Shown here: one piece after another, positions 1 to 64,000 of the stretch
Layout: each line of letters starts with the position of its first letter
Position numbering within the stretch: position 1 is the first letter of the stretch
Assembly: GCA_002840435.1 (NCBI GenBank)
Contig: PHAT01000007.1
Coordinates: 62,001-126,000 of the forward strand
Source of the DNA: Deltaproteobacteria bacterium HGW-Deltaproteobacteria-6
Lineage (GTDB): Bacteria > Desulfobacterota > Syntrophia > Syntrophales > Smithellaceae
Direction of reading: 5' to 3'
DNA length: 64,000 bases
Position numbers and translations under genes: made by a program
Notes under the pieces: generated by a model
Database searches by the model: none
The model's input: only the letters and a program-made list of their open reading frames with translations
What the model was told of the DNA's origin: nothing

Positions 1-405
1 TATGCCAAGCGCACCGTCCTCACGATGCTGGGGGGTAACTTTGTGGAAAAACTGGATTACTTCACGTCGCCGGGTTATCTGGATGGAGGAGACAGCCGTG
101 ACCAATCGGGCCTCTTCCCCATCGGCTCGGGGCCGACGATGCTTCTCAGCACGAAGGGTGTTTTCCGGTTTGATCCCGTGACGAAAGAGATGTATCTGGC
201 GCAGATTCATCCCCGGGTCACTGTGGAAGAGATAAAAAAAGAGGTGCCCTGGGATCTGAAAGTAGCCGATGACTTGAAGGAAAGTCCGCACCCGACGGAT
301 GAAGAGATTGATTTCATCAGATGTTTTGCGCCGGCCATGTCCGCCGGAAGGGAACTGGCCATGGAGTTGATGATCGCCAATTTAATGAAAAACAGTAAAG
401 GATGA
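1..405 (+). CDS. CoA-transferase beta subunit (glutaconate/3-oxoacid type), 3' end only
   Basis: The reading frame is open from base 1, so the 5' part lies outside the window; 134 codons are visible. The segment PGYLDGGDSRDQSG, a VFRFDP element and the HPRVTVEEIKKEV stretch resemble the C-terminal half of class I CoA-transferase B subunits of the glutaconate/3-oxoadipate type, which move CoA between acyl groups in acid or aromatic degradation. Subunit B is usually about 260 residues, so roughly the second half is seen; the catalytic glutamate region would be in the missing part. The A subunit is presumably just upstream, outside the window. The substrate cannot be told from sequence alone. 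Confidence 0.82.
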   Translation, partial: YAKRTVLTMLGGNFVEKLDYFTSPGYLDGGDSRDQSGLFPIGSGPTMLLSTKGVFRFDPVTKEMYLAQIHPRVTVEEIKKEVPWDLKVADDLKESPHPTDEEIDFIRCFAPAMSAGRELAMELMIANLMKNSKG

Positions 406-549
406 TCCATGGAGGGATTACCGTTGTTGTCTTAAGCCGTCAGGGGAGCAGGATGGCGTCGGTGCAGGCTGCTGATACAAGAAGATATGAAATGTCGATG
501 CCGGTGTGCTCCATATGTAAAAACTTTATAGAAAGAAAGGTAAATAAAA

Positions 550-2028
550 ATGAAAAGGACAGGCAAGATTATTTTTATGGTTTTGATGAGTGTTCTCTTA
601 CTTGGCGTCTGGTCGATTTCCACGCCGTCGTGCGCCCTCGCCGCAAAAGACCAGAAAACATCAAAGGCCAAGACCGCCAAGTCACAGGCAGCTCCTGCGG
701 CGAAAGCAGCTTTCGATGCAAGTAAGATGGGCAACATGAATGGCTGGGATCCCGCCAACTGGGTGAATCCGGAGGGCGACACTTTCCGGATGGCGATTGT
801 ATGGCCTCATTCGGGTCCCGGTGCGCTCAACGGTCAGATGGCCTGGCTGTGCGCCACTTTTGTTGCTTACGACATTAATAAGCGCGGCGGCATCATGGTG
901 GACGGCAAAAAGAAAAAGATCGCTCTGTTCAAGGCTGATTCCCAATCCAAGCCGGATATCGCCAAGAAGATCTGCGAAAGAATGGTTTTGCAGGAAAAGG
1001 TTCATGTTCTGGTGGGAACGTCGGGCAGCAACATCATGAAGATTGCCAATGAAGTGGCCACCAAGTACAAAGTCATCTCCCTGAACATAGGGGCTTTGTC
1101 GGATGACCTTCAGGATGCAACCAATTTCTCCCGCTATGCCTTCATGACGTCCGATTCGACCGAAGCAGTGGGACGCGGCATGGCTTATTTCTATGGTCAG
1201 ATCCGCAAGAAAGAAAAGAAATTTTACATTCTGTGTCAGGATTATTCTTTTGGCCGCGGCATGGCCGAAGGCTTTAAGAAAGGATTGAAAGAATACTATC
1301 CGGAAGCGCAGATTGTGGGTGAAGACTATCATAAACTTTTCCTGACGGATTTTGCTCCCTACCTGACAAAAATCAAATCCTCCGGCGCCGAAGTCATCTG
1401 GACCGCTGACTGGTCTCCCGATGCGGCCAACCTGCTCAAACAGTCCCGTCAAATGGGAATTAACATTCCCTTTGCCAACATCTTCCTGGACGAGCCGAAC
1501 ATGCTCGGAGAAGTCGGCATTGAAGGAAGCAAAGGCCTGATGAACATTAAACACTTTGAAATGGCCGGTCCGGCGTTTAAAAATCCGGGCATGAAGAAAT
1601 ACTACACGGTCTGGAGAAATGAGTGGAAAAAATTCACGGTGGCGCCTTTCAACAGCGCTACTTTTGAGTATCCCTGGGGAACATACGGTTTCTGGACGCA
1701 GCAAATGTACTGGTTCCTGAGCGTCGTGGAACGCGCCGGCAGCAGTGACGCGGAAAAGATCATCCCGGTCTTTGAAGGAGACTCTTACCAATTCGTGAGC
1801 GGACGGGTGTCCAAGATGCGCGCCTGCGATCACAAAGCCGTTCAGGGATTCCGTGTCTGTGAATTCGTGGAGCCGGCCAAGCAGAAGCAGTCGATGAATA
1901 TGCCGCCTTATTACTGGGTGAAAAACAGTTCGTTGTGCGGGCCGTCCTGGGATATTCCGGCGGAAAAAGTTCTTCCTTTCATGGATCAGAATCTGGATCG
2001 CTGCAAGGGGAAGAGCGTCGCTGAGTAA
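550..2028 (+). CDS. ABC transporter substrate-binding protein, LivK-like (type 1 periplasmic fold)
   Basis: A 492-residue secreted protein. Residues 1-31 are a signal peptide with a basic start, a hydrophobic core and an ALA-A cleavage site; Cys28 is not in a convincing lipobox, so a soluble periplasmic protein is likelier. After an Ala/Lys-rich linker the mature part shows type 1 periplasmic-binding features (FRMAIVWPHSGPGALNGQ, then HVLVGTSGSN, then YILCQDYSFGRG) typical of branched-chain amino acid or aromatic/acyl acid binders. It is longer than the usual 370-410 residues. The start is set by AAAGAAAGG ahead of ATG. No permease or ATPase gene follows; a strong terminator ends the unit. 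It sits next to a CoA-transferase gene, which suggests an organic acid ligand, but that is inference. Confidence 0.8.
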   Translation: MKRTGKIIFMVLMSVLLLGVWSISTPSCALAAKDQKTSKAKTAKSQAAPAAKAAFDASKMGNMNGWDPANWVNPEGDTFRMAIVWPHSGPGALNGQMAWLCATFVAYDINKRGGIMVDGKKKKIALFKADSQSKPDIAKKICERMVLQEKVHVLVGTSGSNIMKIANEVATKYKVISLNIGALSDDLQDATNFSRYAFMTSDSTEAVGRGMAYFYGQIRKKEKKFYILCQDYSFGRGMAEGFKKGLKEYYPEAQIVGEDYHKLFLTDFAPYLTKIKSSGAEVIWTADWSPDAANLLKQSRQMGINIPFANIFLDEPNMLGEVGIEGSKGLMNIKHFEMAGPAFKNPGMKKYYTVWRNEWKKFTVAPFNSATFEYPWGTYGFWTQQMYWFLSVVERAGSSDAEKIIPVFEGDSYQFVSGRVSKMRACDHKAVQGFRVCEFVEPAKQKQSMNMPPYYWVKNSSLCGPSWDIPAEKVLPFMDQNLDRCKGKSVAE

Positions 2029-2076
2029 GGATGGATTGAATTAGCCGTTGGGGTTAATTCCGTAACATGGCATGTA

Positions 2077-2119
2077 AAATGGGAGACTCTATCTTAAACA
2101 AGAGAGTCTCCCATTTTTT
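2077..2119 (+). terminator. Rho-independent terminator after the binding-protein gene
   Basis: A 14-bp perfect stem (AAATGGGAGACTCT at 2077-2090 against 2103-2116) with a 12-base loop is followed by a run of T. It closes the transcript of the substrate-binding protein gene. Confidence 0.9.
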
Positions 2120-2433
2120 TGCGCAAATTTCCGTTGCTTCCTGCTTCGGATCGTTTCCTGGATCTTTTCACCCGGATGCCACGCCGGACAGCTTCAAAAC
2201 GTGTGGATGATGACCGAAAAATTTCCTTTACTAAATTAAAGAAGTAGGTCATGAATTTTCCCCGCGTATGCTGGCGTGGGTGTCTGCAGATCGCCAAACA
2301 GGCATCCGTTGCAATATTATCGAGGCGGGCTCGTGACCAGTGATGGTTATCCGCATTTCGGGCCGTGCAAGGCTTCGATCAAAAGCCGTGTGTGAAAGGA
2401 AAGGACAACCTTATCAGGGATGTATCAGTTGCC
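2120..2433. other. Intergenic stretch with no gene recognised
   Basis: About 310 bases between the terminator and the likely start of the sigma-54 activator gene. The short open frames in it look like chance. An in-frame GTG at 2365 could extend the downstream gene by 23 codons but has no ribosome-binding site. I see no clear sigma-70 promoter, though one for the regulator must lie here or upstream. Confidence 0.5.
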
Positions 2434-4299
2434 ATGAAGCATCATCGTATCAACCCCAAAGATCTCATTGCTCCCGACCAAGCGAGCGCAAAAAAAACTT
2501 CGGAAACTTCCACCCCGGAATCCTGTGAAGAAAACCCGATGGATTATCGTGAGCTTTTCATGCAATCGCAGGAACGTGAGGCACAGCTCAGGCAGTTTCT
2601 GATCAAGTATGAAACGCTGCTGGATGAGGTTGAAGATCCCATTTCAGAAATTGATTTAAAAGGAAATATTACCTATTCCAATAATGCCGCGTCCAAAATC
2701 TGGGGTATCCCCAAAGAGCAGACCATCGGGCTGAACTACAAATCCTGGACGGATTCCGTCAACCGGCAAATCGCCTCTGACGCCTACGCCAGGGTTTTCC
2801 AGACGGGGATGCCCTGTCGTTTCAGTTATGAAATAATCCGCGAAGACGGCGTCCGCAGAGTGGTTGAGGACTCCGGATCGCCCATCCGCAATGCGCAAGG
2901 CGACATTGTCGGGTTCCGATCGGTCAGCCGGGATATTACGGAACGCAAAAAAGTGGAAAAGGAACTGGCCGAACACCGCAGCCGCTTGGAGGCTATTTTC
3001 GGCAGCGTTAAAGAAGCGATCATTACCGTGGATATGAATTTATCCGTCATCGAAGCCAATCAGTCCACGGAATCGATTTGCGGACTTTCGTCCCGCGGGA
3101 TGGTCGGCAGGCCCCTTTCAGAATGTCTGACCCTGTGCAGTCAATCCTGCAGAGATGTGATCAGGCAGACCCTGGAAAAGAAATCGACGATCAAAGAGTA
3201 CCATATCGAATGCGGTCATCAGCAGCGTCAGCAACAGCTGGTCAGTGTAACCAGCGCGCCGCTTCGGGATGCGGGCGGCCAGTATCTGGGGGCTGTCCTG
3301 GTGATCCGGGACATCACGCTGCTTCGGGACCTGGAAAGAGAGTTGCGTGAGCGTCATCAATTTCAGAATATCATCGGCCGGAGCAAAAAGATGCAGGATG
3401 TTTACCGGTTGCTGGAGGATCTTGCCAATCTCGAAACGACGGTTCTGATTACGGGGGAAAGCGGCACAGGCAAGGAGCTTGTCGCCCGGGCGCTTCATTA
3501 CAGCGGTCAGCGGGCCTTCAAACCTTTCATTGCCGTGAACTGCTCCGCCCTGACCGAGAGCCTGCTGGAGTCTGAGCTCTTCGGGCATGTCAAGGGGGCG
3601 TTTACCGGGGCAATCAAGGACAAGCAGGGGCGCTTTCAGGCGGCGGACGGCGGCACGCTCCTGCTCGATGAGATCGGCGACATTTCGCCCATTATCCAGT
3701 TGAAGCTGCTCAGGGTCCTTCAGGACAAGACATTCGAGCGGGTAGGAGACTCGGAGCCTCAGAAGGTGGATGTCCGGGTGATTACCTGCACAAATAAGAA
3801 CCTTAAGGAAAAAGTCCGGTTGGGAGAGTTCCGGGAGGATCTCTATTACCGTCTCAAGGTTGTGGAGGTTGCCTTGCCGCCGCTTCGGGACCGGCTGGAA
3901 GACATTCCTCTTTTTATTGACTATTTATGTCGTGTTTTTAACGAACGGTTTAACCGGAGCATTGAGGGCGTGTCCAAAGAAGTGCTTAATATATTCATGA
4001 ATTACCCATGGCCGGGCAATGTCCGCGAATTGGAACATGTCATTGAACACGCCTTTATCATCTGCCACGGGCGGGTGATTACGCTTGAAGATCTGCCGGC
4101 AGAGTTTCGCGACCTCCGCAAGCCCGGTATATCCGCTGGTTCCGGCAACCGCACGCAGCCGGTCACCGAAGCCCAGGAGATTATTGATGCGCTTGCCAAA
4201 GTTCGCTGGAATAAGACAAAAGCCGCGCATCTTCTGGGGATCAACCGGCGGACTCTGTACCGCAAACTTGCCCAGTTTCATATCGATCCAAATAGCTGA
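2434..4299 (+). CDS. Sigma-54-dependent transcriptional activator, PAS-PAS-AAA+-Fis
   Basis: Enhancer-binding protein that remodels sigma-54 RNA polymerase. From the chosen start (621 aa): PAS domain near residues 50-170 ending in RDITERKK, second PAS near 185-310, then an AAA+ domain with Walker A GESGTGKE (from residue 341), the sigma-54 contact loop GAFTGA (388-393), Walker B LLLDEIGD and a PWPGNVREL sensor region, and a C-terminal Fis-type helix-turn-helix ending in TKAAHLLGINRRTLYRKL. No receiver domain, so it probably senses a ligand or redox state through the PAS domains. ATG 2434 has AGGGA upstream (spacing 13); GTG 2365 and ATG 2539 are alternatives. A sigma-54 promoter and palindromic sites lie just downstream, ahead of the MFS gene, its likely target. 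Confidence 0.92.
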   Translation: MKHHRINPKDLIAPDQASAKKTSETSTPESCEENPMDYRELFMQSQEREAQLRQFLIKYETLLDEVEDPISEIDLKGNITYSNNAASKIWGIPKEQTIGLNYKSWTDSVNRQIASDAYARVFQTGMPCRFSYEIIREDGVRRVVEDSGSPIRNAQGDIVGFRSVSRDITERKKVEKELAEHRSRLEAIFGSVKEAIITVDMNLSVIEANQSTESICGLSSRGMVGRPLSECLTLCSQSCRDVIRQTLEKKSTIKEYHIECGHQQRQQQLVSVTSAPLRDAGGQYLGAVLVIRDITLLRDLERELRERHQFQNIIGRSKKMQDVYRLLEDLANLETTVLITGESGTGKELVARALHYSGQRAFKPFIAVNCSALTESLLESELFGHVKGAFTGAIKDKQGRFQAADGGTLLLDEIGDISPIIQLKLLRVLQDKTFERVGDSEPQKVDVRVITCTNKNLKEKVRLGEFREDLYYRLKVVEVALPPLRDRLEDIPLFIDYLCRVFNERFNRSIEGVSKEVLNIFMNYPWPGNVRELEHVIEHAFIICHGRVITLEDLPAEFRDLRKPGISAGSGNRTQPVTEAQEIIDALAKVRWNKTKAAHLLGINRRTLYRKLAQFHIDPNS

Positions 4300-4304
4300 G
4301 TCTG

Positions 4305-4357
4305 TTGTGCAGTGCCTCAATGTGTGGTGCGCAATATGTGACATTGCACAATTGTGC
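4305..4357. promoter_or_regulatory. Probable upstream activator sites for the sigma-54 regulator
   Basis: A perfect 12-bp palindrome GCACAATTGTGC (4346-4357) overlaps an imperfect inverted repeat TGCGCAAT (4328-4335) / ATTGCACA (4343-4350); another half-site TTGTGC is at 4305-4310. They lie 80-130 bp upstream of a sigma-54 promoter, the usual range for enhancer sites, and directly behind the gene for a Fis-HTH activator. Binding by that activator is inferred. Confidence 0.6.
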
Positions 4358-4437
4358 GAGCGCTCCGCCCGTCCTATCTATCACATAACCAACTGACATT
4401 ATTTATAATATTTATTATTACCCTGTGTGTCGTCATC

Positions 4438-4453
4438 TGGCATGTTATCCGCA
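4438..4453 (+). promoter_or_regulatory. Sigma-54 (-24/-12) promoter of the MFS gene
   Basis: TGGCATGTTATCCGCA carries the invariant GG (4439-4440) and GC (4451-4452) exactly 12 bp apart, as in the consensus TGGCACG-N4-TTGCA; the -12 element is weaker because CC replaces TT. It predicts a transcript start near 4464, about 27 bases before the MFS start codon. The gene directly upstream encodes a sigma-54 activator. Confidence 0.7.
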
Positions 4454-4490
4454 ATGGGCTTCCATTAAAAAATTAAAAGGAGGTACGTGA

Positions 4491-5804
4491 ATGAAAGATC
4501 AGAAAACCCCGGATTTTCAAGTGGGGGGGCCCAAAGCAACCTATGTCATGGTGATTTGTTCTTTGCTGTTTATGGTCAACTATATGGACAGGCAGATTAT
4601 GGCGGCTGTTTTGCAGCCGATGAAAGTCGATCTGGGGCTGACCGATTTTCAGGCCGGCCTGGCCAACACGATGTTTTATCTCGGCGTGTTATTATTTGTT
4701 GTTCCTGTCTCACATTGGATTGATAAATGGAGCCGTAAAAAAATGATCGGACTGATGGCCTTTGCCTGGAGCGGCTTCACCCTGTTTACCGGCCTCAGCA
4801 ACAGTTTTGGTCAACTGCTTTCCGCCCGCTTAGGGGTAGGCCTTGGCGAATCGGGATTTGGAGCAGGCGGCACCGCGCTGATCGCGGCCTCTTATCCTCC
4901 GGAAAAAAGAGCGGCAAAAATCGGGATATTCAATACGTTTATTACCGTGGGAATCCTGGTCGGCATGGTGGCCGGCGGTTATGTTTCCGTCCATTTCGGC
5001 GGCTGGAGAACGGCTTTTTATGTTTTTGCTATTCCGGGGATCATCCTAGGGGCTTTAGCCTTTTTCATGCAGGATTATTCCATTAAAAAAGATCCGGGTG
5101 CCGCCGCAACCCCTTCTTTTGCTCAAAACGTCAAATCATTATTTGCCAACCGGTCTTTGCGGTTGATTTATGTAGGTTATGGCTTCTATGCCGTCGTCGT
5201 TTTTTCCTATCTGACCTGGCTTCCTTCTTTATTGATGAGGGCTTACGGCATCAACGAGGCTAAAGCCGGTCTGGTGGCCGGCGCCCTGTCCATCCTGACG
5301 CTGATCGGTCCTATCCTGGGCGGGTTGTTTGCGGATAAGTGGCAGTCAAAAAGCACGGGCGGTCGCATGAAACTGGCGGCGGTCGGGATCTTTGCAGCTT
5401 CCGCAGCTCTCTGGTTTGCTTTCCTGACTGTTCATGACATCAACAACAAGTCCATGATGATTTTTTCCTTCGTGATGCTGGTTGTTTATGGAATAACAAG
5501 CGGCATGCCCAATCCGGCGGTTATGGCTTCGACGCAGGATGTGGTTCGCCCCGAACAAAAGGGATTAGCGTCCGGCGCAGCTTACTTTTGCATGATGCTG
5601 TTCGGCGGCGCTTTCGGCCCCGCCTTGGTCGGTAAACTTTCCGATGTGTTCGGGGGAGGATATCAGGGAATCGTCTATGGTCTTTACGTTGCTTCGCTCT
5701 TTGGCGTGGCGGCGGCCGTCATCTGGTGGCGGGCGGCTAAAAGGGTCGGCGCGGATATGGAAAGAGAAAGAACCGCTTCCCTGCAGGGCAACAACATTGG
5801 ATGA
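4491..5804 (+). CDS. Major facilitator superfamily permease
   Basis: A 437-residue inner-membrane transporter with about 12 hydrophobic segments. An early MDRQIM motif in TM1, the loop 2-3 signature DKWSRKKM, and a GLGESGFGAGG stretch in TM4 match the anion/organic-acid or spinster-like branch of MFS secondary carriers. The start has a near-ideal AAGGAGG seven bases before ATG. It follows a sigma-54 promoter and palindromic sites, so its expression is probably switched on by the adjacent activator in response to a substrate. A thioredoxin-fold gene follows after 32 bases and is likely cotranscribed. Substrate unknown; an organic acid uptake role fits the acyl-CoA genes nearby but is inference. 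Confidence 0.88.
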   Translation: MKDQKTPDFQVGGPKATYVMVICSLLFMVNYMDRQIMAAVLQPMKVDLGLTDFQAGLANTMFYLGVLLFVVPVSHWIDKWSRKKMIGLMAFAWSGFTLFTGLSNSFGQLLSARLGVGLGESGFGAGGTALIAASYPPEKRAAKIGIFNTFITVGILVGMVAGGYVSVHFGGWRTAFYVFAIPGIILGALAFFMQDYSIKKDPGAAATPSFAQNVKSLFANRSLRLIYVGYGFYAVVVFSYLTWLPSLLMRAYGINEAKAGLVAGALSILTLIGPILGGLFADKWQSKSTGGRMKLAAVGIFAASAALWFAFLTVHDINNKSMMIFSFVMLVVYGITSGMPNPAVMASTQDVVRPEQKGLASGAAYFCMMLFGGAFGPALVGKLSDVFGGGYQGIVYGLYVASLFGVAAAVIWWRAAKRVGADMERERTASLQGNNIG

Positions 5805-5836
5805 TTTTTATCGTTTGGCTGCCATGAGGTTAAATT

Positions 5837-6181
5837 ATGAATAATTTAATTCATCTGATCAGGCCTGATAATTTTGAAGATGAGGTGCTTTTAGTCAAAA
5901 AACCCGTCCTGCTGTTATGTATGCGAAGGAGCGATGATTTTCTAAGCCAGATGAATCTGATGAAAGATATTGCCGTGACGCATAGCTTGTGGCTCAAGGT
6001 CGGTTTGCTGGCTGAAGAATTCACGGAAAGTTTTAAGAATAAATTTAATGTTCCCGGAACCCCCACGTATCTGATCTTCCTTGAAGGAAAAGAGAAAAAC
6101 AGGATGCTGGGGCTCACGGATTCCCTGACGCTGGAAAGCTTTGTTTTCGGGACGCTGCGTCCGGGAGATTTTGCAATTTAA
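5837..6181 (+). CDS. Thioredoxin-fold protein lacking the CxxC active site
   Basis: 114 residues. The pattern PVLLLC (23-28) followed later by VPGTPTYLIFLEG matches the thioredoxin core strand and the cis-proline loop. Where thioredoxins have CGPC this protein has DDFL; the only cysteine, Cys28, lies in the preceding strand. It is therefore unlikely to be a dithiol oxidoreductase and may be a binding or scaffold domain. No signal peptide is seen, so it should be cytoplasmic. GAGG sits seven bases before the ATG. It lies 32 bases behind the MFS gene and is probably in the same sigma-54-driven transcript. Function unknown. Confidence 0.65.
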   Translation: MNNLIHLIRPDNFEDEVLLVKKPVLLLCMRRSDDFLSQMNLMKDIAVTHSLWLKVGLLAEEFTESFKNKFNVPGTPTYLIFLEGKEKNRMLGLTDSLTLESFVFGTLRPGDFAI

Positions 6182-6189
6182 TAATTCAC

Positions 6190-6312
6190 ATGACCGCCGG
6201 AGAGGCCGTCCGGCGGATCAATGATCTGCCCATAGTCAACGATCTGGTGCAGGCGACGGCTCAGGATGCGGAGGATGTCCCGAAGAGCGTTGGGACGAAG
6301 CCCCTGTCGTAA
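6190..6312 (+). CDS. Possible 40-codon small protein behind the thioredoxin-fold gene
   Basis: An open frame begins with ATG eight bases after the previous stop and runs to TAA, just ahead of the terminator hairpin. The product begins MTAGEAVRRINDLP and has a GC-rich codon pattern like neighbouring genes, but there is no clear ribosome-binding site, so it would depend on translational coupling. I do not recognise it; it may be a remnant of a larger gene or chance. Confidence 0.25.
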   Translation: MTAGEAVRRINDLPIVNDLVQATAQDAEDVPKSVGTKPLS

Positions 6313-6340
6313 TATTTTTAAAAAATAAGCGCACTTGGAA

Positions 6341-6370
6341 GACGAGGGCCGATGGTCCTCGTCTTTTTTT
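6341..6370 (+). terminator. Rho-independent terminator of the MFS operon
   Basis: GACGAGG (6341-6347) pairs with CCTCGTC (6357-6363) across a short loop and is followed by seven T. It ends the MFS and thioredoxin-fold transcript before the acyl-CoA dehydrogenase gene. Confidence 0.85.
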
Positions 6371-6438
6371 ATGCCAGAATAAAATTTTTATGCCGCCTTT
6401 GGTTTTCGCGCTGGTTCTTTTTTGAAAAAAAGCGTAAA

Positions 6439-6483
6439 TTGCATTCCGGAAATGACAGGATATTGTTTCATGACCATATGAAA
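6439..6483 (+). promoter_or_regulatory. Possible promoter with overlapping operator-like inverted repeat
   Basis: A weak sigma-70-like pair, TTGCAT (6439-6444) and TATTGT (6461-6466) with 16-bp spacing, lies upstream of the acyl-CoA dehydrogenase gene. Directly at the -10 end is an inverted repeat TTTCAT-N6-ATGAAA (6466-6483), placed where a repressor would act. Both calls are by eye. Confidence 0.35.
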
Positions 6484-6513
6484 ATAATTGTATTTACCTG
6501 AAAGGAGCAAAAA

Positions 6514-8229
6514 ATGAATTATCTGTTGCAGCCGAAAAAGTACCAAACTCTGATGTCCGATGCAGGCTCGAAAGCCATTATGGACAAAACAATCGCCTTC
6601 TTTGAGAAGATGGGCAAAACAAAAATTACGGAAGATTTCAATAAGAAGGTCTGGTATCGGGAGTTTGTCGATTTTATTGCCCAAGAGCAGATCTTTGCCA
6701 AACTGCTTACGCCCAGCCAGTATGGCGGCGGCGATCCGGACTGCCGCTGGGACACGGCGCGCAACAGTGAATTTTCCGAACTGCTGGCCTTTTACGGTCT
6801 GGGCTACTGGTACTGCTTCCAGGTGACCATTCTGGGACTGGGTCCCATCTGGATGAGCCCCAATGAAAAGGCCAAGCAAAAGGCTGCCGAACTGCTCAAA
6901 AAAGGAGCGATTTTCGCTTTTGGTTTGTCCGAACGGACGCATGGCGCGGATATTTATTCCACCGAAACCACGCTGACCCCGAAACCGGACGGCACATGGG
7001 TGGCCAACGGCGAAAAATATTATATTGGCAATGGCAATGAGGCGGAAATGGTTTCCACGCTGGGTAAAATCAAGGATGGTACGGACGACTACACCTTCTT
7101 TGTCACCAATTTTCATCACAAAGCCTATGAACTTAAAAAGAACGTGGTTTCCCATCAACAGTATGTTTCCAATTTTGCCCTTCACGATTATCCGATTACC
7201 GCAGATGATATTCTTTCACGGGGATCACATGCCTGGGATTCATCGCTCAACACCGTGAATATCGGCAAGTTCAACATCGGACCGGGTTCCATCGGGATCA
7301 CCCAGCATTGTTTTTATGAGGCCATTACGCACGCGGCCAACCGCGTTCTTTACGGTTTTCCTGTTACCGATATGCCGCATGTCCGGAAAAATTTCATTGA
7401 TGCCTGGCTCAGGATCGTGGGGATGAAGCTTTATCAGCGTCGTGCAACCGACTACTTCCGCAATGCCAGCGCCGATGATCGCCGTTATCTGCTTTATAAT
7501 CCCACCAGCAAGATGAAGGTCACCCTGCAAGCCGAAGAAGTGGTCAATCTGCTCTGGGAAGTCATTGCCGCCAAGGGTTTTGAAAAAGACACCTATTTTT
7601 CACTGGCCGCATCCGATGTCCGCGGCCCGTCCAAACTGGAAGGCACGGTCCATGTTAATGTTCAGCTTATCCGCAAGTTCATGAAGAACTATTTTTTCAG
7701 TCCCGCGGAATACAAGCCGGTCGCGCCTGATTTTTCCGCCAAGGACGATCTTTTCCTGTTCAATCAGGGGCCGACCAAAGGTCTTGGCAAGGTGGTGTTC
7801 CACGACTACAAGCCGGTCTTTGAAGCCAATAAAGAACTGCCGAACGTGGCTATCTTCATCAAACAGATTAATTTGTTCAAGGAATTGCTGGAGAAAGCCG
7901 GACCTGACAAGGTTCAGGATATGGATCCGCTGTTTTCTCTGCCGCTGGGCGAGATGTTTTCCATCGTGGTCTATGGCCAGCTGATTCTGGAGCAGGCCAA
8001 ATTTGATAATGTGGAAGCAGACATTGTCAATCAGATCTTTGATTTCATGGTGCGCGACTTCTCCCGGTTTGCTTTACAGATTTACGGCATGCACAACACC
8101 AAAGACGAGCAGCGCGCCTATTGCAAAGAGATCATGCTGATCAAAGCGCAGGGCGACGATGCCCAGTATAACCGGGTCTGGACAAAATATGTGTATGCGT
8201 TGAATGGCGAATACGCGATGAACGAATAG
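6514..8229 (+). CDS. Acyl-CoA dehydrogenase (long form)
   Basis: 571-residue flavoprotein that introduces an alpha-beta double bond into an acyl-CoA and passes electrons to ETF. The FAD/substrate segment FAFGLSERTHGADIYS is near residues 130-150, and the LEGT motif at 375-378 supplies the expected catalytic glutamate (Glu376). Length exceeds the 380-residue classical enzymes, with an extended C-terminal region of about 190 residues, as in FadE-type and other long anaerobe forms. AAAGGAG precedes the ATG. It is monocistronic: a terminator lies before it and another right after. The acyl substrate (fatty, alicyclic or aromatic-derived) cannot be told; the nearby CoA-transferase, permease and SDR genes suggest acid degradation. 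Confidence 0.88.
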   Translation: MNYLLQPKKYQTLMSDAGSKAIMDKTIAFFEKMGKTKITEDFNKKVWYREFVDFIAQEQIFAKLLTPSQYGGGDPDCRWDTARNSEFSELLAFYGLGYWYCFQVTILGLGPIWMSPNEKAKQKAAELLKKGAIFAFGLSERTHGADIYSTETTLTPKPDGTWVANGEKYYIGNGNEAEMVSTLGKIKDGTDDYTFFVTNFHHKAYELKKNVVSHQQYVSNFALHDYPITADDILSRGSHAWDSSLNTVNIGKFNIGPGSIGITQHCFYEAITHAANRVLYGFPVTDMPHVRKNFIDAWLRIVGMKLYQRRATDYFRNASADDRRYLLYNPTSKMKVTLQAEEVVNLLWEVIAAKGFEKDTYFSLAASDVRGPSKLEGTVHVNVQLIRKFMKNYFFSPAEYKPVAPDFSAKDDLFLFNQGPTKGLGKVVFHDYKPVFEANKELPNVAIFIKQINLFKELLEKAGPDKVQDMDPLFSLPLGEMFSIVVYGQLILEQAKFDNVEADIVNQIFDFMVRDFSRFALQIYGMHNTKDEQRAYCKEIMLIKAQGDDAQYNRVWTKYVYALNGEYAMNE

Positions 8230-8256
8230 ACCGTGCCGCCGTTAAGGATTAGTTTT

Positions 8257-8294
8257 GAAAAAAGGGAGAGAACCTTGATTCTCTCCCTTTTCTT
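8257..8294. terminator. Bidirectional terminator
   Basis: GGGAGAGAA (8264-8272) pairs with TTCTCTCCC (8279-8287) over a 6-base loop, flanked by A-rich sequence on the left and T-rich on the right. It can end the acyl-CoA dehydrogenase transcript and, from the other side, the minus-strand cyclase gene. Confidence 0.85.
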
Positions 8295-8401
8295 TGATGG
8301 AATGATCACCCCGGCTTTGCCCTGTACAAAGGGATATTATGATACCGCAGGAGAAAAAAGATCAGCGATATGGTGCTGCAAAGACGTCTTGCGCGATGCC
8401 T

Positions 8402-9160
8402 TTATTCCGGTAAAATGGCTACGACCCTGGCCGGTGCGGCGCTTGCTCCCTGAATTTTCAGCGGAAAACAGGCGATCTGAAAACCCGTGGGCGGGAGCGC
8501 TGCAAGATTGACGAGGCGCTCCATGTGAGAATAGGGAACACCGATCTGATGCGCCGACCAGAAGCTGCCTTCTCTGTTTTCGGCCATGGCTTTTTCGGCC
8601 TGCAGATGAAGCGGCATGTCCCAGCCCCAGGCATCAATTCCCATCATCCGGATGCCGGCATCGTAAAGCCAGCGGGTGGCCTCGGCCGTGACGCCGCAGC
8701 CTTTAAAAAAATAATCGGGCGAATGATAATAAACATCCCGGCCGGTGTAGATCAGGACAATATCGTAAGGTTTTAACGCATAGGAAATACGCTTCAGTTC
8801 CCTTTCGATATCTTCAATCGTGACGGCATCGCCGTCTTCTTTGGTGTGAAAATCCAGCTTCACACCGCTGCCGAAAAACCATTCGAGGGGAAGTTCGTCG
8901 ATGGTCTGCGCCCTGGTTCCTTCAATCAGGCTGTTGTAATGCCAGGGAGCGTCCACGTGAGTTGTTCCATGGGTTTCCAGGCGGGTGATGCATTCCGTGG
9001 CCCATCCTTCGGAATGACGAAAAAGATGAGCGGGAACATTCAACAAGGCGGCTTGAGCCGCACCGTCGGCATGGGTTTGATATTTGATCTCGCTTCGGGA
9101 ATATTCCGGAGTGCCGGCGGGGCTTGTTGCAATGGCGGCGGATAGATCGATGATGCGCAT
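8402..9160 (-). CDS. Cyclase-family hydrolase (kynurenine formamidase-like)
   Basis: 252 residues of the cyclase/KynB fold. The metal-binding signature appears as HGTTHVDAPWH (residues 64-74), close to the family HGTHxDxPxH; further conserved blocks are DIVLIYTGRD and a GIDAWGWD segment. Members hydrolyse N-formylkynurenine, isatin or cyclic amide/ester substrates, or are uncharacterised. The second in-frame ATG (9160) is chosen because GAGG lies six bases upstream of it, while the ATG at 9172 has no such site. It reads convergently with the acyl-CoA dehydrogenase gene. Substrate unknown. Confidence 0.8.
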   Translation of the reverse strand: MRIIDLSAAIATSPAGTPEYSRSEIKYQTHADGAAQAALLNVPAHLFRHSEGWATECITRLETHGTTHVDAPWHYNSLIEGTRAQTIDELPLEWFFGSGVKLDFHTKEDGDAVTIEDIERELKRISYALKPYDIVLIYTGRDVYYHSPDYFFKGCGVTAEATRWLYDAGIRMMGIDAWGWDMPLHLQAEKAMAENREGSFWSAHQIGVPYSHMERLVNLAALPPTGFQIACFPLKIQGASAAPARVVAILPE

Positions 9161-9199
9161 TTTCAACCTCATTAACTGTTCAATGACGGAAATATATTA

Positions 9200-9589
9200 T
9201 TATGGCACCGCCCGGACATCAACAATGAAATATTCCGTATCGGCAAAGCAGCTGGTGGGGACGCCTTTGTGCTGTTCATAAATGAGGGCGACGCGTTTGC
9301 CGGCTAGCTTGTTTACGCGATCCGCAACCTGAGCATCGCGAATGCTGAACAGGAATTTATCGGGAATGGCGCCGGGCATCGTGACCATGGCCATTTCCCC
9401 CTCCCATGTTTTGCAGACCCAACCGCTCTTGGACAACTTCTGAATATAACCGACCCGTTCACCTTCGGAAAAACTCCAGGTGAGAGTCAGCCAGACATAG
9501 AGAACACCCATCAGGATCAGGGCCGTTATGAATCCCGCAAACCACATAAGCCAGCGCGGCTTTTTCTTTTCCCCGAATTCGTTTACCAT
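9200..9589 (-). CDS. Single-pass membrane protein of unknown function
   Basis: 129 residues: a short charged N-terminus, one transmembrane helix (about residues 13-35) and a C-terminal extracytoplasmic domain with GYIQKLSKSGWVCKTWEGEM and LIYEQHKGVPTSCF. I recognise the pattern as a conserved proteobacterial hypothetical family, sometimes mislabelled as 6-phosphogluconate dehydrogenase; it has no dinucleotide fold. Two cysteines (in WVCKT and TSCF) could form a disulfide outside the membrane. AGGAGG lies just before the ATG. It is 39 bases upstream of the cyclase gene on the same strand and may be cotranscribed. Confidence 0.7.
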   Translation of the reverse strand: MVNEFGEKKKPRWLMWFAGFITALILMGVLYVWLTLTWSFSEGERVGYIQKLSKSGWVCKTWEGEMAMVTMPGAIPDKFLFSIRDAQVADRVNKLAGKRVALIYEQHKGVPTSCFADTEYFIVDVRAVP

Positions 9590-9700
9590 TAAAGCCTCCT
9601 GTTTGAAAATGACCGGTGTGCAAGTTCTTTTGCGTGAGCACAGGCGGAAGTTATTGATGTCATGTTTGCCGCTTCCATCAGCTAATCGGACTTGCGCCGG

Positions 9701-10105
9701 TTATTTTTTCGCTTTTTTCTTTACCGCGGCCTTCGTTCTTTTACGGGCCGCCGGTTTTTTCCGGGAAAAGATGGATGCGATGTGCCGGCCTTCCTCTTCG
9801 CCGACCGGTTCTTTGCCGGTGGTGATTTGCGCTGATCGATTTTCAGCCGACCAGTTGAACATCACGGGTTTTTCATTTCGCAGCATGTCCGTGACGGAAG
9901 AGAGATCCGAACGGTGGAAACTCAGAAAAACGGTGCCGCTGATGCTTTGTCTGGGGGCGGGCAGGGGGCCGGTTCTTTCCACAAAAGCGGCCATGCATAA
10001 AAGCCTGTTTCGCGCGTCAAATAAATACAGAAAAGCAGCATTTTCTCCGTTCATGTCCCGGAACTCATACTGGTAATTGGTTATTTCTGCGCTGACATTC
10101 GGCAT
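9701..10105 (-). CDS. Unknown protein with a lysine/alanine-rich histone-like tail
   Basis: 134 residues starting at ATG 10105, chosen because AAGGAG stands upstream; an in-frame extension to 10210 has no such site. The N-terminal 100 residues look globular (MPNVSAEITNYQYEFRD, then FLYLFDARNRLLC) and I do not recognise them. The last 19 residues are KKPAARKRTKAAVKKKAKK, like histone H1 or AlgP tails, so binding to DNA, RNA or another polyanion is possible. It reads divergently from the metallo-hydrolase gene at 10333. Confidence 0.6.
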   Translation of the reverse strand: MPNVSAEITNYQYEFRDMNGENAAFLYLFDARNRLLCMAAFVERTGPLPAPRQSISGTVFLSFHRSDLSSVTDMLRNEKPVMFNWSAENRSAQITTGKEPVGEEEGRHIASIFSRKKPAARKRTKAAVKKKAKK

Positions 10106-10332
10106 AAGAAGGATCTCCTTTCCAACTTTTAGTCTGCTGTCGGGATTTGACCATGATTCGATACTAAATTCAACATGATTTTGAGATGATGGCGATGCCC
10201 ACCTGTGCAAAGCGCTTTCATGCGATATCCGGCAGGTATCATAAAATCATTGCCTGCATATCCAAGGTATGATAGGCCAATTAACGATTATTCCAAATTT
10301 ATTCCAGTATCATGGACAGCGGGGGGCTTTGC

Positions 10333-11100
10333 ATGAAAATACGGGTATTGGGTTGTCACGGGGCGCAACTGCCTGATCACAATACGACAAGTTTTCTGCT
10401 TGAAAATAATATCCTGGTTGATGCCGGGACGATCACTCAGGTATTGACACTCGAAGAACAACTCCGCATCGATTACATATTTGTAACGCACGCCCATCTG
10501 GATCATGTGCGCGACATCATGTTTCTGGTGGATAATCTGTATTATGCGAAGCGGGAAAGGCCTTTGATTGTCTGCAGCAGCAGGGGAATCATTGAAAATA
10601 TTCATCGTCATTTGTTCAACAATGTTATCTGGCCTGATTTTTCCAAAATTCCCAGCGCCAAAGCGCCGCTGATCAAGTTCGAGATTTTAACGCCGGGCAG
10701 AAAAAAAGTATTGGGTGATATCCAGGTGCGGGCGATCGGCGTTCATCATACCGTGGAAACCATGGGATTCATGATCGAGTCGCAAGGCAAGTCAGTTCTT
10801 TTTCTGGGCGATACAGGGCCTACTGAGAATGCCTGGAAAGCCGCCAGGGCCATGAAGGGGCTGAAGGCGATATTTGTGGAAACGTCTTTACCCGGCAGTA
10901 TGCAGGGCATCGCTGACAAAACAGGGCACCTCACACCCCTGACACTCGCTTGCGAACTGGAAAAGTTGAAAAATGCAAAACCGGAAATTTATCTTTATCA
11001 CATGAAACCCCGTTATGCTGCGATGATCAGTCGCGAAGTGGCAGCAATTCAAAACAGAAAAATACACATCCTGAAAGATGGTCAAGTCATCCGTATTTAA
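10333..11100 (+). CDS. Metallo-beta-lactamase-fold hydrolase, class II cyclic-nucleotide phosphodiesterase-like
   Basis: 255 residues. The core motif VTHAHLDH supplies the two-metal site, and later HHT, LFLGDTG and HLTPL/YLYHMKP segments give the remaining metal ligands. The opening RVLGCHGAQLPDHNTTSFLLE and overall order fit class II 3',5'-cyclic nucleotide phosphodiesterases (yeast PDE1, CpdP type). The second ATG (10333) is preferred because a G-rich ribosome-binding site lies in front of it. folC begins 15 bases downstream, so the two are likely cotranscribed. Whether cAMP is the real substrate cannot be told. Confidence 0.75.
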   Translation: MKIRVLGCHGAQLPDHNTTSFLLENNILVDAGTITQVLTLEEQLRIDYIFVTHAHLDHVRDIMFLVDNLYYAKRERPLIVCSSRGIIENIHRHLFNNVIWPDFSKIPSAKAPLIKFEILTPGRKKVLGDIQVRAIGVHHTVETMGFMIESQGKSVLFLGDTGPTENAWKAARAMKGLKAIFVETSLPGSMQGIADKTGHLTPLTLACELEKLKNAKPEIYLYHMKPRYAAMISREVAAIQNRKIHILKDGQVIRI

Positions 11101-11115
11101 TTTACCGGCAACCTC

Positions 11116-12405
11116 ATGAAGAAATTTTCTCCCGGCGCCTATCTTTCCAGCCTGAATATTGACGTCATGCGTTTTGGCCTGGAGGCGATTACTGAACTTT
11201 TAACGCGTCTCGGCAATCCGCAAAGCAGCTATAAAACCATCCTCATCGGCGGCACCAACGGCAAGGGGTCCACCGCAGCCATGCTGGCTTCAATTCTGCA
11301 GCAGGCCGGTTTGAAGGTCGGTCTCTATACGTCCCCTCACCTGATCGATATTCGCGAAAGAATCGTCATCAATGGAGCAAAAATATCCCGCAGAGACCTG
11401 GGGGAACTGATTGCCGAGATCAAAGATTACACCTGGGAGCCGGTGACTTACTTTGAATATCTTACGGCGGCCGCCTTTCTTTATTTTTCCCGAAAGCGTG
11501 TGGATGTTGCCGTTCTGGAAGTGGGTCTGGGTGGACGGCTGGATGCCACTAATATCGTTGATCCTTTGGTTTCGGTGATCACCAATATCGCGTTGGAACA
11601 TACGGCTTATCTGGGTAAAACGCTGGAATCGATTGCCCGTGAAAAAGCCGGAATCATCAAAAAGAACGGGGTTTGTGTCACCGCCGCAACGCAAAGAAAA
11701 GTCATCGATGTTTTTACCGGGACCTGTCGCACCCGACATGCCCGGCTTCTGAGACTCGGAATTGATTTCAAAATTAAAATCCATCGGGATGAATCCATAT
11801 CCTATGAAGGTCAAAACCGGAAAATTAACGGTCTGATTATACCTCTGCGGGGGCCGCATCAGCTGTGCAATACGGCACTGGCTCTTGCAGTCGTTGAAAT
11901 TATGGAGCAGAAAGGTTACCGGATCGATGATCAGGCCGTTCATAAGGGACTGGCAAAAACCCGCTGGGAGGCCAGGCTGGAAATCCTGATGTCGAATCCG
12001 CTATTTCTGCTGGATGGCGCGCATAATCCGGCGGGTATGGCATCGCTTTGCCGCGTCCTGGAAAAGGATTTTCCGGGCCGTCGCCTGATCTTGATCTTCA
12101 GCGCCCTGGCCGATAAGAATTATCGCCGGATGCTCCGAAGAATAGCGCCGCTGGCTTCGGGAATTTTTCTGCCGCCTTTGAAGACGAAGCGTGCTGTGGA
12201 CCCTCAGGTATTGGCGGCATTTATGGAAAGCATTGGTTATCAGGCCGCGATTCCCGAAAATGTGAAAGCATCCGTTTTGCAGGCGCTGCAATGCGCCGGT
12301 GAACAAGATTTGGTCTGCGCCTGCGGTTCGCTTTATCTTGCCGGTGAAGTAAAAGAAATATTTCCAGAAATTATTTGTTGTGATAAGAGACTTGCAACTA
12401 AATAA
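11116..12405 (+). CDS. folC: Bifunctional folylpolyglutamate/dihydrofolate synthase
   Basis: 429-residue cytoplasmic ATP-dependent ligase that adds glutamate to dihydropteroate and to folates. The Mur-ligase-type P-loop GGTNGKGST (residues 45-53), SPHLIDIRERI, the central EVGLGGRLDATN and the ITNIALEHTAYLG segments are canonical; the C-terminal domain has LDGAHNPAGM. Length fits the family. It follows the metallo-hydrolase gene by 15 bases, and lptD follows after about 106 bases. Confidence 0.95.
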   Translation: MKKFSPGAYLSSLNIDVMRFGLEAITELLTRLGNPQSSYKTILIGGTNGKGSTAAMLASILQQAGLKVGLYTSPHLIDIRERIVINGAKISRRDLGELIAEIKDYTWEPVTYFEYLTAAAFLYFSRKRVDVAVLEVGLGGRLDATNIVDPLVSVITNIALEHTAYLGKTLESIAREKAGIIKKNGVCVTAATQRKVIDVFTGTCRTRHARLLRLGIDFKIKIHRDESISYEGQNRKINGLIIPLRGPHQLCNTALALAVVEIMEQKGYRIDDQAVHKGLAKTRWEARLEILMSNPLFLLDGAHNPAGMASLCRVLEKDFPGRRLILIFSALADKNYRRMLRRIAPLASGIFLPPLKTKRAVDPQVLAAFMESIGYQAAIPENVKASVLQALQCAGEQDLVCACGSLYLAGEVKEIFPEIICCDKRLATK

Positions 12406-12511
12406 ATAATAAGGCTTTGAAACTTTGAGAATGCAGCGGCGTCTTTTGATAATACCTTCAAACATCCTTGATTCCTGCGTCAAAAAACCGCGATTGTGAG
12501 GCCGGATCAAG

Positions 12512-15265
12512 ATGAAGACCTTGTTTTTCAGATCCCTGTTATTTTCTCTGCTTGCGATATTTGCTGTGGTTCTTCCCTGTCATGCCCAGACGGCTGAATC
12601 GCCGAAAACGATTTCTTCCCCTTCCTTTGCGGCAAAAAAGAAAACATCTCATGTCCGAAGGCCTGTTGTCGGCAATAAATACACGAAACGCTATTATCTG
12701 CCGGGCATGAGTTATTATAAAAAGATCAAAAAAAACCGCCGCGTCTATTTCAGCTCTGAAAAACAGGCCATTGCCAGCGGATATTACAAAGGAGGAACCG
12801 GCAGACGCTCGGCGTCCCTGCGTAAGCCATCCATTATAAACAAGGTTGTTCTGGCCGCCGCCGTTTCTACGGTCCTGAATGATGGTTCTTCTCAAGTTTT
12901 GCCTGAAAATGAAAAAGCAATGGAAATTAAGGCACAGGCTTCACCCAAAACGGCAAGAGCTCCTGCGCGGCCGGTCAGCGGTGACGCCAACCCGGAAAAA
13001 GCCGTCAGGAAGGAAATGGTTGTTGATGCGCAGGTTGTCCCCCCATCCCCCGTGGCGGGGGCAGAGAATCCTGCCGTAGCCAGGGTCAATGAACCGTCGG
13101 TGAAGATCGAAGCGGATAATATGTCTTATGACAGCGAGCGCGATGTTTATTCGGCTCAGGGCAATGTAGTTATTACCTATGGCGAGGGTATCTTAACCGC
13201 AAACAGTGTCGAGTATGATCGGAAGAATAATCTGGCGACCGCCGAGGGCAGCGCGCTCCTGAAGATGAACAAAGACACGTTGCAGGGCGATAAGATGGTT
13301 GTCAATGTGGAGGATAATACCGGTGTTGCCTATAACTCAAAAGCCTTTTACGCGCTCAATCATTTCTATATAAGAGGAGAAAGAATCGAGAAAACCGGCG
13401 AAAACACCTATTTTATTGAGAAACCGGTGGCAACGACATGCGATGGTGATAATCCGGCCTGGGAAATTGCCGGAAGCTCGATGAAAGTCACTCTGGAAGG
13501 TTTTGGATTGATGAAGGATGCCCGCGTGATGACCAAAAGCGTGGTACCGGTCATCTATTCCCCCATCGTCGTGTTTCCCGCGAAAACCAAACGCCAGACA
13601 GGGTTTCTTCTTCCTTATCTTGCCTACTCAAAAGATAAAGACGGCATGGATGTCGAGATTCCTTTTTTCTGGGCGATTAATTCCGAAATGGACACGACGC
13701 TTTATTCGCGCTACATCGAAAAAAGAGGCTTAAAAGAAGGTTTGGAATTCCGGTATTTCGCGGGCAGCAAATCTTTCGGCACGTTCTACGGCGACTATCT
13801 GAACGACACCTCAAAATACGTCACCAAAAGCGACGATGCCGGTTTGCCCCGCGATTGGAAGGAGAATAAAAATCGCTGGTCTTATTATTTAAATCATCAG
13901 ACGAATTTTGATTCGCAGTTTTATATCCGGACGGATTTGCATCGTGTTTCAGACCCTTGGTATTTTCGTGATTTCAACGCGCACAATTATTATTTGAGCA
14001 ATTACTCCACGTCGGAGGCAAACCCGTTTCAAAAAGTTCCCTTTGAAGGCAAAGAGTCTCTGCCGTCTCTGGAATCATCCGCGCGTTTGTTTAAGGGGTG
14101 GGATAACTATACGCTGACGGCTCGTGTCAGTTACACGGATAATTTTGCAACGCTGAGCAATAGCCGGACATTGCAGCAATATCCGGAAATTATTTTTACC
14201 GGCATCAAACAGCAGCTTTTTTCGACGCCTTTGTATCATGAATTTACAGGCACTTATGACTATTTTTACCGGGGTGAGGGACAGAAGGGACACTATGTGG
14301 ATGTTGCGCCGACGATCTCTCTGCCTTTCAACATTTCCACCTACGCGAAGGTTACTCCACAAATTACTTTGCATGAAACCTATTGGAACCGTGACGACCA
14401 GCAGACTACGTCCGGAAATAGCAGCGGGGACCGGACCGTTTATAACGCGGGTCTCGCTATGAGCAGCCGGATTTCCCGCGTGTTTTCTGTCAATATCCAG
14501 AATTGGGAGAAAATCCGGCACGAAATAAAGCCTGAAATTTTATATTCCTATATTCCCAACAGCCAGCGCGACAGTTTTCCCGACTATTTTCCATCGGTCA
14601 GTTCGTTCATGGATACGTTTGCGGGGCAGAGTTTGGGGCTGGCGGAACAAAACGCCGTAGGCTGGTCGCTCACCAATACAGTAACCGCCAGGCTGAAAGA
14701 CAAAAACGGAGCGAGGAATTATATTGAATTGTTGAGACTCAAACTGTTACAAGTGTATGATATTAATGAGTCTAAAAAAGATATGACCGGCGCCGCCACG
14801 GAGAGGCAGCCCTTTTCGGATATTGGGATCGAACTTGATCTGAAACCGCATCCCTATATCAGCTTTGCCGCCCGCAATAAATACAACCCTTACGGCGGCT
14901 GGAAAGAGATGAACTATGATCTGGGCGTCAGCGACTGGCGAGGCGATAAGCTGACGTTCGGTTACCGTTACACGGAGAATGCCATCAAAGAGATTAATGT
15001 GGACTTAAGGGCGGTTATCACCGAGCATCTGAGCGGCAAATTCATTGCCCGGCTTGATGGGTTTAATAATCAGACGGCGCAAAATACAACCGGAAATACA
15101 GCTGATTATAATAAGCTGTTCAATAACAAGATTGTGGAAAATACAGTCGGGCTGATGTATACGGAACAATGCTGGGGTGTGGGAGTAGACTACACCAAGA
15201 CATCCAATGACCAGACAATTCTGCTCAAACTATCCCTGGCTGGATTAGGTATGTTTGGATTTTAA
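12512..15265 (+). CDS. lptD: LPS-assembly protein LptD
   Basis: 917-residue outer-membrane beta-barrel that, with LptE, inserts lipopolysaccharide in the outer leaflet. Residues 1-25 are a signal peptide ending in CHAQ. An unusual basic, Tyr/Lys-rich linker (about 26-190) precedes the OstA/LptA-like jellyroll (from SVKIEADNMSYDSERD), then the barrel domain with VFPAKTKRQTGFLLPYL. The mature protein has only two cysteines, Cys310 (in TTCDGDNP) and Cys887 (in EQCWGVG), matching the positions that are bridged between the N-domain and the barrel in E. coli, where there are four. GGATCAAG precedes the ATG. Confidence 0.93.
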   Translation: MKTLFFRSLLFSLLAIFAVVLPCHAQTAESPKTISSPSFAAKKKTSHVRRPVVGNKYTKRYYLPGMSYYKKIKKNRRVYFSSEKQAIASGYYKGGTGRRSASLRKPSIINKVVLAAAVSTVLNDGSSQVLPENEKAMEIKAQASPKTARAPARPVSGDANPEKAVRKEMVVDAQVVPPSPVAGAENPAVARVNEPSVKIEADNMSYDSERDVYSAQGNVVITYGEGILTANSVEYDRKNNLATAEGSALLKMNKDTLQGDKMVVNVEDNTGVAYNSKAFYALNHFYIRGERIEKTGENTYFIEKPVATTCDGDNPAWEIAGSSMKVTLEGFGLMKDARVMTKSVVPVIYSPIVVFPAKTKRQTGFLLPYLAYSKDKDGMDVEIPFFWAINSEMDTTLYSRYIEKRGLKEGLEFRYFAGSKSFGTFYGDYLNDTSKYVTKSDDAGLPRDWKENKNRWSYYLNHQTNFDSQFYIRTDLHRVSDPWYFRDFNAHNYYLSNYSTSEANPFQKVPFEGKESLPSLESSARLFKGWDNYTLTARVSYTDNFATLSNSRTLQQYPEIIFTGIKQQLFSTPLYHEFTGTYDYFYRGEGQKGHYVDVAPTISLPFNISTYAKVTPQITLHETYWNRDDQQTTSGNSSGDRTVYNAGLAMSSRISRVFSVNIQNWEKIRHEIKPEILYSYIPNSQRDSFPDYFPSVSSFMDTFAGQSLGLAEQNAVGWSLTNTVTARLKDKNGARNYIELLRLKLLQVYDINESKKDMTGAATERQPFSDIGIELDLKPHPYISFAARNKYNPYGGWKEMNYDLGVSDWRGDKLTFGYRYTENAIKEINVDLRAVITEHLSGKFIARLDGFNNQTAQNTTGNTADYNKLFNNKIVENTVGLMYTEQCWGVGVDYTKTSNDQTILLKLSLAGLGMFGF

Positions 15266-15359
15266 AGGCATATTTGTCTGATCGGGATCGTTGCGCCGGC
15301 CGTTTTGATCATTAAAGCGAACCGGGATTGGAAATTATACGGTGCTTCAAATATTTTTC

Positions 15360-15388
15360 TTGACAAACAGACGGGAATTGCATAGCTT
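15360..15388 (+). promoter_or_regulatory. Sigma-70 promoter of rplM-rpsI
   Basis: A perfect TTGACA (15360-15365) and TAGCTT (15383-15388) stand 17 bp apart, about 37 bases before the rplM start. The -10 is a moderate match. Confidence 0.55.
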
Positions 15389-15424
15389 GCATCTTTAAAT
15401 TTTTAACTAAAGTGGCGGTTTACT

Positions 15425-15853
15425 ATGAAAACATTTTCAGCGAAGGCGGAAGAGACAAAACAGGACTGGTATGTTGTTGATGCGTCCGGTAAAGTATTGG
15501 GAAGGCTGGCTAGCGAGATCGCCCTGCGCCTTCGGGGCAAGCATAAAGCTATTTACACGCCGCATGTCGATACCGGCGATTTTATCGTGGTTTTGAATGC
15601 CGAAAAGATTACCCTGACCGGCAAAAAGCTCACCGATAAGATTTATTACTCTTATTCCGGATATCCGGGAGGATTGAGGGAAACGGCTGCAGGAAAAATG
15701 CTGGCGGAAAAGCCGGAAAATTTAATTCGCATTGCTGTGGCCGGAATGTTGCCGAAGAATAATCTCGGCAGAAAAATGCTTAAAAAGCTGAAGGTATACA
15801 GTGGGAATGCGCATCCACATGAGGCCCAGTGTCCCCAGACCCTGGCGGTCTGA
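15425..15853 (+). CDS. rplM: Ribosomal protein L13 (uL13)
   Basis: 142 residues, the normal length. Conserved segments are [16 protein letters not shown] near the start, [19 protein letters not shown], and the C-terminal [16 protein letters not shown]. It is a large-subunit 23S rRNA-binding protein. It pairs with rpsI 45 bases downstream, the near-universal bacterial arrangement, under the promoter at 15360. Confidence 0.98.
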
Positions 15854-15898
15854 TTTGCCTCTGGTAATTATTGATTATAAATTTATTTGGGAGAAGTC

Positions 15899-16291
15899 AT
15901 GACTGTACAACGTTACTATGCAACCGGTAAGAGAAAGAGCGCTATTGCCCGCGTCTATATGAAGTCAGGCAGCGGTAATATCGTGGTAAACAAAAGAAAC
16001 TATGAAGAGTATTTTACCCGTCCCAGCCTGAAAATGATCATCCGGCAGCCTATGGAAATAACCGGTAAAAAAGACCAGTTTGATCTGTATGTGAATGTCA
16101 GCGGCGGCGGTGTTGCCGGCCAGGCCGGCGCGGTCAAACATGGAATCTCCAAAGCGCTTCTGGAATATGACGCAGAGTTGCGCCCCATACTGAAAAAGGC
16201 AGGCTTTCTAACACGTGACGCCCGTGTCGTTGAAAGAAAGAAATATGGACAACCGGGAGCCCGTAAGAAATTCCAATTCTCCAAACGTTAA
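15899..16291 (+). CDS. rpsI: Ribosomal protein S9 (uS9)
   Basis: 130 residues. [16 protein letters not shown] at the start and the basic C-terminal [15 protein letters not shown], which reaches the P-site tRNA, are diagnostic. ATG 15899 is preferred because GGAG lies six bases upstream; an in-frame TTG at 15887 overlaps that site. The gene is followed at once by a strong terminator. Confidence 0.98.
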
Positions 16292-16297
16292 TCATCC

Positions 16298-16328
16298 AAG
16301 GGGGGCTTCAGGCCTCCCTTTTTTTTGG
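16298..16328 (+). terminator. Terminator of rplM-rpsI
   Basis: A 9-bp stem (AAGGGGGGC at 16298-16306 with 16312-16320, one G-T pair) with a 5-base loop runs into a T tract. The argC ribosome-binding site begins only a few bases later. Confidence 0.88.
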
Positions 16329-16337
16329 AGTTTTTCT

Positions 16338-17378
16338 ATGAAAATTAAAGCAGCAATATTCGGAGCCAGCGGTTATACGGGACAGGAGCTCATCAGGATT
16401 TTATCCGGGCATCCGCAGGTGGAACTGGTGGCCGTTACGTCCAGGCGCTATGCCGGTGTCCCTGTGGCGGACGTGTTTCCGTCGCTTTTCGGTTTAACGT
16501 CGCTGACCTATTCAGACGGCACGCCCCTGGAGATAGCCAAACTCTGCGATGCGGTTTTTCTGGCTCTTCCCCATGGCGTCTCCATGGACATTGCTCCCGT
16601 CTTTATTCAGGCGGGCAGGAAGGTGATCGACCTTTCCGCCGACTATCGCCTGCGGGATCTGGCCACATATGAAAAATGGTATGCCAAACATCAGAGCGCC
16701 GATCTTTTCGGACAGGCAGTCTACGGGCTTCCTGAACTCTACCGGCAGGACATCAAAAAATCGCAGTTGGTGGCCAACCCTGGCTGTTATCCAACCAGCA
16801 TTATTCTGGGCTTGATGCCCGCGTTGAAAGACAGGCTTTTGGACGTTTCTACGATCATTGCCGATTCTGCCTCCGGCGTGAGCGGTGCAGGCCGTGACCC
16901 CCAGGTGGGATCGCTGTTTTGCGAAGTGGATGGCGGATTTAAGGCTTACAAAGTGGGCAAACACCGGCATACGCCGGAAATTGAGCAGGAACTGAATGTG
17001 CTGGCCGGTGAAAAATTTGCCATTTCCTTCACCCCGCATTTATTGCCCGTGAAAAGAGGCATCTTAAGCACGATTTACGCGACGCTGAAGAGGGACATGG
17101 CTCTCAAGGATATCCATGCTCTCTATTCCTCGTTTTACGAAACGGAAAAGTTTGTGCGGATATGTCCTGTCGGGACATATCCTAATATATCTTCCGTTTG
17201 CGGTTCGAATTACTGTGATATCGGCCTGGTTCACGATCCGCGAACCAACCGGGTGATTATTATTTCCGCTATTGACAATTTGATTAAGGGAGCCGCGGGA
17301 CAGGCGGTGCAGAACATGAATCTGGTCTGTTCTCTGGCTGAAGAAAGCGGTTTGCAGACTGCCCCGCTTTATCCCTGA
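16338..17378 (+). CDS. argC: N-acetyl-gamma-glutamyl-phosphate reductase
   Basis: 346 residues. It makes N-acetylglutamate semialdehyde in arginine synthesis. The dinucleotide motif GASGYTGQEL opens the protein; the catalytic cysteine is Cys150 in NPGCYPTS; SGVSGAGRDP and HRHTPEIEQEL follow as in the AstC/ArgC family. The ATG at 16338 has GGAG seven bases upstream; a longer in-frame version would start inside rpsI and is rejected. cysS follows after 15 bases. Other arg genes are not in the window. Confidence 0.95.
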   Translation: MKIKAAIFGASGYTGQELIRILSGHPQVELVAVTSRRYAGVPVADVFPSLFGLTSLTYSDGTPLEIAKLCDAVFLALPHGVSMDIAPVFIQAGRKVIDLSADYRLRDLATYEKWYAKHQSADLFGQAVYGLPELYRQDIKKSQLVANPGCYPTSIILGLMPALKDRLLDVSTIIADSASGVSGAGRDPQVGSLFCEVDGGFKAYKVGKHRHTPEIEQELNVLAGEKFAISFTPHLLPVKRGILSTIYATLKRDMALKDIHALYSSFYETEKFVRICPVGTYPNISSVCGSNYCDIGLVHDPRTNRVIIISAIDNLIKGAAGQAVQNMNLVCSLAEESGLQTAPLYP

Positions 17379-17393
17379 TGAAAGTAAAATAAA

Positions 17394-18866
17394 ATGCCTC
17401 AAAAAATATTTAATACGAGAACAAGACAGAAAGAAACGCTGCAACTGATCAGAGAAGGCGCCGTCGGCATGTATGTTTGCGGTATTACGGCATACGATGT
17501 CTGCCATGTCGGTCACGCCCGCGCCGCGGTGGTTTTTGATGTGGTCTTCCGGCATCTGAAAGCGCGCGGCTATGATGTGACCTATGTCAAAAACTTTACC
17601 GATATCGACGATAAGATCATCGATCGGGCGAACAAAGAAGGCGTCGGCATCGATCAAATAGCCGAACGGTACATCAAACTGCATGACGAAGATATGGCCG
17701 CTCTCAATGTTCTGACGCCTACCATGACGCCGAGAGCCACCGGGCACATGGAGGATATGATTGCGCTGATTGCCAGGCTTGAAGAAAAAGGCATTGCGTA
17801 TTGCGTGGACGGCGACGTGTTTTTTTCGGTAGCCAAATTCTCTGCATACGGCGGATTATCGGGACGCAAACTCGATGAAATGGTCGCCGGCGCCCGCGTG
17901 GACGTCAATGACAAGAAAAGAAACCCGCTGGATTTTGTGCTGTGGAAAAAGAGCAAGGAAGGCGAGCCTTGCTGGGAAAGTCCCTGGGGAGAAGGCAGAC
18001 CGGGCTGGCATATTGAGTGTTCGGCCATGAGCCGGCGTTATCTGGGCGAAACGTTTGATATTCACGGGGGCGGGGAGGATCTGATTTTTCCGCATCATGA
18101 AAACGAAATCGCTCAATCTCAGGCGGCAACGGGCAAGCCCCTGGCCAATTACTGGATGCACAATGGCTTTGTTAAAATCAACGCGGAGAAAATGTCCAAA
18201 TCACTGGGCAATATCTTCCCGATCCGGGACATCATCAAACTATACCATCCGGAAGCTCTGCGCCTGTTCATGCTCCAGAGTCATTACCGGAGCCCGGTAG
18301 ACTATTCGGATACCTCCCTTAAGGAAGCCAGAACGGCCCTTATTCGCTGCTATACCGCCCTGCAATTGATGAAAGAAACACGGGCGGGGGCAGTGCCGCA
18401 AGCCCAGGAAAAGCTCCAGCCTGCCGGGCAGGAGTACATCCATAAATTAAATGAATTAAAAAATAAATTTGATGCCGCCCTCGACGATGATTTTAATACG
18501 GCGCAGGCTCTGGGTTATGTTTTCGACGCCGCCCGGTTGATCAATAATGTCACAACCGCCGAAAAGAAAATGCCCGTACCGGCCAAACAGATGATCCTGG
18601 ATGCAGCGGCGGGCGTCTTTACGCATTTTGGCGATGTGCTGGGTGTCTTTCAATCCGATCCGGATCTATTCTTCCAGACCGACCGCGGCATTGAAGTCGC
18701 CAAGCGCGGCCTGGATGTTTCCAAAATAGCAGACCTGATTATGGAGCGGCAAAAAGCCCGTGAGGAAAAAGATTGGAGCCGGGCCGACGATATTCGCAAG
18801 GAGCTGGCCCTGCAGAATATTACCTTGAAGGATTCGGCAGGCGGGACAACCTGGTCGATCGAGTAG
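17394..18866 (+). CDS. cysS: Cysteinyl-tRNA synthetase
   Basis: 490 residues, class I synthetase. Zn ligand Cys29 lies in VCGITAYD, the HIGH box is HVGH (38-41), HGGGEDLIFPHHENE carries the other zinc ligands, and KMSKS is at 266-270. The C-terminal helical anticodon-binding region is present, so the enzyme looks complete. It lies 15 bases behind argC and is probably cotranscribed with it. Confidence 0.97.
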   Translation: MPQKIFNTRTRQKETLQLIREGAVGMYVCGITAYDVCHVGHARAAVVFDVVFRHLKARGYDVTYVKNFTDIDDKIIDRANKEGVGIDQIAERYIKLHDEDMAALNVLTPTMTPRATGHMEDMIALIARLEEKGIAYCVDGDVFFSVAKFSAYGGLSGRKLDEMVAGARVDVNDKKRNPLDFVLWKKSKEGEPCWESPWGEGRPGWHIECSAMSRRYLGETFDIHGGGEDLIFPHHENEIAQSQAATGKPLANYWMHNGFVKINAEKMSKSLGNIFPIRDIIKLYHPEALRLFMLQSHYRSPVDYSDTSLKEARTALIRCYTALQLMKETRAGAVPQAQEKLQPAGQEYIHKLNELKNKFDAALDDDFNTAQALGYVFDAARLINNVTTAEKKMPVPAKQMILDAAAGVFTHFGDVLGVFQSDPDLFFQTDRGIEVAKRGLDVSKIADLIMERQKAREEKDWSRADDIRKELALQNITLKDSAGGTTWSIE

Positions 18867-19032
18867 TCGCCGGATTCGCCGGCCCTCACCCGTCCGGTTC
18901 ATAAAAATGTTTTTTAATATTTCTTTCCTGTTCACCGAAATATATGGAAAGTAATGATCGTAATAGTATATACTTCCTTCCATTAATGCCATGTCCTTAT
19001 AGAAAATTATTTTGTTTACAGTGAGGCAGACC

Positions 19033-20352
19033 ATGAAAAACATATCCGGTAAATGGCCAGTATTTGTCATCATCATTCTTGGACTTTTTGTCATTTTTGG
19101 GCCGTATTCCGACAGCAAGGTTGCCGCGCGGAACAAAAATATCTACAAAGAGATTAAAACATTCAACGAAGTCTTGGATATGGTGCAGAAAAACTACGTG
19201 GATGAAGTGGAGCCCACTGTCCTGATTCAGGGCGCGATCAACGGAATGATCAAATCTCTCGACCCGCACAGTGCCTATATGACCGCTGAAGTTTATAAAG
19301 AACTGGAAGTGGAAACACAGGGGCGTTTTGGCGGGATCGGCATTGAAATAACAATCTCAAAAGATGTGTTGACCGTTGTATCACCCATTGAAGATACCCC
19401 TGCCTACAAAGCCGGCGTAAAATCCGGCGATCAGATTATTAAGATTGACGGCAAATCCACCAAAGACATTACCATTATAGAAGCCGTAAAAAAACTGCGC
19501 GGCCCCAAGGACACCAAAGTTACCATTACGATCCTGAGGGAAAACATGGACAAGCCCAGGGATATCGTTCTAACCCGCGCCACCATCCAGATCAAAAGCG
19601 TGAAGGCAAAAATATTCGATGAGCATATTGGCTATATTCGCATCGCGTCATTCCATGAAAGGACCTCGGCCGACCTGAAGAAAGCCCTGGCGGAAGTGAG
19701 CGAAAAAGCAAAACCGATGAAGGGGCTGGTGCTGGATTTGAGAAATGATCCGGGTGGTCTTCTGAACCAGGCCATTGAGGTGTCCGACATGTTTTTAAAA
19801 TCAGGGATCATTGTATCCACACGCGGACGGACAAAAAATATGGAAACCAAAACAATGGCACGGGACAATGGCGGCAAGGAAGTCACCGTTCCGGTGGTTG
19901 TTCTGGTGAACGAAGGGACGGCGAGCGCAGCGGAAATTGTGGCGGGTGCGCTGCAGGATAACGGCCGGGCGCTGATTGTAGGGACGCAGACCTTCGGTAA
20001 GGCATCCGTGCAGACGGTGATTCCTCTGGAAGGCGGTTCCGCGCTGAAATTAACGACCGCGCGGTATTACACGCCCAAAGGCAGATCCATTCAGGCAGAG
20101 GGGATTAAACCGGACATTATCGTTAAATTGATGAAGCCTTCCGAGGAGCCGGAGAATGGTCTGATGGAAAGACTTCGGGAAAAAGATCTCAAGGGCCACA
20201 TCAAGCCGGCCAAAGAGGACGGCACGCAGCTCGATGAAAATAAAACCGAGGATTTGAAAGAGACCGCCGATCTGGCTAAAGATAATCAACTCAAGACGGC
20301 CGTCGATATCTTAAAAAGCTGGCAGATCATGAAATATAATCTGGGGAACTGA
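19033..20352 (+). CDS. ctpA: C-terminal processing peptidase, S41 family
   Basis: 439 residues with an N-terminal membrane anchor (about residues 8-25), then a PDZ domain (FGGIGIEITISKDVLTVVSP onward) and the S41 catalytic domain. The nucleophile serine is in EGTASAAEIVAG and the general-base lysine in TFGKASVQ. Such periplasmic proteases trim or degrade envelope proteins, often murein hydrolases. The ATG at 19033 is chosen because GAGG lies six bases upstream; an in-frame TTG at 19012 is not supported. A divergent polysaccharide deacetylase gene follows 39 bases later, a common pairing. Confidence 0.94.
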   Translation: MKNISGKWPVFVIIILGLFVIFGPYSDSKVAARNKNIYKEIKTFNEVLDMVQKNYVDEVEPTVLIQGAINGMIKSLDPHSAYMTAEVYKELEVETQGRFGGIGIEITISKDVLTVVSPIEDTPAYKAGVKSGDQIIKIDGKSTKDITIIEAVKKLRGPKDTKVTITILRENMDKPRDIVLTRATIQIKSVKAKIFDEHIGYIRIASFHERTSADLKKALAEVSEKAKPMKGLVLDLRNDPGGLLNQAIEVSDMFLKSGIIVSTRGRTKNMETKTMARDNGGKEVTVPVVVLVNEGTASAAEIVAGALQDNGRALIVGTQTFGKASVQTVIPLEGGSALKLTTARYYTPKGRSIQAEGIKPDIIVKLMKPSEEPENGLMERLREKDLKGHIKPAKEDGTQLDENKTEDLKETADLAKDNQLKTAVDILKSWQIMKYNLGN

Positions 20353-20391
20353 TGCCGTTTATCCAGGAAAACGGATATTGCCGGCTATGCT

Positions 20392-21372
20392 ATGAAAAAG
20401 AAAAATAAAAATTATTTGACAGCTGTTTTAATCGCGCTGATCGTCTTGTCTGTTGCCGCAATTATTTACGTTATTTTGTTTCACCGTGAAGAAGCGGTTG
20501 TGGTCCAGGCACCGCACATCCAGAAGAAGCAAATGGAAGAGCCTGCGGCTGGCATAAAAGGAAAGCCGCAACCGCAGGCGAAAGCGTTACAGAAAAAAGC
20601 TTCCGGCATCGCTCAGCCTTCCGCCGGGAACATTCCGGGAAGAGAACCGGCCGTTATTGCCAAAACCGTTCCGCCCCGATTGCCCGGAAGAGAAGTGGCC
20701 ATCATTATTGATGATATCGGCTACGACATGAAGGCGGTGCGCGACCTGCTGCGCATTGATGCGGATATCACCTTCGCCATTTTGCCGCTGCTCAGTCATT
20801 CGCGTGAAGCGGCGGAAATGCTGCACAAAGCCAATCGCGAAACTTTGCTGCATCTGCCCATGGAGCCGCTCTCCTATCCGAAGGATAAACCGGGCAACGG
20901 CGCTCTTTTTACGGATATGAATGAATCGGAAATTATTTTCCAGTTGGAAAAAAATCTGGCTTCAGTTCCGTATGCCACAGGCGTTAATAACCACATGGGT
21001 TCGAAATTCATGGCGGATGAGACGAAACTGATGCCGGTTTTCAGGCAATTGAAAAAAAAGGATTTGTTTTTTATCGATTCGCGCACCACTCCTTCTTCAA
21101 AAACTACTTTGGTTGCCGGGAGAGTTCATTTAACCACCGCCTCACGCCGGGTCTTTCTGGATAATGAACGCGACTATGATAAAATCTACCGGATTATGAT
21201 GGAGGTAGCCGAGGCGCCTGCCGGCAAGTCGCCGGTGATTTTAATCGGTCATCCCTATCCCGAAACGATTCGGGCCGTCAGAGACGCCAGCAAGGTTTTC
21301 CGGGAAAAAGGCATTTCGATTGTTCCGGCATCGAAATTGGTGAAGAAGAAAACAGCAGAGGGCGCATCCTGA
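20392..21372 (+). CDS. Divergent polysaccharide deacetylase family protein (YibQ-like)
   Basis: 326 residues with an N-terminal signal-anchor (about 8-30), a Lys/Pro/Ala-rich linker (35-95) and a deacetylase-fold domain starting at EVAIIIDDIGYD. LLHLPMEPLSYP, GVNNHMGSKFM and FFIDSRTTPSS are the family signature blocks. The domain keeps the Asp-Asp and His-containing motifs but its substrate is unknown; it acts in the periplasm. Its position behind ctpA is recurrent in proteobacteria and suggests a shared job in cell-wall maintenance. Confidence 0.88.
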   Translation: MKKKNKNYLTAVLIALIVLSVAAIIYVILFHREEAVVVQAPHIQKKQMEEPAAGIKGKPQPQAKALQKKASGIAQPSAGNIPGREPAVIAKTVPPRLPGREVAIIIDDIGYDMKAVRDLLRIDADITFAILPLLSHSREAAEMLHKANRETLLHLPMEPLSYPKDKPGNGALFTDMNESEIIFQLEKNLASVPYATGVNNHMGSKFMADETKLMPVFRQLKKKDLFFIDSRTTPSSKTTLVAGRVHLTTASRRVFLDNERDYDKIYRIMMEVAEAPAGKSPVILIGHPYPETIRAVRDASKVFREKGISIVPASKLVKKKTAEGAS

Positions 21373-21419
21373 CCGGGGATCTCCTTCCGGGATGTAAGAA
21401 TTGAGGGCAATCGTACCCC

Positions 21420-23123
21420 ATGAAAAAAATAATTAAATTCACCGTCTGCGGATTTCTTCTCCCCGTTATTCTTGCCGGCTGCTCTTTCTTATCAGCCGTT
21501 CGGCCGTCATCCCATCCGTATGTTCCGGAACAGTATTCCGGCGAGGCCGCCTACCACTATTCGCTGGCCGTTTTGGCGCAGCTGGATGGCAACCTTGCAG
21601 AGGCAATCGATCAACTCAAACAGGCCCTCGTCATTCATCCTGGCTCACCTTATCTCACGACTGAGCTGGTTTCACTGTATGTTGAAAATGATAATGTTGA
21701 TCTTGCCTTGTCTCTGGGGGAGTCGGCTCTGGCGAAAAATCCCGGCAATGTCGAACTGCGCTCCATTCTGGGCGGTTTGTATTTTAACCGGCGGGAATAC
21801 AATAAAGCGATTCGGGAATATCAGACCATTATTGAGATTGATCCGGAGCATCAGGTTGCTTATTTGTATCTGGCGACCATCTATGCCCAGGAAAAAGAGT
21901 ATGATGCAGCCCGGAAAACTTTTCAAAAATTACTGGAAATAGATCCTGATAATATTATCGGCATGTATTACTACGCGAAAACGCTGACCCAGATGAACCA
22001 ACTGGCGGAAGCGGAGGCTCTCTATCAAAAGATTATTGTGCAGAGACCGGCGTTTGAAGCGGCCTGGCTGGGGCTTGCCGCGTTCTATGAAAGTCAACAA
22101 AAATATGACGGGGCGGTAGGTGTTTATCGCCGCTATCTGGAGATGAACCCTGCCCGCATCGGTTTCCGCGTGAAGATTGCGGAACTGCTGATTAAAGCGA
22201 ACAAACAGGAAGAAGCCCAAAAAGAATTTCAAGACGTTCTAAAGGTAGATCCCGCCAATCGGGAAGTCCGCACGGCGCTGGGGCTTTTATACTTCGACAT
22301 GCGCCGGTTTGATGCGGCGATTGTCCAATTTTCTTCGCTGCTGGAAGAGACGCCCGGTGACGATAAATTGCGTTATCTTTTTGCCAGCACGCTGGAGCAA
22401 AAAGGGAACTGGAATGAGGCGCTGATCGCTTATCAGAAAATATCTCCCGAGTTTGAATTATATGCCAATGCCCAAATCCATGCGGCGATGATTCTCAAGA
22501 AAGAAGGCAGACTTGATGATGCCATCCGCGTCATGGGTCAGGCCATTTCAAAGAAAAATGATCAGGCTGTTTTGTATCTCTATTTGTCATCATTGCATGA
22601 AGATAAAAAGGATATGGCCACGGCGGAAAAAACGATCCGGGAAGGCCTCGGGCGTTTTCCCCGGAATACCGATCTGTATTATGTTCTGGGTACGCTTCTG
22701 GAAAAAATGAATCGCTTTGAGGAAAGCATCAAATCCATGGAAAAGGTGTTGGAAATAGATCCACAGCACGCGGACGCGCTTAATTTTATTGGTTACAGCT
22801 ATGCGGACCGGGGCATTCATCTTGAAGAGGCCGAAAAAATGATTATCCAGGCGTTAAAGATGAAACCGGACAACGGATATATTCTGGACTCGCTAGGCTG
22901 GGTGCATTTCAAAAAAAACAAGTTCGACAGTTCGCTTATGCATCTCAAACGGGCTCTGGAGCTGGTGCCGGATGATGCCAACATCACGGAACATCTGGGT
23001 GATGTCTATTTAAAGATCGGTCAGGACAAAGAGGCGCTGGAATATTACCGGAAGGCCGTGAAAATTGATCCCGGCAACAGCTCACTGAAAAAGAAACTCG
23101 ATAATCTGATGAACAAAAAATAA
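21420..23123 (+). CDS. TPR-repeat lipoprotein
   Basis: 567 residues. The lipobox LAGC (Cys21) marks a lipoprotein; the residue after Cys is Ser, favouring the outer membrane. The rest is a chain of tetratricopeptide repeats, about a dozen or more, recognisable by the recurring A..EYDAARKTFQKLLEIDPDN pattern at 34-residue spacing. Likely an assembly scaffold for envelope proteins or polysaccharide. A LolB-like lipoprotein gene follows 46 bases later, so the pair may work together in lipoprotein handling. Exact partner unknown. Confidence 0.85.
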   Translation: MKKIIKFTVCGFLLPVILAGCSFLSAVRPSSHPYVPEQYSGEAAYHYSLAVLAQLDGNLAEAIDQLKQALVIHPGSPYLTTELVSLYVENDNVDLALSLGESALAKNPGNVELRSILGGLYFNRREYNKAIREYQTIIEIDPEHQVAYLYLATIYAQEKEYDAARKTFQKLLEIDPDNIIGMYYYAKTLTQMNQLAEAEALYQKIIVQRPAFEAAWLGLAAFYESQQKYDGAVGVYRRYLEMNPARIGFRVKIAELLIKANKQEEAQKEFQDVLKVDPANREVRTALGLLYFDMRRFDAAIVQFSSLLEETPGDDKLRYLFASTLEQKGNWNEALIAYQKISPEFELYANAQIHAAMILKKEGRLDDAIRVMGQAISKKNDQAVLYLYLSSLHEDKKDMATAEKTIREGLGRFPRNTDLYYVLGTLLEKMNRFEESIKSMEKVLEIDPQHADALNFIGYSYADRGIHLEEAEKMIIQALKMKPDNGYILDSLGWVHFKKNKFDSSLMHLKRALELVPDDANITEHLGDVYLKIGQDKEALEYYRKAVKIDPGNSSLKKKLDNLMNKK

Positions 23124-23169
23124 CTTTGCCAGCGTCTGAAGTTAAATATATTCGGGAAGTGTTTCTGAT

Positions 23170-23949
23170 ATGTCTGATCGATATTTTCCCTGCAAACAAA
23201 TCATGATGGTTTTGCTATGGTCGGCTCTGACGTGCGCCTGCGCCGGGAATATTGTTGTAGGAACGGGCAAGCCGCCGGATTCTTTAAAGGTCATTTCCGG
23301 CATGGTTCAGGAAACGGAAAGGATCATCGCCACGGCTCAGATTGATCTGATGACGGCTCAGGGGCATTATCCGGTCAGCGCGGCATTGATTCTGCAGAAA
23401 CCTTCCTACTTTCGCATGGAGATAATACCGGTGATCGGTACGCCCGATTTTTTTCTGGCGTCAACGCCTGATGATCTGAGGGTATACATTCCTTCACGGG
23501 GTGAGTTTTATTCAGGGAAACCCTCTGCCGAAAATCTGGGACGGTTCTTGTCGTGGACAATGAATGTTGAAGATATGGTCATGATTTTCTCCGGCACCTA
23601 TCCTCCTTTGACCGGGGAGAACACATCATATGAGAGCTACATGGAAGGTCAGATGCTGCGCGTGGATATGAAAGCGTCCTCGGGATATTCGCAAATGATC
23701 TGGATTGCGCAAGACGGAAGAATCATAAAACTTGTCCGCAACGGTTCGGACGGCAGAGAAATTTATTCAGTGCAATATGAGGGCTATGAGCCGGGGAGTC
23801 CGTTTGCGGGAAAGATAATCGTCAAAATGGCCGATGATGTAACATCCATTTCCGTAAGATTCACAGACATAAAAAAAGAAAAAGCGACGGATTTGTCGAT
23901 CTTTGAATTGCCGGCCCCGGCGGGAATTAAAACAATCAAATTGGATTAA
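23170..23949 (+). CDS. LolB-like/DUF4292 outer-membrane lipoprotein
   Basis: 259 residues. A hydrophobic start runs into LTCAC, with Cys22 or Cys24 as the possible lipidation site. The body, with SGMVQETERIIATAQIDLM, ALILQKPSYFRMEI and PDDLRVYIPSRGEFYSGK, fits the half-barrel fold shared by LolA, LolB and DUF4292 proteins, which carry or receive lipoproteins. It follows the TPR lipoprotein gene. A role in lipoprotein insertion is inference; LolB proper would be shorter. An internal ATG at 23203 could also serve as the start. Confidence 0.68.
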   Translation: MSDRYFPCKQIMMVLLWSALTCACAGNIVVGTGKPPDSLKVISGMVQETERIIATAQIDLMTAQGHYPVSAALILQKPSYFRMEIIPVIGTPDFFLASTPDDLRVYIPSRGEFYSGKPSAENLGRFLSWTMNVEDMVMIFSGTYPPLTGENTSYESYMEGQMLRVDMKASSGYSQMIWIAQDGRIIKLVRNGSDGREIYSVQYEGYEPGSPFAGKIIVKMADDVTSISVRFTDIKKEKATDLSIFELPAPAGIKTIKLD

Positions 23950-23951
23950 AA

Positions 23952-24002
23952 GGCAGGGGCGCGACGAATTACCCCATGCGGGTTATGCATCGCACCCCTG
24001 CC
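23952..24002. repeat. Long imperfect hairpin between convergent genes
   Basis: GGCAGGGG (23952-23959) pairs with CCCCTGCC (23995-24002); after one mismatch GCGA pairs with TCGC, and an inner ACCC/GGGT pair follows. It lies between the LolB-like gene and the convergent SDR gene. There is no T run, so it may be a REP-like palindrome or an mRNA-end stabiliser rather than a classical terminator. Confidence 0.6.
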
Positions 24003-24041
24003 GCGAAACCATATCAGGTTTTGGATTCTCAATCAGCGGCA

Positions 24042-24812
24042 TCAGGGGCGGATGCCCTGACCGCCGCCAACCACGATGCTTTTCGCGGTGATGAAGGATG
24101 CCGCATCTGAACACAAAAACAAGACGGATCCGGCGATTTCTTCGGGTTTGCCAAAGCGTCCCAGTGGTGTCGTGTCCAGCATCGCCTTTTTCATGGCTTC
24201 TCCGCCTTCCGCTATCTGGCGTTCAACCATCGGGGTTTCGGTAATGCCGGGGCAGATGGCGTTGATGCGGATGTTTTTGCGTCCGAATTCAACAGCCGCG
24301 GCCCGGGTGAGTCCGATAACCGCATGTTTGCTGGCGGTGTAAAGAGACGTGCCTTCCTGGCCGGTCCAGCCCGCAACGGAAGAACAATTGACAATAGCGC
24401 CGCCGCCCGCATGGGTCATCATGGGGATTTCGTGTTTCATGCAGCGCCAGACGGCCTTTACGTTGATGTTCATCACGGCGTCGAATTCATCGAGGGTGTA
24501 GTTGGCGGCGCGTTTCATGGCCGGCCAGATACCCGCGTTGTTGAACGCGTAATTCAACTGTCCGTATTTTTCTCCAATGGTTGCAAACAGTCTGTCGATA
24601 TCACTGCTGACCATCAGATCCGTTTTCACAAACAGGGCTTCGCCGCCCCTGCTTTTTATTTCGTTGACCACTTCGGCGCCTTCTTTTTCCCGGCGCGCGG
24701 CGATGACCACTTTGGCCCCTTCCCGGCCGAAGGCGCAAGCCGCGGCGCGGCCGATGCCGGAATTGCCGCCGGTGACCAGGGCAACTTTATCTTGAAATCT
24801 CTTCGTATTCAA
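24042..24812 (-). CDS. Short-chain dehydrogenase/reductase (paralogue 1)
   Basis: 256 residues of the classical SDR family. Cofactor motif TGGNSGIG, AARREKEG after beta-2 (suggesting NADP preference), NNAG, the catalytic Ser in CSSVAG and YTASK with the active Tyr and Lys, then PGITETPM. It is an NAD(P)-dependent alcohol/ketone oxidoreductase; substrate unknown, possibly a 3-hydroxyacyl-CoA or cyclic alcohol. It lies 19 bases behind a second SDR gene of similar sequence, so the pair probably arose by duplication and is cotranscribed. Confidence 0.88.
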   Translation of the reverse strand: MNTKRFQDKVALVTGGNSGIGRAAACAFGREGAKVVIAARREKEGAEVVNEIKSRGGEALFVKTDLMVSSDIDRLFATIGEKYGQLNYAFNNAGIWPAMKRAANYTLDEFDAVMNINVKAVWRCMKHEIPMMTHAGGGAIVNCSSVAGWTGQEGTSLYTASKHAVIGLTRAAAVEFGRKNIRINAICPGITETPMVERQIAEGGEAMKKAMLDTTPLGRFGKPEEIAGSVLFLCSDAASFITAKSIVVGGGQGIRP

Positions 24813-24831
24813 TGTGCGTCTCCTTTATGCA

Positions 24832-25599
24832 TTAATAAGTGATGTATCCGCCGTCAATGGCGATTTCCTTGCCGATCATGAACGCCGCTTCATCCGTGCA
24901 AAGCCACAAAGCGGCGCCGGCAATTTCTTCCGGTTCACCAATGCGCCGCACGGCGGTCTTGCTGGCCATGACCTCTATCATTTTAGGCATGAACGGCAGC
25001 GCCTTTTCAATCATTTCGGTCATGATGGGTCCCGGGCAGATGGTGTTGATGCGGATATTGTGCCTGCAGTACTCCAATGCGGCCGTTTTAGCCATGCCCA
25101 GAGAGCCGTGTTTGGAAGCGCAGTAAGATGACAGGCCCCAATCGCCGATGACGCCGAGGATGGAGGCGGTGTTGACAATGACGCCGCCGCCCTGTTTTTT
25201 CATGATGTCGATTTCATGCTTCATGCATAGCCAGACGCCGCGCAGATTGGTCTCTATGATCCGGTCCCATTCGTCGTCTTCGTATTTGATAACGGTGGGG
25301 TTATGGGATGTGGATACACCGGCATTATTGAATGCAAAGTCCAGACGGCCGTATCTGGCCAGAATGGTTTTAAAAAGATTGTCGATATCCGCGGGATTAC
25401 GAACATCCGTTTTTACAAACATGGATTCTCCGCCCTCCGCGGCGATTTGATCGACGACTTCCTGACCGCGCTCGCCACGGCGCGCCGCCATGATCACTTT
25501 AGCGCCCTCGCGGGCGAAAGCAATCGCTGTAGCTCGTCCCATACCCGCAGTCGCTCCGGTAACCAGTGCGATTTTTCCTTCAAACATTTTAATTTCCAA
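24832..25599 (-). CDS. Short-chain dehydrogenase/reductase (paralogue 2)
   Basis: 255 residues. TGATAGMG, AARRGERG, NNAG, the serine in NTASILG and YCASK form a complete SDR active site, with PGPIMTEM near the end. It resembles the next gene through most of its length. The TTG at 25599 is used because AAAGGAG stands nine bases upstream; ATG 25587, four codons in, is the alternative. A possible sigma-70 promoter is near 25812-25841. Substrate unknown. Confidence 0.87.
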   Translation of the reverse strand: MEIKMFEGKIALVTGATAGMGRATAIAFAREGAKVIMAARRGERGQEVVDQIAAEGGESMFVKTDVRNPADIDNLFKTILARYGRLDFAFNNAGVSTSHNPTVIKYEDDEWDRIIETNLRGVWLCMKHEIDIMKKQGGGVIVNTASILGVIGDWGLSSYCASKHGSLGMAKTAALEYCRHNIRINTICPGPIMTEMIEKALPFMPKMIEVMASKTAVRRIGEPEEIAGAALWLCTDEAAFMIGKEIAIDGGYITY

Positions 25600-25974
25600 A
25601 ATATATTTCTCCTTTCTTTTTCAACGGATTCTCCCGGCAGATCTTCGCCCTCAGGAGGGAGACGGGGAATGACGTGGAATGCCCACTCCAATGCTCAGCC
25701 TGTATTCATAAAGAATCATGGTTGTCTGTTTTTCACAGACTGATATCCTTTCCCTTTTTTATGGAAGGGACTGGATGCATCTTTAGCAATAATGTTATCG
25801 ATCTGACGCGAACTTTAAATGCAGAGGATATTTTTTGTCAAGATAATTCTGTTGGGATGCCGTCTGTGTCAAACGCAATAAGGCCTTTGCGTATCGGGCG
25901 GCGGAGATGGGGAAGAAAACACGCTGACGAAAAGGGGCCCTTATGCCCGTCCCTTTGGAAGGGATCAGAGTGAC
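25600..25974. other. Intergenic stretch between the SDR pair and cpoB
   Basis: About 375 bases. It holds a candidate minus-strand promoter (25812-25841) for the SDR genes and, close to the cpoB stop, a hairpin TCCCTT/AAGGGA (25950-25964) with a 3-base loop that could end the tol-pal transcript although no T run follows. The open frames here look like chance. Confidence 0.5.
25812..25841 (-). promoter_or_regulatory. Candidate sigma-70 promoter for the SDR pair
   Basis: On the minus strand a perfect TTGACA (25841-25836) is followed after 17-18 bases by TTAAAG/TAAAGT. It points to the SDR genes but lies over 200 bases upstream of them. A second TTGACA is present a little further upstream. Confidence 0.35.
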
Positions 25975-26802
25975 CTACTTGATTTCCTGGAGTTTGGAAC
26001 GGGCAATGCGTGCCTGGCTGGTATTGGGATAATCTTTAATCACCTGCTGCAGAAGCAGCTTGGCGCTTACCTTATCACCCAATTTTTGAAAGGAGATTCC
26101 CTGCTTTAAGAGGGCGTAGGGAACTTTATTGCTGCTGGGGAATTTCTTGGTAACTTTTTCATATTCCAGAATGGCTTTTTCGTAGTTCTTTTCAAAAAAA
26201 TAACATTCACCGATCCAGAATTGAGCGTTATCAGAATACTCGCCTGTCGGATAAGTGGTCAGGAAGCCTTGAAAGGCCTCTCTGGCTTTTGTGTACTGTC
26301 CGTTTTTAAAGGTCTGATAGGCGGCTGCATAGGTTGCCGCTTTGCCCTGTTTTCCCGCAGCATCCTTGTTTAACGCGGCACTGTCGATGTCGCTTGATGA
26401 ATCTTTTTTGCTGATTTCCAGAAAGTTTTCAATGAAATTGATTTTCAGGAGGAGGTTATCAATCTTTTGCCTGTACTCATCATCTTTTTTTGAATCGCGG
26501 GCCGTTTCCTTCTTTAATGTTTCAACCTGACCGCGCAACTGCTGGATCTGCTCGCGCATCTCCGCAAAGTCAGCGCCGGTATTGGCCTGCCCTTTGCGTA
26601 TGGAAGCCAGAGCCTCGGCATTTTTGGCCTGTGCTTTTTGCAGCTCGGATACCCGGGCATCCACCCGGGCATCCGCTGCCGCAAGTTTTTCTTCCATCTG
26701 CTGGTTTACTTCCGAATGAACCGTCTTTAAATCAGAAGACGTTGCGCACGCAGTAAGTAAAAAAAACATTAACGGAAATATGAGATACAGAGAACGTCTC
26801 AA
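25975..26802 (-). CDS. cpoB: Cell division coordinator CpoB (YbgF), Tol-Pal system
   Basis: 275 residues. The start MRRSLYLIFPLMFFLLTAC carries a lipobox LTAC, so this copy is probably a lipoprotein rather than the soluble form of E. coli. A coiled coil (about 30-120, Gln/Lys/Glu-rich) promotes trimerisation, and three TPR-like repeats (from YAAAYQTFKNGQYTKAREAF) fill the C-terminus. In E. coli the protein links Tol to PBP1B during septation. It is the last gene of the tol-pal cluster, 25 bases behind pal. Confidence 0.9.
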   Translation of the reverse strand: MRRSLYLIFPLMFFLLTACATSSDLKTVHSEVNQQMEEKLAAADARVDARVSELQKAQAKNAEALASIRKGQANTGADFAEMREQIQQLRGQVETLKKETARDSKKDDEYRQKIDNLLLKINFIENFLEISKKDSSSDIDSAALNKDAAGKQGKAATYAAAYQTFKNGQYTKAREAFQGFLTTYPTGEYSDNAQFWIGECYFFEKNYEKAILEYEKVTKKFPSSNKVPYALLKQGISFQKLGDKVSAKLLLQQVIKDYPNTSQARIARSKLQEIK

Positions 26803-26827
26803 TGTTTTCTCCTGTTGCAGAATATCT

Positions 26828-27415
26828 CTATTTTAAAAGAAACTGGGCGCGTCTGTTCTGAGCCCATGCCTTTTCATCATGTCCCGGATCCAACGGTTTT
26901 TCCTCACCGTAACTGATGGTCTCAACACGCGAAGCTTGAATGCCCAGATTTACCAGATATTGCTTGGCTGCCTGCGCGCGCCTTTCTCCCAGAGCTATAT
27001 TGTACTCGGCAGTGCCTCTCTCATCGCAATAGCCCTCAACAACGATGGTGGCGGCGCTGTTCTTTGTAAACAGCTCGGCGTTGGCCTTTAATATTTCACG
27101 GGCGTCGGGGCGGATAACGGATTTGTCATAATCAAAATAGATGTTTTGTATGTTCAAGTCGGCCAGCGCTGCTGCATTCTTTGCGGCTCTGATTCTGGCG
27201 GCTTCGGCCTTTCTGGCGGCTTCTAGATCTGCGGCTTCTTTCGCCTTGCGGGCGGCTTCATCATCGACAGTCGACGGTGCCTGCGCGGCCACTGCCTTTT
27301 GCTCCTGGACGGCTTCATCTTTTACAACCGCTTTTTTTTCAGCGCAACCGCTGAACAGCGTTAAACTGAATACAAAAACCATTAATAATCCTATCAGTGT
27401 TACATGCTTCTTCAT
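26828..27415 (-). CDS. pal: Peptidoglycan-associated lipoprotein Pal
   Basis: 195 residues. Lipobox FSGC (Cys24) anchors it in the outer membrane; an Ala/Lys/Glu-rich linker (residues 30-85) leads to an OmpA-like domain with YFDYDKSVIRPDA, VEGYCDERGTAEYNIALGE and ISYGEEKP, which bind meso-diaminopimelate in peptidoglycan. AAAGGAG precedes the ATG. A good sigma-70 promoter of its own lies in the 233-base gap to tolB. Confidence 0.95.
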   Translation of the reverse strand: MKKHVTLIGLLMVFVFSLTLFSGCAEKKAVVKDEAVQEQKAVAAQAPSTVDDEAARKAKEAADLEAARKAEAARIRAAKNAAALADLNIQNIYFDYDKSVIRPDAREILKANAELFTKNSAATIVVEGYCDERGTAEYNIALGERRAQAAKQYLVNLGIQASRVETISYGEEKPLDPGHDEKAWAQNRRAQFLLK

Positions 27416-27462
27416 AATATTCTCCTTTCGTCATTTGAATAGTCTTGTTAAAATGTCCTAAA

Positions 27463-27492
27463 ATTAAAACATAACATACGGGTTTACGTCAA
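27463..27492 (-). promoter_or_regulatory. Sigma-70 promoter of pal-cpoB
   Basis: On the minus strand TTGACG (27492-27487) and TTTAAT (27468-27463) are separated by 18 bp; each matches consensus at five of six positions. The transcript would start about 40 bases before pal. Confidence 0.6.
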
Positions 27493-27648
27493 TAAAAATA
27501 ACATAAAATTCAATGGAATGTGCGGTGCTTGTCAAGGGGATGCCCGGCAGCCTCGCTGCTTTTCGATATCCCTGTCAAATTTAGGACTAATCATGATGCT
27601 TTCTATACGGCAAAGGTTAAAAAATAACAACCCCAACATGAAGATTTT

Positions 27649-28968
27649 TTATTTAAGTCTGGGGGACCAGGATGGCATGACCAATTCTTCTTTCTGTTCT
27701 TTGAGAATGCGGATATTCAGCCCATTTGCGTTCATAATGCTGATGCGGCTTTTTGAGCCGAGCTTTGAACTGAAAACAATCTGTCTGCCGGAAGGAGACC
27801 AGGATGGATATTCATTGTCTGCATTATCAAAGGTCAGCTGAATCAGGTTATTACCTTCCTCGTCTATGGAGAAAATTTGATACTTATGGTTAATGAGGCC
27901 TTCATAAGCTATCCTGCCGCCGCGGGGCGACCAGGATGGCGACGTGTTATAACTGCCTTCATAAGTAATTCTTTTAACGTTGTTTCCATCCGCATCCATG
28001 ATGAATATTTGCGGCGAACCGGACCGGTTGGACACAAAAGCAATTTTTTTCCCGTCCGGCGACCAGGCGGGAGAAACGTCGATGGAAGAACTGCTGGTTA
28101 AACGTCGCAGGGCCATCGTGTCAATGTCCAGAACGTAGATTTCTTCGTTGTCATCCTTGCTCAACGTCAGCAATAGCTTTTTGCTGTCCGGGGAGAAGGA
28201 ACCGCATAAATTGAGGCCGCGGAATGAAGAAACCTTTTTTTCTTTTCCGGTCATTAAATGACGCAGGAAAACCTCCGGCCGGCCGTTTTTGTAAGATGTA
28301 AAAGCAAAATATTGACCGTCCGGCGACCAGCGCGGCGCCATGACGATGCTGTGATGACTGGTCAGAGTTTTGATGTCGGACGCATCATAGTTCATTGTGT
28401 AAATGTCGGAGCCGGTGCGTTTTTTGATTACAAAAGCAATTTTTGTGCTGAAGTCGCCTTCATCTCCGGTCAGTGCCAGCAGGATATCGGCGGTGATGCT
28501 GCGTGCCAGTGCGGGCAGGTCGCTGGTTTTACCCGTATATTTCTTACTGAAAAGCGTTTGGCCGCGCGTAATATCATACAGACGGCTTTCGGCTGTCACT
28601 TCTTTCCCATTGATGGTCATATCGCCGCGCAGCAGAAAATCCGCGCCGATCACAGACCAGTCGGAAAAGCGGATAGCTTCCGGAACCCCGGGTTCAACCC
28701 CGTCCAGAAAACTTTTCTTGTCTAACAGATTAAAGATTCCCGACAGGCCGAGGTAGTTCCTGATATGATCGGCAACGGCGATGCCGGTGTCAGGCGATTG
28801 AACGGCTTGCGGATTTTTTATTTGAAAATCGCAGACGGCAATGGGAAATTGCTGAAAGCCCGGCGCGTCGATATCGATATATACTTTGGCTATGACGGAG
28901 CCTGCGGTGCTGCCAATGAATAAAGAGACCAGAAGAACCAGGATCGATAAGCGGGATTTAATATTCAT
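27649..28968 (-). CDS. tolB: Tol-Pal system protein TolB
   Basis: 439 residues. Signal peptide at the N-terminus (cleavage near SVIA), an N-terminal alpha/beta domain (from VYIDIDAPGFQQFPIAV), then a six-bladed propeller made of repeated WSPDGKKIAF-like units at about 44-residue spacing. It is periplasmic, binds Pal and TolA and helps outer-membrane invagination at division. It lies 30 bases behind tolA. Confidence 0.95.
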   Translation of the reverse strand: MNIKSRLSILVLLVSLFIGSTAGSVIAKVYIDIDAPGFQQFPIAVCDFQIKNPQAVQSPDTGIAVADHIRNYLGLSGIFNLLDKKSFLDGVEPGVPEAIRFSDWSVIGADFLLRGDMTINGKEVTAESRLYDITRGQTLFSKKYTGKTSDLPALARSITADILLALTGDEGDFSTKIAFVIKKRTGSDIYTMNYDASDIKTLTSHHSIVMAPRWSPDGQYFAFTSYKNGRPEVFLRHLMTGKEKKVSSFRGLNLCGSFSPDSKKLLLTLSKDDNEEIYVLDIDTMALRRLTSSSSIDVSPAWSPDGKKIAFVSNRSGSPQIFIMDADGNNVKRITYEGSYNTSPSWSPRGGRIAYEGLINHKYQIFSIDEEGNNLIQLTFDNADNEYPSWSPSGRQIVFSSKLGSKSRISIMNANGLNIRILKEQKEELVMPSWSPRLK

Positions 28969-28998
28969 GTGTATTCTTCATCCTTAAAATTGATTGGA

Positions 28999-29717
28999 TC
29001 AACGCAATTCCGCGGAATGAAAGCGGATGCCGATTTCAATGGTGCGGCCGGTCGCCCATCCCCCCAGCGGCGGAAAGGGTATTGATTTTTTAATCGCGCG
29101 GAGAGCGGATTCATCAAAATAATTGTTGCCGGAACGTTTTTCAAAGCCGATATATTCCACGGCGCCGCTTTGGGCGATTCTGACTTCGATAATGGCTTCC
29201 ACATTGTTTTTGGGCATTAAAGCGGCAGGCAGCGTCCAGTTTTTTTTAACCTTGGACCAGACAAAACGGTTGTAGTCGTTTATCTGCGAGTGATTTTCCG
29301 CCCGGGAGGAAGCTGTGCCGGGAGGTGTCATGCTCTGATTTTTTTCCGTCTTATGATTCGTTTTGGAGAGTTCTTTCTGCTTGATGGCGTTAATGGCCTT
29401 TTCAATGTCCGGTTTACCGGCATCATTTTTTTTGATCACCGCAGCTTGCGAAGCGGCGTTATTGCGCTTCAGAATGACGGGAGGCGCCGCAGACGGCGAT
29501 GGCAGAACGTTTTTCGGTCCGCTTTGCGGCGTCTGCATGATTTCGGGACCGACCAGTGCTACGGAATAAGGCGCACCGAAAGTCAACTGCCTTGATGCGC
29601 TGGGAACGGTCACAAAGACAGCGGTAATAACGATCAGGTGGAGAAGCAGAGAGGCAAAGAACATATTGTAAGGGCTGCCGGTACTGCCGAAGGAGCTTTT
29701 ATGGAGCATCCGGGAGG

Positions 29718-29721
<4 letters not shown>
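28999..29721 (-). CDS. tolA: TolA-like energy transducer (TonB C-terminal fold)
   Basis: 240 residues: one N-terminal transmembrane helix (about 20-40), a Pro/Lys/Ala-rich periplasmic stretch (60-145) and a TonB/TolA-type C-terminal domain with VRIAQSGAVEYIGFEKRSG and SALRAIKKSIPFPP. Position between tolR and tolB identifies it as TolA. It is much shorter than E. coli TolA (421 aa) because the helical middle domain is reduced. Its ATG overlaps the tolR stop by four bases, showing coupled translation. Confidence 0.88.
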
Positions 29722-30140
<419 letters not shown>

Positions 30141-30161
30141 ATCGCCGCACCCTGAATCAAT

Positions 30162-30881
30162 TCATTTACGGATCAGATAACGCTCGATGATATTTAAAAA
30201 TTCGTCGGCAAAATTATCCATTTCCTGAACCATAACTTTGGATTTGTTTAAAAAGTAGTTGTAGAAAATAACCGCCGGGATAGCCGCGGCCAGTCCCGCC
30301 GCCGTGGCAATCAGCGCCTCCGATATGCCGGGAGCGACAACGGCCAGTGTTGCCGAACCGCGCGCGCCGATGGATTTGAAGGTTTCCATAATCCCCCAGA
30401 CCGTTCCGAATAAGCCGATGAAGGGGCTGGCCGAACCGGTTGTGGCGAGAAACCCCAGCGCGCTTTCCAGCTTTGTCATTTCCGTGTTGGAGGCGCGGTT
30501 AAGCGCACGCTGCACATTATCGATAGAGGACAGACTGATTTCCTCGCTGCGCGCCGTGTCTTTTGCTGACTTGTTCATTTTGGTCAGTTCCGTATAGCCG
30601 ACGCGGAAAACTTCCGCCGTTGTCGAGCATGAATATTTCTTGGATGCCGGGAGAAGCTCGGAGAGTTTGCTGCTGCGTTGATAGTCGGAGTCGAAGGCTT
30701 CATTTTCAGCTTTAATTTTGCGATAATAGCGGAATTTCAGAAAAATGATCGTCCAGGAAATGACGGAGAGAACGAGCAGGATCAGCAAAACAAATTTGAC
30801 CATCAACCCGGCATCTAAAATCATGCCCAAAAGAGAGCCATGAAAATTGCTTCCCATATCTAAAGAGCCAATATCTTTCAC
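30162..30881 (-). CDS. tolQ: TolQ (MotA/ExbB family)
   Basis: 239 residues with three transmembrane helices: about 22-45, and two after ESALGFLATTGSASPFIGLFGTVWG. GIMETFKSIGARGSATLAVVAPGISEAL is the ExbB/TolQ signature region. GTG start with GGAG eight bases upstream. First gene of the tol cluster; its promoter is just upstream at 30920-30948. Confidence 0.96.
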   Translation of the reverse strand: MKDIGSLDMGSNFHGSLLGMILDAGLMVKFVLLILLVLSVISWTIIFLKFRYYRKIKAENEAFDSDYQRSSKLSELLPASKKYSCSTTAEVFRVGYTELTKMNKSAKDTARSEEISLSSIDNVQRALNRASNTEMTKLESALGFLATTGSASPFIGLFGTVWGIMETFKSIGARGSATLAVVAPGISEALIATAAGLAAAIPAVIFYNYFLNKSKVMVQEMDNFADEFLNIIERYLIRK

Positions 30882-30919
30882 TTTTTAATCTCCAAAAATG
30901 GTATTGAAATTTGCGATGT

Positions 30920-30948
30920 AACCTAAAGGAAAAAAAAGGGCTTGTCAA
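30920..30948 (-). promoter_or_regulatory. Candidate sigma-70 promoter of tolQRAB
   Basis: Minus strand: perfect TTGACA (30948-30943), 17-bp T-rich spacer, TAGGTT (30925-30920). It fills the gap between epmA and tolQ. The -10 is weak. Confidence 0.45.
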
Positions 30949-30968
30949 TACATCTTTTTGCCAAAAGG

Positions 30969-31907
30969 TTACAGTACTTCCGGAGGAAAGGCGACGACAT
31001 CATCAATGACGGCCGCATCGGACAGGATCATGACCAGGCGGTCGATGCCCAGCGCGATGCCGGCGGCTTCGGGCATGGCATTCAGGGCATGAAGAAATTT
31101 TTCCGGCATGGCATAGCGCGCCCAGTGCTTTGCGGCCCGCTTCGCGGAGGCTTCCTCGAATCGTTTGCGCTGTTCGACCGGATCGGTCAATTCCGAAAAG
31201 CCGTTGGCCAGTTCCAGACCGTCGATGTAGAGTTCGAAGCGTTCCGCGACGGTTGGATCATCCTTTTTTATTTTGGACAGAGCCGCCAGTTGGGCCGGGT
31301 AATCATAGAGGAAGGTTGGACGCTTGCAGCCAAGCCGCGGTTCAACATGTTCGACTAAAATTTCGTCGAACTGATCTTTCGACAGAGCTTCCTGCAAACT
31401 GACGGGTGCATATCTGGAAAAGGCGTCGGCTACGGTGATTCTTTCCCAGGGCGGCGCAAAGCGGATGGTTTTGTTTTGCCGGATGATGTCCCGCGGATGG
31501 CCCATGTCCTTCAATGTGTTGATGAGCAGGTTTTCGCATTGATCCATGAGTTGAACATAGCTAAAGCCAGCTACGTACCATTCCAGCATCGTGAATTCCG
31601 GCAGGTGCCGGCCGCCTCTTTCATCGGCGCGAAAGCATTTGCAAAACTGGAAAATTCGGGGATAACCCGCAGCCAGAAGTCTTTTCATGCAAAGCTCGGG
31701 AGAGGTCTGCAAAAACCAGTTGTCTGAGCCGATGGCTTCAATATGTTCTTCCGGGGCGGGGGAGGGAATTCGAACAGGGGTTTCGACTTCCAGAAAATCT
31801 TGTTGAATAAAGAACTGACGGAGGCTTTGAATAAATCTGGCGCGCAGTTGCAGGGTTTGCGACTTGCGCGCCAGATAGAATTGATCATCCTGATGGAATG
31901 TGTTCAA
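30969..31907 (-). CDS. epmA: EF-P--(R)-beta-lysine ligase EpmA (PoxA/GenX)
   Basis: 312 residues, equal to a class II lysyl-tRNA synthetase catalytic domain without the anticodon-binding part. FLEVETPVRIPSPAPEEHI, FQFCKCFRADERGGRHLPEFTMLEW (motif 2 region) and GIALGIDRLVM (motif 3) are clear. It adenylates (R)-beta-lysine and attaches it to the conserved lysine of EF-P. It lies two bases behind efp, with epmB upstream, so the three-gene modification set is together. Confidence 0.95.
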   Translation of the reverse strand: MNTFHQDDQFYLARKSQTLQLRARFIQSLRQFFIQQDFLEVETPVRIPSPAPEEHIEAIGSDNWFLQTSPELCMKRLLAAGYPRIFQFCKCFRADERGGRHLPEFTMLEWYVAGFSYVQLMDQCENLLINTLKDMGHPRDIIRQNKTIRFAPPWERITVADAFSRYAPVSLQEALSKDQFDEILVEHVEPRLGCKRPTFLYDYPAQLAALSKIKKDDPTVAERFELYIDGLELANGFSELTDPVEQRKRFEEASAKRAAKHWARYAMPEKFLHALNAMPEAAGIALGIDRLVMILSDAAVIDDVVAFPPEVL

Positions 31908-31909
31908 CT

Positions 31910-32473
31910 TTATCCCTTAACGCGGGTAAGGTATTCTCCGGTGCGCGTGTCAATGCGGATTTTTTCTCCCTCGGAGACAAAGGTCGGGACCAGGATAGTC
32001 GCGCCGGTCTGTACTTTAACCGGTTTAGTCGCGCCGGAGACCGTATCGCCTTTGGCCCAGGGTTCTGCTTCCGTGACAAACAATTCAACAAAATTAGGCA
32101 GGCTGATGCCGATGGGCCGGTCTTCGAAAAGCAGGATTTCGACTTCGATATTGTCGGTCATGTAATTGACCGCCTCGTCAACCTGTGCTTCCGTCAGATA
32201 AACCTGCTCGTAGTTTTCGTTGTCCATGAAGCAGTATTTATCGCCTTCTTTGTAGAGATACTGCATTTTCTTTTCGCGCAGGTCGGCCGGTTCAAAGTTG
32301 TCTACGGAGCGGAATGTGCGTTCGAACTGATTCCCGTTGATCATGTTCTTGAGCTTGGTGCGATACAGCGCCTGCCCTTTACCGGGTTTTACAAAATTGA
32401 ATTCGGTAATCACGTAGGGATCACCATCGATTTTCAGGCGCAAACCTTTTCTTAAATCACTTGCGGCGTACAT
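31910..32473 (-). CDS. efp: Translation elongation factor P
   Basis: 187 residues with the three beta domains. The loop PGKGQA places the modified lysine at Lys32 (E. coli Lys34), as needed for EpmA; C-terminal DTRTGEYLTRVKG is typical. EF-P relieves ribosome stalling at polyproline. GAGGAG lies 11 bases before the ATG. Flanked by the genes for its two modifying enzymes. Confidence 0.97.
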   Translation of the reverse strand: MYAASDLRKGLRLKIDGDPYVITEFNFVKPGKGQALYRTKLKNMINGNQFERTFRSVDNFEPADLREKKMQYLYKEGDKYCFMDNENYEQVYLTEAQVDEAVNYMTDNIEVEILLFEDRPIGISLPNFVELFVTEAEPWAKGDTVSGATKPVKVQTGATILVPTFVSEGEKIRIDTRTGEYLTRVKG

Positions 32474-32538
32474 ATTACTTGTTTCTCCTCATCCATTAAA
32501 TTGTTAGGATTTATTTGAGGCCTTTCCTAATCCAATTA

Positions 32539-33681
32539 TTAAAAAAAGTCAAAAAAATCTTGATGTTTATCAAAATTCTTTTTCATCGTTTCCGACAGGG
32601 CCAAAAGAGGGACTTTTCCGGCTTCGCCCGGCAGATCCGCCACGTATTGAGGCAGGGACAGACCGGAGCAGCGCCCGCGGAGGGTCTCTATCATGGCCAG
32701 TCCGGTTGATCTATCCGTGCGGAAATGCCCGCATCCTTTCACCGGTTCGCAGTGAAAAAGATAATAAGGACGGACAGATATCTTTTGCAAACCATATAAC
32801 AGGCGTTCCATGACGGCAGATGAATCATTGACGCCTTTTAACAGGACCGACTGATTGGAAACCGGGATGCCCGCTTCCTGGAGCATGTTGCAGGCGCGCG
32901 CGGCATTCGATGTGATTTCCGACGGATGATTAAATTGGGTGTTAAACCATAACGGCCGGTAACGTTTGAGCATCCGGCAAAGGTCTTTTGTGATCCTCAT
33001 CGGCAAAACCGCCGGCATCCGGCTGCCGATGCGCAATATCTCCACATGCGGTATGGCCGCAAACGCGGCCAGGATCATTTCCAGTTTTTCGTCGTCGTAA
33101 ATAAGCGGGTCGCCCCCGGAGAGAATGACTTCCCGGATTTCAGGCGAGTCTGCAACGTAGCGGACCATTTTTGCCAAACGGCTTTTTAAGGGGGATGTCT
33201 CCGGGGTTTTCCAAAAACGCTTGCGATTGCAGTGCCGGCAATAAGTGGCGCAGGTTTTGGTGACGATGGCCAGAGCGCGGTCGGGATAGCGGTGGATCAG
33301 TTTCGGCGCGGGCATATACCGGTCTTCATTCAGAGGATCTTCCGAACAGTTGGGTAACACTGAAATTTCCCTTATATCGGGGATGCACTGGATGGTGAGG
33401 GGGTCGTTTTCATCGCCTTCCTGAATCAGCGACAGATAATAAGGCGTGATTGCCATCGGATAGGATGAAAGAACCGGACGCAGTTTTTCCGTCCGGGGCA
33501 TCTGCTTGCCCAGAATCCCGGCCAATCCTGCCATGGATGTGATGCGGTTTTGAAATTGCCAGCGCCAGTCGCGCCAATCCCGGGCAGAAACGGTCTGAAA
33601 AGGGGAATGAAGAAATTTTTTATTCATAACGTTTTGAACCATTTGCGGCCCGTTGCGTACCATAATTTCTCGTCCGTGCAA
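32539..33681 (-). CDS. epmB: EF-P-linked lysine 2,3-aminomutase EpmB
   Basis: 380 residues, radical SAM enzyme of the KamA family that makes beta-lysine. The Fe-S motif is C144-x3-C148-x2-C151 (TCATYCRHC), the N-terminal WRDWRWQFQNRI is typical, and the PLP lysine is in LPGEAGKVP. Since efp and epmA follow, an EF-P role is much likelier than lysine catabolism. Start is uncertain: TTG 33681 has AGGGA six bases upstream; ATG 33663 or 33627 are possible. Confidence 0.92.
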   Translation of the reverse strand: MHGREIMVRNGPQMVQNVMNKKFLHSPFQTVSARDWRDWRWQFQNRITSMAGLAGILGKQMPRTEKLRPVLSSYPMAITPYYLSLIQEGDENDPLTIQCIPDIREISVLPNCSEDPLNEDRYMPAPKLIHRYPDRALAIVTKTCATYCRHCNRKRFWKTPETSPLKSRLAKMVRYVADSPEIREVILSGGDPLIYDDEKLEMILAAFAAIPHVEILRIGSRMPAVLPMRITKDLCRMLKRYRPLWFNTQFNHPSEITSNAARACNMLQEAGIPVSNQSVLLKGVNDSSAVMERLLYGLQKISVRPYYLFHCEPVKGCGHFRTDRSTGLAMIETLRGRCSGLSLPQYVADLPGEAGKVPLLALSETMKKNFDKHQDFFDFF

Positions 33682-33779
33682 AGCAAATCCCTGTGCTGCG
33701 GATGCTAAAAATTCATGGGAAAATACTCATCGGTCGTGCTATGTAAGAAAGAAATATTCAAAATCGGGAGGATCGTCCA

Positions 33780-34760
33780 TTGGCATCCATGCAGCAGCGT
33801 AAAGAACGTGTGGCGATGTTGTCGGTCGCATCTAACTCCATCCTGGTGATCTTCAAAGTTATTGTCGGCACGCTGATCGGATCGGTTTCTATTATTTCCG
33901 AGGCGATTCATTCGGGTATGGACTTACTGGCGGCGATCATTGCCATGTTCTCCGTAAAAAAATCACATATTCCCGCGGATGATGATCATCCTTTCGGCCA
34001 CGGCAAAGTCGAAAGCATTTCCGGCTTGACCGAAGCGGTTTTGATTTTTATTGCGGCCTTCTGGATTGTATTTGAGGCGCTCAAGAAACTGACCTCCGCG
34101 CAGGAAGTGGAATCGCCCGGCTGGGGTGTTGCCGTAATGTTTTTGTCCGCGGCCCTGAATTTTTTTGTATCCCGAAGGCTCTTTGCCGTCGGCAAAGAGG
34201 CCGACTCCATTGCCTTGCAGGCCGACGCCTGGCATTTGCGAACCGACGTTTATACCTCCATGGGCGTTATGGTCAGCCTGGGCATTATCTGGATCGGCCA
34301 TTTCTTTTTTGTCGATCCGCGGATTCACTGGCTGGATCCGGTGGCGGCGATATTCGTGGCGGTGTTTATATTGAAGGCGGCCTACGATTTAACCTCCCAG
34401 GCGCTCGCTGACCTGATGGATGTGAAGCTGCCTCCGGATGAAGAGGGGTGGATCGTTGACGTGATTACCGGCCATAAGTCCGATATTCACGGTTATCATC
34501 AATTAAGGACACGCAAAGCCGGTAATTTCCGTTTTATCGAATTTCATATCAAGGTTGATCCGCAGATGACGGTCGAATCTTCCCACGGTATTACCCGTGA
34601 ACTCAAACATGTTATTATGGATAAATTTCCTGCGACAACCGTTACGGTTCATGTCGAACCGTGTGACGGAGACTGTACTGAAATCTGCACGGCCGGCTGT
34701 CTGTTGCCGGAAGCGCGGAGGCTGCAAATATCGCTGACCGGCGGCGGATGCGCTCGGTAA
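33780..34760 (+). CDS. Cation diffusion facilitator metal exporter
   Basis: 326 residues, about six transmembrane helices. SEAIHSGMDL in TM2 and ALQADAWHLRTDVYTS in TM5 carry the metal-site His/Asp residues; HPFGHGKVE is the family loop. A cytoplasmic domain follows, and then an unusual cysteine-rich tail, CDGDCTEICTAGC, with four Cys in 13 residues, likely a metal-binding extension. Substrate could be Zn, Fe or Mn. TTG start is used because GGGAGGA lies eight bases upstream. It reads divergently from epmB. Confidence 0.92.
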   Translation: MASMQQRKERVAMLSVASNSILVIFKVIVGTLIGSVSIISEAIHSGMDLLAAIIAMFSVKKSHIPADDDHPFGHGKVESISGLTEAVLIFIAAFWIVFEALKKLTSAQEVESPGWGVAVMFLSAALNFFVSRRLFAVGKEADSIALQADAWHLRTDVYTSMGVMVSLGIIWIGHFFFVDPRIHWLDPVAAIFVAVFILKAAYDLTSQALADLMDVKLPPDEEGWIVDVITGHKSDIHGYHQLRTRKAGNFRFIEFHIKVDPQMTVESSHGITRELKHVIMDKFPATTVTVHVEPCDGDCTEICTAGCLLPEARRLQISLTGGGCAR

Positions 34761-34794
34761 ACGGATCACCTGAAATGGGAAGAGGGGGGCAGGC

Positions 34795-35436
34795 GTGACG
34801 AAGAAATCAAATGGGCGGGCACGGTTTATTGTCTTGCCGGGGGCAGTCATTTTTCTGGCTGCACTGGTTATCTGTTGCAGTCCTCATCCCGGTTCCGGCC
34901 CCGGTGCCGGCCCCGGTGTCAGTGTTCCGCCGGTTGTTTTAACGGGTGTTTTCGTGGATGGTCCGGTTGGCGGAATAAACTACTCTACATCAACCATTAA
35001 AGGCGTAACCCGTGCCGATGGCGCCTTTGAATACCGGACTGGTGAAACCGTTACGTTTTCTATCGGCGCCCTGACCCTTGGCTGCACGAAAGGCAAGCCA
35101 AGGGTCACCCCGCTGGATATTGTGCCGGACGCGACCAATACTTTCGATCAGCGTGTGGTCAATATCTGTGTTGTTTTGCAGACACTGGACCAGGACGGCA
35201 ATGCCGATAACGGTATTCTGATTAATCAGCAAGTGGCTTCATTCGTTTCCAGGTATGGCCGGGAGATTAATTTCAATAAGCCGGTTCACGCCTTCTCTTT
35301 TGATGCCGGTTTTCGAAATGTCATGGCCGAGCTGAACAATATCGACGCATTCGGAACAACACCCCGGGCCGTGAAACCTCCGGCCCTGGCCCGGAAGCAT
35401 CTGGAAGCGTCGCTGGCAAATCTGAAAATAAATTAA
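34795..35436 (+). CDS. Lipoprotein with a VDGPVxG-type adhesin-like domain
   Basis: 213 residues. Residues 10-28 are hydrophobic and end in VICCSP, a likely lipidation site at Cys27 or Cys28. A short Gly/Pro repeat (PGSGPGAGPG) precedes GVFVDGPVGGINYSTSTIKG and ADGAFEYRTGETVTFSIGALTLG, a motif that recurs in surface and lipoproteins of deltaproteobacteria and related groups. GTG start with a G-rich ribosome-binding site. The kinase gene begins 12 bases later, so the two may form a sensor unit. Function unknown. Confidence 0.7.
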   Translation: MTKKSNGRARFIVLPGAVIFLAALVICCSPHPGSGPGAGPGVSVPPVVLTGVFVDGPVGGINYSTSTIKGVTRADGAFEYRTGETVTFSIGALTLGCTKGKPRVTPLDIVPDATNTFDQRVVNICVVLQTLDQDGNADNGILINQQVASFVSRYGREINFNKPVHAFSFDAGFRNVMAELNNIDAFGTTPRAVKPPALARKHLEASLANLKIN

Positions 35437-35448
35437 CACCGGACATCG

Positions 35449-38202
35449 ATGATCATGAAAAACGATAAAAAGACAAAGGGGCAGCTGATTGAAGAACTGG
35501 CGGCTCTTCGCTCTGAGCTCGAAAAACTCAAAGAGGAGGTGTGCAGCTTCCGGATGAGCGAAGAACGGTACCGGGACTTTGTGGAAAACGCCGCTGACGG
35601 TTGCGCGGAGTATGACCTTAAAGGACGCTGCACATTCTGCAACAAAGCGACTTACTCCCTGATAGGCAGCACCAGGGCGGAATACATACAGCGGCCCCAC
35701 CGTGACCGCTTTGCGACCGCGGAAGAAGCGGACAGAGTTCTGGCTGTCTTCAGGGAAATTTACCGGACAGGTATGACGGCCGATCTTATTGTGGTCGATA
35801 TGCTCTGCAAAGACGGATCCGTCAAGACGCTGGAATGCTCTATATCGCTGATCCGCGACGCTCAGGGAAATCCCGTCGGTTTCCGTAATATAGCCCGCGA
35901 CTTGACCGAACGGAAAAAAATGGAAGCCGAACGCGAACGGCACCGTACTTTCATCGATAACATCAGTGATGGCTGCTATGAGTTTGATTTGCAGGGTGAT
36001 ATCATTTTCTGCAATGAAGGTCTGCCCGCTATTTTCGGATATTCGCGGGATGAATTTTTGAAACTGGATCGCTTTCGGCGACATGTCAGCCGGGAATACG
36101 GCAAATACGTTTTTCGTTTATATGATGAAATGTACAGGAATAATATTCCCTCAAAAATACTGGAGTATAAGATATTACGCAGGGATGGGGAAATTCGTGA
36201 TTATGAGGCTTCGGTTTCACTGATCCGCGATCCGGCGGGTAAGGTCACCGGCTATCGCGGCATCGGCCGTGATATTACGGAACGTAAGAAAATAGAACAG
36301 GAGAAGGAACGCTATCGGGAATTTTTTGAAAATATTGAAGACGTCTGCGCCGAATATGATTTAAAAGGCAAATGTACCTTCTGTAATCAGGCGGCAGTCC
36401 GGGCTTTGGGCTATTCCCTGGAGGAGCTGCTTCACCTGAGCCATCATGAACGCTACCCCAACCGGGAAGAAGCGGACAAGATTTTCAACACGGTTCATGA
36501 AACCTATGTCAAAGCACTGCCTGTCAATGTGGTTGTGGCCAATATTTTATGCAAAGATGGAAAAATAAAAGCAATGGAATCTTCCCTGTCGCTGATTCGC
36601 GATGGAAGCGGCATGCCGACAGGCTTCCGCAGCATTGGCCGTGATGTGACCGAGCGCCTGAAAATAGAGCGGGAGAGGGAGCGTTATCGTGATTTTGTGG
36701 AAAGCATCGAAGATGCCTGTGCGGAGTTCGATCTGCGCGGCCGGTGTACGTTCTGCAACGAGGCGGCGCACCGGATGGTGAGGTATTCACGCAGAGAATA
36801 CATGCAGCTGCGGCATCATCAGCGCTATGCTTCACCGGAAGAAATCGAGCAGGTCTTTAAAACGTTTAACGGGATTTACCGGACCGGAATCCCCGCCAGA
36901 ATTTATACGGCCAGCCTTCTTTGCAAAGACGGCGGCACCAAGGCTGTGGAATCCATCGTGACGCTGATCCGTGATGCGAAAGGCAACCCCGTCGGTTTCC
37001 GCAATATCGGCCGGGATGTCACGATGCGGGAAAAAATGGAAGAAGAACAGGAACGCCTGCGCGAACAACTCAATCAGGCCAGGAAAATGGAAGCGATCGG
37101 CACACTGGCCGGCGGCGTCGCACATGATTTTAACAACCTGCTGATGGGGATTCAGGGTTATACGTCCCTGATGCTTCTGGATACCGATCCGCGACATTCC
37201 CATTATTCACAGCTCAAGGCCATTGAATCTCATGTCCGGAGCGGTGCGGATTTAACCCGACAGCTTCTGGGATACGCCCGTGGCGGGCGCTATGAGGTGA
37301 AGCCGGTTAATCTCAATAAGATTGTCGATAAATCCGCTGACATGTTCGGCCGCACCAAGAAAGAAATTGTTATGGAGCGGGATCTGGCGGAAGATTTGTG
37401 GATTGTGGACGCGGACCGTGGGCAAATGGGACAGGTATTGCTGAACCTTTTTGTTAACGCCTGGCATGCCATGCCCGGGGGCGGCGAAATTTACATCAAA
37501 ACGAGGAATGTGGTGCTGGAGAGGTCCCATGTCCGGAGCCTGGATATACAGCCGGGTCCTTATGTTAAACTGACCGTTAAGGATACGGGCGTGGGCATGG
37601 ATGAGATTACCAGAGAGAGGCTTTTCGAACCTTTTTTCACCACAAAGGAAATGGGTGTGGTGAGAGGAACCGGATTGGAACTGGCCTCTGTGTATGGCAT
37701 TATCAAAGGGCATAAGGGCGCCATCAATGTTCAGAGCGAAAAAGGAAAAGGGGCAACCTTCAATATCTATCTGCCCGCTTCCTTTAAAGACGTCGTCCGG
37801 CAGGACGAACCCCAAAAAGCAACTTTGCAGGGCCGGGAAACCATTCTGCTTGTGGATGATGAAAAGAGCATCATGGATGTTGTCGGTGAAATGATCAAGG
37901 GGTTAGGTTACCGTTTGATGACGGCTGAGAACGGGGAAAATGCCGTGGATGTCTACCGGGCCAATCCGGGTCGCATCGATCTGGTGATCATGGATATGAT
38001 TATGCCGGGATTGGGCGGCGGAGCGGCTATTGATGCCATTCGGGCGGAAAATCCCGACGCCAGAATTATTCTCTGCAGCGGATACAGCCTCAACGGCGAG
38101 GCGCAGGATATCCTGAAACGGGGCGGCGTTATCAGTTTTATGCAAAAACCGTTTGAGCTGGCGGACCTTTCGCAAAAAATACGGGGTGTGCTGGATAAAT
38201 AA
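35449..38202 (+). CDS. Hybrid sensor histidine kinase with four PAS domains and a receiver
   Basis: 917 residues, no transmembrane segments, so cytoplasmic. A coiled coil (10-35) precedes four PAS domains (about 40-160, 165-285, 290-410, 413-535), a HisKA helix with His559 in GGVAHDFNN, a HATPase with NLFVNAWHAM and DTGVGM, and a receiver with Asp849. PAS 1, 3 and 4 share a pattern C-x8-C-x2-C plus a later LCKDG: Cys52/61/64/120, 300/309/312/368, 424/433/436/492; PAS2 keeps only Cys176 and Cys188. The pattern could hold a metal or Fe-S centre or sense redox. The G2 box reads GTGLELA, with Glu in place of the usual Gly. Follows a lipoprotein gene by 12 bases. Confidence 0.92.
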   Translation: MIMKNDKKTKGQLIEELAALRSELEKLKEEVCSFRMSEERYRDFVENAADGCAEYDLKGRCTFCNKATYSLIGSTRAEYIQRPHRDRFATAEEADRVLAVFREIYRTGMTADLIVVDMLCKDGSVKTLECSISLIRDAQGNPVGFRNIARDLTERKKMEAERERHRTFIDNISDGCYEFDLQGDIIFCNEGLPAIFGYSRDEFLKLDRFRRHVSREYGKYVFRLYDEMYRNNIPSKILEYKILRRDGEIRDYEASVSLIRDPAGKVTGYRGIGRDITERKKIEQEKERYREFFENIEDVCAEYDLKGKCTFCNQAAVRALGYSLEELLHLSHHERYPNREEADKIFNTVHETYVKALPVNVVVANILCKDGKIKAMESSLSLIRDGSGMPTGFRSIGRDVTERLKIERERERYRDFVESIEDACAEFDLRGRCTFCNEAAHRMVRYSRREYMQLRHHQRYASPEEIEQVFKTFNGIYRTGIPARIYTASLLCKDGGTKAVESIVTLIRDAKGNPVGFRNIGRDVTMREKMEEEQERLREQLNQARKMEAIGTLAGGVAHDFNNLLMGIQGYTSLMLLDTDPRHSHYSQLKAIESHVRSGADLTRQLLGYARGGRYEVKPVNLNKIVDKSADMFGRTKKEIVMERDLAEDLWIVDADRGQMGQVLLNLFVNAWHAMPGGGEIYIKTRNVVLERSHVRSLDIQPGPYVKLTVKDTGVGMDEITRERLFEPFFTTKEMGVVRGTGLELASVYGIIKGHKGAINVQSEKGKGATFNIYLPASFKDVVRQDEPQKATLQGRETILLVDDEKSIMDVVGEMIKGLGYRLMTAENGENAVDVYRANPGRIDLVIMDMIMPGLGGGAAIDAIRAENPDARIILCSGYSLNGEAQDILKRGGVISFMQKPFELADLSQKIRGVLDK

Positions 38203-38237
38203 TTGCATGGAGCGGCCTTGCCGCCCGCAGGCATGGT

Positions 38238-38284
38238 CGCGTGACCCCGCGTGACCTTCAGGTCATCAGGTCATCAGGTCATTC
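38238..38284. repeat. Short tandem repeats with hairpin potential
   Basis: Two copies of CGCGTGACC (38238-38246, 38248-38256) are followed by three near-copies of GGTCATCA (38261-38284). TGACC and GGTCA units are complementary, so hairpins such as 38252-38265 form in several registers. Lies between the convergent kinase and nuclease genes and may end transcription. Confidence 0.6.
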
Positions 38285-38294
38285 AAACCGTTCC

Positions 38295-39251
38295 CTACTT
38301 TCCTTTAAAAAGATAGCGCTCAAAAAAGCGGTTATAGGCTGTCCAGTCGGACTCGGTATTGGCGGCGTCGGCGGCCACAAAGCTTTGAAATGCATTGAGC
38401 TTGGCGTCAAGATCGTCCATGAAATGAATGACCAGCGCTTCCATGGTTTTCGGGCGTTTGGGCGAACCGTATTCAAATTCGCCGTGATGGCTTAAAATGA
38501 TATGCCGCAATTCGAGCGCGAGCTGCGGCGGAAAATCGGCGATGGCTTCCATTTTTTTGTTGATCATTTCCACGCCCATTACCAGATGACCGATCATCCG
38601 GCCTTCATCACTGTAGGCAATCAGGCCGTCATAGGAGAATTCGTAAATTTTGCCGATGTCGTGCAGCATCCCGCCGGCAATCAGCAGGTCCCTGTTTAAT
38701 TGCGGATAATGCCGGGCTGCGTGGTCCAGCAGGCGCACCACGGAAAGCGTGTGCTCCAGCAGGCCCCCCAGATAAATGTGATGAAAGCCTTTGGCCGCCG
38801 GCGCCCGCTGAAAAAGTTCAGCCGTTTTTTCGTCATGAAAAAAAGCGGTGAGAAGATTTTTTAACGGTTCGGATGAAATGGTGCCGATGTAAGCAAGGAT
38901 GTCCTGAAACATTGCCTCGGTGTTCATTTTGCTGACCGGCAGATAATCCGACGGATCCGTGTCTTCCGGCGCGCAGAGCTTAATGGTGACGATGGATATC
39001 TGAAGCGTATTGCGGTAACTCTGCGCCCGTCCTTCGATAAAAATAATGTCGCCTTTTTTAAAGACGCGATCCCATTCTGCGGCGTTATCCCAGACCTTGC
39101 CGTCCGTTTCGCCCGTTTTGTCCTTGAGGCGGACGTTCAAATAGGCCGACCCTTTCTGGGAGAAGGCCATGCTTTTTTCCGCGACTAAAAATGAAGAAGC
39201 GATTTTATCGCCGGGCTTGATGTCCTGAAGATAGATTTCTTTGGTTTTCAA
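38295..39251 (-). CDS. YhaM-like 3'-5' exoribonuclease, OB-fold plus HD domain
   Basis: 318 residues. An N-terminal OB-fold nucleic-acid-binding domain (about 10-95: LNVRLKDKTGETDGKVWD) is joined to an HD metal-hydrolase domain with HHIYLGGLLEHTLSV and GGMLHDIGK; the later HIILSHHGEFEYGSPK adds ligands. This is the architecture of Bacillus YhaM, which degrades RNA or ssDNA from the 3' end. Its role in this organism is not known. It reads convergently with the kinase gene. Confidence 0.85.
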   Translation of the reverse strand: MKTKEIYLQDIKPGDKIASSFLVAEKSMAFSQKGSAYLNVRLKDKTGETDGKVWDNAAEWDRVFKKGDIIFIEGRAQSYRNTLQISIVTIKLCAPEDTDPSDYLPVSKMNTEAMFQDILAYIGTISSEPLKNLLTAFFHDEKTAELFQRAPAAKGFHHIYLGGLLEHTLSVVRLLDHAARHYPQLNRDLLIAGGMLHDIGKIYEFSYDGLIAYSDEGRMIGHLVMGVEMINKKMEAIADFPPQLALELRHIILSHHGEFEYGSPKRPKTMEALVIHFMDDLDAKLNAFQSFVAADAANTESDWTAYNRFFERYLFKGK

Positions 39252-39394
39252 ATGAACCGCCTTTCTAAAAAAAATATTCCTGTTTTTCGTATCAGCCGTT
39301 GTTCAAGAATAACTGCAGCATTTTTTAATATCATAACCGGCATAAAGGGCCGCAATGGATAGAAATGCAGTCGTCTTGCCACCCGCATGGGTGG

Positions 39395-41338
39395 TTATTT
39401 CTTAACGGCCCCTGAGGGTTTTTCTCTCAATATCCGGTGATCTCCCACGCGCACGGTCAGTTTGCTTGTGTCAAAATATTCCATGAGCGGAATGATATAT
39501 TTGCGCGAAAGTCCCGTCAAATCTTTAAAAGTTGCCGGCGTCGCCTGATTGTCCCGGATAAGCTGAGCCTTGTAATCTTCGCGTAATCCGGCGAGCGCTT
39601 CGCGTGCAAAGCACAGCTCTTCATTGATCTTGATGAGCTCTCCGTCTTTGATCATTAGCTTGACAATGGTTTGGGCCTTGGTTTTTTGATCTTTGAAACC
39701 GTTGATGACATCAGAAAGAGACGGCGGGGTCAATCCGGCCTGCGCATAAGTCGATGCGATGGATTGACGTAGAGCGTCCTCGTCACCGGCCAGCTGAACA
39801 AGATGGGAGGCCAGCCGGACGCTGTCCTTATCGCTGACGATGACTTCTTTTTTGCCGAGACTGGCGAGCACCATGTTAAAGAGTTTGGCTGATACCGCGG
39901 CGGCCAGCGCCGCCTTGAGTTCTTCCTTGGAGATGCCTTCCTGCAAAGGATTTTTCTTGTGGTAGTCTGCAAGACTCTTCATCAGCAGCTCCTCCAGATG
40001 AGCATACAAATGAACGGAAAGAGCCGTCGTGTCGTCGCCTGAAAGCAGGATGGCCTGATGACTGGAAAATAGTTTTTCCAGCGCCTCCCGGATTTTTTTA
40101 ACATTCATACCCAGTCGAAAAGCGAGCGACCGGATGTTGATGCCGCCGAAACCGGCCCGTTCCAGCATAACGGATATTTTTTCCGGCAATGCGCCGTTTT
40201 GCAGGATCTGCAAATCATTCAGGATCTTTTTATTATTTCTTTTGTGTTTGCCGGGGAGCGGATCGAGAATCCGGCCGCCGCCGATCGTGGTGACCGGTGA
40301 ATAGCTGCGCAGCACAAAATGATCGCCTGCAACGACCACATCCTCGCAGGCGAGGATAAGCTGGGCAAAAGATTTTTCACCAGGCGCAAGTTCGTCTGTT
40401 TCCAGCAGCACAATGCGCGTCATGATTTCGGCCGTGCCGGTGTGCAGCCGGACCAGTGCCCGGTTTTTCAGCTTCCGCGTATTGGCGGAAAGGTATTCAA
40501 AAAACACATCCAGCCTTTGTGTGGGCCAGACCGTTTGCGGCCGCACCAGAACATTGCCCCGTTCCAGCGTCGATTTTTCAATACCCTGCAGATTGATGGC
40601 GGTTCGCTGGCCGCTGAAAGCTTCTTCCACGGATGCGTTGTGCACTTGAATGCCCCGGATGCGCGCGGCAATGTTTTCGGGCAGAATCTGGATGTCTTCA
40701 CCCACTTTGATTTTATCGGAAATCAGTGTGCCTGTTACGACGGTGCCGAAGCCTTTCATGGTAAAAATACGATCAACCGGCAGGCGGAAAATACCATCGT
40801 CGTTTTTATCTTTCAAGCGGCTGACGATTTTATCCATTTCGGTAAGCAGCTCCTGGACGCCGGTTTGTTTTACCGCCGAAACCGGCACGATGGGCGCACC
40901 GTCCAGGAAAGTACCTTTCAGATAGTCGGCAATTTCGGAACGCACCAGATCCAGCCAGTCTTTTTCCACCAGGTCAATTTTAGTGAGAGCGACCAGTCCC
41001 GTCGTGATTCCCAAAAGCGAGCAGATCTGAAGATGTTCCTTTGTCTGCGGCATAACGCCTTCATCTGCGGCGATGACCATCAGGACCATATCGATGCCGG
41101 CTGCGCCCGCTACCATGTGCTTGATAAACTTTTCGTGGCCCGGGACATCGACAATTCCGATCGTAGGACCGGACGGAAGCGAAAGGGAGGCAAATCCCAG
41201 TTCGATGGTAATGCCTCTTTCTTTTTCCTCTTTGAGGCGGTCGGTATCAATACCGGTCAAAGCCTTGATTAAGGAGGTTTTTCCATGATCCACGTGACCG
41301 GCTGTTCCCAAAACAAAATGTTGCATGCTTTTTTCCAT
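39395..41338 (-). CDS. selB: Selenocysteine-specific elongation factor SelB
   Basis: 647 residues. GTPase motifs [27 protein letters not shown] and TKIDLVEK lie in the first 140 residues; EF-Tu-like beta domains follow, and the C-terminal 250 residues form winged helices that bind the SECIS RNA hairpin. SelB carries Sec-tRNA to in-frame UGA codons, so the organism should use selenocysteine. No selA, selD, selC or selenoprotein gene is visible here. ATG 41338 or 41326 could be the start. Confidence 0.95.
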
Positions 41339-41515
41339 TATCTCAATTTTTTACGATGACTGGAATAACAAACTCCCATCTTTTTCACAACATCATATTT
41401 CCGGAAATAATGGAGAAATCATGGTCAGCTTAGACGCACGTGAAAAACGGGCCATGATTTAATTCTTGAAAATACGTTTTGGAATTGTTAGATAACAGAA
41501 AAACGAGGTGTTTTT

Positions 41516-41932
41516 TTGCGTATTCTGGGTTTGGATTACGGCGAAAAGAGAATCGGTGTGGCGGTTTGTGACGAACTGGGCATGACGGCGCAGGGGCTGC
41601 CGACACTGGTTCGTAAAACGAAGAAGCATGATTTGGAAATTTTGAATAATTGGATTCGAAATTATTCTGTGGAGAGTATTGTGATTGGCTACCCTCTGCG
41701 GCTGGATGGTTCCGAAGGGATTCAGTGTGAAAAGGTCAACCGGTTTGCCCGCCTGCTCAATAAAACATTTTCCCTGCCGGTGATAAAATGGTCAGAGACG
41801 ATGTCCACGAAGGATGCTGAAGAAATACTGATTTCATCCGGCGTCCGCTGGCAAAAAAGAAAAGAAAAAGTGGATCAGCTGGCGGCTTGTCTGATTCTGC
41901 AAAACTATCTGGATTGCGCCGACAAATCATAG
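41516..41932 (+). CDS. ruvX: YqgF/RuvX RNase H-fold resolvase
   Basis: 138 residues. LGLDYGEKRIGVAV (first catalytic Asp), IVIGYPLRLDG, the SETMSTKDAE segment and the final VDQLAACLILQNYL match the Holliday junction resolvase-like/pre-16S rRNA nuclease family. TTG start with GAGG(TG) six bases upstream. mltG follows after 66 bases, a common neighbour. Confidence 0.93.
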   Translation: MRILGLDYGEKRIGVAVCDELGMTAQGLPTLVRKTKKHDLEILNNWIRNYSVESIVIGYPLRLDGSEGIQCEKVNRFARLLNKTFSLPVIKWSETMSTKDAEEILISSGVRWQKRKEKVDQLAACLILQNYLDCADKS

Positions 41933-41998
41933 GCCGGATGGTTTTTATCCCCGCCTGTTCGCTGTTTCAATTATTTTCAGAAATGCTGTGTGCGAAAC

Positions 41999-43021
41999 AT
42001 GAAAAAAAATGCAAAAAAAGCTTTATTTTACGCTTTTATACTGCCCGGTATCGCGGCAATTGTGCTGGGAACGTGTCTGCTCATTTATGCGAAAGCGCCG
42101 ATTGATGTGGCGAAAGCCAGGGTCGTATTGGTCGATATCCCGACAGGCGCCGGTTTTATTGAGGTGACAAACATTCTCAGTGACGCCGGTTTGGTTGAAA
42201 ACAGACTTCTGTTCTATGGCGTAGCCGCGGTCAAAAGGGGCATCCGGTCTATTCGCGCCGGTGAATACGAGTTTAACACGTCGCTTTCCCCGTCTGAAAT
42301 GATTGATAAACTTATCCACGGGGATATTAAAAATTATATTGTAACGATTCATGAGGATTATTCGCTGAAGGAGATTGCCGCGCGTCTCAAAGAATACAAG
42401 CTGATCGATGAAAAAGCCTTTTTTGAACTGGCGGAGAATAAGGAGTTTTTATCATCCATGAAAGTTCCGGGCGGTTCGATTGAAGGGTATCTCTTTCCTG
42501 ATACGTATTTTTTGAATCGTTCCATGAGTACAAGGCAGATTGCACGGGTTATGGTGGATCGTTTCTGGCGTAAAATTACACCGGAAATGATCAACAAAGC
42601 GCAGCAAAAAGGCCTGTCACTTCATCAGTTTGTCACGCTGGCCTCGCTGGTCGGGAAAGAAACCGGGTATTCCGCCGAAAAGCCGGTGATCGCAGCTGTT
42701 TTCTATAACCGCTTGAAAAAGAGAATGCCACTCCAGAGCGACCCGACTGCTGTTTACGATCTGAAAGATTTCAATGGGAAAGTTCTGCGAAGCCATTATA
42801 AAAGAGAATCTCCTTACAATACTTATGTTATCAGGGGATTGCCTCCGGGGCCCATTGCCAATCCCGGGCTGGATTCCTTTCAGGCGGTTCTCAATCCTGC
42901 GGAGGTTGGTTACCTTTATTTTGTTTCTCGAAAAGATGGCACACACTTTTTTTCAGCATCCCTGAATGATCATAACAATGCCGTGAACCGTTTTCGCAGC
43001 GTCACCCGAACGGGCGAATGA
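41999..43021 (+). CDS. mltG: Endolytic murein transglycosylase MltG (YceG)
   Basis: 340 residues with one N-terminal transmembrane helix (about 10-30), a LysM-like region and the YceG catalytic domain. The catalytic glutamate is in LASLVGKETGYSAEKP, and LQSDPTAVYD, SPYNTYVIRGLPPGPIANPG are hallmarks. It cuts nascent glycan strands and so sets strand length. ATG 41999 is used; a GTG at 41990 is possible. It sits between ruvX and the dcw cluster. Confidence 0.93.
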   Translation: MKKNAKKALFYAFILPGIAAIVLGTCLLIYAKAPIDVAKARVVLVDIPTGAGFIEVTNILSDAGLVENRLLFYGVAAVKRGIRSIRAGEYEFNTSLSPSEMIDKLIHGDIKNYIVTIHEDYSLKEIAARLKEYKLIDEKAFFELAENKEFLSSMKVPGGSIEGYLFPDTYFLNRSMSTRQIARVMVDRFWRKITPEMINKAQQKGLSLHQFVTLASLVGKETGYSAEKPVIAAVFYNRLKKRMPLQSDPTAVYDLKDFNGKVLRSHYKRESPYNTYVIRGLPPGPIANPGLDSFQAVLNPAEVGYLYFVSRKDGTHFFSASLNDHNNAVNRFRSVTRTGE

Positions 43022-43026
43022 AGGAA

Positions 43027-43054
43027 GCAACCGGTAATTAAATCGGTTTGTTGC
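43027..43054 (+). terminator. Weak terminator-like hairpin after mltG
   Basis: GCAAC pairs with GTTGC and AACCG with CGGTT around an A/T loop, just behind the mltG stop; very A/T-rich sequence follows (43057-43095) but no clean T run. It may separate mltG from the dcw operon. Confidence 0.35.
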
Positions 43055-43245
43055 CTAAATATATAATATAATTATTTATTTATATTTATTCCCATCTGCT
43101 TTTCCGCGTTATCCGCATCGAATCAATAGGCTTTCCAGGCTGACCGAATAATCTTTCACATAAATCGGTTATTCCGATCTTTGGACATTTCCTGTTTTCT
43201 CAGTGATTTTAAGTTATTTGATTAGAAAAAAGATTCATTTTTTTC

Positions 43246-43274
43246 TTGACAAAGCCATTTTCCCTCTCTATAGT
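43246..43274 (+). promoter_or_regulatory. Strong sigma-70 promoter of the dcw operon
   Basis: TTGACA (43246-43251) and TATAGT (43269-43274) are 17 bp apart. The transcript would start near 43281, right at the first GTGG repeat, 35 bases before mraZ. It is the best promoter in the window. Confidence 0.8.
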
Positions 43275-43281
43275 CAGCCAC

Positions 43282-43306
43282 GTGGAGTAAAGTGGCTTAT
43301 TGTGGA
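43282..43306 (+). promoter_or_regulatory. MraZ-binding repeats
   Basis: Three units GTGGA (43282), GTGGC (43292) and GTGGA (43302) are exactly 10 bp apart. MraZ in other bacteria binds three or more TGG(G)-type direct repeats separated by five bases near its own promoter. Here the repeats cover the transcript start and the 5' leader, and the third overlaps the mraZ Shine-Dalgarno GGAGG. Autoregulation of the operon is inferred. Confidence 0.7.
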
Positions 43307-43315
43307 GGGGTTCTG

Positions 43316-43762
43316 GTGTCTGATTTTCGTGGCCAATATCATCACAGCATTGATGAAAAAGGGAGAATCATCTTCCCGTCCAAGTTCCGCGACATATTCG
43401 CGGAAAAATATGACAATAGAATGGTCGTTACGAACTGGGACGGATATTTAATTGTATTCCCCTTTGCCGAATGGCGCATCATTGAGGAAAAAGTAGCACA
43501 AAAGCCCATCCTGAACAAGGGGTTTCGTGATTTTCAGCGTTTCTTTATGTCCGGAGCCGTGGACTGCAATCTGGATAGTCAGGGGCGGGTGCTGATTCCG
43601 CCGACCTTACGCGAATATGCGAAACTGGAAAAAGATATCATCCTGGCAGGAATGCTGAAGAATATAGAGATCTGGCCCAAAGACCGGTTTGAGGAAAAAA
43701 TGAAATCATCCGGTAGCGAAGTAGACAAAGACAACGACATCGCCGCTGATCTGGGAATATGA
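43316..43762 (+). CDS. mraZ: Transcriptional regulator MraZ
   Basis: 148 residues with two AbrB-like halves: [22 protein letters not shown] and [21 protein letters not shown], each with the DxxGR motif. It forms rings and controls the dcw operon. GTG 43316 is the start: GGAGGGG lies upstream and the product then begins one residue off the usual MxxFRG. A longer frame from 43292 overlaps the repeats and is rejected. First gene of the cluster. Confidence 0.95.
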
Positions 43763-43764
43763 TC

Positions 43765-44700
43765 ATGAGCGCCGACTTCTCTCACGAGCCGGTAATGCGG
43801 GAAGAAGCGCTGTCGTGGCTGGTGGTGAATAAAACCGGTACTTACGTGGACGGCACGATCGGCGGCGCGGGGCATGCCAGTGCGATTCTGGAGCAGACCG
43901 AAGCCAAGCTGATCGGAATAGATTGCGATGCGGACGCGCTTACTGCGGCCCGCGAGAGACTGGCGCCATTCGGATCGCGCGTCATCCTCGTCAAGGCAAA
44001 CTTTGCCGATCTGAGACAGGTACTGGAAGAATTGCATATTGAAAAAGTTGATGGCGTGCTCCTGGATTTAGGCGTTTCTTCCCATCAACTGGATGCGGCG
44101 CACCGGGGATTCAGTTTCAGTAAGGTCGCGCCGCTGGATATGCGAATGGATCAGGACTTGAAGCTTCGCGCTTATGATATTGTCAACCATTTCGCGCCAA
44201 CTGAGCTGGAAAAGATTATCAGGTTATACGGGGAAGAAAGAATGGCTGCAAGAATCACCAGGGCGATATTGCGAAAAAGGCAGACCTCGCCGATTGAAAC
44301 AACGGTGGAGCTGGCAGGTCTTGTTGCGCAAGTCATGCCGCAGGGCATGAAGCATCAAAAGATTCATCCCGCCACTCGAACTTTTCAGGCACTAAGAATA
44401 GCGGTTAATCAGGAGCTCGATTCCATCGTTCCGGGGATAGAAGGCGCCATCGGCGCGCTTTCCGCGGGCGGGCGCATCGGAGTGATTTCCTTTCACTCGC
44501 TCGAGGACCGCATTGTTAAAAATACTTTTCGCGATCTGGCGGCGACCTGCGTTTGTCCGAAGGACATTCCCTACTGTGTTTGTCACAAGCAGGCTTCCGT
44601 AAAAGTTTTAACACGCAAAGCGGTGGTGCCCTCCGTCTTGGAGTGCCGGCAAAACCCGCGGGCCCGCAGCGCGAAGCTGCGCATAGCAGAGAGGATTTAA
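43765..44700 (+). CDS. rsmH: 16S rRNA m4C1402 methyltransferase RsmH
   Basis: 311 residues. FSHEPVMREEAL at the start, the SAM loop YVDGTIGGAGHASAIL, LLDLGVSSHQLD, and IGVISFHSLEDRIVKN are diagnostic of RsmH (MraW). It N4-methylates C1402 in the decoding centre. ATG 43765 has GGGA eight bases upstream; ATG 43759 overlaps the mraZ stop and is an alternative. Confidence 0.97.
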   Translation: MSADFSHEPVMREEALSWLVVNKTGTYVDGTIGGAGHASAILEQTEAKLIGIDCDADALTAARERLAPFGSRVILVKANFADLRQVLEELHIEKVDGVLLDLGVSSHQLDAAHRGFSFSKVAPLDMRMDQDLKLRAYDIVNHFAPTELEKIIRLYGEERMAARITRAILRKRQTSPIETTVELAGLVAQVMPQGMKHQKIHPATRTFQALRIAVNQELDSIVPGIEGAIGALSAGGRIGVISFHSLEDRIVKNTFRDLAATCVCPKDIPYCVCHKQASVKVLTRKAVVPSVLECRQNPRARSAKLRIAERI

Positions 44701-44701
44701 G

Positions 44702-45049
44702 ATGGAGCAGACGCTGGGAACCCAGCCCATTGTCCGGAACAGGCCTGTTAAAGAACCTGCCGCCGCTACTTTCGGTGTTAAGTATCCGACCTTTATCGTG
44801 GTGGCTCTTGTCCTGATGTTTGTTGCGCTGATTTATGTCGGTTCGCACATCCGCATGACCCAGATGGAGTATGATATTGCCGCAGCATTGAATGCCAAAG
44901 AAAATTTACTCGAAGAACAGAAGAAACTGAAACTGGAATTAGCAATGCTTAAAGCGCCGCAGAGAATTGAAGATATCGCCCGCAATAAGTTGCGGATGTC
45001 TTATCCCTCTGCGGAGCAGGTGATTGTCTTAAAACAAACGGGGAAGTGA
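44702..45049 (+). CDS. ftsL: Cell division protein FtsL
   Basis: 115 residues: short cytoplasmic tail, one transmembrane helix (about 32-52) and a periplasmic leucine-zipper-like coil (MEYDIAAALNAKENLLEEQK) ending in IARNKLRMSYP, as in FtsL. It forms the FtsQLB complex that activates FtsW-FtsI. Placement between rsmH and ftsI supports the call. GAGAGGA precedes the ATG. Confidence 0.9.
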   Translation: MEQTLGTQPIVRNRPVKEPAAATFGVKYPTFIVVALVLMFVALIYVGSHIRMTQMEYDIAAALNAKENLLEEQKKLKLELAMLKAPQRIEDIARNKLRMSYPSAEQVIVLKQTGK

Positions 45050-45051
45050 GT

Positions 45052-47034
45052 ATGGCGGCAGACTCAAAGAAATGGCTGAAGTTCCGGCTGGCCAGCATTC
45101 TGGCGATTTTTTTGATTTTGTTTATTGCTTTATTGTCCCGCGCTTTTCAATTGCAGGTCTTGTCCGGTGAAAAATTAAAAAGGCTGGCCGTCCGGCAGCA
45201 TATCACCACGTTGCCCATTCAGTCCGAAAGGGGCATGATTTATGACCGCAACGGCGAAAAACTGGCCATGTCGGTGTTGGCGGATTCCGTATGCGCCGAT
45301 CCCACCCGGATCAACGATCAGGTAAAGGTGTCCCGTCAGGTGGCGGCTATTCTGAATCTCGATCAATCCACCGTTTTTAAAAGAATCTCCGAACCGAAGA
45401 GCTTCTGCTGGCTGGCCAGAAAGATTTCTCAGCAGCAGGCGGCTCAGGTGGAGGCGGCGGATATTGAAGGCGTCTTTCTGATTAAGGAACCGAAGCGGTT
45501 TTATCCCAACGGGCAACTGGCGGCTCATTTAATCGGGTTTTCCGGTTTTGACGCTGAGGGGCTGGAAGGACTGGAAAAGAAATATGATACGCATTTAAAG
45601 GGGACGCCGGGAAAACTGACCTGGGCCAGAGACGCCAAAGGAAAAAAACTTTTCCTGCATGTTGAACACGCCAACTCCGCCAAAGGTGACAGCGCCAATC
45701 TGGTTCTGACTATCGACAGCCGCATCCAGTATCTGGTGGAAACACATCTGAAAGAAGCCGTGCTCAGCAAGGGGGCAAAAGGCGGTGTGGCGATTGTCAT
45801 GGATCCTAAAACGGGCGAGATTCTGGCGCTGGCCAACGAGAAAGGATTCAATCCCAACAATATCAAGGGGCTGACATCTGAGTCCTGGAAAAACCGTGCG
45901 ATCACGGACTCCTTTGATCCCGGATCAACCTTTAAGCCTTTTCTGGTCGCCGCCGCCCTGGAAGAGAAAGTTGTCAAAGAGTCGGATCGGTTTTATTGTG
46001 AGAATGGCAATTATAAAATTGCCAACCGGGTGATTCGCGAGGCCAACCGGAAACGTCACGGCTATCTGCCCGTGCGCGATATTCTGAAGTACTCCAGCAA
46101 TATCGGTTCCGCGAAAATCGCGGAAAAACTCGGCCGGGAAAAATTCTATTCCTATATTAAAAATTTCGGGTTTGGTTCCAGAACGGGAATTGATTTATCC
46201 GGTGAAGCTGCCGGGGTTTTAATGCCTGTAAAGCGCTGGACCAAGGTGGACACGGCAAACATCGGTTTCGGCCAGGGCATTTCGGTTACCGCCATTCAGC
46301 TCATTACCGCCATGTCGGCCATCGCCAATGGCGGGGTGTTGATGAAACCTTACATCGTGCGAGGGCTTACTGACAAAAATAACAACCCGATTAAAATGTA
46401 CGCTCCGGAAACCGTGCGCCGGGTTGTGTCGCAGGATACGGCAAAACATTTGACGGCCATGCTGACGGAAGTCGTCGGGGCCGAAGACGGCACCGGTAAA
46501 AGGGCCCATATTACAAATGTCGCCGTTGCCGGCAAAACCGGGACCGCGCAGAAATTTGATTTTGCCCGTGGCGGGTATTCATCGGAGAGGGTGCGCACGT
46601 CCTTTATCGGATTCTTCCCCTCCGATAATCCACAGGTGGCCATTCTCGTCATGCTGGATGAGCCGCAGCGCGACAAGTGGGGCGGTGTAGCCGCCGCACC
46701 GGTTTTTAAAAATATCGGCGAACAGATTCTCAACTGTTTTAAAACGAACATTCGGGAGACACCGGTATTTGAGCCTTTACAGCCAAACCAGCTGCGGTTG
46801 GTCGAGGCGGATAAATCGCTGGCAGAGGACATAACAGCAGCGGGAATGGATGATGACGCCAGCATGCCGGACTTTACGGGGCTGACGATTCGTGAGGCGT
46901 TAAAGAGAGCAAAATCCCGGTCAATCGAACTGCAGGTATCAGGCAATGGCTGGGCGGTTAGTCAGGCCCCGGGAGCGGGTTCGGTTTTGGGCGATGAGCG
47001 TGTGTGCAAAGTCGTATTTGAGATTAAAAACTGA
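45052..47034 (+). CDS. ftsI: Peptidoglycan transpeptidase FtsI (PBP3) with PASTA domain
   Basis: 660 residues. A membrane anchor (about 13-33), a pedestal domain with ERGMIYDRNGEKLA, and the transpeptidase with the SxxK motif STFK, SSN and KTGT. The last 60 residues (SMPDFTGLTIREALKRA to the end) are one PASTA domain, typical of SpoVD-like and many deltaproteobacterial FtsI but absent from E. coli. It crosslinks septal peptidoglycan with FtsW. ATG 45052 has GGGG upstream with 8-base spacing; GTG 45046 overlaps ftsL. Confidence 0.95.
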   Translation: MAADSKKWLKFRLASILAIFLILFIALLSRAFQLQVLSGEKLKRLAVRQHITTLPIQSERGMIYDRNGEKLAMSVLADSVCADPTRINDQVKVSRQVAAILNLDQSTVFKRISEPKSFCWLARKISQQQAAQVEAADIEGVFLIKEPKRFYPNGQLAAHLIGFSGFDAEGLEGLEKKYDTHLKGTPGKLTWARDAKGKKLFLHVEHANSAKGDSANLVLTIDSRIQYLVETHLKEAVLSKGAKGGVAIVMDPKTGEILALANEKGFNPNNIKGLTSESWKNRAITDSFDPGSTFKPFLVAAALEEKVVKESDRFYCENGNYKIANRVIREANRKRHGYLPVRDILKYSSNIGSAKIAEKLGREKFYSYIKNFGFGSRTGIDLSGEAAGVLMPVKRWTKVDTANIGFGQGISVTAIQLITAMSAIANGGVLMKPYIVRGLTDKNNNPIKMYAPETVRRVVSQDTAKHLTAMLTEVVGAEDGTGKRAHITNVAVAGKTGTAQKFDFARGGYSSERVRTSFIGFFPSDNPQVAILVMLDEPQRDKWGGVAAAPVFKNIGEQILNCFKTNIRETPVFEPLQPNQLRLVEADKSLAEDITAAGMDDDASMPDFTGLTIREALKRAKSRSIELQVSGNGWAVSQAPGAGSVLGDERVCKVVFEIKN

Positions 47035-47040
47035 GGCGTG

Positions 47041-50016
47041 ATGGAACTGCGGCAATTACTCAATGGAATAGAAACGATCGATGACAAGACTTTGTTGTGT
47101 GGCAATGTCTCATCGGTCTGCTATGCCGCGGATCAATGCAAACCGGACTCGTTGTTTGTCGCAATTCCCGGATTGGCCCATGATGGCCACGATTTTATCG
47201 GTCAGGCCCTTGAACGGGGCGCGCGTTTCATTGTCCATCAGAAAAAAATTAATGTGCCGGACGGAATCATCGCCATCGCAGTGTCCGACAGCCGCCGCGC
47301 GCTGGGGATGCTCGCAAAAAATTTTTTCGGCGATCCGTCTTCAAGGCTGACGCTCATCGGCATTACCGGAACCAGCGGGAAGACCACCATATCCTATCTG
47401 CTGGAATCGATTTTGACGGCCGCCGGTTTTCGCTGCGGTGTTTTAGGGACGGTGAATTACCGTTACAGCGGCAAAGCCATTCCCGCGCCGAACACCACGC
47501 CGGAATCTTTTGAGATGCAAAAAATTCTGAGCGAGATGGCAGGCGCCGGCGTGACGCATGTCATTGCCGAAGTATCATCGCATGCGCTGGATTTAAGAAG
47601 AGTTGATGATTGCGACTTTGATCTGGGTGTTTTCACCAATCTCAGTCCGGAGCATCTGGATTACCATAAAGATATGGAAGACTATTTCCGGGCTAAAAAA
47701 AGACTATTTACCGGGATTCTGCCGCTGAGCAAAAAGAACCGTCAGCAAAAGGCCGTCATCAACGCGGACGATCCATGGGGACGGAGGCTGCTTGATGAAA
47801 TCCGGATTCCCGCTTTGTCTTACGGCCTGGAAAAAGACAGCGGTGTGACCGCTTACGGCGAGGCCATCACACTGGATGGTATCCGGGCCGGGATTGTTCT
47901 GGCCGGGAAAAGGCTGACCGTGGACTCCGGGCTGATCGGCAGATTCAATCTGTCCAACATTCTGGCCGCCGCAGCCACCGCCTCTGTCCTGGACGTGGCC
48001 CCGCAGGCGATTGAAGCGGGGATTAAAAATTTAACCTCCGTTCCGGGTCGTCTGGAAAAGGTGGAAACGTCTGCCGGTATTCATGTTTTTGTGGATTACG
48101 CCCACAAGCCGGATGCCTTGAAACAGGTGTTGATCAATTTAGATCAATTAAAGCAAAAAAGAATATTGACTGTTTTCGGCTGTGGAGGTAATCGTGACCG
48201 CGCCAAGAGACCGTTGATGGGCAAGACGGCAACGCAATACAGCGATTTAACTATTGTTACGTCCGATAACCCGCGTAAAGAAGAGCCTCTGGCAATTATC
48301 GGCGAAATAGAGGCGGGGATCGACCGGCAAAAAATAAGAGAAATGCCGTCGAGCCAACTGGCATTCACGGAGGGCAGGCACGTTTACACGGTGATTGCCG
48401 ACCGGAAGACCGCCATTCACGCCGCAATTAAATTAGCCGGGGTTGGGGATATTGTTTTGATAGCCGGAAAAGGACACGAAGATTATCAGATTCTGGGAAC
48501 GCAGAAAATTCCGTTTGACGACCGTGTGGTTGCTGCTGAGGCCCTGCAGGTCCGGTCTGCAGAATTTTCGACGGTTGTGTCTCCCGTATTCTCCCTGGCC
48601 GAGGTTCTTACCGCAACGGGCGGCCGTCTGATTGCCGGAAACAGGGAAACCAACGTTTACGGTGTTTCCACGGATTCCAGAAAAGTGTGCAAAGGCAATC
48701 TTTTTATCGCGCTTGCCGGAGAAAATTTTGACGGCCATGCCTTTGTGCAGAAAGCCGTGGACGACGGCGCGGCCTGTGTCATGGTTTCCGATATCCATAG
48801 AATCAACCGGGACGGCATGAAGCCGTCTGCCGGCATCATTGAGGTGGAAGATACGCTGCAGGCTCTGGGTGATCTGGCGCACGCGCACCGTAAACGTTTT
48901 TCCATTCCCGTGATCGGACTGACCGGTTCTTCAGGCAAAACGACCACCAAGGAAATGCTGTCGGGCATTCTGGAGCAGGAAAGAAAAGTTCTCAAAACGG
49001 AAGGAAATTTAAACAATCTGATCGGATTGCCGCAGACGATTTTCCGCATGACCTCACAGCACGAAATTGCCGTTCTGGAAATGGGAACCAACACGCGCGG
49101 CGAAATTAAAAGACTGACGCAAATCGCCGCGCCGGACATCGGACTCATTACCAACGTCGGACCCGCGCACCTGGCGGGATTCGGTACGGTGGATGTTGTG
49201 CGCGAAGAAAAAGGCGATTTGTTTTTTTATATGGCGCCTTCCGGAATTGCGGTTGTTAATCTGGATGACGAAGCGGTTGGCCAGGTGGTCAAACGATGGT
49301 CCGGGCGCCGGGTTACCTTCAGCATGGGCGCCGGTGCCGATGTCAGCGTGACCGATATCCGGAAAAACGGCGACAGCGGGATGAGCTTTAATCTGTTGAT
49401 GGGTGGCAGTGCGCACAGGGTGGATATGAAAGTTGCCGGCCTTCACAATATCTACAACGCGATGGCTGCCGCGGCGGCGGCTCTGGCCTGCGGCATCCAT
49501 TCCGACTCCATTCGGCGCGGCCTGACTGCATTTCAGGCAGTCAGCGGACGCATGGAGATTTTTAAACTGCGAAACGGCGCGTATCTGATTAATGATGCCT
49601 ACAATGCCAATCCCGCATCCGTGCGGGAAGCCCTGTTGACTCTGAAGGATTTAAAAAATTCACACAACGCTTTCGTGTTTCTGGGCGATATGCTGGAATT
49701 GGGCGACTCAGCCCCCGAGATGCATCGGCGGGTCGGAATGCTGCTGGCGACAATCGGGGTGAAGGCTGTTTTTCTTCAGGGGGACTTTGCGGACATAACG
49801 GCGGCGGGCGCCCTGGAAGGCGGATTGGCGAAGGAACAAGTTATGTTTTTAAATAATGATGAAGAGGCCCTGTCTTTCTTGAAAAAACAGTTGCACAAAA
49901 ATGATTGGATTCTGGTCAAAGGATCCCGCCGGATGAAGATGGACAGGATTGTCGCGAGAATCCGTGAAGATGTCGGCGACGCCGGAGCAAAAGGCAGGCA
50001 GGGAGAAGAAAAGTGA
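47041..50016 (+). CDS. murE-murF: MurE-MurF fusion: UDP-MurNAc-tripeptide synthetase / D-Ala-D-Ala adding enzyme
   Basis: 991 residues with two complete Mur ligases in one unbroken frame. The MurE half (about 1-500) has the P-loop GTSGKTT (from 107) and DNPR (409-412), which marks meso-diaminopimelate specificity. The MurF half starts about residue 510 ([13 protein letters not shown]) with STDSR, its own P-loop GSSGKTT (from 626), [11 protein letters not shown] and [10 protein letters not shown]. The linker is about 15-20 residues. E. coli has two separate genes in this order; fusions are known in a few lineages. GAGG lies four bases before ATG 47041. Confidence 0.96.
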
Positions 50017-51092
50017 TTTACGAATTTTTATATCCTTTCCATGCAACCTTTTCATTCTTTAACGTGTTTCGTTACATCACGTTTAGGACGATTTTTGCTT
50101 CGATTACGGCTTTGCTGATTTGTCTGGTGATGGGGCGCTGGCTGATCCGCACCCTGCAGGACATGCAGATTGATCAGCAGATCCGCGAAGACGGGCCCCA
50201 GACGCATCTAGTAAAAAAGGGAACGCCCACGATGGGGGGGATCCTTATAATTTTCGCCGTCGTTATTTCCACGATCCTCTGGGCCAATCTGGCTGTGGGC
50301 TATATCTGGCTTACGCTGCTCGTTACGATCGGCTTTGGTCTGATTGGTTTTATGGATGATTACCGGAAGCTGGCCGGTAAAAGCTCCCGTGGTATTTCCG
50401 GAAGAACGCGGCTTGCCGCTGAGATTGCCATTGCCCTGTTTGTCGGCGTGATTTTGTATTTCAAGCCCGGATTCAATACGCAGATTACGATTCCGTTCTT
50501 CAAGACGGTTTTACCCAATATCGGCTGGGGATACATTCTGCTTTGCGTTTTTATCATCGTCGGCGCGGCCAACGCCGTGAACCTGACGGACGGCCTCGAC
50601 GGTTTGGCGACGGGGCCCGCAATCATTTGTTTTGCAACATATTTAATGTTTGCCTATTTTGCCGGCAACGTGAAAGTGGCCGGTTATCTGCAGATTCCTT
50701 ATGTGCCGGGCGCCGGAGAATTGTCGGTGTTCTGCGGCGCCTTGATGGGCGCGGCGCTTGGCTTCTTATGGTTTAATTCCTATCCGGCGGAAATATTTAT
50801 GGGGGATGTCGGATCGCTCGCGATGGGCGGCGCGCTGGGTACGGTAGCTGTGATCACCAAACAGGAAATCCTGCTCGCGATTGTCGGCGGTGTTTTTGTG
50901 ATGGAAACTTTTTCCGTTATTTTTCAGGTCGGCTATTTCAAACTGACGGGCGGCAAACGGATTTTCCGGATGGCGCCGATTCACCATCATTTTGAACTCA
51001 AAGGCTGGGCGGAGCCGAAGGTGATTGTCCGGTTCTGGATCATATCGATACTGCTGGCGCTGGTGGCGATTATGACCTTGAAGTTACGATAG
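50013..51092 (+). CDS. mraY: Phospho-N-acetylmuramoyl-pentapeptide transferase MraY
   Basis: 359 residues, ten transmembrane helices. [30 protein letters not shown] and the final HHHFELKGW motif are the family fingerprints. It makes lipid I from UDP-MurNAc-pentapeptide and undecaprenyl phosphate. GTG start overlaps the murE-murF stop by four bases (GTGA), showing tight coupling. Confidence 0.98.
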
Positions 51093-51099
51093 AGGAAGT

Positions 51100-52443
51100 A
51101 TGGACCTTTCAGAAAAGAAAATAGCCGTTATCGGCATGGGTAAAACAGGCATTGCCGTAGCAGGGTTTCTGGGCGGCAGGCAGGCGACGGTTGTGGCCGT
51201 CGATGAAAAACCGCAGGGTCAATGGGGAGAGGCGTTTGAACAGCTGGCTTCCGAACCGTGGCTGACCGTCGGCAGTTATGATGCGTCGGCGCTGGACGGC
51301 GTCGATCTGGTTGTGCCGTCGCCGGGAATTCCTCCCTACCATGACATTTTAACAGCCGCGCAAAAAAAGAAGATTCCGATCGTCAGTGAAATCGAGCTGG
51401 CTTATCGTTTTATCAAAACACCGATCATTGCCGTCACCGGCACCAACGGCAAAACCACTACCACCACATTGCTGGGAAAAATTCTGGCGCATGCCGGAAA
51501 GAAAGTATTTGTCGGCGGGAATATCGGCAATCCTTTAATTGAATATGCCGGAACCCCGCAGAGCGATGATTTTATTGTCGCCGAAATCAGCAGCTTCCAG
51601 CTTCAATGGACCGGGACATTCCGTCCACATGCCGCCATACTGCTCAATATCACCTGCGATCATGTCAATTACCACGGATCATTCGAAGCATACCGGCGCG
51701 TCAAAGCCGGCATATTTGAACATCAGAAGGGGAATGATCTGGCGATTCTCAACGCTGACGATGAAGCACAACAAGGGCTGGCTTCGTCGATCCACGCGCA
51801 GGTCATTGCTTTCAGTTCAAAACGAAAGCTGGATGCGGGAATATTTTTACAGGATGATTTTATCATTGACCGCCGGCCGGACGGCTCCTGCGAGCGCTAT
51901 CCTTTGGGGATGATTGCGCTTCCCGGTTTGCACAACGCGGAAAATGTCATGGCGGCGGTGGCGGCCGCCCGTTTCTGCGGCTGCTCTCAGCAGAGCATTA
52001 TCGAAGCCGTATCGGGGTTTCACGGTTTGCCGCATCGCATCGAATTTGCCGGTGAAAAGCATGCGGTTAAATATTACGATGATTCCAAGGGCACCAATGT
52101 GGATGCCGTTGTCCGCGCGCTTCAGACTTTCGACACGCCGGTTATTTTACTGCTGGGGGGGCGGGACAAGGATGGAAATTTTGAAGCGCTGCAGCCCCTG
52201 CTGCAATCAAAAACAAGACAGGTCATCCTGTTTGGCGAGGCGCGCGACCTAATTTCCCCACAGCTGGGCAAGCAGGTGCCGATCAGCAAGGAGCCGACGC
52301 TTGAAGCGGCTGTGCAGCGCGCCCGCCGTGACGCCCGGCCCGGGGACATCGTGCTGTTGTCACCGGGATGCGCAAGCTTTGATGAGTTTGCCAATTACAA
52401 GGAGCGAGGAAAATTTTTTAAGGAAATGGTCGGGAATCTTTAA
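51100..52443 (+). CDS. murD: UDP-MurNAc-L-alanine--D-glutamate ligase MurD
   Basis: 447 residues. N-terminal Rossmann-like domain (IAVIGMGKTGIAVAGFL), P-loop GTNGKTTTT, ISSFQLQ, HVNYHGS, and DDSKGTNVDA are typical of MurD. Complete length. It lies seven bases behind mraY and the ftsW ATG follows its stop with no gap. Confidence 0.98.
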   Translation: MDLSEKKIAVIGMGKTGIAVAGFLGGRQATVVAVDEKPQGQWGEAFEQLASEPWLTVGSYDASALDGVDLVVPSPGIPPYHDILTAAQKKKIPIVSEIELAYRFIKTPIIAVTGTNGKTTTTTLLGKILAHAGKKVFVGGNIGNPLIEYAGTPQSDDFIVAEISSFQLQWTGTFRPHAAILLNITCDHVNYHGSFEAYRRVKAGIFEHQKGNDLAILNADDEAQQGLASSIHAQVIAFSSKRKLDAGIFLQDDFIIDRRPDGSCERYPLGMIALPGLHNAENVMAAVAAARFCGCSQQSIIEAVSGFHGLPHRIEFAGEKHAVKYYDDSKGTNVDAVVRALQTFDTPVILLLGGRDKDGNFEALQPLLQSKTRQVILFGEARDLISPQLGKQVPISKEPTLEAAVQRARRDARPGDIVLLSPGCASFDEFANYKERGKFFKEMVGNL

Positions 52444-53553
52444 ATGGAAGCAGCTCAGAAAAAAGAAACCAATACGCCGGATATCATTTTGCTGCTCGTC
52501 ACCTTAATTCTGGTGACGGTGGGCACGGCGATGATTTATTCATCCAGTTCCATTCTGGCCATGGAAAAATTCAAAGACGGGCAATTTTTTCTCAAGAAAC
52601 ATTTGTTTTTTGTTTTTACCGGTTTGATCCTGATGATTGTCATGACCAAGATTCCTTATGAGCAATTAAAGAAGGTGGCTTATCCCGGCGTGATTGTCTC
52701 CGTTGTTCTACTGCTGCTGCTTTTCATCCCGCATGTCGGGATCAGAAGAGGCGGCGCGACCCGCTGGCTCAATATGGGCGTGTTTTCGTTTCAGGTGACC
52801 GAACTGGTCAAAGTGGCCATGGTGATTTTTCTGGCGCATCTGCTGACCCGCAAGGTGCATCATCTCAAAAAATTCAGCCGGGGTGTGCTGATTCCCCTGT
52901 CGGTGACGGCTGTCATCATGGGGCTGATTATTCTCCAGCCTGATTTCGGCACCGTCGTCATTATCGCATCGATACTGCTTCTGATGCTGTCTCTGGCCGG
53001 TTCCCGGATCACCCATCTGATGTTTCTGGGCGCGGCCTTTATCCCCATAGGCGTCTGGCTGATCATGCACAAAGGCTACCGGATGGCACGTCTGACGGCA
53101 TTTCTGGATCCCTGGAAAGACGCGGACAATACCGGCTTCCAGCTCATCCAGTCGCTGATTTCCTTCGGATCGGGCGGGGTGACGGGGACGGGCATCGGTG
53201 ACGGCATGCAGAAATTGTTTTATCTGCCGGAGCCGCACACGGATTTTATTCTGGCGGTCATCGCGGAAGAAAGCGGTTTTATCGGCGTGGCGATTGTGAT
53301 CGTCATGTTTATTTTCTTCCTGCTGCGCGGCTTCATGATCGCTTTTCGCGCGCCGGATCTTTTCGGGACGCTGCTCGCCGCCGGCCTGACCATGCTGATT
53401 GCCATGCAGGCGTTTATTAATATTGCGGGTGTGATGGGGTTGATCCCGTTAAAAGGGCTGGCGCTGCCTTTTTTAAGTTATGGCGGCACGTCGTTTGTGG
53501 TCAGCATGCTGGTGGTGGGGATTTTGCTGAATATTTCCACGCAGCGGACCTGA
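52444..53553 (+). CDS. ftsW: Septal peptidoglycan glycosyltransferase FtsW
   Basis: 369 residues with about ten transmembrane helices, SEDS family. GGATRWLNMG, FQVTELVKVAMVIFLA, QPDFGTV, PEPHTDFILAVIAEESGFIG and the final LPFLSYGGTS are the signature segments. It polymerises lipid II at the septum with FtsI. It begins directly at the murD stop. Confidence 0.97.
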   Translation: MEAAQKKETNTPDIILLLVTLILVTVGTAMIYSSSSILAMEKFKDGQFFLKKHLFFVFTGLILMIVMTKIPYEQLKKVAYPGVIVSVVLLLLLFIPHVGIRRGGATRWLNMGVFSFQVTELVKVAMVIFLAHLLTRKVHHLKKFSRGVLIPLSVTAVIMGLIILQPDFGTVVIIASILLLMLSLAGSRITHLMFLGAAFIPIGVWLIMHKGYRMARLTAFLDPWKDADNTGFQLIQSLISFGSGGVTGTGIGDGMQKLFYLPEPHTDFILAVIAEESGFIGVAIVIVMFIFFLLRGFMIAFRAPDLFGTLLAAGLTMLIAMQAFINIAGVMGLIPLKGLALPFLSYGGTSFVVSMLVVGILLNISTQRT

Positions 53554-53571
53554 AGGCAAAGGAGTGAGTCC

Positions 53572-53616
53572 ATGCGCGGAAATTTTATGAAAGCAGGGAG
53601 ATACCGGTGCGGATAG
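53572..53616 (+). CDS. 14-codon minicistron overlapping the murG start
   Basis: ATG 53572 with AAGGAG eight bases upstream opens a frame of 14 codons (MRGNFMKAGRYRCG) that ends at TAG 53614-53616, overlapping the murG GTG (53607) out of frame. The ribosome-binding site here is at least as good as the murG one. It could couple translation of murG to ribosomes arriving from ftsW. Whether the peptide is made is unknown. Confidence 0.35.
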   Translation: MRGNFMKAGRYRCG

Positions 53617-54695
53617 CCATTGCGGGAGGAGGAACGGGAGGCCATTTATTTCCAGGCATTGCCATCGCGGAGGAGTTTTTAAAACGCGATCCGCAAAGCC
53701 CGGTGATTTTTATCGGCACGAAAAGAGGCATCGAGCACAGGCTGCTGGGGCCGCTGGGTTACGAGCTGAAAGAAATTGATGTGGAAGGCTTAAAGGGAAG
53801 GGGTATAAAGGCTTTGATCAAAGGCGTGTATGCGATACCGAACAGCATGTTGCAGTCCCGGCGGATTCTCGCGGATTTCCGGCCGGACGTTGTAATCGGT
53901 GTCGGCGGGTACGCTTCCGGCCCCGCGGTGCTGACGGCTTATCTGATGGGCATTCCCACCGCCATTGCCGAACAAAACGCCCTGGCGGGAAATACCAACC
54001 GCATTTTGGGGAAGGTTGTCCGCAAAGTATTTGTGACCTATGAACAAAGTAAAAACCTGTTTGCGGCCCGGAAAGTCACCGTGACGGGCAATCCGGTCCG
54101 GGCGGCCATTGCCGCGGGTCTTACTCAGATAAAAGAAAAAAAAGCCGGCCGCCGGATTCTGATTTTCGGCGGATCACAGGGTGCGGCGACCATCAATAGA
54201 ACAGTGGTGGCCATGCTGCCGCTCTTGCAGAAGATAAAAGATCAAGTCAGCATTGTCCATCAGACAGGCGACCGTGATCTGGCGGAGGCTGCGCAGGCTT
54301 ATGAACAATACGGCATCGAGGCCCGGGTCAGCCCGTTTATTGTGGATATGGTGTCCGCCTATCAGGCCGCCGATCTGATTATCTGCCGCGCGGGAGCGAC
54401 ATCTCTGGCGGAGATTACGGTGGCGGGAAAAGCCTCCATTCTGATTCCTTTTCCCTTTGCGGCCGATGATCATCAGACGCTGAACGCGAAGGCGATGGTC
54501 GAAGCCGGCGCCGCGGCCATGATTCGGGAAAGCGACCTGACCGCTGAAAAACTATATTCGGTTGTAGAAAACCTGCTGGGAGACGATCAAAAATTACGGG
54601 ATATGGAAGCAAAATCAAAAAAGCTGGGCAGGCCCGATGCAGCGGCAAGAATTGTCGATGCCTGCCTGCAATTGGCATCGACATATAAGCACTAA
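53607..54695 (+). CDS. murG: Lipid II synthase MurG
   Basis: 362 residues. GGGTGGHLFPGIAIA, GVGGYASGPAV, AEQNALAGNTNRIL, FGGSQGAATIN and RAGATSLAEI are the GT28 motifs. It adds GlcNAc to lipid I on the inner face of the membrane. GTG start with GGGAG six bases upstream; a minicistron overlaps the start. The gap to ftsW is 53 bases, the largest within this part of the cluster. Confidence 0.97.
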   Translation: MRIAIAGGGTGGHLFPGIAIAEEFLKRDPQSPVIFIGTKRGIEHRLLGPLGYELKEIDVEGLKGRGIKALIKGVYAIPNSMLQSRRILADFRPDVVIGVGGYASGPAVLTAYLMGIPTAIAEQNALAGNTNRILGKVVRKVFVTYEQSKNLFAARKVTVTGNPVRAAIAAGLTQIKEKKAGRRILIFGGSQGAATINRTVVAMLPLLQKIKDQVSIVHQTGDRDLAEAAQAYEQYGIEARVSPFIVDMVSAYQAADLIICRAGATSLAEITVAGKASILIPFPFAADDHQTLNAKAMVEAGAAAMIRESDLTAEKLYSVVENLLGDDQKLRDMEAKSKKLGRPDAAARIVDACLQLASTYKH

Positions 54696-54721
54696 AGCAG
54701 AAAACGAGGGAAAAAGTTAAA

Positions 54722-56131
54722 ATGGGAAAAGATCGAGAAACCGGATTCATGCAGCGCAAAGTCAAGCGCATCCATTTTGTCGGCATCGGCGGCATCGGGA
54801 TGAGCGGCATCGCCGAAGTACTGTTGAATCTTGGTTACGGCATCAGCGGTTCGGACGCTCAGGTCAATGATACGACGCTGCGGCTGGAGCGGCTGGGCGC
54901 CTGTGTCGCCCACGGGCACGCGGCGGAGAATATCGGCAATGCGGATGTGGTGGTGACCTCCACCGCGGTGAAGACGGACAATCCGGAAGTGGTGGAAGCG
55001 CATCGCAAAAATATTCCGGTGATTCCCCGGGCGGAAATGCTGGCGGAACTTTTGAAAATGAAATTTTCCGTGGCCGTTTCCGGCAGCCACGGAAAAACGA
55101 CGACGACCTCCATGATATCGACCATTCTGGCCGAGGGCGGACTGGATCCGACAATGGTGATCGGCGGCAAGCTGGCCTCGATCGGGTCCAATGCCCGTTT
55201 GGGCGACGGCGACATTATCGTGGCGGAAGCGGATGAGAGCGACGGATCATTTTTGAAGTTGTCGCCGACCATCGCCGTCGTGACCAATATCGACCGCGAA
55301 CATCTGGATTATTATCCCGACATCGAAGAAATCAAGGCGGCCTTTTTAAAATTCGCCAACATTGTCCCCTTTTATGGCTGCACCGTGATGTGCAATGACA
55401 ACGAACATGTGCGCGAGATTGCGGGCGCCATTAAGAGGCGGGTGATTACATACGGTATTGAACATCCGGCGGATTATTGTGCAAGCGACATCCGGTTTAC
55501 GGAATCGAAAACGTTGTACCGGCTGTCTTACCGGGGGGAAAACCTGGGAGACACCGAACTTGTCGTGCCCGGTCTGTTCAATGTCTATAATTCAATGGCG
55601 GCAACCGCTGTGGGACGTGAGCTGGGACTGGACATGGACACTATCCGGAAAGGGCTGCTCGCATTTTCCGGCGTGCAGCGGCGTCTGGAGGTCAAAGGAC
55701 AGGCCGGCGGGATCACGGTGGTGGATGATTACGGACATCACCCGACGGAAATTATGGCGACACTGGCTGCCGCCCGTCAAATGTGGAAGGGCCGGCTGAT
55801 CGTGGTATTCCAGCCGCACCGCTTTACGCGCACGCGGGCGCTTTTTGATGAATTTACCCGATCGTTCAGCGATGCGGATGTTCTGGTGCTCAACGATATT
55901 TATCCGGCCTCGGAAGCGCCGATACCCGGCATTAACTCCGCGGCCCTCTGGGCGGCCATTAAGGAGGCCGGACATCCGCGCGTGGAATACATCGGTCAGA
56001 CACAGCCCACGCTGGACTTTCTGCGCACCATTGCGCGGCCGGGCGATACGGTGATTACGCTGGGTGCGGGCAGTGTCTATAAAATCGGCGAGGCGTTTCT
56101 GGGCGAGTTGAAGAAGGGGACGACAAAGTAA
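54722..56131 (+). CDS. murC: UDP-MurNAc--L-alanine ligase MurC
   Basis: 469 residues. HFVGIGGIGMSGIAEVL opens the N-domain, SGSHGKTTTTSM is the P-loop, EADESDGSFL and DDYGHHPTEI follow, and FQPHRFTRT lies in the C-domain. First amino-acid ligase of the pathway. GAGGGA precedes the ATG. Its stop overlaps the murB ATG by one base. Confidence 0.98.
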   Translation: MGKDRETGFMQRKVKRIHFVGIGGIGMSGIAEVLLNLGYGISGSDAQVNDTTLRLERLGACVAHGHAAENIGNADVVVTSTAVKTDNPEVVEAHRKNIPVIPRAEMLAELLKMKFSVAVSGSHGKTTTTSMISTILAEGGLDPTMVIGGKLASIGSNARLGDGDIIVAEADESDGSFLKLSPTIAVVTNIDREHLDYYPDIEEIKAAFLKFANIVPFYGCTVMCNDNEHVREIAGAIKRRVITYGIEHPADYCASDIRFTESKTLYRLSYRGENLGDTELVVPGLFNVYNSMAATAVGRELGLDMDTIRKGLLAFSGVQRRLEVKGQAGGITVVDDYGHHPTEIMATLAAARQMWKGRLIVVFQPHRFTRTRALFDEFTRSFSDADVLVLNDIYPASEAPIPGINSAALWAAIKEAGHPRVEYIGQTQPTLDFLRTIARPGDTVITLGAGSVYKIGEAFLGELKKGTTK

Positions 56132-57057
56132 TGACAGGTCATCCGGCCATTTTGAATGCGCTAAACGGCATGAATGCCGGGAAAATCTGGTATGACGAGC
56201 CGATGTCTCATCATGCCTCGCTGAAACTCGGCGGCAGGGCTGACGCGCTGGTGATGACCGAAAACGAAGATCAACTCGGGGAAGTTGTACGAAGGCTGAG
56301 GGGAAAGAATATTCCGTTTTTGCCGGTCGGGAATCTGACCAATATTCTCGTGCGCGACGGCGGATATCGCGGCGTTATGTTATGGATGCGCGGCCTCGAT
56401 CAACTGTCCTGCATTCTCCTGGCGGATGACCGATACGGCATCGACGCGCAGGCGGGGGTATCGCTGGCCAAGGTTGTCGCGCTGGCCGCCGCGGAGGAAT
56501 TGACCGGCCTGGAGTTTTGTGCGGGAATTCCCGGCAGTGTCGGCGGCGCCGTCTGGATGAACGCCGGCGCTTACGGCACGGAAATCAAGGATGTGGTGTC
56601 TGAGGTGACGGTGCTGGACGGCGAAGGGAAAAAGAAAAACCTGCAGCGCGACGAGATCGCGTTTGCTTACCGCCAATCCAATCTGCCCGCCGATGCCATC
56701 ATCTGCGGGGCGCGCTTTATCCTGTCCAAAGGGAATGGCGCGCAAATCAAAGGACGGATGGCTGAAATTATGAAATTACGCCAGGAAAAGCATCCCTTGC
56801 AATATCCCAACGCCGGATCGGTTTTTAAAAACCTGCCGGGGCTTCCCGCCGGGAAGCTGATTGAGGAAATGGGATTGAAAGGGTTGAGGCACGGCGACGC
56901 GCAGGTCTCGAATCAGCATGCCAACTTTATTGTGAACAAAGGCCGGGCCACAGCCTCTGATGTGCTTGCGCTGATCGGGCTTATCCGGGAAAGGGCCGGA
57001 AAAGAAAAAGGCATTGAACTGGAAACGGAAATTGTTATTGTCGGAGAAAATTTGTGA
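56131..57057 (+). CDS. murB: UDP-N-acetylenolpyruvoylglucosamine reductase MurB
   Basis: 308 residues, FAD enzyme of the short (type II) form. HASLKLGGRADALV, GNLTNILVRDGG, AGIPGSVGGAVWMNAGAYG, and NAGSVFKN with the proton-donor serine are seen. It reduces the enolpyruvyl group to make UDP-MurNAc. Overlaps murC by one base and ftsQ by four. No ddl gene lies between it and ftsQ, unlike many clusters. Confidence 0.97.
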   Translation: MTGHPAILNALNGMNAGKIWYDEPMSHHASLKLGGRADALVMTENEDQLGEVVRRLRGKNIPFLPVGNLTNILVRDGGYRGVMLWMRGLDQLSCILLADDRYGIDAQAGVSLAKVVALAAAEELTGLEFCAGIPGSVGGAVWMNAGAYGTEIKDVVSEVTVLDGEGKKKNLQRDEIAFAYRQSNLPADAIICGARFILSKGNGAQIKGRMAEIMKLRQEKHPLQYPNAGSVFKNLPGLPAGKLIEEMGLKGLRHGDAQVSNQHANFIVNKGRATASDVLALIGLIRERAGKEKGIELETEIVIVGENL

Positions 57058-57899
57058 AAGGAAAGATGAAAGTCAATCTGGAAGCCAGAAAGAACAGGCT
57101 GCGCAGGCGTCTGATCGGCGCGATGGGTGACTCTTTAAGCGCCTTGTGTCTGCTTTTGACTGCGATGGTGCTGAGCGCGGCGTTTATCTATACATACAGC
57201 TCGTTTTTAAGCGCGCCGTATTTTGAAATCAGGGAGATTTCCGTGCGGGGATTGAAGGAACTGACGGAAAAAGATATTCTGACGATGGCGAAAATTCAAC
57301 CCCGTTCCAACATTCTGGCCGTGAACACGGATACGGTGGTGAAAAGGGTGTCGGCCAATCCGTGGATTAAAAATATTTACGTCGGCCGGGAACTGCCGAA
57401 CCGTCTGGTGCTGGATATCCGCGAACGGACGCCGATTGCACTGGTGAAGCAGGCCGGGAATTTTTATCTGATGGATGTGGATGGATTTGTTTTTAAGAAA
57501 TTAAGCAAAACCGATGAAGTGGATCTGGTCATCGTGAACGGCGTCAACATTCAGAATAAAACACGATCCCCCCTGTTGACCGACGCACTGAAATTGCTGG
57601 AAATGCTGTCCACCAACGATCAGTATGCATTTCTGGGAACGGTTTCCGAGGTTCAGGTTCATGATGTTTTCGGATTGTCCCTGCTGACGGACAAGGGACT
57701 GCATCTGAAACTGGGCCGGGATAATTTTGCGGGGAAGTTGCGTCAGCTTAACATAGTTCTTGCGGATCTCGAAAAACGGGGCACCAAAAACGGTCATTTG
57801 TTCGTTGATCTGGCGGATATTTCCAAAGTAACCGTTCAACGCAAAGACGCGCTGGAAAAAGCGCAGGAGCAGAAAAAAGGTCCGCAGTATAGAATATAA
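57054..57899 (+). CDS. ftsQ: Cell division protein FtsQ
   Basis: 281 residues: cytoplasmic basic tail, one transmembrane helix (about 25-47), a POTRA domain (YFEIREISVRGLKELTEKDIL) and a beta domain with VNPWIKNIYVGRELPNRLVLDIRE-like features. It forms FtsQLB with FtsL. GTG start overlaps the murB stop; ATG 57066 is an alternative. Confidence 0.92.
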   Translation: MKGKMKVNLEARKNRLRRRLIGAMGDSLSALCLLLTAMVLSAAFIYTYSSFLSAPYFEIREISVRGLKELTEKDILTMAKIQPRSNILAVNTDTVVKRVSANPWIKNIYVGRELPNRLVLDIRERTPIALVKQAGNFYLMDVDGFVFKKLSKTDEVDLVIVNGVNIQNKTRSPLLTDALKLLEMLSTNDQYAFLGTVSEVQVHDVFGLSLLTDKGLHLKLGRDNFAGKLRQLNIVLADLEKRGTKNGHLFVDLADISKVTVQRKDALEKAQEQKKGPQYRI

Positions 57900-57927
57900 T
57901 TGACGGCTATTTCAGAAGGGTGAAACT

Positions 57928-59154
57928 ATGGCGAAAAAGAGTAATGTTCTGGTGGGAATCGATATTGGAACCACGAAGACAGCGGCGATTGTCGGCGAGG
58001 TGACGGCAACCGGGATCGATATCATCGGCGTGGGTATTTCTCCGGCTAAAGAGATGAGAAAAGGCGGCGTGGTCAATATCGACAGCGCCGTCGAGGCGAT
58101 CAAAAAGGCCGTGGAGGATGCCGAGCACATGTCCGGCTGCCGTATCAATTCCGCCTATGTCGGTATCGCCGGCAGCCATATTAAAGGGCAGAACTCGCTG
58201 GGGATTGTGGCCATCAAAGGCCGGGAAGTCGGCGAAGACGATCTGCAGCGGGCGATTGAAGCGTCCAAGGCCATTGCCATTCCCGTGGATCGCGAAATTC
58301 TGCACACACTGCCCCAGAACTATGTGGTGGACGGCCAGGACGGCATCCGTGATCCCGTGGGGATGTCGGGTGTCCGTCTGGAGGCGAAAGTGCACATTGT
58401 AACGGGCGCGGCTGCTTCCATTCAGAATGTGGTGAAATCCGTCAACCGCGTCGGTCTGGATATTGATGATATTGTTCTGGAGCAACTCGCGGCCTCCGAG
58501 GCCGTTCTCAGTAATGACGAAAAAGATCTGGGTGTCGCCCTGATCGACATTGGAGGATCAACCACCGGCATTGCCATCTTCGCGGAGGGCAGCATCAAAC
58601 ACACCGCCACGCTGCCGGTGGGCGGCAACTTTCTGACTTCGGACATCGCCACCGGGCTTCGGACGCCTTTTGCCGAGGCGGAAAAAATAAAACTGCATTA
58701 CGGCTGCGCCATGACATCGATGATTCCGAAGGAAGATACCATTGAAGTTCCCAGCGTCGGAGGCCGGGAAGCCAGAATGGTGTCGCGCCAGATTCTGGGC
58801 AGAATTGTGGAACCCCGCATGGATGAAATTCTTAATATGGCGCTCAAGGAAATTGTCCGTTCCGGTTATGAAGATCTGCTGGCGGCGGGGCTTGTATTGA
58901 CCGGCGGCACGTCGCTTTTGCCGGGAATCAGTGAAATGGCGGAGCAGATTTTTGATATGCCGGTGCGCTGCGGCTGTCCCGCGGGCGTCGGCGGTTTGAG
59001 CGATGTTGCCAATTCACCGGCCTTTGCGGTGGGTGTTGGCTTGATTATATACGGCAGTAAAAATACGTCGGGTGATTCCGTCTATCGAAAGACGGGCAAC
59101 GTCTTTAGCGAATTATTCAAAACAATTAAAAAATGGTTTTTAGATTTTTTCTAA
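57928..59154 (+). CDS. ftsA: Cell division protein FtsA
   Basis: 408 residues, actin-like ATPase. VGIDIGTTKTAAIVGEV (phosphate 1), the 1C domain region IAGSHIKGQNS, ALIDIGGSTTGIAIF (phosphate 2) and VLTGGTSLLPGI (adenosine loop) are clear; the C-terminal FKTIKKWFLDFF is an amphipathic membrane-targeting helix. It tethers FtsZ to the membrane. GAAGGG precedes the ATG. Confidence 0.97.
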   Translation: MAKKSNVLVGIDIGTTKTAAIVGEVTATGIDIIGVGISPAKEMRKGGVVNIDSAVEAIKKAVEDAEHMSGCRINSAYVGIAGSHIKGQNSLGIVAIKGREVGEDDLQRAIEASKAIAIPVDREILHTLPQNYVVDGQDGIRDPVGMSGVRLEAKVHIVTGAAASIQNVVKSVNRVGLDIDDIVLEQLAASEAVLSNDEKDLGVALIDIGGSTTGIAIFAEGSIKHTATLPVGGNFLTSDIATGLRTPFAEAEKIKLHYGCAMTSMIPKEDTIEVPSVGGREARMVSRQILGRIVEPRMDEILNMALKEIVRSGYEDLLAAGLVLTGGTSLLPGISEMAEQIFDMPVRCGCPAGVGGLSDVANSPAFAVGVGLIIYGSKNTSGDSVYRKTGNVFSELFKTIKKWFLDFF

Positions 59155-59171
59155 ACTAAGAGGGGGTGTGC

Positions 59172-60323
59172 ATGTTTGAACTAACGGAAGTATGCATCGA
59201 AAATTCAGCAAGAATTAAAGTAGTCGGTGCGGGCGGAGGCGGCGGCAACGCCGTCAATACGATGATTTCCTATACGCTCCGGGGGGTTGATTTTATCATC
59301 GCCAATACGGACGCTCAGGCGCTGGCGGCGTCTGCCGCGCCCGTTAAAATCCAGATCGGAGCGGAAGTCACCAAGGGGCTGGGGGCCGGTTCCAATCCGG
59401 ACATCGGCAAACAATCAGCCATGGAATCCCGCGATGAAATCCGCAGGCATCTGGAAGGCGCGGACATGATTTTTATCACGGCGGGCCTGGGCGGAGGCAC
59501 CGGGACCGGCGCGGCGCCGGTGATTGCGGAGGTGGCCCGCGAATGCGGCGCGCTGACCGTGGCCGTGGTGACCAAACCGTTTCAGTTTGAAGGCAAGAGA
59601 AGAAATGTCCAGGCCGAAGAAGGCATCATCGCGCTGCGCGATGTGGTGGATACCCTGATTGTAGTTCCCAATCAGCGGCTGCTCAGCCTGGGCGGTCGGG
59701 GGCTCTCGCTTCTGGATGCTTTCAAGAAAGCGGATGATATTCTCTATCAGGCCGTCAAAGGCATCTCCGATCTGATTATTGTTCCGGGGCTGATCAATCT
59801 TGATTTCGCCGATGTGAAAAACATTATGAGCAATATGGGCATGGCGCTGATGGGCACCGGAACCGCCACCGGTGAGAACCGCGCCATTGAAGCCGCGCAG
59901 CGGGCGATCTCCTCGCCGCTTCTGGAGGACAACACGATTCAGGGCGCGCAGGGCATCCTGCTCAGCATTACCGGCGGGCCGGATATGAGCCTGTATGAAG
60001 TCAACGAAGCCTCATCGCTGATTCAGTCCGAAGCGCATGAAGATGCCAATATTATTTTCGGCACGGTCATTGATGAAAACATGACGGATGAAATCCGGAT
60101 CACCGTGATTGCAACCGGTTTTGAAGACGCCATGAAGAAAAAACAGACGTCCTCCAATGTGATGCATCTGGGCGGCTTCCGGAAAGAAGATTTATCGACG
60201 CCCGCTTTTTTGCGCAAGGAAAAATCCCGCGATCAGGGCAATGTGCTGACGGTGGGTATGGGCGATGAAAGTGAAAACGTTGATATTGATATTCCCACGT
60301 TTTTGCGCCGTCAGGCGGACTAA
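59172..60323 (+). CDS. ftsZ: Cell division protein FtsZ
   Basis: 383 residues, tubulin-like GTPase. [15 protein letters not shown], the tubulin signature [10 protein letters not shown], and the variable linker leading to the conserved C-terminal peptide [10 protein letters not shown], which binds FtsA. ATG 59172 has GAGGGGG five bases upstream; a GTG two codons earlier overlaps that site. Last gene of the dcw cluster, 17 bases behind ftsA. Confidence 0.98.
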
Positions 60324-60373
60324 CAGGTTATTCGTGGCTGTCCGGCCGGGCGCAAAAGGGCTGAGGCCATGAG

Positions 60374-62080
60374 ATGTCCATGAACTGGAAACAGAAAAAA
60401 AAACACGAAGCCCTTTTGGCCCGTGAACAGGGTTTTGTAAAAAAAGTCTGGGGAACCTGCCATACGGTATGCCTGGCCTATCCGAATGTTTACCGGATCG
60501 GCATGGCCAACCTCGGGTTCCAGACGGTTTATAAAATATTTAATGAGACCCCTTCCTTTCTTTGTGAAAGAGTGTTTCTGCCCGTGTCCGGTGACGACGC
60601 TGAATTCGTCACCGGCGCGGCGGAAACAGTTAGTCTGGAAAACCGCAAACCGGTCCGCGATTTTGATATCCTGGCTTTTTCCGTCTCCTTTGAAAATGAT
60701 TACCCGTCCATCCTGAAAATGATGGATTTGAGCGGCATTCCGCTCAAGGCGAAAGACCGCGTAAGTCAGCATCCGCTGGTGATCGGCGGCGGCATCGCGC
60801 TCACGCTGAACCCCGAGCCGCTGGCTGATTTTTTTGATATATTTATTCTGGGCGAAGCAGAAGATGTTCTGCCTCGGTTCGCGCGGGTGTATGCGGATGC
60901 CATAAGCCGCGGGCTTGACCGCCACGCCCTGCTCACCTTGCTGCAAAAACAAATACCCGGCATTTATGTTCCTTCGCTCTACGCGGTGCGTTATTTCTCC
61001 GACGGGAAAATTCAGGATATGACGCCGCTTGCAGAAGGCTTACCCGCGAGAATTAAGATTTCTCCCGTTAAAAATATTGATGCTTTCTGCACAACTGAAG
61101 TGGTCAGCAGCATGGATTCGGAAATGGCGGATATGTTTCTGGTCGAGGTTAATCGGGGCTGTCCGCACCTCTGCCGGTTTTGCGCGGCAGGCTTTGTTTA
61201 CGCGCCGCCGCGTTTCCGCGGCTATGAAGAAATTATTTCGGCTATTGACTGCGGTTTAATGGTGAAAAAGAAAATAGGCCTGGTCGGCACGGCGGTTTCC
61301 GATCATCCCGATCTGGTGAAGATCTGTCAATACATTGTCGATCACGATGCCGTGACCGGCATTGGGTCTCTGCGTCTGGACCGGATGGATGAAAAGATCG
61401 TGGACGTTCTTAAGGCGGGCGGCATTGAAACGGTCGCGCTTGCGCCGGAAGCGGGAAGCCAGCGGCTGCGAGATCTGCTGCGTAAAGGGATCACCGTGGA
61501 CGATATTTTAAACGCCGCCCGGCTGCTGATTGAAAAGGAAATATCCAATCTGCGTTTGTACTTTATGGTAGGCCTGCCGACAGAAGAAGATGAAGATATT
61601 GACGCCATCATTGACCTTGCCAAAAAAATTCAGCACACGGCGCTTTGCCACACGGAAGGGAAACGGAAATTCCGGCGCATTACGCTCAGCATCAATCAGT
61701 TCATTCCCAAACCCCGGACACCGCTGCAATGGTGCGGCCTTGCGGATGTTCGGGACGTCGGCAAAAAAATAAAAAAGATCACGCAGGCGTTTCGTCAGGA
61801 CAAGCAGATCCATGTCATTGCCGACGTGCCCAAGTGGAACTACGTGCAGGCGCTCCTGTCCCTGGGCGACCGGCGTGTCGGCGATATTTTGCTGAAGGTA
61901 CACCAACTGAATGGCAACTGGATGAAGGCGCTGAAAGCGATAAACATCAACCCCGACTTCTATGTCTACCGGCAGAAAGATTTAGATGAATTTCTTCCCT
62001 GGGATATGATCGAAGTCGGCGTGCCGAAAAAAGCACTGATCAAAGAATATCAAAAAGCATTGGAAAAGTCTGATCTGTAA
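60374..62080 (+). CDS. Radical SAM protein, TIGR03960-like
   Basis: 568 residues. The N-terminal part (AYPNVYRIGMANLGFQTVYKIFN) resembles the B12-binding-like domain of TIGR03960 proteins; the radical SAM motif is C-x3-C-x2-C in GCPHLCRFCAAGF near residue 262; a FMVGLPTEEDEDIDAI segment follows. Homologues often lie beside a DUF2344 protein and RNase G, but not here. Reaction unknown, probably RNA or tRNA related. GAGG is seven bases before ATG 60374; ATG 60380 is also in frame. Confidence 0.85.
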   Translation: MSMNWKQKKKHEALLAREQGFVKKVWGTCHTVCLAYPNVYRIGMANLGFQTVYKIFNETPSFLCERVFLPVSGDDAEFVTGAAETVSLENRKPVRDFDILAFSVSFENDYPSILKMMDLSGIPLKAKDRVSQHPLVIGGGIALTLNPEPLADFFDIFILGEAEDVLPRFARVYADAISRGLDRHALLTLLQKQIPGIYVPSLYAVRYFSDGKIQDMTPLAEGLPARIKISPVKNIDAFCTTEVVSSMDSEMADMFLVEVNRGCPHLCRFCAAGFVYAPPRFRGYEEIISAIDCGLMVKKKIGLVGTAVSDHPDLVKICQYIVDHDAVTGIGSLRLDRMDEKIVDVLKAGGIETVALAPEAGSQRLRDLLRKGITVDDILNAARLLIEKEISNLRLYFMVGLPTEEDEDIDAIIDLAKKIQHTALCHTEGKRKFRRITLSINQFIPKPRTPLQWCGLADVRDVGKKIKKITQAFRQDKQIHVIADVPKWNYVQALLSLGDRRVGDILLKVHQLNGNWMKALKAININPDFYVYRQKDLDEFLPWDMIEVGVPKKALIKEYQKALEKSDL

Positions 62081-62110
62081 GCACAACCACCTGAAGGTGG
62101 CCTGAGTGGC

Positions 62111-62130
62111 AAAGGCACAAAGGCACAAAG
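62111..62130. repeat. Short tandem repeat AAAGGCAC
   Basis: Two perfect copies of AAAGGCAC (62111-62126) and a partial third. Similar strings are common in intergenic DNA of deltaproteobacteria, so it may be a remnant of a dispersed element. Confidence 0.5.
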
Positions 62131-62164
62131 AAAACATAGTCGGACTGACATTACAATATTTTAT

Positions 62165-62192
62165 CGTCATTCCGGCGAAGGCCGGAATCCAG
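62165..62192. repeat. REP-like palindrome
   Basis: ATTCCGGC (62169-62176) and GCCGGAAT (62181-62188) form a perfect 8-bp stem with loop GAAG, preceded by CGTC and followed by CCAG. This CGTCATTCCGGC... type is a widespread dispersed palindrome in many bacterial genomes. It lies in the gap between the radical SAM gene and the convergent TPR gene. Confidence 0.7.
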
Positions 62193-62299
62193 TGAATCTA
62201 TAGGGAATCACAATTGCAGTGCATTCTGAGCGATGGCATGGCCCGGTTCAACTGCAACCTTACAATGACATCTGTCGATGCATGGGGATGAGGTATTTA

Positions 62300-63508
62300 T
62301 CACTCCACGAGTTTTCTGAAATCAGCATCATTCCAGAGGGACTGAAGGTTTTTGTCCGTTTTTGCATTTCGTTTAAGGGTGCTGTTCAGCCGTATGGCTT
62401 TCTTAAGCGCTGCCAAGGCTTTTCCCTTTTCACCAGCCAGAGCGTAAAATACGGCTGCATTCCAGTTCATCCAGGAGTTGTTGGGCGCAAGGTTAAGGCT
62501 CCGGTCCAGATCTTCCCGTGCCTGCCGATGGTTGCCCAAAGCGTTGTGCGCCCACACACGGCTGGAATATGCAAAATAATTTCCTGGTTCCAACTGCGAT
62601 GCCTTGTTTAAATCCGCAAGAGCCTGATGGTAGTTGCCTATACCCAGATAAGCCCGGGCCCGGCCGATGTAGGCCCAGGAATTATTTGCGTCCAGCGTGA
62701 TCGCCTGATCTTCATCCAGAAGCGCCCGCTGGTAATCGCCGATGGAATTGTATGACATGCCCCGGTTGACGTAAATATAGGGGTTGCGGGGATCAATGTC
62801 CGCGGCTTTGTCATACACCTTCAGGGCCTGGTAATAATCCCCGACGGTATTCATCGCCCATCCCCTGTTGATATGCGCCCAGACACTGGCGGGGTTGATT
62901 TCTGCCGCCTTGTTAAACGCATTCAATGCTTCCGTATACTTTTCTTCATTCATCAAGGCAACGCCTTTATCCAGCCATTCTTTGGATTTCAATTCATCAA
63001 TGGCTTTTGAATATTCGTTCTGTTTGCCGTCGGAATTCGGTTTGGCGGTATGCGCGCTCTGCAATTCTTTTATTTTTTCTAATGCTTCGTTCACCTTACG
63101 GTTTGTTTCTTCCAGTTCCTGATTCTTCTGGCTATTGTTTCTCAGTTCGGCCAGAAGTCTGGTCACGTTCTGCGGGTCAACTGAAGCCCTGACCTTGAGA
63201 TAATAGGTTTTTCCGTCCCACTTTTCCGCGAGAATTTCGGTATGAATAATACCGGCGCTCAGGATGCTGATTTTATCCTTTGTCAACTGAAAATTCTTTA
63301 CCTCTGTTTCAGAAATCAGAAAGGTGCCGACTTCCTCCAGAAGAAGTCTTTTGACCTGCTCGAGGGCAATTGTGCGGCTCGATATTTTGCTGTCAAAATC
63401 ACTGGCCTGATAGGTGTATTCTTTGATGAATGTTTTCATTTCAGCGTGTGCCGGGAAATAACATCCGAGAATGAGCAGTGACGCTAAAATGAATTTTACG
63501 GATTTCAT
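62300..63508 (-). CDS. Secreted TPR-repeat protein
   Basis: 402 residues from ATG 63508, where GGGGA precedes; a longer frame to 63550 lacks a site. A signal peptide (1-22, ending PAHA) leads to an unrecognised domain (25-125: EYTYQASDFDSKISSRTIAL, with an FlgT-like look), a coiled coil (135-165) and about six TPR repeats (from residue 185). Periplasmic scaffold, partner unknown. The small secreted-protein gene 63 bases upstream on the same strand may be cotranscribed. Confidence 0.8.
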   Translation of the reverse strand: MKSVKFILASLLILGCYFPAHAEMKTFIKEYTYQASDFDSKISSRTIALEQVKRLLLEEVGTFLISETEVKNFQLTKDKISILSAGIIHTEILAEKWDGKTYYLKVRASVDPQNVTRLLAELRNNSQKNQELEETNRKVNEALEKIKELQSAHTAKPNSDGKQNEYSKAIDELKSKEWLDKGVALMNEEKYTEALNAFNKAAEINPASVWAHINRGWAMNTVGDYYQALKVYDKAADIDPRNPYIYVNRGMSYNSIGDYQRALLDEDQAITLDANNSWAYIGRARAYLGIGNYHQALADLNKASQLEPGNYFAYSSRVWAHNALGNHRQAREDLDRSLNLAPNNSWMNWNAAVFYALAGEKGKALAALKKAIRLNSTLKRNAKTDKNLQSLWNDADFRKLVE

Positions 63509-63571
63509 CTTTATCCCCAATGAAAAGTATGCATTCGGCTCGACGTGCATCGATAAAACGGCGCTTGTTTC

Positions 63572-63952
63572 TTATTTTTGGTTGTATATGCTGTTCGCGA
63601 CGTCGCACACTTCGATTTTCCAATTCGAATTACCGGTTATCGAGTAGAACCATCTCCGCATCAGGTAGCGCCCGGTGGAGGGATTCGACTTGCATACTGA
63701 TCCTTCGAGCATGTAGGGTGGATTATCTCCCGAATCGAACGTATAGCTGCCGCCGCGGGCAAGGAAAACCGGGGCGGTCTTCTGGTAGGCGCCGTTCTTA
63801 TCCGTGTACCACAGGGCGATTTCATAGTCGCAGCCGACGTTCATATCGACATTTTCCACATAGACTTTGGCTGCTCCCGCCTCGCGGGCGCTGGAAATGA
63901 AAAACAATGACAGTAGCACGCACATGATAATTGATGCAGCGATTCTCTTCAT
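63572..63952 (-). CDS. Small secreted protein with three cysteines
   Basis: 126 residues. A signal peptide (1-27, cleavage near AGA-A) precedes a beta-rich domain with VYVENVDMNVGCDYEIALWYTD-type strands, not longer than one compact fold. Mature cysteines are 41, 87 and 116. GGAGG stands just before the ATG. I do not recognise it. The TPR protein gene follows on the same strand, so they may form a pair. Confidence 0.65.
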   Translation of the reverse strand: MKRIAASIIMCVLLSLFFISSAREAGAAKVYVENVDMNVGCDYEIALWYTDKNGAYQKTAPVFLARGGSYTFDSGDNPPYMLEGSVCKSNPSTGRYLMRRWFYSITGNSNWKIEVCDVANSIYNQK

Positions 63953-64000
63953 AGTTACCTCCGTTCCTGATTGATAAAAACCTGCTTTTTAATGACATAT

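Follow-up and report, generated by a model that had tools for sequence, protein, structure and literature searches.

A gene for a predicted soluble hybrid sensor histidine kinase, in which cysteines recur at the same secondary-structure places of four tandem PAS domains, lies at positions 35449-38202 (+ strand) of the window, by which we mean the whole 64,000-nucleotide stretch of contig PHAT01000007.1 of Deltaproteobacteria bacterium HGW-Deltaproteobacteria-6 that was analysed. The cysteine pattern is real and is kept by purifying selection. Our leading explanation, to which we assign a probability of roughly 0.42, is that the sensor is a tandem PAS array working by thiol redox chemistry like that of ArcB, in which the cysteines would serve as redox switches and not as one metal site per domain. 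A reading that gives the cysteines neither a redox nor a metal role follows closely as the second choice.

The open reading frame begins with ATG and encodes 917 residues, and its Pfam matches have the order that defines a PAS hybrid histidine kinase, namely PAS, then HisKA, HATPase_c and REC, which bears out the four-PAS kinase that an earlier, sequence-only reading had recognized here. PAS1 comprises residues 40-155 (positions 35566-35913), PAS2 residues 164-279 (35938-36285), PAS3 residues 288-403 (36310-36657) and PAS4 residues 412-527 (36682-37029), all on the + strand, as is the rest of the gene; these limits rest on Pfam, on alignment and, for PAS1 to PAS3, on a full-length structural model and, for PAS4, on an AlphaFold model of that domain alone. 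The repeat period is exactly 124 residues. By Pfam, the sensor is followed by HisKA (residues 551-612, 37099-37284) with phospho-acceptor His559, by HATPase_c (residues 656-777, 37414-37779) and by a REC receiver domain (residues 799-912, 37843-38184) with conserved Asp849. His559 and Asp849 are invariant across three aligned sequences, and the G2 box, GTGLEL, deviates. There is no HPt domain among the Pfam matches of the kinase. The protein is probably soluble, because it contains no stretch hydrophobic enough for a membrane helix (the maximum 19-residue mean hydropathy is 1.52, and no segment is transmembrane-like).

Exactly as the sequence-only reading had described, PAS1, PAS3 and PAS4 share C-x8-C-x2-C (beginning at residues 52, 300 and 424) together with an LCKDG cysteine (motif at residues 119, 367 and 491), the first and fourth cysteines always being 68 residues apart. 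The simpler pattern C-x11-C is common to all four domains (beginning at residues 52, 176, 300 and 424), and the PAS2 equivalent of LCKDG is LRRDG at residue 243. In the alignment of the domains the four cysteine places correspond to columns 13, 22, 25 and 81. Column 13 is Cys in PAS1 to PAS4 (codons at 35602-35604, 35974-35976, 36346-36348 and 36718-36720), as is column 25 (35638-35640, 36010-36012, 36382-36384 and 36754-36756). Column 22 (35629-35631, 36373-36375 and 36745-36747) and column 81 (35806-35808, 36550-36552 and 36922-36924) are Cys in PAS1, PAS3 and PAS4, and are I185 and R244, respectively, in PAS2. In residue numbering, the cysteines are 52, 61, 64 and 120 in PAS1, only 176 and 188 in PAS2, 300, 309, 312 and 368 in PAS3, and 424, 433, 436 and 492 in PAS4; the others in the kinase are 32, 130 (which falls within PAS1) and 876.

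Residues 1-535 hold 16 of the protein's 17 cysteines, where about 5 would be expected from the 0.94% Cys content of 297 related PAS domains (binomial P = 6.5e-5, a value to be read with the non-independence of tandem copies in mind), and residues 536-917 hold one. PAS1, PAS3 and PAS4 are identical to one another at about half of their positions (56/116, 63/116 and 62/116), and the 45 of 116 columns that are identical in all three include each of the four cysteine columns (P = 0.021 for four given columns). Synonymous codon changes have occurred in 33 of these 45 columns, three of the four cysteine columns among them, and 12 are without change. Pairwise dN/dS among copies 1, 3 and 4 is 0.08-0.21, with dS above 1 and hence saturated. 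Because the codons have changed, dN/dS is low and dS is saturated, we conclude that the PAS copies are old and that the cysteines have been held by selection at the protein level, and not by recent copying of DNA.

To place the cysteines in the fold we used the AlphaFold model of PAS4 alone (built from 30 aligned sequences; mean pLDDT 94.8), in which strands A, B, G, H and I comprise model residues 26-31, 36-39, 86-94, 100-111 and 117-126 and the cysteines are model residues 27, 36, 39 and 95. C424 thus falls in the model at the beginning of strand A, with C433 and C436 at opposite ends of the short strand B and C492 in the turn after strand G. The full-length model (pLDDT 64.9, pTM 0.29; about 80 in the PAS parts, with low confidence outside them), which was used for secondary structure only, places the cysteines of the other domains likewise: residues 52, 176, 300 and 424 are second in strand A, residues 61, 309 and 433 are first in strand B, residues 64, 188, 312 and 436 are last in strand B, and residues 120, 368 and 492 are immediately past strand G. 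In this model, single helices (residues 153-170, 277-294 and 401-418) connect consecutive PAS domains. The fold itself is unexceptional. Searches with Foldseek and VIA-align returned ordinary PAS folds, namely the FAD PAS of NifL, LOV domains and CPS_1291 (Z 15.8, rmsd 1.8, 118 residues aligned), and a profile search of solved structures also returned ordinary PAS domains (MmoS, CPS_1291 and LOV), none of which, among the five alignments listed, matched a cysteine at any of these columns.

The usual order of strands in a PAS sheet is B-A-I-H-G. Given this order and the alternation of side chains along a strand, columns 13 and 25 should sit next to each other on adjoining strands of the sheet, both facing outward, the side chain of column 22 is expected, by analogy with LOV domains, to point toward the pocket, C433 and C436 should lie on opposite faces, and C492 (column 81) would be about three strands off. 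By the same topology the four cysteines would be unable to meet within one domain, with pairing of columns 13 and 25 still possible. The sequence-only reading had proposed structure prediction as a means of seeing whether the four cysteines meet; the PAS4 model puts them on strand A, at either end of strand B and just past strand G, places that the usual PAS topology would keep apart.

A known kinase with which these places can be compared is ArcB of E. coli. In an alignment with ArcB (26.8 bits), Cys180 of ArcB falls in column 25, directly before a conserved Asn, and a cysteine is present at that position in all four PAS domains; ArcB Cys241 falls in column 88, which is T, D, A and A in PAS1 to PAS4. 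In the portions available of the ArcB literature, the protein is said to be inactivated by a disulfide that depends critically on Cys180, and the two Cys180 residues of a published AlphaFold dimer are given as more than 25 angstroms apart. Like ArcB, the kinase described here has a cytosolic PAS ahead of a hybrid kinase and a cysteine at the Cys180 position; however, ArcB is described in the accessible text of PMC8534201 as having one PAS, transmembrane helices and an HPt domain, whereas the kinase here has four PAS domains, no membrane-like segment, no HPt domain that was found by Pfam and no counterpart of Cys241. Its score against the NCBIfam ArcB equivalog is 155.2 bits (cut-off 838), and our best reading is that it is ArcB-like in chemistry and not a member of the ArcB family. 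(A plasmid search with ArcB gave nothing useful.) With CckA-like hybrid kinases it shares the HisKA, HATPase_c and REC core and their order, but its sensor is different, and its 321.8 bits against the NCBIfam CckA equivalog are far under the cut-off of 1000.

EvgS of E. coli offers a second precedent for PAS cysteines in a hybrid kinase, in that C671 and C683 of its PAS affect the response to aeration, according to the part of PMC8174306 available. These two residues, which are also spaced by 12, were considered as a precedent for C-x11-C and ruled out, as that same text places them in strands H and I of a homology model, whereas the C-x11-C cysteines here are in strands A and B; indeed, EvgS has none in strands A and B, since it contains no cysteine between residues 12 and 663. 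In available excerpts, BvgS Cys607 is said to border a cavity, and TodS was set aside as a precedent because its redox-active C320 is described as lying in the catalytic domain, outside the PAS.

The signatures of PAS cofactors that were tried are absent. The iron-sulfur cluster of NreB is held by the motif CX2CX11CX2C, and, unlike NreB, the kinase protein contains no match to it. The kinase protein also lacks the CXXCH of c-type haem and the NCRF motif that carries the photoactive cysteine of LOV domains, and PAS1, PAS3 and PAS4 are without any Cys between the third and fourth cysteines. In haem PAS domains the ligand His is located in helix F; no His occurs in the predicted F helices of PAS1, PAS2 and PAS4, and PAS3 alone has one, H350. 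No Trp is present in residues 1-535 that could be the helix F Trp which, in the part of PMC10468136 available, is conserved in FAD PAS domains, much as a haem-binding His is in haem PAS domains. Two metal-dependent PAS kinases are nonetheless relevant to what follows: NreB of Staphylococcus, a cytosolic PAS kinase with an oxygen-labile, cysteine-held [4Fe-4S] cluster (PMC8534201, PMC8774646, as far as their available text goes), and WalK of S. aureus, in which Zn bound at a cytosolic PAS regulates the kinase (PMC6624279). The ligands named in the available part of that report include H271 and Glu368 and no cysteine, unlike the cysteine array here. The sequence-only reading could name no PAS family in which four cysteines recur in this way, and in the accessible text of open-licence papers a literature search found nothing to contradict it.

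Relatives with the pattern are few. A pattern-based scan of genome contigs yielded 32 loci, and at least two of the four cysteines occurred in only one of them, L031 (JAHDKI010000008, from a Syntrophaceae MAG, coinciding with G043:C23). This is the one clear ortholog. It has the same neighbour genes on both sides, and its two PAS domains read CLCR and CCCC at the four columns; the kinase cores of the two proteins are 65% identical, and the G2 box of the ortholog is GTGLGL. Each of the six PAS domains of the gene and its ortholog has Cys at columns 13 and 25, and no other cysteine column is so kept. Matches to PAS4 at E 1e-27 were found in 5 of 51 family genomes, and matches to a neutral query at E 1e-20 in 120 of 155 order genomes.

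For a wider comparison we assembled 297 non-redundant PAS domains from 186 sequences (the window and loci, many of them overlapping), having dropped domains with more than 15 gaps and duplicates of at least 90% identity, which left 410, and then those under 40 bits. Because this sample mixes loci found with a cysteine-rich profile and loci found with a neutral query, and includes 40 stretches hand-picked from match lists, the cysteine frequencies are not population estimates: Cys is at column 13 in 44 domains, at column 25 in 24, at both in 14, at column 22 in 7 and at column 81 in 13. All four cysteines occur in 4 of the 297 domains, all from this gene and its ortholog. On a tree of the domains (FastTree with the four cysteine columns masked, midpoint root, Fitch parsimony), 40 of the 44 members of one clade (support 0.79) have Cys13, which is thus 91% conserved there, and 182 of the 190 domains of another clade have Tyr at column 13, both clades having been picked by an 80% cut. 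In the lineage of the kinase, parsimony gives Cys13 as the oldest cysteine, with column 25 gained next, then column 22 and then column 81; single gains occurred elsewhere on the tree as well (11, 3 and 5 in total for columns 25, 22 and 81). PAS2 pairs with the first PAS of the ortholog, PAS4 with its second and PAS1 with PAS3. Given these pairings, PAS2 seems never to have had cysteines at columns 22 and 81, so that the earlier statement that it had lost two cysteines is right as to their absence and probably wrong as to a loss.

Whole arrays are filled with Cys13 in some of these relatives. Cys13 occurs at least once in 21 proteins of the sample, and 19 of these contain more than one PAS domain. 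Eight of the 19 carry it in each PAS: this gene, its ortholog, L163 (5/5), L160 (4/4), and L150, L152, L158 and L161 (2/2 each, L161 being counted on the two domains that show column 13). In the other 11 only some of the domains have it (L149 and L162, 3/4; L155 and L157, 3/5; L164, 2/3; six others, 1/2 to 1/6). HATPase_c and a receiver were present in six of ten relatives scanned with Pfam (L158, L150, L152, L163, L164 and L031), and the scan found no such core in L160, L162, L149 and L157, of which L160 and L162 run into contig ends. By plain count Cys13 and Cys25 co-occur strongly (14/297, Fisher P = 2e-7, in a sample drawn partly with a cysteine-rich profile); on the tree, however, 2 of 11 Cys25 gains fall on branches with Cys13, whose share of tree length is 0.168, against about 1.85 expected, and an independent-pairs test had too few pairs. 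On the tree the two columns show no coupled evolution.

If the thiol-array reading is right, the input would be received by a stack of four PAS domains, set at a constant period and joined by single helices, and the two cysteines common to all of them, one where strand A begins and one where strand B ends, would sit side by side on the outer sheet face, a surface on which PAS dimers commonly pack. If columns 13 and 25 were oxidized there, whether to an intra- or interchain disulfide or through modification by quinone or sulfide, the packing of the helical spine might change and, with it, the kinase, as with ArcB Cys180. The extra cysteines of PAS1, PAS3 and PAS4, with column 22 facing the pocket and column 81 on the exposed G-H turn, would be later additions that raise sensitivity. 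This reading is supported by the recurrence of the cysteines at the same secondary-structure places in single-helix-linked domains, the alignment of column 25 with ArcB Cys180, the retention of columns 13 and 25 in six of six PAS domains despite only 65% identity of the kinase cores, the concentration of cysteines in the sensor, the filling of every PAS with Cys13 in eight proteins, and the absence of each flavin, haem and Fe-S signature tried. It is weakened by the loss of Cys13/Cys25 coupling on the tree, by the 11 multi-PAS proteins with Cys13 in only some domains, and by the missing counterpart of ArcB Cys241 and the distance reported, in the text available, between Cys180 residues in the ArcB dimer. 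The redox sensor array that the sequence-only reading had also offered is still plausible in view of the ArcB alignment and the Cys13-filled arrays.

The strongest competitor to the thiol array, itself tentative and somewhat less probable, holds that the cysteines are small packing residues without any part in redox chemistry or metal binding, fixed in the lineage and multiplied by tandem duplication, while the array senses something else or serves as a mechanical relay. Most of the 297 relatives have a hydrophobic residue at columns 13, 22 and 25, the places of the cysteines are taken by Tyr, Phe, Val or Arg in related domains, and PAS2, in the same chain, manages with two cysteines. Because Tyr13 in one clade is as conserved as Cys13 in another, Cys13 may be just a packing residue, and conservation alone is no proof of thiol function; the uncoupled gains of columns 13 and 25 fit this account too. 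Column 81, however, is mostly polar in the relatives (Arg 56%, Lys 12%) and lies in a turn, where Cys is no packing choice, and the packing account must also accommodate both the cysteine enrichment of the sensor part and the retention of all four cysteines in three copies under purifying selection and with changed codons.

An unlikely alternative is a metal or Fe-S site formed across a PAS dimer, in which columns 13 and 25 of both chains would supply four thiolates per layer, for up to four clusters or Zn sites. The predicted outer-face proximity of these two columns (with a register derived from the usual strand order), their standing as the sole cysteine columns kept in all six domains, and the precedents of Zn in WalK and Fe-S in NreB, as far as the available accounts go, speak for it; the absence of the NreB motif speaks against it, as do the 30 of 297 relatives with Cys13 alone, in which only half a site would be present. 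It is similarly doubtful that such four-thiolate dimer layers build a ladder that runs along the helical spine, whether of interchain disulfides, of Zn ions or of small Fe-S clusters, making the kinase a graded redox sensor founded on an unrecognised Cys13 PAS clade in this bacterial phylum. More improbable still is a cofactor pocket lined by column 22 and by the conserved His45 and Arg48 of the domains that have both Cys13 and Cys25, with the cysteine binding, or modified by, a small ligand such as haem, quinone or sulfide. His is at column 45 in 9 of those 14 domains and outside the four commonest residues in the other two groups, and column 22 is expected to face the pocket; but Cys at column 22 occurs in only 7 of 297 domains, and the sensor lacks Trp and any F-helix His common to its domains. 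Finally, the constant spacing of four cysteines per domain had suggested three metal or Fe-S sites, one in each of PAS1, PAS3 and PAS4, a proposal that we reject as very improbable, since by PAS topology the modelled strand places should lie apart and on both faces, the four cysteines were acquired one by one, and C-x2-C-x11-C-x2-C and CXXCH are absent.

The wider point of these results is a PAS clade that is marked by a strand-A cysteine and in which that cysteine fills some whole arrays. To our knowledge, multi-PAS kinases are common in anaerobes and few of them have a known signal; if a redox-sensing clade can be recognized by its strand-A cysteine, sequence would suffice for a guess at what many of these arrays sense. 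Were the thiol-array reading true, the thiol switch of ArcB would extend from one membrane-anchored PAS to soluble stacks.

Open reading frames and comparison of loci also define the setting of the kinase gene. A lipoprotein-like gene (34795-35436, + strand) ends 12 bases before it, and a gene that we take to be YhaM-like (38295-39251, - strand) is convergent with it. The lipoprotein-like gene, which has no PHROGs match, is present in 14 of 51 family genomes, and in 8 of 10 further loci, from eight sister genomes, it adjoins the YhaM-like gene without the kinase; the fetched stretches of the remaining two, L206 and L207, contain no YhaM-like match. The lipoprotein was considered as a dedicated partner of the kinase and rejected, as it is present without the kinase in the sister genomes. 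That the kinase is missing from this locus in eight sister genomes weakens the thiol-array reading. On a midpoint-rooted tree of the YhaM-like protein, the genome of the ortholog branches outside the eight kinase-less genomes, and the kinase gene is therefore probably ancestral, dispensable and lost several times.

Among the 297 non-redundant PAS domains, 14 carry both the strand A start cysteine (C13) and the strand B end cysteine (C25), and in 9 of these 14 column 45 of the alignment is occupied by His (an example codon lies at 36814-36816); this column probably corresponds to the position of the photoactive cysteine of LOV domains. In the proteins encoded at the relatives' loci L163, L160, L150, L152, L158 and L161, the strand A start cysteine was present in every PAS domain seen, and it is possible that these domains represent a separate PAS clade.

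The ATP-binding G2 box of the kinase (residues 740-745; 37666-37683) reads GTGLEL, whereas sequence comparison revealed GTGLGL in the ortholog L031 and GAGLGL in L032, the locus of another relative. This deviation could make the kinase weaker, or else be an assembly error.

Close to the kinase in the window lies a gene for a cation diffusion facilitator (33780-34760), for which L031 contained no match; the tail of the encoded protein is cysteine-rich (CDGDCTEICTAGC). The neighbouring lipoprotein-like gene (34795-35436), which had no Pfam match, showed likeness to a part of SslE/AcfD lipoproteins (NCBIfam E value 9e-9, 33.7 bits versus a cut-off of 800), and is found in the genus both with and without the kinase.
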